Source: Lachnospiraceae bacterium (GTDB lineage: Bacteria; Bacillota; Clostridia; Lachnospirales; Lachnospiraceae). From it: a DNA stretch of 34,931 bases. This document shows positions 1 through 34,931 of this stretch, one piece after another. Each line of letters starts with the position of its first letter. Position 1 is the first letter of the stretch. The notes beneath the pieces were generated by a model. The model was not told where the DNA came from and made no database searches. It was given only the letters and a program-made list of their open reading frames with translations. The DNA lies in the NCBI GenBank assembly GCA_017614155.1, contig JAGACK010000059.1:1-34931 (forward strand). The letters are read 5' to 3'. The position numbers were made by a program, and so were the translations under genes.

Positions 1-345
1 CATGACGGGTCGCTTTCTACGGGACACGCAAACAGTGCAAGGGATATGCTTACGAGAATCGAGACTATGGTACTGATGGCAATGGACCTTCCCCTGAGCG
101 CGATCAGACGGCAGATTGCTTCTGCTGTTGATATTATCATCCATCTGGGGCGTCTGAGGGATAAAACGAGAAAGGTCCTGGAGATATGTGAGATAACCGG
201 GATGAATGGCTCGGAGATAATGATAGAACCTGTCTATCAGTTTGTTGAAACAGGCGACAGGAGAGGCAGGAAGGTGGAAGGTGTCCTGAAAAAAACGGGG
301 GAACTGAAAAATATTGAAAAACTGCAGAAAAAAGGATTTGGATAA
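1..345 (+). CDS. tadA: Tad/Flp pilus assembly ATPase, TadA/CpaF family (3' end only)
   Basis: The reading frame is open from the first base, so this is the last 114 residues of a longer gene. It begins HDGSLSTGHANSARDMLTRI, followed by ETMVLMA, the well-known C-terminal stretch of CpaF/TadA secretion ATPases, which hexamerise at the inner membrane and power Flp pilus extrusion. The Walker A and B motifs lie upstream of the window. The following TadB-like gene may start inside this one, as is common in tad operons. Identification is strong from the motif and from the tadB/tadC/pilin/tadE neighbours. Confidence 0.93.
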   Translation, partial: HDGSLSTGHANSARDMLTRIETMVLMAMDLPLSAIRRQIASAVDIIIHLGRLRDKTRKVLEICEITGMNGSEIMIEPVYQFVETGDRRGRKVEGVLKKTGELKNIEKLQKKGFG

Positions 346-1054
346 AAAAGAAATAATGATGACAGTCGTGGAATTTTTATCTGTTGATATGCTGGTGTCA
401 TTTGTATTTTACCGAAGCATCATCCCATTTCTGATAATGCTGCCTTTATTTCCTTTCTATGCAAAATACAGAGCAGAGAAGATAACGGACAAAAAAAGAA
501 AGGAGCTTTCATATCAGTTCAGGGAAAGCATACTGTCGGTAAGCAATGCACTGAATGCCGGTTATTCTGTTGAAAATGCATTTCTGGAGGCATACTCCGA
601 CATGGAGGATATGTTTGGAAAAGACGCCGTTATAACTGCTGAATACAGAAAGATGGCAAAAAGACTGAAGAATAATGAAGCGATCGAATTCATAGTGGGA
701 GATCTGGCAGCAAGAAGCGGGATAGAAGATATCCGTGATTTTGCAGATGTTTTTGCAGCATCCAAACGTACCGGAGGCGACATGACAAAGATAATAAAAA
801 GAGCGGCATCGAACATCAGTGACAAAATGGATGTAAAAAGAGAGATAGATACGATTCTGAGCTCAAGAAAATATGAACAGAGGATAATGGAGATAATCCC
901 GTTTGCGATAATAGGATATCTGGGTGTCACATCAGACGGCTTTCTTGATATCCTGTATCACAATTTCACCGGAGCAGCGGTTATGACAATATGTCTATGT
1001 ATCTATATCATCGGTTTTATATTGGCAGAAAAGATAATGAAAATAGAGGTTTGA
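314..1054 (+). CDS. tadB: TadB-like pilus assembly membrane protein (T2SSF domain)
   Basis: A 246-residue protein with an N-terminal hydrophobic segment (about residues 29-52), a T2SSF-type helical domain (about 70-195; note the LNAGYSVENAFLEAY and SKRTGGDM stretches) and two C-terminal membrane segments. TadB pairs with TadC in the inner-membrane platform that TadA drives. The start is uncertain. A TTG at 314 has GGGGGAA about 11 bases upstream and keeps the short N-terminal extension usual in relatives; ATG codons at 356 and 359 are alternatives with poor ribosome sites. It overlaps tadA by 32 bases if the TTG is used. Confidence 0.87.
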   Translation: MKNCRKKDLDKKEIMMTVVEFLSVDMLVSFVFYRSIIPFLIMLPLFPFYAKYRAEKITDKKRKELSYQFRESILSVSNALNAGYSVENAFLEAYSDMEDMFGKDAVITAEYRKMAKRLKNNEAIEFIVGDLAARSGIEDIRDFADVFAASKRTGGDMTKIIKRAASNISDKMDVKREIDTILSSRKYEQRIMEIIPFAIIGYLGVTSDGFLDILYHNFTGAAVMTICLCIYIIGFILAEKIMKIEV

Positions 1055-1058
1055 ACGC

Positions 1059-2408
1059 GTGAAAAGACTATTGAAGTTTTTGGCAAAAAGAATACTCAGG
1101 CTGAAAAAACCTTATGACATGGATCGTATCAGGCAAAAGCAGATGCTTTTGAATCCGGCCGGAAGCGGGAGCGAACTGACGGAGGAATACTATGTAAAAA
1201 AAATATCCACAGTTCTCATTTTTATCATTACCGGAGCAGCGATCTCTCTTCTGATGCTTGTATCGGATCTGGCTCATGTCAGGTTTCTTGACGGCAATGT
1301 GATCGAAAGAAACCAAAGCGGGGAAGGAGATAAAACAGTAAACCTGGATATATATACAGATGATGAACTGTATATGAAAAACAGGAGCATCACGGTTTCC
1401 GAAAGGCATTATACAAAAGAAGAGGCAGAAGAACTGCTCAAAGGAGCACAGGAAACCCTTTGCAGAAAAATTCTCGGTGAAAACACTGATCCGGATCATG
1501 TTGACAGGGATCTGATGCTTGTCACATCCCTTGACGGTTTTCCCTTCAGCATAGAGTGGAGGATAAGTGATTATACGGTTTTGGATGGGAACGGCAGGAT
1601 AAGGGATGACTTTGAAAAAGAAGACGGAGAACCGGTAACCCTGACTGCGATCCTGACATATGAGGATCTGAAAGAAGAATCGGTTTTCTGTGTGATGGTT
1701 TTTCCGAAGGCAGAAGATCCCGCAGAAAAGCTTGCCGGTGACATAGAAAAAAAGATAAAAAAATATGATGAGATGACGATCTCCTTTAACCGCCAGCTGC
1801 TTCCCGAGGAGGCAGAAGGGAAAAGGTTAACCTACAGGACAAGCGTATCGAAAAGGTCTCTGTATATTCTGGTCATATCCGTGATAGCTGCAATAGCAGT
1901 ATATTTTGGAAAAGACTCCGAACTGGAAAAGGAAGTGAAAAAAAGAGAAAGGGAAATGCTGATCGATTATCCCGAGATAGTGAGCAAATTAACGCTGCTG
2001 CTGGGAGCAGGCCTGACAGTCAGGGCAGCATTTGAAAAAACAGTTACTGATCATATAAAGAGTCACGGAGAAAAGATGTCCTATGCATATGAAGAAATGA
2101 TGATAACGGTTAACTGTATGAGGAGCGGAGCTTCTGAACATGAAGCATATCTGGATTTTGGAAAAAGATGCGCGCTGAAAAGGTATGTCAAGCTCGGAGC
2201 CATGCTTTCACAAAACATCAGAAAAGGAAGCGGTGAATTATTAAAGGAAATGGAAGCTGAAGTAAAAGAGGCATTTGAGGACAGAAAGGCAATGGCCAGA
2301 AGGCTTGGAGAAGAAGCAGGGACAAAACTTCTCGGTCCAATGGCAATGATGCTTTCGGTTGTGATGATAATAGTCATAGTTCCGGCTTTTTTGTCCTTTG
2401 GTTTATAA
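1059..2408 (+). CDS. tadC: TadC-like pilus assembly protein with large extracytoplasmic insertion
   Basis: A 449-residue protein starting with GTG four bases after tadB. Only the last third is the T2SSF domain (about 300-445, with LLLGAGLTVRAAFEKTV and ending in a hydrophobic segment). The first part has a basic N-terminus, a membrane segment (about 51-70), some 190 mostly polar residues, then a second membrane segment (about 267-284). That polar block should lie outside the membrane between the two helices. A canonical TadC is nearer 300 residues, so the N-terminal portion is an addition typical of clostridial tad loci. The platform role is known for the family; the role of the extra domain is unknown. 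Confidence 0.82.
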   Translation: MKRLLKFLAKRILRLKKPYDMDRIRQKQMLLNPAGSGSELTEEYYVKKISTVLIFIITGAAISLLMLVSDLAHVRFLDGNVIERNQSGEGDKTVNLDIYTDDELYMKNRSITVSERHYTKEEAEELLKGAQETLCRKILGENTDPDHVDRDLMLVTSLDGFPFSIEWRISDYTVLDGNGRIRDDFEKEDGEPVTLTAILTYEDLKEESVFCVMVFPKAEDPAEKLAGDIEKKIKKYDEMTISFNRQLLPEEAEGKRLTYRTSVSKRSLYILVISVIAAIAVYFGKDSELEKEVKKREREMLIDYPEIVSKLTLLLGAGLTVRAAFEKTVTDHIKSHGEKMSYAYEEMMITVNCMRSGASEHEAYLDFGKRCALKRYVKLGAMLSQNIRKGSGELLKEMEAEVKEAFEDRKAMARRLGEEAGTKLLGPMAMMLSVVMIIVIVPAFLSFGL

Positions 2409-2438
2409 ATGCAAAAATGAAAGAAAGGAGGAAAAGGT

Positions 2439-2609
2439 ATGTGGATCAGAGATTTTATCATGGATGAAGACGGTATCGGCACGGTTGAAATGATACTGAT
2501 CCTGGTGGTTCTCATCGGTCTTGTCCTTATCTTTAAGGAACAGCTTACAACTATCGTAAACAATATCTTCAAGACAATTACCCAAAAGAGCAATGAAGTA
2601 GGAAAGTAA
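2439..2609 (+). CDS. Flp1-like type IVb pilin subunit (56 aa)
   Basis: A 56-residue ORF preceded by a strong ribosome site (AAAGGAGG, 8 bases before ATG). The product has a short charged leader containing DEDGIGTVE followed directly by a hydrophobic helix of about 16 residues (MILILVVLIGLVLIF) and a polar tail KEQLTTIVNNIFKTITQKSN. This is the layout of Flp1-like pilins, where the prepilin peptidase cleaves near the Gly and leaves the Glu at position +5. It sits between the assembly platform genes and the minor pilins, so it is probably the major pilus subunit. The exact cleavage site is inferred. Confidence 0.85.
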   Translation: MWIRDFIMDEDGIGTVEMILILVVLIGLVLIFKEQLTTIVNNIFKTITQKSNEVGK

Positions 2610-2627
2610 AAACAGAAAAGGAGAGAG

Positions 2628-4046
2628 ATGAAATACAGGGGAACGATAACGGTATTCCTGAGTCTGATATTGACACTCATGCTGTCTCTTATCATGGCTG
2701 TACTTGAAAGCGCTATTTATCATGGCGAAAGAATGAAAACGGAAATGATAATGGACATGGGAATGGATTCAATATTTGCCGAATACAACAGAATGCTCTT
2801 AAGCAGATATGACCTGTATTTCATCGATACCTCCTATGGAACGGAAAGATCCGGAATGAATGAAGTATCCGGTCACCTGAAGCATTATCTGGAAAAAAAC
2901 TGTGACACTTCGAAGGGATCTTTTCTTTTCAGGGGAGATTTCTTTGATATGAAGCTTCAAAGTGAGGAAGTCATGGATATTTCCTACGCATCAGACAGTA
3001 CAGGCCGTGTCTTTAAGAGACAGGCAATAGAGGCAATAAAGGATATATACGGAATTTCTGTCCTGGATTCTCTGATAGAAAAGGTAAAAAAAGATGCCGA
3101 TGATTATAAGGATTCGGATTTTGAAAATAAAGACATGGATGCAAAGCAGGCAGAGCTGGAAGAAAAACTGGCGGGTATCGATTATAAGATCCCGGATAAT
3201 CCTGCAGCAGGAGTATTTGATGAAAAAGCGGGGATACTGGATTTCATCATGGATACTTCAGGCGTTTCAAAAAAACACATTGATGTATCAAAACTGGCTT
3301 CTCACAGAAAACTGAATACAGGTTCAGGCATAAAGGCTGTCAGGGAAGATCCGGATTCATACATAAATGAGATACTGTTTGACGAATACATCATGAATAA
3401 ATGCTCAGATTATCTTGATAATGATGGACATGATGCCTCGTCATATGAAACAGAATATATACTTCAGGGAAAAAATACGGATATAGCAAATTTCCGGGGT
3501 GTGACAGCAAAACTGCTGGCATTAAGATATGCAGCCTGTGCGGTATATATCATGAAATGTGAGGAAAAAAGAAAACCTGTTGAGGCGGTGGTAGAGGTGA
3601 TAGCAGCTTTTCTGTCAATACCACCGGACGCATCTAAATATCTGGCAGATCTGATCCTGCTGGCCTGGGCTTATGGGGAGAGCGTCAATGATGTTGTAAG
3701 GCTTCTTGCAGGAGAAAGAGTTCCTCTGGTAAAGACAGATGAGGACTGGAAGATGCCGCTTTACGGACTGCTTTCCATCAAGGCGAATGCAAGGCCTACC
3801 GGACAGAAGGGAACGGGTTTTTCTTATGATGATTATCTGAGAGTGTTTCTTTTGCTGATGAACAGGAATGATAAAGTAATGCGGACAATGGATGTGGTTG
3901 AGATGAATCTGAGACTGACTGACGGCAACAGGAACTTCAGGATAGATGACTGCGCTGAGTATGTAGATGCTTATGCGGTTTTCAAGGGAAGAGGCGGTTA
4001 CGAATTCGGAATCAAAAGAGAGCAAAGCTATCTTCCGGATTTTTGA
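2628..4046 (+). CDS. DUF5702-like Tad-locus protein (TadG-like), 472 aa
   Basis: The N-terminus is a short basic stretch and one hydrophobic segment (about residues 6-26, TITVFLSLILTLMLSLIMAV), followed by a large polar domain with no further clear membrane segment. This pattern, and the N-terminal motif shared with TadG/DUF5702 proteins of Lachnospiraceae, suggests a membrane-anchored protein exposed outside the cell, helping pilus assembly or acting as a minor component. The ribosome site AAAAGGAGAG lies just before the ATG. The biochemical role of DUF5702 is not known. A perfect 11-bp hairpin follows the stop codon. Confidence 0.72.
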   Translation: MKYRGTITVFLSLILTLMLSLIMAVLESAIYHGERMKTEMIMDMGMDSIFAEYNRMLLSRYDLYFIDTSYGTERSGMNEVSGHLKHYLEKNCDTSKGSFLFRGDFFDMKLQSEEVMDISYASDSTGRVFKRQAIEAIKDIYGISVLDSLIEKVKKDADDYKDSDFENKDMDAKQAELEEKLAGIDYKIPDNPAAGVFDEKAGILDFIMDTSGVSKKHIDVSKLASHRKLNTGSGIKAVREDPDSYINEILFDEYIMNKCSDYLDNDGHDASSYETEYILQGKNTDIANFRGVTAKLLALRYAACAVYIMKCEEKRKPVEAVVEVIAAFLSIPPDASKYLADLILLAWAYGESVNDVVRLLAGERVPLVKTDEDWKMPLYGLLSIKANARPTGQKGTGFSYDDYLRVFLLLMNRNDKVMRTMDVVEMNLRLTDGNRNFRIDDCAEYVDAYAVFKGRGGYEFGIKREQSYLPDF

Positions 4047-4054
4047 GAAACTGC

Positions 4055-4083
4055 ATCGGATCCTTGCTGCTTAAGGATCCGAT
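4055..4083 (+). promoter_or_regulatory. 11-bp perfect hairpin between pilus genes
   Basis: ATCGGATCCTT (4055-4065) is exactly repeated as its reverse complement at 4073-4083 with a 7-base loop. No run of T follows, so it is not a classical terminator. In the middle of a pilus operon it may be an RNA-processing or stability element, or a partial terminator lowering expression of the downstream minor pilins. Confidence 0.6.
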
Positions 4084-4112
4084 CCGGATAAAGGCTGTGG
4101 CAGAGGAGAACA

Positions 4113-4952
4113 ATGATAAAGAAAAAAAGACAACCATCAGACAGATCCCCATCTAAAAGAAAACAAAGATCATCCTTTGCCGCAAGTCTTACCGTGGAAT
4201 GCGCCATGGTTCTTCCCATCTTCATGTTTGCCATGCTTTCAGTGATATATCTGATAGAAGCGGTCAATTTCTCATCAGTCATGTCAGCCGCTCTCTGCGA
4301 GACTGCAACAGAGTTTGCCGAGTATTCATATGCTTATAAAAAAGGAATATCAAAAGGTGGTCTGGCAGGCAAGGCCGTCAGTCTCACGCTGGCAAGATCA
4401 TCCGTTCTGTCATATCTCGGAAATGATTTTACGGAAAGCGCACCTGTGGTCAGCAGATCATCAGGGATATCATTCCTGCGGTCATCTGTACTTGATAAGG
4501 ATGAGATGATCGACCTGACGGCGGATTATCGCATAGGGGTACCATATAATTTTTTGGGTTTTATCTCCATTCCTGTTACCGATGCGGCAAGGGTACGGGC
4601 ATTTACCGGCTATGACAACACGGGCAGTGATCCCGGAGATGAAAAAGAAAAGGAAAAGATTGTTTATATCACGGAAAGCGGGAGCGTATACCACAGCAGT
4701 CTTTCCTGCAGGCACCTGAAGCTGAATATAATGACAACCACAGTTGAGGAAGTAAAGAATAAAAGAGCAAACGACGGATCAAAGTATTATCCTTGTTCGT
4801 GCGCACATGGGATCAGTTCCGGCGTAGTCTATATCACGGATGACGGAAACAGATATCATGGAACTCTTTCCTGTCATGCCTTGAAAAGGACCATACGGAG
4901 CGTACCGATTAGTGAAGTGGGAGGAAGAAGTCCCTGCAGGGACTGTAACTGA
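4113..4952 (+). CDS. TadE-like pseudopilin with two C-terminal metal-site modules
   Basis: Residues 20-50 (SFAASLTVECAMVLPIFMFA and onward) are a TadE-type pseudopilin N-terminus: a polar leader, a conserved Glu at 29 and a hydrophobic helix. Unusually, the C-terminus holds two related modules. Module 1 (about 183-232) reads VYITESGSVYHSSLSCRHL and has H194, C199, C228 and C230. Module 2 (about 238-278) reads VYITDDGNRYHGTLSCHAL and has H249, C254, C275 and C278. The pattern YH-x3-4-C-x2-L then C-x1-2-C resembles Ada-type zinc-binding modules attached to various secreted proteins. An exported pilus protein with two Cys/His sites could bind metal or form disulfides; this is inference. Confidence 0.78.
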   Translation: MIKKKRQPSDRSPSKRKQRSSFAASLTVECAMVLPIFMFAMLSVIYLIEAVNFSSVMSAALCETATEFAEYSYAYKKGISKGGLAGKAVSLTLARSSVLSYLGNDFTESAPVVSRSSGISFLRSSVLDKDEMIDLTADYRIGVPYNFLGFISIPVTDAARVRAFTGYDNTGSDPGDEKEKEKIVYITESGSVYHSSLSCRHLKLNIMTTTVEEVKNKRANDGSKYYPCSCAHGISSGVVYITDDGNRYHGTLSCHALKRTIRSVPISEVGGRSPCRDCN

Positions 4953-4957
4953 TCAAA

Positions 4958-5383
4958 ATGATAACGGAGATTTTTCTGGGCATATTTCTTTTCATATGTT
5001 CAATAACAGATCTGAAAGAACGAGAGATAAAGCCGATCGTGCTGATATTCTTTGGCACTGCAGCAACAGTTCTTTATATACTGTTCCGGCCGGTAGGACT
5101 GTATGAGGAAGCAGCGGGTATAGTGATAGGTCTGTTTTTTGTGGCATTGTATTTTATCACGGATGAAAAGATCGGACTCGGTGACGGACTGCTGATGATT
5201 GTTACCGGTATCTTTCTTGGCGGAAGACAGAACGCGTCTCTTATCATGATCGCCATGCTTCTTTCTGCGGTGTATTCTATTGTGTTTCTTGTAATAAAAA
5301 AAGCGGACAAAAAAACCAGTTTTGCATTTGTTCCTTTTGTTTTTGCTGCGTTTTTGATCAGGCTGATGATCGGGAGGTTTTAA
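4958..5383 (+). CDS. tadV: prepilin peptidase (TadV/CpaA type, A24 family)
   Basis: A 141-residue, almost wholly hydrophobic protein with the two aspartates of A24 aspartyl peptidases: D18 in SITDLKEREI and D76 in the GLGD motif. It lacks the N-terminal methylase domain of PilD, as expected for the short TadV/CpaA class. It would cleave the leader of the Flp1-like pilin and the TadE-like pseudopilins encoded alongside it. The start ATG follows the previous stop by five bases, and the stop overlaps the next ATG by one base, indicating translational coupling. Confidence 0.9.
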   Translation: MITEIFLGIFLFICSITDLKEREIKPIVLIFFGTAATVLYILFRPVGLYEEAAGIVIGLFFVALYFITDEKIGLGDGLLMIVTGIFLGGRQNASLIMIAMLLSAVYSIVFLVIKKADKKTSFAFVPFVFAAFLIRLMIGRF

Positions 5384-5838
5384 TGAAAAAAATAAAGTAT
5401 AAAGGATCTTATACGGTAGAGGCTTCTCTTCTGTTTCCGTTTATTCTGTCGGTGATCATCCTGCTCATGTATATTTCTTTTTTTATGCATGACAAATGCG
5501 TGATGAATCAGTCTGCCTATCAGGCTGCTCTGCGGGCAAGCAGGGTAAAGACCGGAGAAAATGAAGTGATGGGTACAGCAGAAAGGGCGGCCGGAGAACT
5601 CATGAACAAAACAGTTCTGGCTACATCTGATGTTACGCATTCAATAGATATATCCGGATCTGAAGTACAGGTAAGATATGAAGGAACACTGAAGATTCCG
5701 GCAGGTGTGCTTTTTATGGATATCTGCGGAAGCGATGGAATAAAGGTTGAGGGCAAAGGCTGCGCAAAGAGAAAAGATCCGGTGAAATTTATCAGGCAGT
5801 GCAGGGTAGTTGAAAAGATGGTCAAAGATAAGAACTGA
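5383..5838 (+). CDS. TadE-like pseudopilin (second copy)
   Basis: A 151-residue protein with a basic leader, then GSYTVEASLLFPFILSV and a single hydrophobic helix (about residues 10-34), the signature of TadE-type pseudopilins, with the conserved Glu in TVEAS. The rest is a small polar domain with two cysteines. TadE proteins are minor pilins processed by TadV and needed for pilus assembly. The start overlaps the prepilin peptidase stop (TAATG). Unlike the first TadE-like protein here, it carries no extra Cys/His module. Confidence 0.85.
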   Translation: MKKIKYKGSYTVEASLLFPFILSVIILLMYISFFMHDKCVMNQSAYQAALRASRVKTGENEVMGTAERAAGELMNKTVLATSDVTHSIDISGSEVQVRYEGTLKIPAGVLFMDICGSDGIKVEGKGCAKRKDPVKFIRQCRVVEKMVKDKN

Positions 5839-5854
5839 TCTGAAAGGGGAAACA

Positions 5855-7216
5855 ATGGATATCAGATTCAAAAATGATGCAAACCATAATTATATGATCA
5901 TAAAAAAAGAAAAGGGACCGGTTAATGCAAATAACGAAAAGATGGTCATAAGAAACAGCATAGACGGGCTTTTGCGCATGAACCTGCATTTTCTTGATGA
6001 TGAGGTCTTTTATTATTATGATATCAGATCCAGGCAGAGCCTTGGACGTCTGTATGAAGGAAGGTATATGTCCGGAGAGGAGCTGACAAATTTTTTCAGG
6101 GGTATGGTCAGGGTTTTTAATGAACTGGAACAGTATCTGCTTCCCGCAGAGGGGATCATACTCGATCCGGAATATATATTTGTGGATATAGATTCTGTTT
6201 CTCCGGAGTTTGTATTCTATCCAACCGGCAAAGCGGGAGGAAAACAGGAGGAGGCCTTATCACTGGCTGAATTTCTGATAGACCATGCAGACAGGAATGA
6301 TCCTCTGGCCGGCAGGCTTGCATATGATTATTACGAGAGTGTAACGGATGGAGTGATCTCTCCTGCACCGCTGCTTGCCGGGATAGCAGAAAAAAAGAAT
6401 GACGATATCACAAGCCGGAAAAAAACAGAGATGCCTGACATAGAAAAAGAAAGCGATCCTGATTATTGGGAAACAGAGGAAGATATGTCAGAGCTTGATT
6501 ATTTCCTGAAGAAAGATCCGGCAGAAGAAAATGACAAGGGTCTTTTGAAGATTGCCGGAATATGTCTCGGACTCATAGTCGTGGCAGCGGTCTTTTATCT
6601 GATCCTGGTCCTCAATCCTTCTCTTCTGCCGTTTATCCGGATGAATGACGGCGAGTATATGGCAGCCGGCTGTGTCATCGCCCTGCTGTTCGGCATAGCT
6701 GTAACCTCTGTCATATTTATTTATAACAGGCGTCTTACGGAAGAAAAAGAAGACGAAAAAAAGTATAAACAGGAAAAGATAGAGAAAAACGCAAAAAACC
6801 CCGATGTTCAAAAAGAAAGGATGGAATATGAAGATCATATGGAGGAAACTGAAGATGAAGAAAAGACAACTCTTTTGAGTCCTCTGGCCGGATCCGTGAC
6901 AGTTCCGTATCTTTCCGGAAATGAAATGGGCAGATCTGTCTGTATTTCAATAGATACCAGCCCTTTTATTGTCGGAAAAAAAGGAGACCGGGTAAACGGA
7001 GAATTAAAAAACAGTTCCGTAAGCCGGATACATGCTTCTATCAGGGAAGCAAATGGAAGATTCTTTCTTTCCGACATGAATTCAACAAACGGTACCTTCA
7101 TAAACGGGAGAAGGCTTGAGCCGAATGAGACAGTGGCACTTGAAGACGGAGACAGCGTCGGTTTTGCCGGTACAGTGCTTATATTCAGAAATCAAAGCAG
7201 CTGTCAAGCATGCTGA
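5855..7216 (+). CDS. membrane protein with N-terminal DUF6382-like and C-terminal FHA domains
   Basis: A 453-residue protein. The ATG is chosen because GAAAGGGGA sits just upstream; an in-frame ATG at 5810 lies inside the previous gene. Residues 1-175 look like the DUF6382 domain found with tad loci. Two membrane segments follow (about 231-253 and 267-291), then a charged linker, then an FHA domain (about 368-445) with the key residues S390, R391, H393 and STNGTFING (410-418) that bind phosphothreonine. Both ends should be cytoplasmic. It is last in the pilus operon and suggests Ser/Thr-phosphorylation control of the machine. The final 32 bases overlap the convergent gene on the other strand. 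Confidence 0.8.
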   Translation: MDIRFKNDANHNYMIIKKEKGPVNANNEKMVIRNSIDGLLRMNLHFLDDEVFYYYDIRSRQSLGRLYEGRYMSGEELTNFFRGMVRVFNELEQYLLPAEGIILDPEYIFVDIDSVSPEFVFYPTGKAGGKQEEALSLAEFLIDHADRNDPLAGRLAYDYYESVTDGVISPAPLLAGIAEKKNDDITSRKKTEMPDIEKESDPDYWETEEDMSELDYFLKKDPAEENDKGLLKIAGICLGLIVVAAVFYLILVLNPSLLPFIRMNDGEYMAAGCVIALLFGIAVTSVIFIYNRRLTEEKEDEKKYKQEKIEKNAKNPDVQKERMEYEDHMEETEDEEKTTLLSPLAGSVTVPYLSGNEMGRSVCISIDTSPFIVGKKGDRVNGELKNSSVSRIHASIREANGRFFLSDMNSTNGTFINGRRLEPNETVALEDGDSVGFAGTVLIFRNQSSCQAC

Positions 7217-8174
7217 GGATCTTCAGATCCCCCCTCAGCTGCATATCACCGGTCATGAATGCTCTTTGGAAAGTCATATGCCCGGACATGACAGAATTCA
7301 GTTTATCAAGAGATATACTGCACACTATGGAAGGTTTTTCCACATTGCCATACCGGACATCGATCTTGTCGTTGGCGATGTCCAGGATTAGAGGATTCCT
7401 GATCTCTTTTATAACCAGCTTGAATATTGCCGAACCGGGTTCCTTCGGGGAGAAGTGTTCCCGGAAATCTTTTACGAGACGCTCTTCTTCGGAAATGCCG
7501 TTATTATCGAGCAGGGTCTTGAAATGCGAAGCAAGGTCGCGAATATCTTCCTTCTGAGTCTGAATGTAGTTTTCATCAGAAGCATATTTGGAAAGCTGTT
7601 CCGTTTCCTGAGGAGTCAGCGAAATGGCAGGAGCCACGGAGATCATCTGGTTCATCATCTGGTTTGAAGCGGGTAAAGACACGGTTTTTTGAGAGATCGA
7701 GCGGTATATGTTCTCGGTCTTTTTTTCTATGAGCCCCATATATGTCTTATCCAGTTCAAATTCAACGCTGTCTTTCACATAACCGCAGATGCCGTTTATA
7801 TGTTTTCCGCCGAGAAGCTCCCAGGCCTGGATCAGATCAAGAGTACCCTCTTTTTCTCCATAGGTAGTGGACATCACAACAGGACACATATAGACTTCAG
7901 CCATGTGTTCCTTGTTTCCGTACAGCCAGCAGGCATCGAGAAATTCATGCATATATCCGCCTATTCCGTGCCATTCTACTGTACAGGCAAGGACTATGCC
8001 GTCAGCATCATTTATGGTATTGGGAAGAGAGGTGATATTACGTTTTTCCTCAAAGAGATTGAAACGCGCTACCCTTACATTCAGATCCTCGAGTACTGAC
8101 TGTATCCTGTTTATGACACTGATGGTAGGATCTCCCACCATTCCGCGTCCGCCATAGTATATGTTGATCTTCAT
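7185..8174 (-). CDS. flavodoxin-like / SCP2 sterol-carrier-like fusion protein
   Basis: A 329-residue protein. Residues 1-150 resemble the flavodoxin/NADPH-dependent FMN reductase fold: a beta strand KINIYYGG with a following Gly-rich turn, and a middle segment GIVLACTVEWHGIGGYMHEFLDACW like the FMN-site region of such proteins. After a linker rich in Gln/Glu, residues 230-329 resemble an SCP2 domain (AIFKLVIKE, CSISLDKLNSVMSG, AFMTGDMQLRGDL). SCP2 domains bind lipids or other hydrophobic ligands, so a redox enzyme acting on a hydrophobic substrate is plausible but unproven. Its ATG overlaps the HIT stop by four bases. It is last in its operon. Confidence 0.72.
   Translation of the reverse strand: MKINIYYGGRGMVGDPTISVINRIQSVLEDLNVRVARFNLFEEKRNITSLPNTINDADGIVLACTVEWHGIGGYMHEFLDACWLYGNKEHMAEVYMCPVVMSTTYGEKEGTLDLIQAWELLGGKHINGICGYVKDSVEFELDKTYMGLIEKKTENIYRSISQKTVSLPASNQMMNQMISVAPAISLTPQETEQLSKYASDENYIQTQKEDIRDLASHFKTLLDNNGISEEERLVKDFREHFSPKEPGSAIFKLVIKEIRNPLILDIANDKIDVRYGNVEKPSIVCSISLDKLNSVMSGHMTFQRAFMTGDMQLRGDLKILSMLDSCFDF
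7212..7239. terminator. possible hairpin between convergent operons
   Basis: GCTGAGGATC (7212-7221) can fold on GATCC (7226-7230) and TCAGC (7235-7239) with a TTCA loop and a four-C bulge, ten pairs in all. It spans the stop codon of the FHA gene and lies in the tail of the opposing gene. No T run follows on either strand, so a terminator role is only a suggestion; no other terminator is visible between the converging operons. Confidence 0.3.
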
Positions 8175-8578
8175 AATCTGATCTCCTTTGCAAGTGCGGC
8201 AAGGTCATCGTTTGATACCTCAAGAGGCTTCCAGCCAATCTTCTGGTTATCATCTTTGTATCTCGGTATCAGATGGATATGAAAATGAAACACTGTCTGA
8301 CCGGCAGTCTCTCCATTGTTCTGTACGATATTAAAGCCGTCACATTTAAGCTTCTCAGTAAGATGAGAGGCCATTTTTTTTGCCAGAAGGAAGGCTTTTG
8401 AAGTCAGATCCTCGGGAAGCTCATATATGTTGGCATAATGTTCCTTCGGAAGTATCAGGGCATGTCCCTTTGCAGCAGGTGACAGATCAAGTATCACCGC
8501 AAAATCATCATCCTCATAGATCATATTTGTGTCAAACACATGATTGCTCAGTTTACAAAAGATACAATTTTCGTCCAT
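8171..8578 (-). CDS. HIT family nucleotide hydrolase
   Basis: A 135-residue protein with the histidine triad HFHIHLIPR (H98, H100, H102), the catalytic and phosphate-contacting centre of HIT hydrolases, plus an N-terminal CxxC (C5, C8) typical of the zinc-binding Hint subgroup. Such enzymes hydrolyse adenosine nucleotides with P-N or P-O-P bonds, such as AMP-lysine or Ap4A-like compounds. Length is normal for the family. Start and stop both overlap the neighbouring genes (TGATG with murG, ATGA with the flavodoxin/SCP2 gene), so it is translated as part of that operon. The physiological substrate cannot be told from sequence. Confidence 0.92.
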   Translation of the reverse strand: MDENCIFCKLSNHVFDTNMIYEDDDFAVILDLSPAAKGHALILPKEHYANIYELPEDLTSKAFLLAKKMASHLTEKLKCDGFNIVQNNGETAGQTVFHFHIHLIPRYKDDNQKIGWKPLEVSNDDLAALAKEIRL

Positions 8579-9642
8579 CAGCTTATCTCCTTTATAATAT
8601 TGCAGATCTTTCCGACAGCATCCTGCTCCGGAGCCTTTTCCATCGCCCGGGTGAAATCCTTTCTTTTTTCATATACTTCATCAACTGCTTTCAGCAGACT
8701 TTCCTTTGTCATATCTTCCTGACGAAGGATATAACTGTATGAGGCTTCAGCAAAAGCTTCAGCATTCAGGATCTGATCGCCTCTTGAGCTTTTTCCGGGA
8801 AGGGGGATCAGTATATTCGGCTTTTTCAGTGCCAAAAGCTCAAATACAGCATTTGCTCCTGCTCTGGATATCACTATATCAGACAGAGCATAAAGATCAG
8901 GCAGTTCATCATCGATATATTCATACTGTCTGTAGCCGGACATTTCATCAAAATCCGGATTCGCCTTTCCCCTTCCGCATAGATGGATCACATAGTACCG
9001 TTCCAGCAGATCCGGCAGAGCGGATCGGACAGTCTCATTCACGCTCTGAGCGCCCAGGCTGCCGCCGATTATCATCAAAAACGGCTTTATTCCGGATTCC
9101 AGTCCGGTAAAGCACAGCGCCCTGTCCCTGTTTCCCGAAAGAAGCTCTTTCCTGATGGGAGTGCCTGTAAATATCCCCTTGTCTCCGGGAAGAAATTCCA
9201 GAGTTTTTTTGAAAGAACAGCAGATCCTTTGGGCAGAAGAAAAAGACAGTCTGTTTGCCAGACCCGGTGTGAAGTCACTTTCATGTATCACGACCGGGAT
9301 CCCCAGTTTTTTTGCGGCCTTTACGACAGGTACTGAAACATAGCCGCCCTTTGAAAAAACAATGTCAGGTCTTATTTTCTCCAGAAGCTGTACGGACTCA
9401 CGGAAACCCTTTATTACCCTGAAAGGATCTGTCAGGTTTTTCAGGTCAAAATACCGGCGGAGTTTTCCGGAAGATATACCATAATAAGGAAGGCCGTTCT
9501 TTTCAGCGATCGAACGCTCAATACCTTCATATGATCCAATATAGGAAATTTCAAAGCCGGCTTCTTTAAGGGAAGGCAGCAGAGCCATATTCGGAAGGCA
9601 GTGTCCGGCTGTCCCTCCGCCTGTGAGAATTATTTTTTTCAA
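8578..9642 (-). CDS. murG: MurG: UDP-GlcNAc--lipid I GlcNAc transferase
   Basis: A 354-residue GT-B glycosyltransferase. It begins KKIILTGGGTAGH (the MurG Gly-rich loop), has FSKGGYVSVPVV and HESDFTPGLANRLS in the N-domain, and GGSLGAQSVNE, SRAGANAVFELLAL and a Gly-Asp-Gln motif (RGDQILNA) in the C-domain. MurG adds GlcNAc to lipid I to make lipid II for peptidoglycan. The start chosen is a TTG two bases after the TSCPD stop, which puts the protein start where MurG normally begins; an upstream ATG at 9720 lies inside the preceding gene. It is not surrounded by other mur/fts genes here, so the genome may hold a second copy in the division cluster. Confidence 0.88.
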   Translation of the reverse strand: MKKIILTGGGTAGHCLPNMALLPSLKEAGFEISYIGSYEGIERSIAEKNGLPYYGISSGKLRRYFDLKNLTDPFRVIKGFRESVQLLEKIRPDIVFSKGGYVSVPVVKAAKKLGIPVVIHESDFTPGLANRLSFSSAQRICCSFKKTLEFLPGDKGIFTGTPIRKELLSGNRDRALCFTGLESGIKPFLMIIGGSLGAQSVNETVRSALPDLLERYYVIHLCGRGKANPDFDEMSGYRQYEYIDDELPDLYALSDIVISRAGANAVFELLALKKPNILIPLPGKSSRGDQILNAEAFAEASYSYILRQEDMTKESLLKAVDEVYEKRKDFTRAMEKAPEQDAVGKICNIIKEIS

Positions 9643-9644
9643 TT

Positions 9645-9893
9645 TCAGACAGCCTCGTTTCGTATCTGTATCAGGGCTTTTGCCAGCTGATCGGGACAGC
9701 TGCTGGGTTTTGATCCGCACCTGATACCTGACAGACGCTTCACGGCTTCATCTATTTCCATTCCCTGTACCAGTCTGGCTATTCCCTGGGTATTTCCCGA
9801 GCAGCCGTTTGTAAACTTTACTTCTTTTATAATACTGCCTTCGGTATCGATATCTATACCGGTACAGCATACACCGCTTGGTTTATAATGCAT
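9645..9893 (-). CDS. small TSCPD-domain protein (TIGR03905-like, Cys-rich)
   Basis: An 82-residue protein with cysteines at 9, 10, 31, 59 and 66 and the motif SCPDQLAKAL (65-74). The TSCPD-like motif also occurs at the C-terminus of class II ribonucleotide reductases, where it may bind metal; the short stand-alone family is known as a four-Cys protein without a defined function. It is first in a four-gene minus-strand operon ending with the flavodoxin/SCP2 fusion. An iron-sulfur or zinc site is a fair inference, no more. Confidence 0.83.
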   Translation of the reverse strand: MHYKPSGVCCTGIDIDTEGSIIKEVKFTNGCSGNTQGIARLVQGMEIDEAVKRLSGIRCGSKPSSCPDQLAKALIQIRNEAV

Positions 9894-9943
9894 GATTCAC
9901 ACCTCAAAAGTAATCTATATCTTCCTATATATAATGCGACACT

Positions 9944-9972
9944 ATTGTATCATGAAAAAATGAAATAGAAAA
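9944..9972 (-). promoter_or_regulatory. candidate promoter for the TSCPD-murG-HIT operon
   Basis: Read on the minus strand, TTTTCT and TACAAT are separated by 17 bases, about 50 bases before the TSCPD start codon, in an AT-rich stretch. The -10 is good and the -35 is weak (about three of six bases). It is the best match I see upstream of this operon, but not conclusive. Confidence 0.3.
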
Positions 9973-10103
9973 CCGGCACAGCGCCCTTTTGACCCGGGCA
10001 TCAGCATATGGTAGAGGAAAAGCCATAAAACACAATATATATGTAATAGAAGAAACAGGTCGGATGCATGAAAAAAAATAATGGGATTTTTTATATCTTT
10101 TGC

Positions 10104-10132
10104 TTGCAATTTAAAAATCCGAGTGTTATCAT
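10104..10132 (+). promoter_or_regulatory. promoter of the S10 ribosomal operon
   Basis: TTGCAA (10104-10109) and TATCAT (10127-10132) are spaced by exactly 17 bases, a good sigma-A type promoter. It lies about 270 bases before rpsJ and is the only strong match in the 508-base gap between the divergent TSCPD gene and rpsJ. The stretch 9973-10100 to its left shows nothing recognisable. Confidence 0.72.
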
Positions 10133-10138
10133 AACATT

Positions 10139-10401
10139 CGCTGTGACCTTGATAGCTGTGAAGCGGAGGTTGCTGCCGGAGATGAAAAAAACAAGTCAAC
10201 GGCGGGTTTTTCGTGGAGCGAATGTCAAGTCAAGATACTGGCGACAAGTCACTGTACTGGAAGTTCTGTCATGGGACAGAGAACAACCGAGGTGTGATGC
10301 CTGATGAAATTAATTAGGACACACACGGGTAAGTGTACAGTCACCGCTTGTTGCGCTTTCACTTATTATATGAAAAGTGCGAAAAGGAGGCGACTTTTTT
10401 T
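10139..10401 (+). promoter_or_regulatory. long structured leader of the S10 operon
   Basis: About 260 untranslated bases follow the promoter. Visible pairings are a hairpin at 10263-10284 (GTTCTGTC against GACA..GAAC, ATGG loop, two-base bulge), a longer-range pair ACTGTAC (10251-10257) with GTACAGT (10335-10341), and near the start codon AAAAGT (10373-10378) with ACTTTT (10393-10398), which would hold the AAAGGAGG ribosome site in its loop. TTTCA (10357-10361) with TGAAA (10371-10375) competes with the last one. Ribosomal operons are often autoregulated through such leaders, so a protein-binding leader is likely. Which protein binds cannot be seen. Confidence 0.55.
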
Positions 10402-10722
10402 ATGGCAAATCAGGTAATGAGGATCACACTGAAGGCATACGACCATCAGCTGGTAGATCAGTCGGCACAGAAGATCATCGATACGGTCAAGAAGAACGGT
10501 TCACAGGTCAGCGGCCCGGTACCTCTTCCCACTAAAAGAGAGGTAATAACGATTCTGAGGGCTGTACATAAGTACAAGGACAGCCGTGAGCAGTTTGAGC
10601 AGAGAACTCACAAAAGGCTTATCGATATCATAGCTCCCACTCAGAAGACGGTGGAATTTCTCTCGAGACTCGAGATGCCGGCAGGTGTTTACATCGACAT
10701 CAAGATGAAGGATAAGAAGTAA
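10402..10722 (+). CDS. rpsJ: 30S ribosomal protein S10
   Basis: 106 residues beginning [19 protein letters not shown], the standard S10 start. The hallmark [19 protein letters not shown] loop and the C-terminal [11 protein letters not shown] are present. S10 sits in the 30S head and, as NusE, also joins the antitermination complex with NusB. AAAGGAGG lies 11 bases before the ATG, with a T-run between. An in-frame earlier ATG at 10333 falls in the structured leader and would add a non-conserved 23-residue tail, so it is rejected. First gene of the S10-spc-alpha cluster. Confidence 0.98.
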
Positions 10723-10733
10723 GAAGTTTGTAT

Positions 10734-10777
10734 GAACCGGACCGGTCGGAGGAGTATCCGATGACCGTAATTGGTTC
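10734..10777 (+). promoter_or_regulatory. stem-loop in the rpsJ-rplC gap
   Basis: CGGTCGGA (10743-10750) pairs with TCCGA and CCG (10757-10761, 10765-10767) around a six-base loop with a three-base bulge. GAACC (10734-10738) and GGTTC (10773-10777) can close an outer stem. The 76-base gap is the longest inside the S10 block. It may tune L3 translation or protect the transcript; there is no T run. Confidence 0.4.
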
Positions 10778-10798
10778 CAATGCAGAAAGGATGAAAAA

Positions 10799-11482
10799 AT
10801 GAAAAAAGCGATTTTGGCAACAAAGATCGGTATGACCCAGATCTTCAAGGAAGACGGGACGCTTGTTCCGGTAACGGTTTTGGAAGCAGGCCCCTGTGTG
10901 GTCACGCAGGTAAAGACAATTGAGAATGACGGATATGAGGCGATCCAGGTAGGCTTCAAGGATGCAAAAGAAAAGATCATCACAAAGGATAAGGGCGGAA
11001 AGGTTCAGATAGCCCACAGGCACGGAGTGAACAAGGCTGAGGCAGGACATTTCAAAAAGGCCGGCACTACGGGCAAGAAATTTGTGAGGGAGTTCAGATT
11101 TGAAAACTGTGCCGATTATCAGCCGGCACAGGAAATCAAAGCAGATATATTTGAGGTTGGCGACAAGGTTGATGCGACCGCGATCTCAAAGGGAAAAGGC
11201 TTCCAGGGTACGATCAAAAGACTTGGACAGCACAGAGGACCCATGAAGCACGGTTCCAAATTCCATCGTCATCAGGGTTCAAACGGAGCATGCTCTTCAC
11301 CCAGCAGGGTGTTCAAGGGAAAGGGAATGCCCGGACACATGGGAAGCAAGAAGGTAACGGTACAGAATCTTGAGGTAGTCCGCGTTGATGCCGAAAAGAA
11401 TCTTCTGCTCATAAAAGGAGCAATACCCGGTTCCAAGAAAGCTCTGATCACGATTAAGGAAACCACCAGGGTTTCTAAATAA
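10799..11482 (+). CDS. rplC: 50S ribosomal protein L3
   Basis: 227 residues beginning [20 protein letters not shown], the typical L3 N-terminus, with the central extension that reaches the peptidyl transferase centre ([20 protein letters not shown] and [17 protein letters not shown]). L3 is an early 50S assembly protein binding 23S rRNA. Length is about 15 residues over the usual 210, from a longer segment near residues 60-95. AGAAAGGATG precedes the ATG. No anomalies. Confidence 0.98.
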
Positions 11483-11505
11483 GGAAGGAAGGAGGAGACG
11501 GATAG

Positions 11506-12126
11506 ATGGCTAACGTAGCAGTATACAATATGGAAGGAAAGGAAGTCGGAAAGATCGACTTAAACGATGACCTTTTCGGAGTAAAGATAAATGAACATCT
11601 GGTTCATCTTGCGGTAGTACAGCATCTGGCCAATAAGCGCCAGGGTACACAGAAGGCAAAGACCCGCTCTGAGGTTTCGGGTGGAGGAAGAAAGCCCTGG
11701 AGACAGAAGGGAACAGGACATGCAAGACAGGGTTCGACCAGATCACCTCAGTGGACACACGGTGGAGTCGTATTCGCGCCGGTTCCCAGGAGCTATTCCT
11801 TCAAGATGAACAAGAAGGAAAAGAGGATAGCCCTGAAGTCGGCACTCACATCCAGGGTGCAGGCTGACAGATTTATAGTAGTCGACGAATTGAAGCTTGA
11901 CGAAATCAAGACCAGGAGATTTCAGGAGGTACTTGACGCACTCAAGGTAAACAAGGCGATAGTTATCCTTGATGATCTTGACAGGAATGTGATCCTGAGC
12001 GCAAGGAACATACCGAATGTGATAACAGCTCAGGTCAATACGATCAATACTTACGATATCATGAAGTACAGCACGGTGATCGCAACAAAGGCGGCCGTAG
12101 CAAAACTTGAGGAGGTGTATGCATAA
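11506..12126 (+). CDS. rplD: 50S ribosomal protein L4
   Basis: 206 residues with the signature loop region (KTRSEVSGGGRKPWRQKGTG, then RQGSTRSPQW) that extends into the exit tunnel. L4 is an early assembly protein, and in Escherichia coli it also represses its own operon through the S10 leader; whether it does so here is unknown. A purine-rich ribosome site GGAAGGAGG precedes the ATG by about 11 bases. The stop overlaps the L23 start by one base (TAATG), so the two are probably translated in step. Confidence 0.98.
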   Translation: MANVAVYNMEGKEVGKIDLNDDLFGVKINEHLVHLAVVQHLANKRQGTQKAKTRSEVSGGGRKPWRQKGTGHARQGSTRSPQWTHGGVVFAPVPRSYSFKMNKKEKRIALKSALTSRVQADRFIVVDELKLDEIKTRRFQEVLDALKVNKAIVILDDLDRNVILSARNIPNVITAQVNTINTYDIMKYSTVIATKAAVAKLEEVYA

Positions 12127-12425
12127 TGGCAGATCTGAAATATTATGATGTGATCCTTAAGCCTCTGGTAACGGAAAAGTCCATGGAAGCACAGGCTGAC
12201 AGAAAATATACCTTCCTCGTAAATCCGGATGCCAATAAGGCACAGATAAAGGAAGCAGTCGAAAAGATGTTTGACGGAGCAAAGGTTGAAAAGGTCAGCA
12301 CCATGAACCTTTCAGGAAAAAACAGAAGAAGAGGCCTTGTTACCGGAAAGACTGCAGCAAAGAAAAAGGCAATAGTAAAGCTTACTGAAGACAGCAAGGA
12401 AATAGAGATATTCCAAGGCTTGTAG
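12126..12425 (+). CDS. rplW: 50S ribosomal protein L23
   Basis: 99 residues. YDVILKPLVTEKSM is the standard L23 opening, and GKKRR-type basic residues (SGKNRRRGLVTGKTAAKKKAI) make the rRNA-binding loop. L23 lies at the tunnel exit, where trigger factor and the signal recognition particle dock. It starts on the last base of the rplD stop and is followed by a 55-base gap before rplB. Normal length, no oddities. Confidence 0.97.
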   Translation: MADLKYYDVILKPLVTEKSMEAQADRKYTFLVNPDANKAQIKEAVEKMFDGAKVEKVSTMNLSGKNRRRGLVTGKTAAKKKAIVKLTEDSKEIEIFQGL

Positions 12426-12480
12426 GATAGGGTCGTAAGAAAACAATATTTACGACAGGATATAAAAAAGGAGAACAACA

Positions 12481-13326
12481 ATGGGAATCAAAACATATAA
12501 TCCGTATACGCCTTCCAGAAGGGCTATGACAGGTTCGGATTTTGCGGAGATCACAAAAAAGACTCCCGAAAAATCTTTGCTTGCCCCCCTGAAGAAGCAT
12601 TCCGGCAGGAACAATCAGGGAAAGATAACAGTTCGTCATAAGGGTGGCGGAAACAGACAGAAATACAGGATCGTTGATTTCAAAAGAAATGATAAAGACG
12701 GAATACCCGCAACAGTCATTGGCATCGAATATGATCCGAACAGAACAGCAAACATTGCACTCATCTGCTACGCAGACGGAGAAAAGAGATACATCCTGGC
12801 ACCGGAAGGACTTAAGGACGGACAGAAGATAATGAACGGACCGGATGCGGAAATAAGGGTTGGCAACTGCCTGCCGCTTGACAAGATACCGGTTGGTTCA
12901 AGCATACACAACATAGAGCTTTATCCCGGAAAGGGAGGACAGCTGGTACGTTCAGCAGGAACGGATGCACAGCTGATGGCAAAAGAAGGAAAGTATGCGA
13001 CCATAAAGCTTCCTTCCGGCGAAATGAGAATGGTCCCCATAGCATGCAGGGCCACGATAGGAAAGATCGGAAACATCGATCACAACCTGATCAATTATGG
13101 AAAAGCCGGACGTATCCGCCATATGGGCATCAGGCCCACGGTCAGAGGTTCGGTCATGAACCCGAACGATCACCCTCACGGTGGTGGAGAGGGACGCTCA
13201 CCGATAGGACGCCCGGGTCCGTGCACACCATGGGGCAAGCCCGCTTTGGGATACAAGACCAGAAAGGCAAAGAAGGCGTCAAACAAACTGATAGTAAGAA
13301 GAAGAAACGGAAAAGCGCTTAGCTAA
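12481..13326 (+). CDS. rplB: 50S ribosomal protein L2
   Basis: 281 residues, beginning [20 protein letters not shown]. The C-terminal [20 protein letters not shown] is the L2 signature, containing the histidine-glycine stretch ([11 protein letters not shown]) close to the peptidyl transferase centre. L2 is needed for subunit association and tRNA binding. The AAAAAGGAGAAC ribosome site is just before ATG. Length is about five residues over the Bacillus form. Confidence 0.98.
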
Positions 13327-13338
13327 GGAGGGAAATAA

Positions 13339-13617
13339 ATGTCACGTTCAATAAAAAAAGGACCGTTCGCAGACGAGAGTCTTTTGAAGAAGATTGACGC
13401 AATGAACGATGCCGGCAAAAAGGAAGTCATCAAGACATGGTCGCGCCGTTCGACGATCTTCCCTTCGTTTGTGGGACATACCATAGCGGTACATGACGGA
13501 AGAAAGCATGTTCCGGTATATATCACAGAAGATATGGTCGGACACAAGCTGGGAGAGTTTGTTATGACGAGGACCTACAGGGGTCATGGCGGAGAATCCA
13601 AGTCATCCGTCAAATAG
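13339..13617 (+). CDS. rpsS: 30S ribosomal protein S19
   Basis: 92 residues, beginning [19 protein letters not shown], with the S19 signature [20 protein letters not shown] and a C-terminal [12 protein letters not shown]19 forms a complex with S13 in the 30S head, near the A-site tRNA. It follows rplB by 12 bases with the ribosome site AAGGAGGG inside the gap, as expected within the S10 operon. Confidence 0.98.
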
Positions 13618-13646
13618 GGTTAAAGTTTTGAAAGGAGGCTGCATCC

Positions 13647-14036
13647 GTGGCTAAGGGACATAGAAGTAAGATAAAAAGAGAAAGAAACAGTGTAAAGGAT
13701 ACGAGGCCGTCAGCGAAGCTGTCCTATGCAAGGATTCCCATCCAGAAAGCATGTTTCGTGCTTGATGCAATCAGGGGAAAGAGCGTGAACGAGGCTTTGG
13801 GTATCCTGACCTATAATCCGAGAAATGCTTCAAGAGTAATAAAGAAGCTTATCGAGTCGGCAGTGGCAAATGCCGAGAATAATAACGGAATGAGTGCGGA
13901 TTCATTATATGTGGCCGAGTGTTTTGCCACTCCCGGTCCGATCATGAAGCGTATACAGCCGCGTGCCCAGGGCAGGGCATACAGGATCCAGAAGAGGATG
14001 AGCCATATAACAGTCATTCTCGATGAGAAAAATTAA
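13647..14036 (+). CDS. rplV: 50S ribosomal protein L22
   Basis: 129 residues from a GTG start 9 bases after AAAGGAGG. The core (KLSYARIPIQKACFVLDAIR, then SAVANAENNNGM and PRAQGRAYRIQKRMSHITVI) is typical L22, whose long hairpin lines the exit tunnel opposite L4 and is the site of macrolide-resistance changes. The N-terminus carries about 17 extra basic residues (GHRSKIKRERNSVKD) before the usual start of homology, a modest extension often seen in clostridia. Confidence 0.97.
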   Translation: MAKGHRSKIKRERNSVKDTRPSAKLSYARIPIQKACFVLDAIRGKSVNEALGILTYNPRNASRVIKKLIESAVANAENNNGMSADSLYVAECFATPGPIMKRIQPRAQGRAYRIQKRMSHITVILDEKN

Positions 14037-14070
14037 CGGTTTAGGACATTTTTTCGAAAGGAGTTATTAA

Positions 14071-14748
14071 ATGGGTCAGAAAGTCAATCCCCACGGCCTC
14101 AGAGTCGGAATAATAAGTGATTGGGATTCAAAATGGTATGCTTCCGAAGGTGAATTTGCAGACAACCTTGTTGAAGACTACAACATCAGAAAGTTTCTGA
14201 AGAAGGAACTTTATTCTGCCGGCGTTTCAAAGATCGAGATCGAAAGAGCAACCGGAAGGATCAAGGTTGTGGTTTATGCCGCAAAGGTCGGTATGATAAT
14301 CGGAAAAGGCGGAGCAGAACTTGAAAAGACAAAGAAGAAGCTCCAGAAATATACAAAGCAGAATCTGGTATTTGATGTCAGGGAGATAAAAAAGCCCGAC
14401 AAGGATGCCCAGCTTGTTGCAGAGAATATAGCAGGACAGCTTGAGAACCGTGTTTCCTTCAGAAGGGCCATGAAATCCTGTATGCAGAGAACATTAAAGA
14501 ACGGAGCAAAGGGTATCAAGACCAGTGTTTCAGGACGTCTCGGAGGAGCAGATATGGCCCGTACCGAGTTCTATTCGGAAGGCACCATTCCTCTTCAGAC
14601 ACTGAGAGCAGACATAGATTACGGATTTGCCGAGGCAGATACGACCTATGGAAAAGTAGGTGTCAAAGTATGGATCTACAAGGATGAGATACTTGGCAGG
14701 AAGGCAGCGGTCGCTGACAGATCAGAAGAAGAGGGAGGCGATAAATAA
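14071..14748 (+). CDS. rpsC: 30S ribosomal protein S3
   Basis: 225 residues. It opens [20 protein letters not shown], has the KH-domain GxxG loop ([17 protein letters not shown], residues 70-86) and the C-terminal S3 domain ([21 protein letters not shown]). S3 lines the mRNA entry channel and has helicase activity with S4 and S5. The ribosome site GAAAGGAG is close to the ATG, and the stop shares one base with the rplP start. Confidence 0.98.
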
Positions 14749-15200
14749 TGTTAATGCCAAAGAGAGTAAAGCATCGTAAGCAGATGCGCGGTACCATGAA
14801 GGGCAAGGCAAACAGCGGAAATACGATCACTTACGGAGAGTACGGAATTGTTGCCACAGAGCCCTGCTGGATCAAATCCAATCAGATAGAGGCAGCCCGT
14901 GTTGCCATGACAAGATATATCAAGCGTTTCGGAAAGGTTTGGATCAAGATATTCCCCGACAAGCCTGTAACGGCAAAGCCTGCCGAGACAAGAATGGGTT
15001 CCGGAAAGGGAGCGCTTGAATACTGGGTAGCTGTGGTAAAGCCGGGAAGAGTGCTTTTTGAGATAGCCGGCGTACCTGAGGAGACTGCAAGGGAGGCATT
15101 AAGGCTTGCAACACACAAGCTTCCCTGCAAATGCAAGATCATTTCAAAAGCCGATCTGGATGCGATCGTAGCTTCTAAGGAAGGCGGTGTTGCCAAATGA
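14748..15200 (+). CDS. rplP: 50S ribosomal protein L16
   Basis: 150 residues beginning [19 protein letters not shown], the normal L16 start; the third codon is also ATG but the first is kept because relatives begin MLMPKR. The [28 protein letters not shown] signature region, here seen at residues 78-105, contacts A-site tRNA and 5S-proximal 23S rRNA. Start overlaps the rpsC stop by one base and the stop overlaps rpmC by four. Slightly longer C-terminus than Bacillus L16. Confidence 0.97.
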
Positions 15201-15403
15201 AAACAGATAAATATATAGCAGATCTGAGAGCAAAGTCTGACGCGGAACTTTCAAGCGATCTGACGGCGGCAAAAAAGGAGCTTTTCAATCTGAGGTTCCA
15301 GAATGCAACCAATCAGTTGGATAATACGGGAAGGATCAGAGAAGTCAGGAAGAATATTGCAAGGATACAGACGATCATCACTGAGAAGGCTGCACAGAAA
15401 TAA
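15197..15403 (+). CDS. rpmC: 50S ribosomal protein L29
   Basis: 68 residues, two long helices with the L29 motif [19 protein letters not shown] followed by [16 protein letters not shown]29 sits at the tunnel exit next to L23. It overlaps rplP by ATGA. After it comes a 35-base gap carrying the AGAAAGGAG ribosome site for rpsQ. Ordinary in all respects. Confidence 0.97.
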
Positions 15404-15438
15404 TAAAGTCACGTCGATAGATCAGAAAGGAGACGAAC

Positions 15439-15702
15439 GTGGAAAGTACGGAAAGAAATCTTAGAAAAACTCGTACGGGAAAAGTTGTGAGCAACAAAAT
15501 GGACAAGACCATAGTTGTTGCTGTTGAGGACCATGTCAGACATCCTCTTTACAAAAAGATCGTAAAGCGTACATACAAGCTTCATGCACAGGATTCAAAC
15601 AACGAGTGCAACATAGGAGATACAGTAAAGGTTATGGAGACAAGACCTCTTTCAAAGACAAAGAGATGGAGACTTGTCGAGATAGTTGAGAGAGCAAAGT
15701 AA
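15439..15702 (+). CDS. rpsQ: 30S ribosomal protein S17
   Basis: 87 residues from GTG, nine bases after AGAAAGGAG. The S17 OB-fold pattern is clear: [37 protein letters not shown] and [21 protein letters not shown]17 binds 16S rRNA early in assembly and stabilises the 30S body. It lies in the fixed order L29-S17-L14. No unusual features besides the GTG start. Confidence 0.97.
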
Positions 15703-15720
15703 TCTTGAAAGGAGAAAGCA

Positions 15721-16089
15721 ATGGTACAGCAGGAAACCAGACTCAAGGTCGCTGACAATACCGGTGCGAAAGAAATCCTCTGCATCAGGGTTAATGGCGG
15801 CTCTACAAGAAGATATGCAGGTATCGGTGATGTCATTACCGCTACCGTAAAAGATGCGACGCCGGGCGGCGTTGTAAAGAAGGGTGATGTTGTAAAAGCT
15901 GTGGTAGTAAGGACTGTAAAGTCTGTACGCCGCAAGGACGGTTCTTATATCAGGTTTGATGAGAATGCAGCCGTGATAATAAAAGAGGATAACACACCCC
16001 GAGGAACCCGTATTTTTGGACCGGTGGCAAGAGAACTTCGTGATAAACAGTTCATGAAGATAGTATCGCTTGCTCCCGAAGTATTATAA
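15721..16089 (+). CDS. rplN: 50S ribosomal protein L14
   Basis: 122 residues starting [20 protein letters not shown]. The L14 signature is present around [21 protein letters not shown], and the C-terminus [18 protein letters not shown] is standard. L14 is part of an intersubunit bridge and the docking site for silencing factor RsfS. Ribosome site AAAGGAGA is eight bases upstream. Exact family length. Confidence 0.98.
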
Positions 16090-16101
16090 GGAGGCGCGGT
16101 C

Positions 16102-16413
16102 ATGGCTACATGCAAAATCAAAAGGGGCGATACCGTACAGGTCATCACCGGAACAAATAAGGGAAAGCAGGGAAAGGTTGTCAGTGTTGACAAAGCCGGA
16201 AATAAGGTGATAGTCGAAGGAGTGAACATGCTGACGAAACACTCGAAACCTTCAGCGGGAAATCCTGACGGTGGCATTACCCACCAGGAGGGTCCCATAG
16301 ACATTTCCAATGTAATGTATGTACACAACGGAAAACCTACCAGGGTCGGATTTAAGTTCAACGGAGACAAAAAGGTAAGGTTCGCAAAGTCTACAGGAGA
16401 TGTCATAGATTAG
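16102..16413 (+). CDS. rplX: 50S ribosomal protein L24
   Basis: 103 residues with an N-terminal KOW motif ([20 protein letters not shown], residues 4-23) and the following [14 protein letters not shown]24 nucleates 50S assembly by binding the 5' end of 23S rRNA. The gap to rplN is 12 bases including AAGGAGG. The C-terminal [13 protein letters not shown] is normal. No oddity. Confidence 0.97.
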
Positions 16414-16435
16414 GATTGAAAGGAGGTTTTGAAAG

Positions 16436-16984
16436 TTGAACAGACTCAGGACATTATACGATGAAGAGATCAAGGATGCCATGACGAAGAAGTTCGGATA
16501 CAAGAATGTCATGGAAATTCCGAAGATAGAAAAGATAGTTGTCAACATGGGTGTCGGAGAGGCCAAGGAAAATGTAAAGGTCCTCGACTCTGCAGTTGCC
16601 GATCTTGAAAAGATCACCGGACAGCATGCCGTTACCACAAAGGCAAAGAAGGCGGTCGCTAATTTCAAGATAAGAGAGGGAATGCCTATCGGATGCAAGG
16701 TTACGCTGAGGGGCGAGAAAATGTATGACTTCCTCGACAGGCTTGTAAACCTCGCACTTCCCCGAGTAAGAGACTTCCGTGGAGTAAGCGCGAATTCATT
16801 TGACGGCAGGGGAAATTATGCACTTGGTATCAGGGAACAGATCATCTTCCCTGAAATAGAGTATGACAAGATTGACAAGGTCAGGGGTATGGATGTGATC
16901 GTCGTTACCACCGCAAAGACCGATGAAGAGGCCAGGGAGCTTCTTAGGCTTTTCAATATGCCGTTTGAGAAGGAGGAAAACTGA
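16436..16984 (+). CDS. rplE: 50S ribosomal protein L5
   Basis: 182 residues from a TTG start, nine bases after AAAGGAGG. The opening [21 protein letters not shown] and the [11 protein letters not shown] and GLREQ-type ([20 protein letters not shown]) motifs are diagnostic of L5, which binds 5S rRNA and forms bridge B1b with S13. The rare start may hold expression down or reflect coupling to rplX. The stop shares a base with the rpsN start (TGATG). Confidence 0.97.
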
Positions 16985-17169
16985 TGGCAAAATTATCAAT
17001 GAAATTAAAGCAGCAGCGTAAACCCAAGTTCTCCACGCGTGCTTATACACGCTGCAGAATTTGCGGAAGACCTCATTCGGTATTGAAAAAGTACGGTATA
17101 TGCAGAGTATGCTTCAGGGAGCTTGCTTACAAGGGACAGATCCCGGGCGTAAAGAAAGCATCTTGGTAA
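16984..17169 (+). CDS. rpsN: 30S ribosomal protein S14, zinc-binding (type Z)
   Basis: 61 residues with a four-cysteine zinc ribbon (C24 and C27 in CRIC, C40 and C43 in CRVC), which defines the short zinc-dependent S14 form rather than the long zinc-free paralogue. The C-terminus [11 protein letters not shown] is invariant. S14 assembles late in the 30S head with S3 and S10. It overlaps rplE by one base. If a zinc-independent copy exists elsewhere it would be expected under a Zur-type control. Confidence 0.98.
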
Positions 17170-17181
17170 AGGAGGTAAATT

Positions 17182-17586
17182 ATGACAACAAATGATCCTA
17201 TCGCGGATATGCTGACCAGAATCAGAAACGCAAACACCGCAAAACACGATACGGTAGATATTCCTGCATCCAAGATGAAGGTAGCTATTGCGGACATTCT
17301 TCTTGATGAAGGATATATAAAGAAATATGACCTTGTTGACGGAGAAAACGGATTCAAGAGCATCAGGGTTAGCCTGAAGTATAACGACAACAAGAGAGAA
17401 AAGGTTCTCACAGGGTTAAAGAGGATCTCAAAGCCCGGTTTGAGGATCTATGCCGGAAAGGATGAGCTTCCCAAAGTGCTTGGCGGACTGGGAGTAGCGA
17501 TCATCTCTACCAACAACGGTGTAATCACCGACAAGAAAGCAAGAGAGCTCGGAGTCGGCGGTGAGGTTCTGGCTTTTATATGGTGA
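17182..17586 (+). CDS. rpsH: 30S ribosomal protein S8
   Basis: 134 residues, opening [20 protein letters not shown] and ending in the S8 signature [19 protein letters not shown] plus EVLAFIW. S8 binds the 16S central domain and, in other bacteria, a mimic site in the spc transcript to repress it. No such mimic was identified here. AAAGGAGG lies in the 12-base gap after rpsN. Confidence 0.98.
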
Positions 17587-17627
17587 GTAAGTACTTATTA
17601 TAAAATAATAAATCAGGAGGTGCGGGC

Positions 17628-18167
17628 ATGTCACGAATCGGAAAAATGCCTATCGCGATACCTTCCGGGATCACGGTCAGTATCGCAGAAAATAACAAAG
17701 TGACTGTAAAGGGTCCGAAGGGTGAATTATCAAGAGTTCTTCCTTCGCAGATGACCATCAAGCAGGAGGACGGAAGCATCACGGTTGAAAGACCTGATGA
17801 TGAAAAGGAAAACAGGGCCCTGCATGGTCTGACGAGAACCCTTATAAACAATATGGTAGTCGGAGTATCAGACGGCTATTCCAAGACGCTTGAGATAAAC
17901 GGTGTAGGTTACAGGGCAGCAAAGCAGGGAAAGACACTTACATTGAACCTTGGCTATTCACATCCCGTTGTTATGGAAGATCCCGAGGGCATCGAAACAA
18001 AGGTTGAGGATAACAAGATCATCATAAGCGGAATAGATAAAGAAAAAGTCGGTCAGTATGCAGCCGTGATAAGAGATAAAAAGAGACCTGAACCTTATAA
18101 GGGCAAGGGTATCAAGTACAGCGATGAAGTGATAAGACGTAAAGTCGGCAAGACCGGTAAGAAGTAA
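17628..18167 (+). CDS. rplF: 50S ribosomal protein L6
   Basis: 179 residues with the doubled L6 fold; [16 protein letters not shown] opens it, and [26 protein letters not shown] is the C-terminal signature. L6 lies near the GTPase-associated centre. The 41-base gap before it contains an AT-rich inverted repeat (TTATTAT/ATAATAA) and then AGGAGG; no good -35 goes with it, so I do not call a promoter there. Confidence 0.98.
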
Positions 18168-18184
18168 TAGAGGGAGGAATAATA

Positions 18185-18553
18185 ATGATCAGCAAAAAAT
18201 CAAGATCGGATGTACGTGAAAAAAAGCATAAAAAGATCCGCAATCGTTTCAGCGGTACTCCCGAGCGTCCCCGTCTTTCGGTTTTCCGCAGCAACACTCA
18301 TATGTATGCACAGATAATTGATGATACCAAGGGACATACGCTTGCCGCAGCTTCTACAAACGAGAAAGATGTAAAGGCAGCACTGAAAAATACCGATGAT
18401 ACCGAGGCAGCAGCCTATGTTGGAAAGCTGATAGGCCAGAGAGCCTTAGAGAAAGGTATCAAGACGGTAGTGTTTGACAGAGGAGGCTTTGTATATCACG
18501 GGAAGGTTCAGGCACTTGCAGATGCAGCAAGAGAAGCCGGACTGGAGTTTTAA
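18185..18553 (+). CDS. rplR: 50S ribosomal protein L18
   Basis: 122 residues with a basic N-terminal tail ([20 protein letters not shown]), then [20 protein letters not shown] and the C-terminal [28 protein letters not shown], all standard L18. It carries 5S rRNA into the large subunit with L5. The ribosome site AGGGAGG precedes the ATG by eight bases. No anomalies. Confidence 0.98.
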
Positions 18554-18570
18554 GAGGAAAGGGAAGAACT

Positions 18571-19095
18571 ATGGATAACAACAGAAATGACAGAAACAAT
18601 GACAACAGAAACGAAGATGGGATGACCGACAAGGTAGTTACCATCAAGCGCGTAACAAAAGTTGTCAAGGGTGGTCGAAACATGCGTTTTTCCGCTCTCG
18701 TGGTAGTAGGTGACAGCAACGGACGCGTGGGTGTCGGACTAGGAAAGGCAACGGAAATTCCCGAAGCCATCAGGAAGGGAAGAGAAGACGCTGCAAAGCA
18801 TCTGGTAAATGTTGCTCTTGATGAGAACGGTTCGGTTTCACATGACTTCATAGGAAAGTTCGGAGGAGCCTCAATACTGTTAAAAAGAGCTCCCGAAGGA
18901 ACCGGTATCATAGCCGGAGGTCCTGCCCGTGTTGTATGTGAACTTGCAGGGATCAGAAATATCCGTACCAAGTCACTTGGTTCCAACAACAAGCAGAATG
19001 TCGTGCTGGCCACTATCGATGCACTTTCCCAGATCAGATCTCCGGAGGATGTCGCAAGACTTCGCGGTAAATCCGTAGAACAGATCAGGGCATAG
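18571..19095 (+). CDS. rpsE: 30S ribosomal protein S5 with Asn/Asp/Arg-rich N-terminus
   Basis: 174 residues. From about residue 21 it is ordinary S5 ([61 protein letters not shown]), a protein for decoding fidelity and mRNA unwinding. The first 18 residues are almost only N, D, R and E ([17 protein letters not shown]) and look disordered. Such tails vary between species. An internal ATG after this stretch (residue 18) would give a conventional start, but AGGAAAGGGAAG sits before the first ATG. Confidence 0.97.
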
Positions 19096-19113
19096 ATTTA
19101 AGGAGAAGAAGAA

Positions 19114-19296
19114 ATGGCTGATAGATTAAAGATAACATTGAAGAAATCAACGATTGGCGCGCTGCCCAAGCACAAAAAGACAGTAGAGGCCCTGGGCCTT
19201 CACAAGCTTAACAGCACGGTCCTGCTTCCCGATAATTCTGCGGTCCGCGGAATGGTAAAGCAGGTAAACCATCTTTTACAGGTTGAAGAAGTGTAA
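19114..19296 (+). CDS. rpmD: 50S ribosomal protein L30
   Basis: 60 residues; LKITLKKSTIGALPKHKKTVEALGL followed by LNSTVLLPDNSAVRGMVKQVNHLL is the bacterial L30 pattern. It is a small, non-essential component of the 50S subunit near 5S rRNA. AAGGAGAAG is close before the ATG. Gaps on both sides are under 20 bases, as normal in the spc operon. Confidence 0.97.
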   Translation: MADRLKITLKKSTIGALPKHKKTVEALGLHKLNSTVLLPDNSAVRGMVKQVNHLLQVEEV

Positions 19297-19310
19297 GAAG
19301 GAGGTAAGCG

Positions 19311-19751
19311 ATGGAATTATCAAATCTGAGTCCGGCAGCCGGCTCCAAACACAACAGATATAGAAAGGGCCGCGGTCATGCATCCGGAAACGGAAAGACT
19401 GCCGGATACGGTCACAAGGGACAGAAGGCTCGTTCCGGTGCACCCAGGACAGGCTTTGAAGGCGGCCAGATGCCTTTATACAGGAGACTTCCCAAGAGAG
19501 GATTCCAGAATTACAATCACAAGGAGATTGTTACTCTCAATGTGAGTGATCTTGAGAAGTACTATGAGGACGGAGCGACAGTCGTATCCGAAGACCTCAT
19601 TGAAAGAGGGATAATAAAGGATACTCTTGACGGTCTGAAGATCCTCGGAAACGGAGAGATCACAAAGAAGCTTACAGTCAAAGCAAATGCTTTTTCTGCG
19701 ACAGCAAAGGAAAAAATTGAAGCAGCAGGTGGGAAAGCTGAGGTGATTTGA
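19311..19751 (+). CDS. rplO: 50S ribosomal protein L15
   Basis: 146 residues, starting [20 protein letters not shown]. The glycine- and arginine-rich extended N-terminal part ([24 protein letters not shown]) and [17 protein letters not shown] are diagnostic. L15 organises 23S rRNA late in assembly. Its stop codon overlaps the secY ATG by one base, so secretion and ribosome genes are translated in sequence. Confidence 0.98.
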
Positions 19752-21067
19752 TGTTTGAAACAGTTAAAAATGCCTTTAAGATAAAGGACATCAGAAACAG
19801 GCTTTTGTTTACATTGCTTGCACTGGTTATCGTCAGATTGGGATGTGAGCTTCCGTTGCCGGGATTTGACAGACTGGTGTTTCAGGAGTGGTTTTCACAG
19901 CTGACAGGTGATTCGTTTAATTTCTTCAACGCATTTACCGGCGGATCATTTGAAAAGATGTCACTTTTTGCGCTGAACATCACGCCTTATATTACATCAT
20001 CGATCATTATCCAGCTTCTGACCATCGCCATCCCGGCTCTTGAGGAGATGCAGAAAGAGGGGGAAGAAGGCAGAAAGAAGCTTGTTTCGATAACACGATA
20101 TGTGACGATAGGACTTGCTCTCATCGAATCCACGGCGATGGCTATAGGATTTGGAAAACAGGGACTTCTCACAAATTACAATGCACTGAATGTGATAATG
20201 ATCATCTGCGCGCTTACAGCAGGATCAGCATTCCTTATGTGGATAGGTGAGCAGATCACGGAATATGGTGTAGGAAACGGTATATCCATAGTCCTTACCA
20301 TAAACATCATATCCAGGATACCCGATGACATGACAGGACTTTTCACGATGTATGTAAAGGACAAGCCGATAGCGTTTGCAGTCCTTTCGGCGATTGTAAT
20401 CCTTGCAGTCATCCTTGTAACGGTGGTCCTTACAATTCTCCTCAATGATGCGGAAAGAAGGATACCGGTCCAGTATGCAAAGAAGATGCAGGGCAGAAAG
20501 ATGCTCGGAGGAAATTCAACATATATCCCCCTGAAGGTGAATACGGGAGGAGTTATCCCGATAATCTTTGCATCTTCACTTATGGAGTTCCCCGTGGTCA
20601 TAGCACAGCTTCTTGGAAATACGGGCGGAACCACTATATGGGGACATATTCTGAAGACGCTGAGTTCTTCTAACTGGTTCAAGGCAGCAACTCCGGTTTA
20701 TTCGATAGGCGTGGTCATATATATCGTACTGGTAGTATTCTTTGCTTACTTCTATACTTCCATCACCTTCAATCCTCTGGAGGTTGCAGACAACATGAAG
20801 AAGCAGGGCGGTTTTATACCCGGTATCAGACCCGGAAAACCGACCAGTGATTATCTGACAAAGATACTGAACTATATCATATTCATAGGAGCGGTTGGCC
20901 TGATAATCGTAGCGATAATCCCGATATTCTTTAACGGTGTGTTCAATGCAGGAGTATCATTTGGCGGAACATCGCTCATCATCATTGTCGGCGTTATACT
21001 CGAGACCATCAAGCAGATCGAATCACAGATGGTAGTCAGGAATTATAAAGGCTTTTTGAACAGCTAA
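19751..21067 (+). CDS. secY: SecY, protein translocase channel subunit
   Basis: 438 residues with ten predicted membrane helices. Recognisable stretches are the N-terminal FKIKDIRNRLLFTLLALVIVRLGCELPLPG, the plug/TM3 region NITPYITSSIIIQLL, and the C5 loop IRPGKPTSDYLTKIL that contacts SecA and ribosomes. The ATG at 19751 is preferred to an overlapping TTG at 19748 because AGGTG is five bases upstream of it and TGATG coupling with rplO is typical. SecY forms the SecYEG channel in the membrane. Confidence 0.98.
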   Translation: MFETVKNAFKIKDIRNRLLFTLLALVIVRLGCELPLPGFDRLVFQEWFSQLTGDSFNFFNAFTGGSFEKMSLFALNITPYITSSIIIQLLTIAIPALEEMQKEGEEGRKKLVSITRYVTIGLALIESTAMAIGFGKQGLLTNYNALNVIMIICALTAGSAFLMWIGEQITEYGVGNGISIVLTINIISRIPDDMTGLFTMYVKDKPIAFAVLSAIVILAVILVTVVLTILLNDAERRIPVQYAKKMQGRKMLGGNSTYIPLKVNTGGVIPIIFASSLMEFPVVIAQLLGNTGGTTIWGHILKTLSSSNWFKAATPVYSIGVVIYIVLVVFFAYFYTSITFNPLEVADNMKKQGGFIPGIRPGKPTSDYLTKILNYIIFIGAVGLIIVAIIPIFFNGVFNAGVSFGGTSLIIIVGVILETIKQIESQMVVRNYKGFLNS

Positions 21068-21079
21068 AGGGTTTTGATT

Positions 21080-21727
21080 ATGAAGATAATAATGCTCGGA
21101 GCACCCGGTGCCGGGAAAGGCACCCAGGCTCAGATGATCGCATCGGAAAAAGGCATACCTCATATTTCGACCGGGGATATATTCAGAGCAAATATCAAAG
21201 AGGGAACCGATCTTGGAAAAGAAGCAAAAACCTATATGGATCAGGGAAAGCTGGTTCCCGATGAACTGACAGTCAGGATCCTGCTTGACAGAGTCGCAAA
21301 AGATGACTGCAAAAACGGTTATGTGCTGGATGGATTTCCCAGGACGATACCCCAGGCAAATGTCCTTGATGAGGAACTGGCAAAACTGAACGATCATGTG
21401 GATTTTGCCATAAATGTCGATGTGCCTGACGAAAACATCATAAGCAGGATGTCCGGAAGAAGGGCATGTCCTAAATGCGGAGCAACCTATCATGTAAAGC
21501 ATGTTCCTCCGAAGAAGGAAGGCATATGTGATAAATGCGGTTCGGAACTGGTTTTGAGGGATGATGACAAACCTGAGACCGTAAAAAAGAGACTGGGTGT
21601 ATATCATGAGCAGACACAGCCGCTGATCGAGTATTATACAGGCAAGGGAATACTCAGGACTGTAGACGGAACCGTTGATCCGAAGGATGTGTATGCTGCG
21701 ATCAATGAGATTCTGGCGGAGGTATAA
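21080..21727 (+). CDS. adk: adenylate kinase (zinc-lid form)
   Basis: 215 residues. The P-loop GAPGAGKGT (residues 7-15), the NMP-binding DGFPRT (84-89) and a lid with four cysteines (C130, C133, C150, C153) identify a zinc-containing long adenylate kinase that interconverts ATP, ADP and AMP. The ATG chosen gives MKIIMLGAPG; a TTG six bases earlier is less likely. AAAGGG precedes. The stop is followed directly by the infA ATG with no base between; no map (methionine aminopeptidase) gene separates the two, as it does in many firmicutes. Confidence 0.98.
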   Translation: MKIIMLGAPGAGKGTQAQMIASEKGIPHISTGDIFRANIKEGTDLGKEAKTYMDQGKLVPDELTVRILLDRVAKDDCKNGYVLDGFPRTIPQANVLDEELAKLNDHVDFAINVDVPDENIISRMSGRRACPKCGATYHVKHVPPKKEGICDKCGSELVLRDDDKPETVKKRLGVYHEQTQPLIEYYTGKGILRTVDGTVDPKDVYAAINEILAEV

Positions 21728-21946
21728 ATGTCAAAAGCGGATGTGATTGAAATAGAAGGAACCGTGATAGAAAAGCTGCCAAATGCCATGTTCCAGGTAA
21801 GGCTTGATAACGGGCATGAGGTGCTGGCGCACATAAGCGGGAAGCTTCGGATGAACTTCATAAAGATTCTGCCGGGAGACAAGGTTACGATTGAGCTTTC
21901 TCCCTATGATCTCACAAAGGGCAGGATAACATGGAGAGATAAATAA
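21728..21946 (+). CDS. infA: translation initiation factor IF-1
   Basis: 72 residues with the S1/OB-fold pattern [20 protein letters not shown], then [20 protein letters not shown] and the family C-terminus GRITWRDK. It binds the 30S A site during initiation. The ribosome site is GGAGG at 21718-21722, in the last codons of adk. No bases lie between the adk stop and this start, so it depends on adk translation. Transcription may partly end here because a new promoter follows. Confidence 0.98.
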
Positions 21947-21955
21947 AACTTTTTC

Positions 21956-21984
21956 TTGAATTGCAAAAAAGCGTGTGATAGAAT
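21956..21984 (+). promoter_or_regulatory. internal promoter before rpmJ
   Basis: TTGAAT (21956-21961) and TAGAAT (21979-21984) are separated by exactly 17 bases in the 96-base gap after infA. This would give the rpmJ-rpsM-rpsK-rpsD-rpoA-rplQ (alpha) block its own start, separate from the S10 promoter 12 kb upstream. Confidence 0.7.
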
Positions 21985-21992
21985 GTAGGTTG

Positions 21993-22025
21993 CCGCTTTT
22001 TGCGGGGTAATGGGTTTTGTGCCCG
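21993..22025 (+). promoter_or_regulatory. short leader hairpins with overlapping pairings before rpmJ
   Basis: CCGC (21993-21996) can pair with GCGG (22002-22005), while CGGG starting at 22003 can pair with CCCG (22022-22025). The two share bases and cannot form together. No T run follows. It could be a small regulatory leader for the alpha block or simply chance GC runs. Confidence 0.3.
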
Positions 22026-22042
22026 TAACAAGGAGGATTATC

Positions 22043-22156
22043 ATGAAAGTTAGATCATCAGTTAAACCGATCTGCGAAAAATGCAAAGTGGTAAAAAGAA
22101 AAGGAAAGATACGTATTATCTGCGAAAACCCCAAGCATAAGCAGGTACAGGGTTAA
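22043..22156 (+). CDS. rpmJ: 50S ribosomal protein L36, zinc form (37 aa)
   Basis: A 37-codon ORF with [20 protein letters not shown] and a second half ending [10 protein letters not shown], the complete L36 sequence. The zinc ligands C11, C14, C27 and H32 are all present, so it is the zinc-binding type. AAGGAGG lies seven bases before the ATG. L36 organises rRNA at the peptidyl transferase base. It is the first gene after the internal promoter. Confidence 0.97.
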
Positions 22157-22190
22157 ATAAAATAAAGAAGAAAGGAGGTACGTGCTCACA

Positions 22191-22559
22191 ATGGCTCGAA
22201 TTGCTGGTGTTGATTTGCCCAGAGATAAGCGTGTGGAGATAGGTCTTACTTATATCTATGGTATAGGAAGATCAAGCTCAAACCGCATACTGTCCGAAGC
22301 AGGAGTAAACCCCGATACGCGTGTCAAAGATCTCACGGAGGAAGAAGTGAACAAGATCCGTGATGTTATAGACAGAACGCAGACCATCGAGGGTGATCTG
22401 CGCCGTGAAGTAGCTATGAACATCAAGAGACTTACGGAGATCGGATGCTACAGGGGCATACGTCACAGAAAGAGTCTTCCCTGCCGTGGTCAGAAGACCA
22501 AGACAAATGCGAGGACCTGCAAGGGTCCCAGGAGGACAGTGGCGAACAAGAAGAAGTGA
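22191..22559 (+). CDS. rpsM: 30S ribosomal protein S13
   Basis: 122 residues, [26 protein letters not shown] being the family N-terminus, with the C-terminal RNA-binding tail ([22 protein letters not shown], ending [10 protein letters not shown]) that touches P-site tRNA. The ATG at 22191 is preferred to an earlier GTG at 22182, which is only three bases from AAAGGAGG. S13 and L5 make an intersubunit bridge. Normal length. Confidence 0.98.
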
Positions 22560-22614
22560 TCTGGTTGTAACTATTAACTATGTTTTATTCAGGAAGAAAG
22601 TAGGTTAGTTTTAA

Positions 22615-23019
22615 ATGGCTGGTAATAATAAGGCAGGCGCCAGGAAGGTAACAAAAAGGCGCGTAAAGAAAAACGTTGAACACGGACAGGCACATATTCA
22701 GTCATCCTTCAATAATACTATTGTTACTTTGACGGATGCTGAGGGAAATGCTCTTTCATGGGCAAGTGCCGGCGGTCTTGGTTTCAGAGGTTCAAGGAAA
22801 TCTACTCCATATGCGGCACAGATGGCTGCCGAAACTGCAACTAAAGCAGCTCTTGTGCACGGTCTGAAATCTGTTGATGTTATGGTAAAGGGTCCCGGCT
22901 CGGGACGTGAAGCTGCCATCAGAGCATTGGCAGCAGCAGGTCTTACAGTCACAAGTATCAAAGATGTGACACCGGTACCGCATAACGGTTGTCGTCCACC
23001 GAAACGAAGAAGAGTTTGA
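22615..23019 (+). CDS. rpsK: 30S ribosomal protein S11
   Basis: 134 residues. The core [53 protein letters not shown] and [18 protein letters not shown] is diagnostic; S11 lies in the platform beside the E site. The ribosome site is weak (GAAAGTAGG, well upstream of ATG), unlike the strong sites of its neighbours, which may reduce its translation or rely on coupling across the 55-base gap. Confidence 0.98.
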
Positions 23020-23045
23020 TCATAGTGAAAAGGAGATAATAACAG

Positions 23046-23639
23046 ATGGCAGTTAATAGAGAACCTGTTTTAAAAAGGTGTAGATCACTTGGACTTGATC
23101 CTGTGTATCTGGGATATGACAAGAAGTCAAACAGAGAAGTCAGGAGATCAGGCAGAAAAGTAAGTGAGTACGGACTTCAGTTAAGAGAAAAGCAGAAGGC
23201 AAAGTTCATATACGGAGTATTGGAAAAGCCCTTCAGAAACTATTATAAAAAGGCAGACAGGATGAAGGGAATGACCGGTCCCAATCTCATGATCATGCTT
23301 GAGAGCAGGCTTGATAATGTGATATTCCGTCTCGGATTCGCGCGTACCAGAAAAGAGGCGCGCCAGATGGTAGACCACAAGGCGTTTACAGTGAACGGAA
23401 AACTTGTATTTATTCCTTCATATCAGGTAAAGGCCGGAGATGTGATCGAAGTAAGGGAGAACAAGAGAGCATCGCAGCATTTCAAGGATATATTTGAAGT
23501 GACTGCAGACAGGACAGTACCGGCATGGCTGTCTGCTGATGCAGAGAATTTCAAAGGAACAGTAAACCAGCTTCCTACGAGAGAGGAAATAGACGTTCCC
23601 GTAGATGAAATGCTCATAGTCGAGTTGTATTCCAAGTAA
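23046..23639 (+). CDS. rpsD: 30S ribosomal protein S4
   Basis: 197 residues, beginning [20 protein letters not shown], with the S4-domain RNA-binding motif ([34 protein letters not shown]). Its N-terminus lacks the zinc-type cysteine cluster, having only one Cys. S4 starts 30S assembly and in many bacteria represses the alpha operon. AAAAGGAGAT lies before the ATG. Followed closely by rpoA. Confidence 0.98.
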
Positions 23640-23654
23640 ATAGGAGGTTTTCAA

Positions 23655-24614
23655 TTGTTTGAATTTGAAAAACCAAAGATAGAGATACTTGATGTTTCCG
23701 AGGACAATAAATACGCAAGATTTGTATGTCAGCCTTTGGAGAGAGGCTATGGCATAACCCTCGGAAATTCACTCAGAAGGATTATGCTTTCTTCACTTCC
23801 CGGAACTGCAATAAGTCAGGTAAAGATCGATGGGGTCCTTCATGAGTTTTCCTCGATACCGGGAGTAAAAGAGGATGTGACCGAGATCATCCTCAATATC
23901 AAGAATATTGCGATCAGGAATAACAGTACAGGCAGCGAAGTCAAGACAGCATATATAGAGTTTGAAGGCGAGGGAGAGGTTACTGCAGCTGATATCCAGT
24001 GTGATCAGGATATAGAGATCGTAAACAAGGATCAGCATATAGCTACCCTGAACGGAGGAAAGAACAGCAAGCTCAATATCGAGCTGACCATAACCGGAGG
24101 CAGGGGATATGTAAGTTCGGAAGGTAACAAATCTCCGGATCTTCCCATCGGAGTCATAGCCATAGACTCTATCTATACACCTGTTGAACGTGTAAACATG
24201 AGTGTTGAAAACACCCGTGTGGGACAGCAGACAGACTTTGACAAGCTTACGCTTGATGTATACACAAACGGAACTCTTACTCCAGAAGAGGCGATCAGCC
24301 TCGCGGCAAAGATCCTCAGTGAGCATCTGAATCTGTTCATCGATCTTTCGGAAGCAGCTACAAATACCGAAGTGATGACATCCAAAAAAGAGGATGCGCT
24401 GGTTGATGTACGCAGCATGAGCATTGATGAGCTTGAGCTTTCAGTAAGGTCATACAACTGCCTGAAGAGAGCAGGCATCAATACAGTGGCCGAGCTTACA
24501 AACAAGACTTCGGAAGATATGATGAAGGTAAGAAATCTGGGACGCAAGTCTCTCGAAGAAGTTCTTGCAAAGTTAAAGGATCTGGGTCTTGAGTTAAAGA
24601 ACGAGTCAGACTAA
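23655..24614 (+). CDS. rpoA: RNA polymerase alpha subunit
   Basis: 319 residues from a TTG that follows TAGGAGG by seven bases. The N-terminal domain ([28 protein letters not shown], then [19 protein letters not shown]) dimerises and binds beta/beta'; the C-terminal domain ([25 protein letters not shown] through [15 protein letters not shown]) contacts UP elements and activators. This is the standard place for rpoA between rpsD and rplQ. It is followed by a longer than usual 119-base gap. Confidence 0.98.
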
Positions 24615-24635
24615 AAACAGTTAATAAAGGTGTGC

Positions 24636-24661
24636 CGGTAATACCAAAGAGGTCGGCATGC
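24636..24661 (+). promoter_or_regulatory. hairpin in the rpoA-rplQ gap
   Basis: TGCCG (24636-24640) pairs with CGGCA (24653-24657), with ACC/GGT pairs inside. A second weak pairing (AGGGGTA near 24672 with TATCCCT near 24696) follows. The palindrome CGGCATGCCG overlaps it. The 119-base gap between rpoA and rplQ is unusually long for this cluster and may be a site of mRNA processing or of L17 control. Confidence 0.35.
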
Positions 24662-24733
24662 CGCTCATCGAGGGGTAATAAGTCCAAAAGAGCGTATCCC
24701 TTGAAATAAAAATGAGAAAAGAGGTAAAACGAA

Positions 24734-25267
24734 ATGGAATACAGAAAACTTGGAAGAAATTCTTCACAGAGAAAAGCGCTCCTTAGAAGCCAGGTTACAG
24801 CCCTGATCTACAATGAAAAGATCATCACAACAGCAGCAAGGGCTGAGGAAGTGCAGAAGATCGCCGAAAAGATCATCACTCTTGCAATCCGTGAAAAGGA
24901 CAATTTTGAAACTGTCACCATAAAGGCAAAGGTTGCAAGGAAAGATAAGGATGGCAGGAGACAGAAGGAAGAGAAGGACGGAAAAAAGGTAACGATCTAT
25001 GATGAGGTCGACAAGGAGATAAAGAAGGATCTCCCTTCAAGGCTTCACGCAAGACGTCAGATGCTCAAGGTCCTTTATCCTGTTACGGAAGTTCCCGATG
25101 AGGCTCCCGGAAAGAAGAGGAACACAAAGAAGGTAGATCTCCCCGCAAAGCTTTTTGATGAGATCGCACCCAGATATGCAGATCGCAAGGGAGGTTATAC
25201 CAGGATCGTAAAGATCGGTCCCAGGAAGGGTGATGCTGCGATGGAAGTTCTTCTGGAGCTCGTATAA
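24734..25267 (+). CDS. rplQ: 50S ribosomal protein L17 with two insertions
   Basis: 177 residues against about 115-130 in most bacteria. The normal core is there: [36 protein letters not shown] and the C-terminal [26 protein letters not shown]. Between them are two lysine-rich insertions, about residues 59-101 ([18 protein letters not shown] and following) and 114-133 ([15 protein letters not shown]). L17 sits near the tunnel exit on the solvent side, so the insertions probably lie on the ribosome surface. Similar enlarged L17 proteins occur in related clostridia. AAAGAGG precedes the ATG. Confidence 0.96.
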
Positions 25268-25293
25268 TCAAGAACACATAATGTTTATTTCAA

Positions 25294-25320
25294 GGGAGGG
25301 ACTTCGTCCCTCCCCTTTTT
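25294..25320 (+). terminator. Rho-independent terminator after rplQ
   Basis: GGGAGGGA pairs perfectly with TCCCTCCC around a CTTCG loop, followed by C and five T. It ends the 15-kb ribosomal transcript. Confidence 0.95.
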
Positions 25321-25337
25321 AAGCGAATCTACGGTTC

Positions 25338-25451
25338 AATATGAGTTCTTTCGGGGACGTTTCCACTCGCTCCAAACGCAGCGGTGCTAACCTCGCAAAG
25401 AACGCTCGGAAGCACCGGCGTTTTCCGAACGCCCCTCAAGAATCTCATATT
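25338..25451 (+). other. cloverleaf-like structured intergenic element
   Basis: A closing stem joins AATATGAG (25338-25345) and CTCATATT (25444-25451), continues with TTCTT against AAGAA after a one-base bulge, and after a 2x2 loop ends with GGGG/CCCC (25353-25356 with 25432-25435). Inside are three hairpins: CGTTT/AAACG (25358-25378), CGGTGCT/AGCACCG (25382-25417) and GCGTT/AACGC (25419-25431), the last sharing bases with the GGGG/CCCC stem. It is not a tRNA: arm sizes and anticodon features do not fit. It lies between the rplQ terminator and ecfA1 and has no evident promoter of its own. It may be an RNA element or a dispersed palindromic repeat. Confidence 0.6.
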
Positions 25452-25482
25452 TCACCTTCGATTCTGAAAAATAAGGATTCTC

Positions 25483-26343
25483 ATGGGAATAGTTGAGATC
25501 GACAATATTGCATATGAATATATCAGGCGCGATGAGGAAGGAAATGTTGAGGGCATAGTGCGCGCTATTGACGGTATAAGCCTGGATATAAAAAAGGGCG
25601 AGTTTATCAGCATACTTGGCGGGAACGGGTCAGGCAAATCGACTCTTGCCAAGCAGATAAACGCTATTCTCTACCCATGCGAAGGGACCGTGTATGTGGA
25701 CGGAAAAGACACATCCGACGAAGAAAATATCTGGGATATCAGACAGAGCGCCGGAATGGTATTTCAGAATCCGGATAACCAGATAATAGGATCGGTAGTA
25801 GAGGAGGATGTGGGATTCGGTCCGGAAAATATGGGCATCCCCACTCCCGAGATCATAGAAAGGGTAAATGAGGCCCTGAAGACCCTCAGGATGTATGAAT
25901 ACAGGAAGCATTCACCGAACAGGCTTTCCGGCGGACAGAAACAGAGAGTAGCCATTGCCGGAGTCGTTGCCATGCATCCAAAATGCATCATAATGGATGA
26001 GTCTACGGCCATGCTGGATCCGATAGGCAGGAAAGAGGTCATCCGCGCAGCAAGGGCTCTTAATGATGTCGAGAAAGTAACTATCATACTCATCACTCAT
26101 TATATGGAAGAGACGATCTATTCCGACAGGATAGTCGTAATGGACAAGGGCAGGGTGGCAATGACCGGAACTCCGAAAGAGATCTTTTCACGGGTCGACG
26201 AGCTAAAAAAACTGAGACTTTCTGTTCCGCAGTCAACAGCCCTGGCATATGAACTGAAGAAAAGGGGCGTCAGACTCGGAGAGGGCATCCTTTCCGGAAA
26301 GGAGCTGGTGACTGCGCTATGTCGATCATATGCGACCATGTAA
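25483..26343 (+). CDS. ecfA1: ECF transporter ATPase A1
   Basis: 286 residues. ABC ATPase motifs are all present: Walker A GGNGSGKST (46-54), Q-loop FQNPDNQ (94-100), signature LSGGQKQR (148-155), Walker B IIMDEST with catalytic E173, and a switch His in LITHYM. The Q-loop sequence and MDESTAMLDPIGR are typical of EcfA1. With EcfA2 and EcfT it forms the shared energy module that powers different vitamin- and metal-binding S components encoded elsewhere. The N-terminus has a longer loop (RRDEEGNVEG). ATG follows AAGGA by about eight bases. Confidence 0.96.
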   Translation: MGIVEIDNIAYEYIRRDEEGNVEGIVRAIDGISLDIKKGEFISILGGNGSGKSTLAKQINAILYPCEGTVYVDGKDTSDEENIWDIRQSAGMVFQNPDNQIIGSVVEEDVGFGPENMGIPTPEIIERVNEALKTLRMYEYRKHSPNRLSGGQKQRVAIAGVVAMHPKCIIMDESTAMLDPIGRKEVIRAARALNDVEKVTIILITHYMEETIYSDRIVVMDKGRVAMTGTPKEIFSRVDELKKLRLSVPQSTALAYELKKRGVRLGEGILSGKELVTALCRSYATM

Positions 26344-27167
26344 ACTATATCTACAGCAGGGGCACTTCGGATGAGATACATGCATTAAAGGATGTATGTT
26401 TCAAGATAGAAGATGGGGAATTCATCGGTATAATAGGAGCGACAGGATCCGGAAAATCCACGCTCATACAGCACCTGAACGGACTTTTAAAGGCGACATC
26501 AGGTCATATTTATATCAACGGCGAAGATATTTATGACAGCGATTACAGTCTGAAGAAACTTCGCAGCAGGGTCGGTCTGGTCTTTCAGTATCCCGAGCAT
26601 CAGCTGTTTGAGGAGACCGTGTTAAAGGATGTTTGCTTTGGGCCCAAAAATCAGGGGCTGACTTCCACAGAATCACAGATGCGCGCTTATGAGGCTCTGG
26701 AGAATGTGAAAATGGGAGAAGACTGCTATGATGTTTCCCCTTTTGATCTGTCCGGCGGACAGAAAAGGAGAGTGGCGATAGCGGGCGTTCTTGCCATGAA
26801 GCCGGAAGTACTGATACTCGATGAGCCTACGGCAGGACTTGATCCCGAGGGAAGAGAAGAGATACTGCATCTGCTGAAAAGCCTTCATGACGAACAGGGC
26901 ATAACGATAATACTCGTATCCCACAGCATGGAGGATATGGCTGACTATGCCGAAAGACTGCTGGTGATGGACAAAGGCAGCCTCATCATGAACGGAAGTC
27001 CGAGGGAAATATTTCAAAACTCCGCAATACTTGAAGAAATAGGGCTGTCAGTTCCCCAGGTAACAGGGGTTTTGCGTGAGATGAGACAAAAAGGATTTGA
27101 TGTGGACATCTCAGCCACAACGATAGAAGAAGCAGCAGACAGTATCATGAGGGCGCTTGGCTTATGA
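26319..27167 (+). CDS. ecfA2: ECF transporter ATPase A2
   Basis: 282 residues with Walker A GATGSGKST (40-48), Q-loop FQYPEHQLF, signature LSGGQKRR and Walker B LILDEPTAGLDP. FQYPEHQLF marks the A2 partner, so the pair here gives the usual asymmetric A1/A2 heterodimer. It overlaps the end of ecfA1 by 25 bases in another frame; the ATG is preferred because the homology starts right there (SIICDHVNYIY). AAAGGAG lies about 14 bases upstream, within ecfA1. Confidence 0.96.
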   Translation: MSIICDHVNYIYSRGTSDEIHALKDVCFKIEDGEFIGIIGATGSGKSTLIQHLNGLLKATSGHIYINGEDIYDSDYSLKKLRSRVGLVFQYPEHQLFEETVLKDVCFGPKNQGLTSTESQMRAYEALENVKMGEDCYDVSPFDLSGGQKRRVAIAGVLAMKPEVLILDEPTAGLDPEGREEILHLLKSLHDEQGITIILVSHSMEDMADYAERLLVMDKGSLIMNGSPREIFQNSAILEEIGLSVPQVTGVLREMRQKGFDVDISATTIEEAADSIMRALGL

Positions 27168-27970
27168 TCAGAGATATAACAATCGGTCAGTATTATCAGA
27201 CAGATTCTGTTCTGCACAGGCTGGATCCGAGAGACAAGCTGGCCGGAACACTTATTTTTATCATATCGCTTTTTGTTGCAAAAAATGTTACTTCCTATGC
27301 GGTCGCAACGGCATTCCTGATAGCGGTCATTCTTCTTTCAAAAGTTCCCATGAGCTTTATACTCAGGGGGATGAAGGCTGTTGTTATTATTTTGCTCATA
27401 ACGGTGCTGTTCAATCTTTTTCTGACTCCGGGGATAACATTTGTTTCCTTCTGGAAGATACGGATAACCTATGAGGGGATGAAGACTGCGGCATATACGG
27501 CAGTCAGGCTCACATATCTCATAATCGGGTCATCGCTGATGACGCTTACTACCACACCGAACAACCTGACGGACGGGCTGGAGAGCCTGATGAAGCCGCT
27601 GGGTGTATTCAGAGTGCCCGTGCATGAGATAGCCATGATGATGTCGATCGCCCTCAGGTTCATACCGATACTGATGGAGGAGACGGACAAGATCATGAAG
27701 GCCCAGCTTTCAAGAGGAGCGGATTTTGAAAGCGGAGGCCTCATCAAAAGATCAAAAGCCCTGATACCGCTGCTGGTACCGCTGTTCGTTTCCGCTTTCA
27801 GGCGCGCAAACGACCTTGCCATGGCGATGGAAGCCAGATGCTATCACGGAGGAAAGGGCAGAACAAAGATGAAGCCTCTGGTATACAGGGGATCGGATTA
27901 TATCGCCTACGCAGTTATTATCATGTATTTTGTGCTCATAGTCATAGCGCAGAGAGTTGGTATGCTTTGA
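27164..27970 (+). CDS. ecfT: ECF transporter transmembrane component EcfT
   Basis: 268 residues with about five or six membrane helices and the coupling-helix motifs AQLSRGADFESGG and MEARCYHGGKG, equivalent to the paired Ala-Arg-Gly motifs by which EcfT contacts the two ATPases. It starts within the ecfA2 stop (ATGA). The opening IGQYYQTDSVLHRLDPRDKL is standard for EcfT. No S component lies next to it, consistent with a shared (group II) energy module. Confidence 0.95.
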   Translation: MIRDITIGQYYQTDSVLHRLDPRDKLAGTLIFIISLFVAKNVTSYAVATAFLIAVILLSKVPMSFILRGMKAVVIILLITVLFNLFLTPGITFVSFWKIRITYEGMKTAAYTAVRLTYLIIGSSLMTLTTTPNNLTDGLESLMKPLGVFRVPVHEIAMMMSIALRFIPILMEETDKIMKAQLSRGADFESGGLIKRSKALIPLLVPLFVSAFRRANDLAMAMEARCYHGGKGRTKMKPLVYRGSDYIAYAVIIMYFVLIVIAQRVGML

Positions 27971-28731
27971 GAAGGATATTGCTGCAGGTCGCGTACGACG
28001 GAACAGATTATCACGGATTTGCCCTTCAGGACAATGTGCCGACCATAGAAGGCGAGCTGAACAGGGTAATCAGTGATCTTGAGGGCAGGCAGATCGAGGT
28101 CATCGGCGCGAGCCGGACTGATGCGGGTGTTCATGCAAAAAAGAACATAGCGGTATATGACAGCTTCATGAACATAGAACCGGAAAAAGTGTCCGGGGCC
28201 TTAAATGCCAGACTGCCGGATGATATAAGGATAAGGGGATCATTTGGCGTAAGGGATGATTTCCATCCCAGAAAATGCAGCTGCATCAAAACCTATGTAT
28301 ATACCATAATAAATGACAGATATGATATCCCCACAAGGAGCAGATATGCGTGTTTCGTTCCCGTCCCTCTTGATGCCGGAAAAATGGATGAGGGTTCAAA
28401 GGCTCTTCTTGGTGAACACGATTTCAAAAGCTTCTGCTCGGTGCACACACAGGCTGAAAGCACAGTCAGGACTGTCACGGATATAGGTGTGGAACGCAGG
28501 GAAAATGAAATTGTCATCTGCGTAAAGGGCACGGGATTTCTGTACAATATGGTAAGGATCATAGCAGGGACTCTCATTGAAGTCGGCAGAGGAAAGATAC
28601 AGCCGGGAGAGGTAAAAGAGATCCTGGATGCGGCAGACAGGCGCAAGGCAGGTCCGACGGCAAAGCCCCGGGGTCTGTGCCTTGAAGATATCAGATTCAT
28701 GGATGAAGATCATACAGGAGAACCGATATGA
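27967..28731 (+). CDS. truA: tRNA pseudouridine synthase A (positions 38-40)
   Basis: 254 residues. RRILLQVAYDGTDYHGF is the TruA opening and ASRTDAGVHA carries the catalytic D52; FLYNMVRIIAGTLIEVGRG and PRGLCLEDI follow. It makes pseudouridine at positions 38-40 of many tRNAs. I choose the TTG overlapping the ecfT stop, since homology starts at once after it; a TTG at 27979 with GAGAAGG just before is the alternative. The ribosome site is weak in either case, suggesting coupling to ecfT. TruA behind ecfT is a conserved clostridial arrangement. Confidence 0.93.
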   Translation: MRRILLQVAYDGTDYHGFALQDNVPTIEGELNRVISDLEGRQIEVIGASRTDAGVHAKKNIAVYDSFMNIEPEKVSGALNARLPDDIRIRGSFGVRDDFHPRKCSCIKTYVYTIINDRYDIPTRSRYACFVPVPLDAGKMDEGSKALLGEHDFKSFCSVHTQAESTVRTVTDIGVERRENEIVICVKGTGFLYNMVRIIAGTLIEVGRGKIQPGEVKEILDAADRRKAGPTAKPRGLCLEDIRFMDEDHTGEPI

Positions 28732-29660
28732 AAACAGCAGTGCTCATACCATGTTATAACGAAGAGACAACCATAGAAGCTGTCATAAAGGATTTCAAAA
28801 AGGAACTGCCCGATGCGGATATCTATGTTTATGATAATAACTGCACCGATGATACGGCAAAGATAGCAGCAGCGGCCGGAGCCATAGTCAGGAAAGAGGA
28901 AAGACAGGGCAAAGGGAATGTCATCAGGAGCATGTTCCGAAATATCGAGGCGGACTGCTATATCATGGCGGACGGAGACGATACATACCCCGCCTCCTTT
29001 GCGCCGGCATTCCGGGATATGGTCCTGAATGAAAATGTCGACATGGTCATAGGCGACAGACTGTCGTCCACTTATTTTTCCGAAAACAAAAGGCCCTTTC
29101 ACAATTTCGGCAACAGGCTCGTCAGGGATCTGATAAACAGTCTGTTTGATTCAGATATCAGGGATATAATGACCGGAGCCAGGGCTTTTTCCAGGGATTT
29201 CGTAAAGTCCTTTGCCATCATGAGCGAAGGCTTTGAGATCGAGACCGAGATGACGGTCTTTGCGCTGGACAACCGGATGAAGATAAGGGAAGTACCCGTT
29301 GAATACAGGGACAGGAAGGAAGGGTCAAGTTCCAAGCTCAACACATTTTCAGACGGGTTCAAGGTAATAAAGACGATATTCACGCTGTTGCGCGACTTAA
29401 GGCCCATGAGGTTCTTTGGCTGGCTTGGAGGGCTGTTCATCCTGGTCGGACTGGTATTTTTCATTCCGATCATATCAGAGTACCTTATTACCGGGATGGT
29501 GCCCAGATTCCCGACCCTCATAGTGATATCCGCTGCCTGGATTATCGGGATAATAAGCATTTTCTGCGGACTGATTCTGACGGTAATAAAAAATCAGTCA
29601 AAAAAAGAATTTGAAAGATATCTGAACCTTTTGCACTCCGGAAGATCGGCAGACTATTGA
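28728..29660 (+). CDS. family 2 glycosyltransferase with two C-terminal membrane helices
   Basis: 310 residues. The GT2 fold is plain: TAVLIPCYNEETTIEAVI at the start, VYDNNCTDDT as the nucleotide loop, DGDDTYPA (D82, D84, D85) as the metal-binding motif, and an acceptor-side ETEMTVFAL. Two hydrophobic segments lie near the end (about 226-248 and 258-282). This matches dolichol-phosphate-mannose-synthase-like enzymes that move sugar to a polyprenyl phosphate at the inner membrane. Sugar and acceptor cannot be read from sequence. It overlaps truA by ATGA, and its stop lies inside the -35 of the rplM promoter. Confidence 0.88.
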   Translation: MKTAVLIPCYNEETTIEAVIKDFKKELPDADIYVYDNNCTDDTAKIAAAAGAIVRKEERQGKGNVIRSMFRNIEADCYIMADGDDTYPASFAPAFRDMVLNENVDMVIGDRLSSTYFSENKRPFHNFGNRLVRDLINSLFDSDIRDIMTGARAFSRDFVKSFAIMSEGFEIETEMTVFALDNRMKIREVPVEYRDRKEGSSSKLNTFSDGFKVIKTIFTLLRDLRPMRFFGWLGGLFILVGLVFFIPIISEYLITGMVPRFPTLIVISAAWIIGIISIFCGLILTVIKNQSKKEFERYLNLLHSGRSADY

Positions 29661-29686
29661 CATTTTCGGGGTTTGTAGTGTAAAAT
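29657..29686 (+). promoter_or_regulatory. rplM-rpsI promoter
   Basis: A perfect -35 TTGACA (29657-29662) and TAAAAT (29681-29686) with an 18-base spacer. The -35 overlaps the stop codon of the glycosyltransferase gene, so the ribosomal pair has its own start despite the tight spacing. Confidence 0.85.
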
Positions 29687-29693
29687 ATCTCTT

Positions 29694-29758
29694 CGCACGA
29701 GTCACAGCCCCGATTTGTGCGCAGAAACATTGGATTATATCTGATTTGGAGGATAGAA
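29694..29758 (+). promoter_or_regulatory. candidate L13 leader RNA
   Basis: Right after the promoter, CGCAC (29694-29698) pairs with GTGCG (29717-29721) around an 18-base loop containing CACAGCCCCG. About 35 bases later comes the TTGGAGG ribosome site. Firmicute rplM genes often have a small autoregulatory leader (L13 leader family); this hairpin is in the right place, but I could not compare it with the family model. Confidence 0.5.
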
Positions 29759-30187
29759 ATGGATACTTATATGGCAAGTGCATCTTCCATTGAAAGGAAA
29801 TGGTATGTGGTAGACGCCGAGGGCCAGACCCTGGGCCGCCTTGCAGCGGGCGTTGCATCCGTTCTGCGCGGAAAGAACAAGCCCACCTTCACGCCTTTCC
29901 TCGACACGGGAGATTATGTGATCATAATAAATGCGGAAAAGATAAAGGTAACAGGAAAGAAGCTCGATCAGAAGATATACATGACCCATTCGGATTATGT
30001 AGGCGGAGTCAGGAAGGAAACCCTGAAGACAAAGCTTGCTAAAAAGCCCGAGCAGGTCATAGAGCTTGCAGTCAAGGGAATGCTTCCGAAGGGACCCCTG
30101 GGCAGACAGATGTTCAGGAAACTTTTTGTATATGCCGGTCCCGAGCACAAGCATGCTGCACAGAAGCCGGAAGAGCTTAAGTTCTGA
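29759..30187 (+). CDS. rplM: 50S ribosomal protein L13
   Basis: 142 residues beginning [44 protein letters not shown] and [30 protein letters not shown] are the L13 signatures. It is an early 23S rRNA-binding protein. The ATG directly follows TTGGAGGATAGAA; an in-frame start at 29717 would fall in the leader hairpin and is rejected. Paired with rpsI, as in nearly all bacteria. Confidence 0.98.
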
Positions 30188-30207
30188 GTTTATAGGAGGA
30201 AAAGAAA

Positions 30208-30618
30208 TTGGCTGCAAAAAAAGCAAAAGTTACGGATAGATATTACGGCACCGGCAGGAGGAAGAAATCAGTTGCCAGAGTATATCTGCTTCCCGGTGAC
30301 GGAAAGATCACGATCAACAAGCGTGACATAGATGATTATTTCGGAATGGAAACACTGAAGACCATAGTTCGTCAGCCTCTTGTTGCTACATCAACAGTCG
30401 GAAAATATGACGTACAGGTCAATGTATTTGGAGGAGGATATACCGGACAGGCAGGAGCTATCCGCCACGGCATTTCCAGAGCTCTTACCCAGATTGATGA
30501 TGAGTACCGCCCCATCCTCAAAAAGGAAGGATTTCTCACCAGAGATCCCCGTATGAAGGAAAGGAAGAAGTACGGTCTCAAGGGAGCAAGAAGAGCTCCA
30601 CAGTTTTCAAAGAGGTAA
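30208..30618 (+). CDS. rpsI: 30S ribosomal protein S9
   Basis: 136 residues from TTG, nine bases after [49 protein letters not shown] and the invariant C-terminal tail ([11 protein letters not shown]), which reaches the P-site tRNA, identify it. The start gives [16 protein letters not shown], a short lysine-rich lead. The stop is followed without a gap by a large palindromic element. Confidence 0.97.
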
Positions 30619-30778
30619 GGATTACTGCGAATTGCAGTATATGGAAGGAGTTCCCGAGCTTGCTCGAGGAACTCTTTTCATATACTGCAATTCATTGGAA
30701 GACAGGAAATGACCGAGGAAAATGCGAAGCATTTTTCGAGGTTGTTTCCTGTATTCGCAGTAATCCGTATTCCAATGA
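30619..30778 (+). repeat. nested palindromic element after rpsI
   Basis: The outer pair is GGATTACTGCGAAT (30619-30632) and its exact complement at 30753-30766. Inside, 30629-30693 forms a hairpin of 30 pairs: 15 perfect, then 11 with two G-T pairs, a single bulged A, and four more closing a CTTG tetraloop. A second hairpin, 30702-30752, has ACAGGAAA/TTTCCTGT, a tandem G-A mismatch and a GAA loop. A further pair, TCATTGGAA (30692-30700) with TTCCAATGA (30770-30778), conflicts with the outer stem. No T run, so not a simple terminator. No ORF fits. Function is unknown. Confidence 0.75.
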
Positions 30779-30786
30779 CACACACA

Positions 30787-30815
30787 TTGCAACGTATTGC
30801 TATATTTGCTACACT
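30787..30815 (+). promoter_or_regulatory. promoter of the GH5-HerA-like-XpaC operon
   Basis: TTGCAA (30787-30792) and TACACT (30810-30815) with a 17-base spacer, directly after the palindromic element and about 50 bases before the GH5 start. The -35 equals that of the S10 promoter. Confidence 0.6.
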
Positions 30816-30865
30816 AAAGATTGGTGCTGTTGGGAAGTACCTTATTAATCATGGGGGATACAATT

Positions 30866-31894
30866 ATGAAAAAGATGACAGGCTGGGAGCATGGTGTAAA
30901 TTTCGGCGGATGGCTTTCACAGAGTGATCATACAAAGGAAAGGTATGACACCTTTATAAAGGCTGATGATTTCAAGATCGTAAAGGAATGGGGCGTCGAC
31001 CATGTCAGGATCCCGGTGGATTACGATCTGGTAGAGGACAAAGAAGGAAACTACAAAGAAGAAGGCTTTTCTTATATTCAGATGGCAATAGATGAATGCA
31101 AAAAGAACGGTCTGAATATGATCCTGGATCTCCACAGGACCTTTGGTTATTCATTTGACGAAAATCACGGCGAAAGAGGTTTTTTTGACAGCAGGGAGTA
31201 TCAGGAGCGTTTCTACAGGCTCTGGGAGGAATTCGCAAAAAGATTTGCATCCTGCAAAGAGATGCTGCTCTTTGAGCTGCTGAACGAGGTCACAAAGAGC
31301 GCCTACAAGGATAAATGGAATCAGATCAGCGACACATGCATACGAAGGATCAGAAAGATCTCGCCCGATATAGGGATAATCGTGGGAGGCTATCATTATA
31401 ATAACATAGCATCGCTCCCGTCACTCTATCCTCCTCAGGATGATAATATAATATATACCTTCCATTTTTATGAACCCATAATCCTGACGCATCAGGGAGC
31501 TGCATGGATAGAGAGAATGGATACATCCTTCAGGATCGGCGCAGATGCATCATACAAAGAGATGGCGGAGGCTACCAGGAAGTATGTCGATCCTGATTTC
31601 GAAGGCTTTCCGGGAATGGATCAGGACGCATCGGTCTCTGAAGAGTTCTTCGAAAAGAAATTTGAAAAAGCGGTTGCTCTTGCAGAGGAGAGAGGCACGG
31701 CGCTTTACTGCGGAGAATACGGGGTGATCGATCTGGCAGGACCGGATGTCGCCATCAAATGGTATCGTCTTATCAGCAGAGCATTTGAAAAATACGGGAT
31801 AGGCAGAGCAGCCTGGAACTATAAGCAGATGGATTTCGGGATAGACGAGCCCTACATGGAGGGTATCAGGGACGAAGTGATAAAGCTGCTTTAA
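30866..31894 (+). CDS. GH5-type glycoside hydrolase without signal peptide
   Basis: 342 residues. HGVNFGGWLSQ opens the (beta/alpha)8 barrel; LFELLNEV carries the acid/base E141 (N140 before it), FHFYEP has H200 and Y202, YCGEYG the nucleophile E284, and AAWNYKQMDFG W317, all as in family 5. Such enzymes cut beta-glucans, mannans or related glycans. No signal peptide or anchor is visible, so it should work in the cytoplasm, probably on imported oligosaccharides. ATG at 30866 follows GGGGG by eight bases and lies after the promoter; an in-frame TTG at 30821 lies only six bases after the -10 and is rejected. Substrate unknown. Confidence 0.87.
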   Translation: MKKMTGWEHGVNFGGWLSQSDHTKERYDTFIKADDFKIVKEWGVDHVRIPVDYDLVEDKEGNYKEEGFSYIQMAIDECKKNGLNMILDLHRTFGYSFDENHGERGFFDSREYQERFYRLWEEFAKRFASCKEMLLFELLNEVTKSAYKDKWNQISDTCIRRIRKISPDIGIIVGGYHYNNIASLPSLYPPQDDNIIYTFHFYEPIILTHQGAAWIERMDTSFRIGADASYKEMAEATRKYVDPDFEGFPGMDQDASVSEEFFEKKFEKAVALAEERGTALYCGEYGVIDLAGPDVAIKWYRLISRAFEKYGIGRAAWNYKQMDFGIDEPYMEGIRDEVIKLL

Positions 31895-31905
31895 CAGGAG
31901 GACAT

Positions 31906-33447
31906 ATGTACAGGGATCAGAAGATTTATATCGCAAAAAACGGAGACGGTGAAGAGATAACGATGAATCCGTCCATGGCAAACAGGCACGGACTTATAGC
32001 GGGAGCTACGGGTACAGGAAAAACAGTCACCCTGAAGGTCATGGCAGAGTCTTTTTCGGCAATGGGTGTTCCTGTTTTTGTTTCCGATGTAAAGGGGGAT
32101 CTGGCGGGATGCTGCCTGCCGGGAAAAGAAAGCGATGACATGAAGGAAAGGATCAACAGGTTCGGCCTTTCCGAAACAGACTTTTCCTTCAAAGGATACC
32201 CCGTGGCTTTTTGGGATATATACGGAAAGAAAGGGATACAGCTTCGGACAACCATATCTGAGATGGGACCTTTGCTCCTTTCGAGGATAATGTCCTTAAA
32301 CGAGACGCAGAGCGAGATACTGAATGTGGTCTTTAAGATCGCGGATGATGAGGGACTTCTCCTTATCGATACAAAAGACCTGAAGGCCATGCTGAACTAT
32401 GTCAGTGAGAATAATAAAAGCTATGAGGCAGAATACGGGAAGATGAGCGGAGTATCGATCTCAGCCATAATAAGATCCGTGGTCAGTCTCGAGACAGCCG
32501 GAGGAGATATGTTCTTTGGAGAACCGGCGGTCAATATCACGGATATGTTTGCGCTATCGGACGGCAAAGGCGTGATAAACATTCTCGACAGTACGAGCCT
32601 CATAAACGACGGAGTCCTGTATTCCACCTTCCTTCTGTATATGATGTCCGAGCTTTTTGAGACATTGCCGGAAGTGGGAGATATGGACAAGCCGAAGATG
32701 GTCTTTTTCTTTGACGAGGCGCATCTTCTTTTCAGCGGGGCATCAAAGGCATTTCTTGACAAGATAGAGCAGGTAGTGAAGCTCATCAGATCCAAAGGGG
32801 TGGGTATCTATTTCATAACCCAGAACCCGAAGGATATACCCGGGGGAGTGCTTGCCCAGCTTGGGAACAAGGTGCAGCACGGCCTCCATGCATATACTCC
32901 CGCGGAGCAGAAGGGCATAAAAGCGGCAGCGGAAGGATTCAGGGAAAACCCGCAGTTTGATACACAGGAAGCCATAAAGGAACTTGGCACCGGCGAAGCA
33001 GTCATATCTTTTCTTGACGAAAAGGGTGTTCCGGGAATTGCTCAAAGGGTATTCATTCTTCCTCCCGAAAGCCTCATGGGAAGCATAGATGACACAGAAA
33101 GAGACAGACGGATAAAGGAAAACATACTCTACTCCAAATACGCAAATGCCACGGATCCCGATTCAGCCTATGAATTCCTCTTAAGGAAGGGACTTGAAAA
33201 AGAAGAGGCTGCCGAAAATGAAAAACAGATGGCAGCCCAGTCGAAGAGGGCATCAAAGGAAAAAGAAGCCCAGACCCGTCAGGCAAAAAGAGCAGCAAAG
33301 TCTCTCGGCACAACGGTCGCGGGAACGGTCGGGCGCGAGGTTGGAAAGAGTGTCGGGAAGAGCTTCGGATCCTTCGGAAAGACACTGGGAGGAAATGTCG
33401 GAGCCAGCCTTGGCAGAGGCATACTAAGCACATTGTTCAAAATGTAA
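31906..33447 (+). CDS. HerA-like P-loop ATPase (DUF853 / YjgR type)
   Basis: 513 residues. Walker A GATGTGKT (33-40), a Walker B FFFDEAH (D270, E271) and ITQNPKDIPGGVLAQLGNKVQHGLHAYTP match the HerA/FtsK-superfamily proteins called DUF853 or YjgR. The C-terminus is a lysine/alanine-rich, probably coiled stretch followed by a small-residue repeat (GREVGKSVGKSFGSFGKTLGG, about 475-500), which is usual in this family. HerA relatives move DNA; what YjgR-type proteins do is unknown. It starts 11 bases after the GH5 stop with AGGAGG in the gap, so it is in the same operon though unrelated in function. Confidence 0.85.
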   Translation: MYRDQKIYIAKNGDGEEITMNPSMANRHGLIAGATGTGKTVTLKVMAESFSAMGVPVFVSDVKGDLAGCCLPGKESDDMKERINRFGLSETDFSFKGYPVAFWDIYGKKGIQLRTTISEMGPLLLSRIMSLNETQSEILNVVFKIADDEGLLLIDTKDLKAMLNYVSENNKSYEAEYGKMSGVSISAIIRSVVSLETAGGDMFFGEPAVNITDMFALSDGKGVINILDSTSLINDGVLYSTFLLYMMSELFETLPEVGDMDKPKMVFFFDEAHLLFSGASKAFLDKIEQVVKLIRSKGVGIYFITQNPKDIPGGVLAQLGNKVQHGLHAYTPAEQKGIKAAAEGFRENPQFDTQEAIKELGTGEAVISFLDEKGVPGIAQRVFILPPESLMGSIDDTERDRRIKENILYSKYANATDPDSAYEFLLRKGLEKEEAAENEKQMAAQSKRASKEKEAQTRQAKRAAKSLGTTVAGTVGREVGKSVGKSFGSFGKTLGGNVGASLGRGILSTLFKM

Positions 33448-33450
33448 AGA

Positions 33451-33493
33451 CTGTCCCGGAAATGATTTTGGGCATGCCATTCCGGAAGGACAG
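33451..33493 (+). promoter_or_regulatory. hairpin between the ATPase and XpaC-like genes
   Basis: CTGTCC and CGGAA (33451-33461) pair with TTCCG (33480-33484) and GGACAG (33488-33493), 11 pairs with a three-base bulge; GGCATGCC in the loop is a palindrome. An early ATG of the next gene (33462) lies in this structure, which argues for the later start. No T run. Confidence 0.5.
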
Positions 33494-33512
33494 CAGTTTA
33501 TATGGTAAAAAG

Positions 33513-34790
33513 ATGAGCGATCTTTCTGAGCTTGGAAAAGAGCTTGAACAGACAATTTCAAATGCCGTAAAGTATGGAGATTTCTCGAGTCTGAGCAGGG
33601 ACATAAAAATACTTGCGACAAAGGCGGCTGACAGTGCGCAGAACAGCGCCAGGAGAGCGGCAGGCTTTCCTGAAAAAGAGAAGTATGTGGACAGCTATGC
33701 CTATGATTCTCCGGCCGGGACCATGAAGGATATCAAGGGGAGAAACCTGAAAAAAGATGATATCACAGAGGATCCGGAGTGGAAGAACACAAAGACGGCA
33801 AGCTACATCAACAGGATAAACCGTGATCACAGGATGGAAAGAAGGCAGGAGGAAAGATCCTTAAGGAGCAGCAGCCCTGCCCTCTATGACAGGTCTGCCA
33901 TGAAAAAGGTGGTCAGTATCTGCGCCATAGCAGGAGGCTACTCCATGGGACTGCTCTTTTTCATGATAATACTGCTCCTTTCCCTGTCGAGTCCCTGGGC
34001 GCTGATAGGCATGGTGCTTCCCGGATTTCTCTTCGGACTGGGCGGTTGGGGCACTGCCAGAATGATAAAGCTCACCAGGTTTGATAAATACCTGAAGACC
34101 CTGTCCGGACGCACATACGCCGAGATAAAGAATCTTGCAGCGGCTGTGGGCCTTACGGAAAAAGCCACGATAAAGGATCTGAAAAGGATGATAGGCGGCA
34201 GGCTGTTCCTGCAGGGCCATATAGACGAGGAGGAAACCTGTCTCATCACAAGCGATGCCACCTATGAGCAGTATCTGACTACCAAGAAAAGCATCGAAGA
34301 CCTTCGCGCTCAGAAAGAAAAGGAAGAAGAAGGACTGACTGAGGCCCAGAAAGAGATATTCAGGGCGGGCGAGGAATACCTGAAGGAGATTCAGCGCTGC
34401 AATGATGAGATACCCGGCGAGGAGATATCGGCAAAGATCGACAGGATGAAACATTCCGTCGAGATGATCCTGTCCAGGGCAAAGGAAAAGCCGAACCTTA
34501 CCGAGGACCTGAGAAGACTGATGAACTATTATCTTCCCACTACCGTAAAGCTCCTCAATGCCTATGCAGACCTTGACAGGCAGGGAAAAACAAGTGAAAA
34601 TATCGATAAGTCAAAGAGAGAGATAGAAGAAACGATAGATACCTTAAATGATGCCTTCGACAGGCTGTTTGACGATATGTTCGAAGATACAAGCCTTGAT
34701 ATATCGACGGATGCCGAGGTTATGAAGACTCTGCTGAAACAGGAAGGACTGACCGGCAGAAAATTCACTTCGGATATAAAGCTGCAATAG
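33513..34790 (+). CDS. XpaC-like membrane protein (BCIP-hydrolysis family)
   Basis: 425 residues from the ATG I prefer (MSDLSELGKELEQTISNAV, where homology with XpaC-type proteins begins); an ATG at 33462 would add 17 residues and lies in a hairpin. Its ribosome site is weak. The first 125 residues are polar, then come two or three hydrophobic segments (about 130-185), then a long helical, charged C-terminus ending LPTTVKLLNAYADLDRQGKT and DDMFEDTSLDISTDAEVMKT, the family signature. The name comes from a Bacillus phenotype; the real role is unknown. In firmicutes it is usually followed by telA (toxic anion resistance); the downstream gene is outside the window. Confidence 0.8.
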   Translation: MSDLSELGKELEQTISNAVKYGDFSSLSRDIKILATKAADSAQNSARRAAGFPEKEKYVDSYAYDSPAGTMKDIKGRNLKKDDITEDPEWKNTKTASYINRINRDHRMERRQEERSLRSSSPALYDRSAMKKVVSICAIAGGYSMGLLFFMIILLLSLSSPWALIGMVLPGFLFGLGGWGTARMIKLTRFDKYLKTLSGRTYAEIKNLAAAVGLTEKATIKDLKRMIGGRLFLQGHIDEEETCLITSDATYEQYLTTKKSIEDLRAQKEKEEEGLTEAQKEIFRAGEEYLKEIQRCNDEIPGEEISAKIDRMKHSVEMILSRAKEKPNLTEDLRRLMNYYLPTTVKLLNAYADLDRQGKTSENIDKSKREIEETIDTLNDAFDRLFDDMFEDTSLDISTDAEVMKTLLKQEGLTGRKFTSDIKLQ

Positions 34791-34828
34791 TGTTAGCACC
34801 CACCTAATCTGACCGTAGAATAATCTCT

Positions 34829-34857
34829 TTGATTGTCGCCAGATTGATTGATATACT
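34829..34857 (+). promoter_or_regulatory. promoter near the right edge
   Basis: TTGATT (34829-34834) and TATACT (34852-34857) with a 17-base spacer. The -10 lies in the loop of an inverted repeat TGATTGA/TCAATCA (34845-34851 and 34859-34865), the sort of palindrome a repressor could use. The gene it serves is outside the window. Confidence 0.55.
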
Positions 34858-34880
34858 GTCAATCAGTCTGTAGAAAGGAA

Positions 34881-34924
34881 GATTCCGAAGGGAGTCCCCT
34901 ACCAAGCGACATTCCTTCGGAATC
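34881..34924 (+). promoter_or_regulatory. leader stem-loop cut off by the window end
   Basis: GATTCCGAAGG (34881-34891) is exactly complementary to 34914-34924, with a 22-base loop. It begins some 24 bases after the preceding -10, so it would be near the 5' end of the transcript. It could be the first stem of a riboswitch or other leader; I do not recognise a known class. Confidence 0.5.
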
Positions 34925-34931
34925 CATGGTC

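Follow-up and report, generated by a model that had tools for sequence, protein, structure and literature searches.

What is the 148-bp non-coding structure that begins with the first base after the stop codon of rpsI and occupies positions 30619-30766 of the window, the stretch of 34,931 nucleotides of a Lachnospiraceae bacterium analysed here? Small structured intergenic elements are commonly classed either with RNA genes or with scattered repeats. The element at rpsI combines covariation of the RNA type with indications that it spread horizontally to one site, the 3' end of an essential ribosomal gene. Starting from the computed fold, its covariation and one-strand bias, the link to rpsI, a patchy and discordant distribution, one exact insertion and an integrase hotspot, we give a probability of roughly 0.6 to the reading that the element is a horizontally spreading non-coding cassette which carries its own terminator and is located at a tyrosine-integrase hotspot at the 3' end of rpsI. 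A literature search, covering few subscription papers, found no description of the cassette. The features of the locus are collected in Table 1.

Table 1. Position of the element, its predicted parts and the neighbouring genes in the window.
Feature	Position	Strand	Basis
rpsI (30S ribosomal protein S9), stop codon TAA at 30616-30618	30208..30618	+	NCBIfam NF001099, 194.8 bits (cut-off 112)
Outer stem P1, 5' strand GGATTACTGC	30619..30628	+	Favoured fold; 10/10 P1 pairs changed on both sides among 20 copies
Arm 1, long hairpin of ~30 pairs capped by a CTTG loop (30659-30662), with A bulged out at 30667	30629..30693	+	Predicted fold
Terminator-like core of arm 1, with TTTT (30675-30678) after a G+C-rich stem	30647..30678	+	Sequence
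Junction linker ATTG, joins arms 1 and 2	30694..30697	+	Favoured fold
Arm 2, internal loop of tandem G-A (30715-30716 opposite 30738-30739), apex GCGAAGC at 30724-30730 with GAA loop	30698..30756	+	Favoured fold
Outer stem P1, 3' strand GCAGTAATCC	30757..30766	+	Covariation, predicted fold
ATTCCAATG, linker region in inverted copy, interpreted as debris and not as a regulatory partner	30770..30778	+	Pair probability ~1e-9
Downstream gene, glycosyl hydrolase family 5	30821..31894	+	Pfam PF00150, 129 bits

As judged from the folding models the structure at 30619-30766 is genuine, either as RNA or as single-stranded DNA. Compared to dinucleotide shuffles, of which 0 out of 200 equalled the native sequence in each of the three calculations, the RNA fold has a z-score of -12.2 in a 201-nt context (-97.7 kcal/mol) and of -14.5 for 160 nt, and the DNA fold of the 148 nt has a z-score of -13.9. 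The favoured fold is predicted to be a single dominant three-way junction built from P1, arm 1, the ATTG linker and arm 2, and the loop of arm 1 reads G(CTTG)C in its context in the window copy. The original prediction had let the structure start at the first base past the rpsI stop and had described a tandem G-A and a GAA loop in the second arm, and both descriptions hold. Its perfect 14-bp outer stem exists as complementarity (30619-30632 with 30753-30766), but only 10 bp (30619-30628 with 30757-30766) are paired in the favoured fold: the last four pairs compete with bases of the arms, the fourteenth has a predicted probability of about 0.01, and the variant with a 14-bp stem reaches -93.7 kcal/mol versus -96.8 kcal/mol for the favoured fold with its 10-bp P1. 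A promoter, which had been placed 3' of the element, gave no hit in a sigma-70 consensus scan of 30550-30900, a scan that leaves other promoters possible. A start similar to that of the downstream gene is also seen by eye 3' of rpsI in G324 and in the element-free G327.

The conservation of the structure was studied with a covariance model (R1) built on five rpsI-side copies and with an alignment of 20 copies (A2), which was fitted to the model, favours structure and G-U, and retains rows that are nearly identical or in tandem (L003 and L246; two of L192). Standard pairs occupy 94.8% of the cells in A2, compared to 35-48% in a control with the partners slid by 1-3 columns, and both-sided changes occur at 60 of the 62 pairs, including all ten of P1, figures which lean towards structure because A2 was fitted to the model. 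The loop of arm 1 is CTTG or TTTA in every one of the 20 copies, and the internal loop of arm 2 is GA/GA in 17 of them. G-U cells are far more frequent than A-C cells (73 versus 9), a bias found in 18 out of 20 sequences. Because of this bias the sense strand points to being the selected molecule, either as RNA or as one of the two DNA strands. Selection on the structure and compensatory changes in relatives, the former suspected and the latter named as a check in the original prediction, are thus borne out by one favoured strand and by the 60 pairs changed on both sides among the 20 copies. The exception is P1 with two G-U and two A-C among 190 cells. Almost without G-U, P1 has the look of an inverted repeat that bounds the cassette at the DNA level, and with its ten covarying pairs it provides the terminal inverted repeats typical of MITEs.

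Arm 1 resembles intrinsic terminators in that a G+C-rich stem is followed by a T-tract; its 3' strand has at least six T in eight bases in 18 of the 20 copies and five in eight in the window copy. The motif scan of 30550-30900 did not list arm 1 as a terminator. In contrast to intrinsic terminators, arm 1 is embedded in a three-way junction, the second outer strand of which follows about 80 bases past the T-tract. Arm 2 is often lost, and the copies without arm 2 (L415, L443, L452, L455) retain arm 1. From these sequences we infer that arm 1 acts as a terminator and that it is the portion retained by the host; the role at the 3' end which had been considered for the element may be one of its functions. 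If arm 1 terminates, it is hard to see why arm 2 and P1 are conserved and why arm 2 has a G-U bias of the RNA type. Since arm 2 and the second P1 strand lie past arm 1, their formation would require RNA that reads through the terminator or else single-stranded DNA, and a read-through RNA or a single-stranded DNA stage may explain the bias in arm 2.

How closely is the element tied to rpsI? Within its own genome (assembly 94.67% complete, 59 contigs) an R1 search of both strands yields one locus, and no tandem or dispersed copies were found elsewhere in the window. Of the 299 family genomes, for each of which the best 9 or 10 candidates were scored, 132 have a match at E <= 0.01, many of them weak, and rpsI is present in 19 of the 30 loci L186-L215, the window included. 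Scored in antisense, the window itself reaches 49.7 bits; therefore R1 matches of 45-60 bits off rpsI were not counted as members. The covariance model took the place of a criterion that asked for a multiloop in the predicted fold, which was not stringent enough and accepted 39 out of 101 rpsI 3' regions. A 19-mer taken from P1 and arm 1 has exact matches at 24 places among 84,980 species genomes, a collection which possibly lacks the window's own record. Directly 3' of rpsI are 22 of these, one is found behind a detached rpsI tail (L459, the short tail only) and one is unrelated (L466); rpsI ends at gap 0 in 21, and L445 holds the C-terminus of S9 at a contig edge. The loci are labelled Lachnospiraceae (18), Acetatifactor (2), Tyzzerella, Clostridiales, "uncultured bacterium" and, for L466, Clostridiaceae (one each).

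The rpsI 3' regions themselves were sampled from 180 genomes, of which 164 yielded S9 and from which 110 regions were taken; 100 of these were searched, as nine of at most 144 nt were left out and one (L378) was moved to the same-genus set. R1 matches ten of the 100 loci, all in sense orientation, including the window, two partial copies (L303, L356) and a relative at 60 bits (L273). Many of the remaining regions open with what appears by eye to be an ordinary terminator. The same-genus set (29 regions plus L378) is positive in 7 out of 30, counting elements, partial copies and weak relatives, again all in sense, with L424, L440 and L442 counted as relatives behind rpsI at scores of 40.8-49.7 bits. 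Taken together, the orientation at the rpsI-side loci is sense in 17 of 17. Related architectures, scoring 66-89 bits with R1 and starting at most ten bases past the stop, are found behind prfA (three genomes) as well as behind tsf, argS and groEL (one each; genes assigned by NCBIfam).

A constant site and a constant sense orientation, strong covariation and a G-U bias that extends to arm 2 would suit a vertically inherited, strongly constrained structure in the rplM-rpsI 3'-UTR, combining terminator and stabiliser, that was lost many times. We consider this explanation unlikely. On a tree of L13 and S9 the presence or absence of the element clusters weakly, requiring at least 13 changes compared to a mean of 17.0 for shuffled labels, with an equally low number in 22 of 500 shuffles; the clustering is in accordance with some vertical inheritance, the number of changes speaks against it. 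Comparing the window with its sister G299, the identity is 87% for rpsI and 92% for the first 79 bases of the element, while with G156, a member of another genus, rpsI falls to 74% and the same element bases reach 95%. Enough sequence for pairwise comparison was available in 33 of 38 loci, and over the resulting 528 pairs, which are not independent, identity in rpsI and identity in the element have a rank correlation of 0.15. The loci with the 19-mer (171 pairs), a group selected to be identical at 19 of the 82 bases, have mean identities of 74.9% for rpsI and 87.7% for the element. Outside this group (357 pairs) the element, with 72.7%, is no more alike than rpsI with 73.7%.

Vertical descent is further opposed by an exact empty site. 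G323 contains an exact insertion of 148 bp between TAA and TCG in comparison to its element-free congeners G326 and G308, to which its right flank is identical in 57 of 60 bases at the position just past their stop. As G078 from another genus is empty as well (60/73 identity), an insertion in G323 is the simpler reading. The 6 bp AGATAA, stop included, flank the insertion on both sides in this single case, which undoes the earlier argument that an exact insertion is improbable because its removal would destroy the S9 stop; a direct repeat of this kind is established for G323 alone and not for the window copy. On the tree the sister of G323 is G313, which has a different structure slightly further downstream, and sisters that differ in structure and, slightly, in insertion point fit vertical descent as poorly as the frequent loss of arm 2 does. 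In G327, a close relative of the window lineage (S9 96% identical), an ordinary terminator takes the position of the cassette in front of a similar downstream gene, and in G156, G114 and G038 an ordinary terminator appears to follow the cassette (all by eye). The distribution is patchy and discordant with the divergence of rpsI.

If the cassette is mobile, which machinery could move it? Homology to tyrosine integrases is found just 3' of rpsI in 15 of the 100 loci, three of them fragments of 22-31 residues, and two of the integrase query proteins match PF00589. Excerpts of two reports place integrative elements in the same gene, namely ICEs in rpsI of Streptococcus (PMC4701971) and ICE_RhoA2-183_rpsI in rpsI of Roseburia hominis (PMC12904643). 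Judged by sequence, the 3' end of rpsI is an integration hotspot. As far as these excerpts go, the integrative elements share the target gene with the cassette and likewise keep the stop codon, presumably exchanging the downstream DNA, but they carry an integrase and other genes, whereas the cassette has 148 bp and is gene-free.

A single contig of G301 (C126, L252 2-1000) combines, in this order, an integrase (PF00589, 88.4 bits), a detached rpsI tail of 51 nt which encodes 16 of 16 S9 residues, and a cassette without arm 2 which scores 48.2 bits with R1; the full rpsI of this genome is found elsewhere and is followed by an ordinary terminator. This arrangement reads as the junction of an attachment site. 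In G361 one structured element stands behind rpsI, and a second contig carries a short rpsI tail with the cassette behind it. In G212 the rpsI tail and the cassette are repeated about 1.5 kb apart, and G137 has a cassette, repeats of arm 2 and an integrase remnant of 33 residues. Candidates for a duplicated attachment core are AGATAA in G323 and the repeated rpsI tail in G212, G361 and G301. Since the cassette lies on the displaced (far) side of the inserted DNA in G301 and G361, these loci place a hotspot at the border of the cassette and do not demonstrate its transport. Among 35 loci with an element or a relative, with downstream sequence from less than 0.1 kb to about 8 kb, integrase homology was found in one (G137), and none of the 100 sampled loci combines the element with integrase homology. 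When 127 loci were screened strictly for another rpsI tail further downstream of the gene, none turned up (the repeat in G212 exceeds the allowed mismatches). A search for detached tails gave 84 matches, nearly all of them regions starting inside rpsI or contig edges, with L252 as the sole tail inside a locus that lacks rpsI; the shorter tail of L459 came from another search.

According to the horizontally spreading cassette that we favour, these 148 bp would spread among Lachnospiraceae and settle in sense orientation directly past the rpsI stop, where arm 1 would serve as the intrinsic terminator of the rplM-rpsI transcript. In the lineage of the window the cassette would occupy the position which in the close relative is held by the ordinary terminator, and integrases targeting rpsI may help to move or exchange it. 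If true, the element offers a case, open to experiment, in which species swap a portable terminator at a hotspot for integrative elements, and it warns that strong covariation by itself is no proof of a conserved host RNA. A bolder version, which we regard as conceivable and put forward tentatively, is that of a gene-less mini integrative element: tyrosine integrases targeting rpsI would mobilise the cassette in trans, the core would keep the rpsI stop, the terminator brought along would make repeated integration harmless, and parallel cassettes would be those behind prfA, tsf, argS and groEL. The arrangement in G301 has slightly raised the odds that we give to this version.

The element could also be a genome-wide dispersed palindromic repeat, MITE-like or similar to the Clostridiales-1 RNA, that is found behind rpsI by chance, which we judge improbable. 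Look-alikes with a long arm, a small hairpin and a GA module are indeed scattered in G038, G099, G025 and G046, and the dispersed palindromic repeat of the original prediction suits these look-alikes; the rpsI type is tied to rpsI and has a single locus in its own genome, and 23 of the 24 loci with the exact 19-mer are behind rpsI or its tail. BOX and ERIC are non-coding, palindromic and mobile-looking repeats of ~100-200 bp. Another dispersed structured bacterial repeat is bcr1, as described in part of PMC2267715. Such repeats are multi-copy and scattered, in contrast to the rpsI element with one copy in its genome, at one gene.

With the Rfam family Clostridiales-1 (RF01699), which is listed in a table within the available part of PMC2864571, the element shares by eye the occurrence in Lachnospiraceae, several arms, an outer stem, a first arm with a CTTG loop and a GCGAAGC-like apex in the last arm. 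Its score of 36.2 bits over the full length of RF01699 stays below the gathering score of 48, and R1 in turn matched none of the 31 RF01699 copies L153-L183 at E <= 0.1. An identity with Clostridiales-1 was therefore rejected. Clostridiales-1 is often multi-copy and unoriented, the upstream neighbour being in sense at 14 and in antisense at 17 of the 31 loci, different from the single-copy element bound to rpsI. An Rfam search of 12 loci, the stretch of the window included, returned nothing at E <= 0.1, and other Rfam matches (microRNA families, traJ-II) were weaker still and are read as noise from long hairpins. Clostridiales-1 itself behaves as a dispersed repeat, with a match in 164 of the 299 family genomes and at least nine copies in many, as counted from the best 9 or 10 candidates per genome.

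Several other repeats came up in these searches. The dispersed elements in G038, G099, G046 and G025 (L379-L387, L391-L396) occur in either orientation to neighbouring genes and have, besides an outer stem that in some ends with GTAACTGTTCAG/CTGAACAGTTAC, one long arm, one arm with GA/GCGAAGC and a small hairpin of the form GGCG..GCC. In G096 (L191 / L456) arm 2 contains a nested insert that starts with GATGCC and ends with GGCATC, resembling the outer stem of Clostridiales-1. Within the same genus (L232, L244, L224, L226) there is a multi-copy repeat with several hairpins that ends in AACGAGCAAAAAGCGAAGCGTTTGCGAGTT, and L227 (G327:C92) has GA/GCGAAGC hairpins in a region that appears to follow the end of a 23S rRNA. 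The one Y1-transposase gene of the window's own genome (L403, G000:C4; a frame of 278 aa) has long GGGGACGG palindromes on either side; as these are unrelated to the element, a REP/RAYT (IS200-like) link was rejected. Loci from a scan of viral contigs with a 14-mer pattern were not used, the pattern being too short to be very informative.

The original prediction, finally, had seen mutually exclusive folds, in which a 9-bp pair (30692-30700 with 30770-30778) crosses the outer stem. This pair is present as sequence; its predicted probability is about 1e-9, and forcing it costs about 14 kcal/mol (-82.7 versus -96.8). Neither of the sister genomes checked, G299 and G324, retains both of its halves: ATTCCAATG is missing from G299, and G324 has ATTCCAATG but has lost CATTGGAAT. 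A regulatory RNA with two mutually exclusive states is therefore highly improbable, for although the sequence does hold the 14-bp complementarity and the 9-bp crossing pair, a single fold dominates, the two halves are not jointly retained, and two comparable and conserved alternative folds were not found. In G324 (L415) the linker stretch AATTCATTGGAAT is inverted between TGC and GCA, possibly by a template-switch event.
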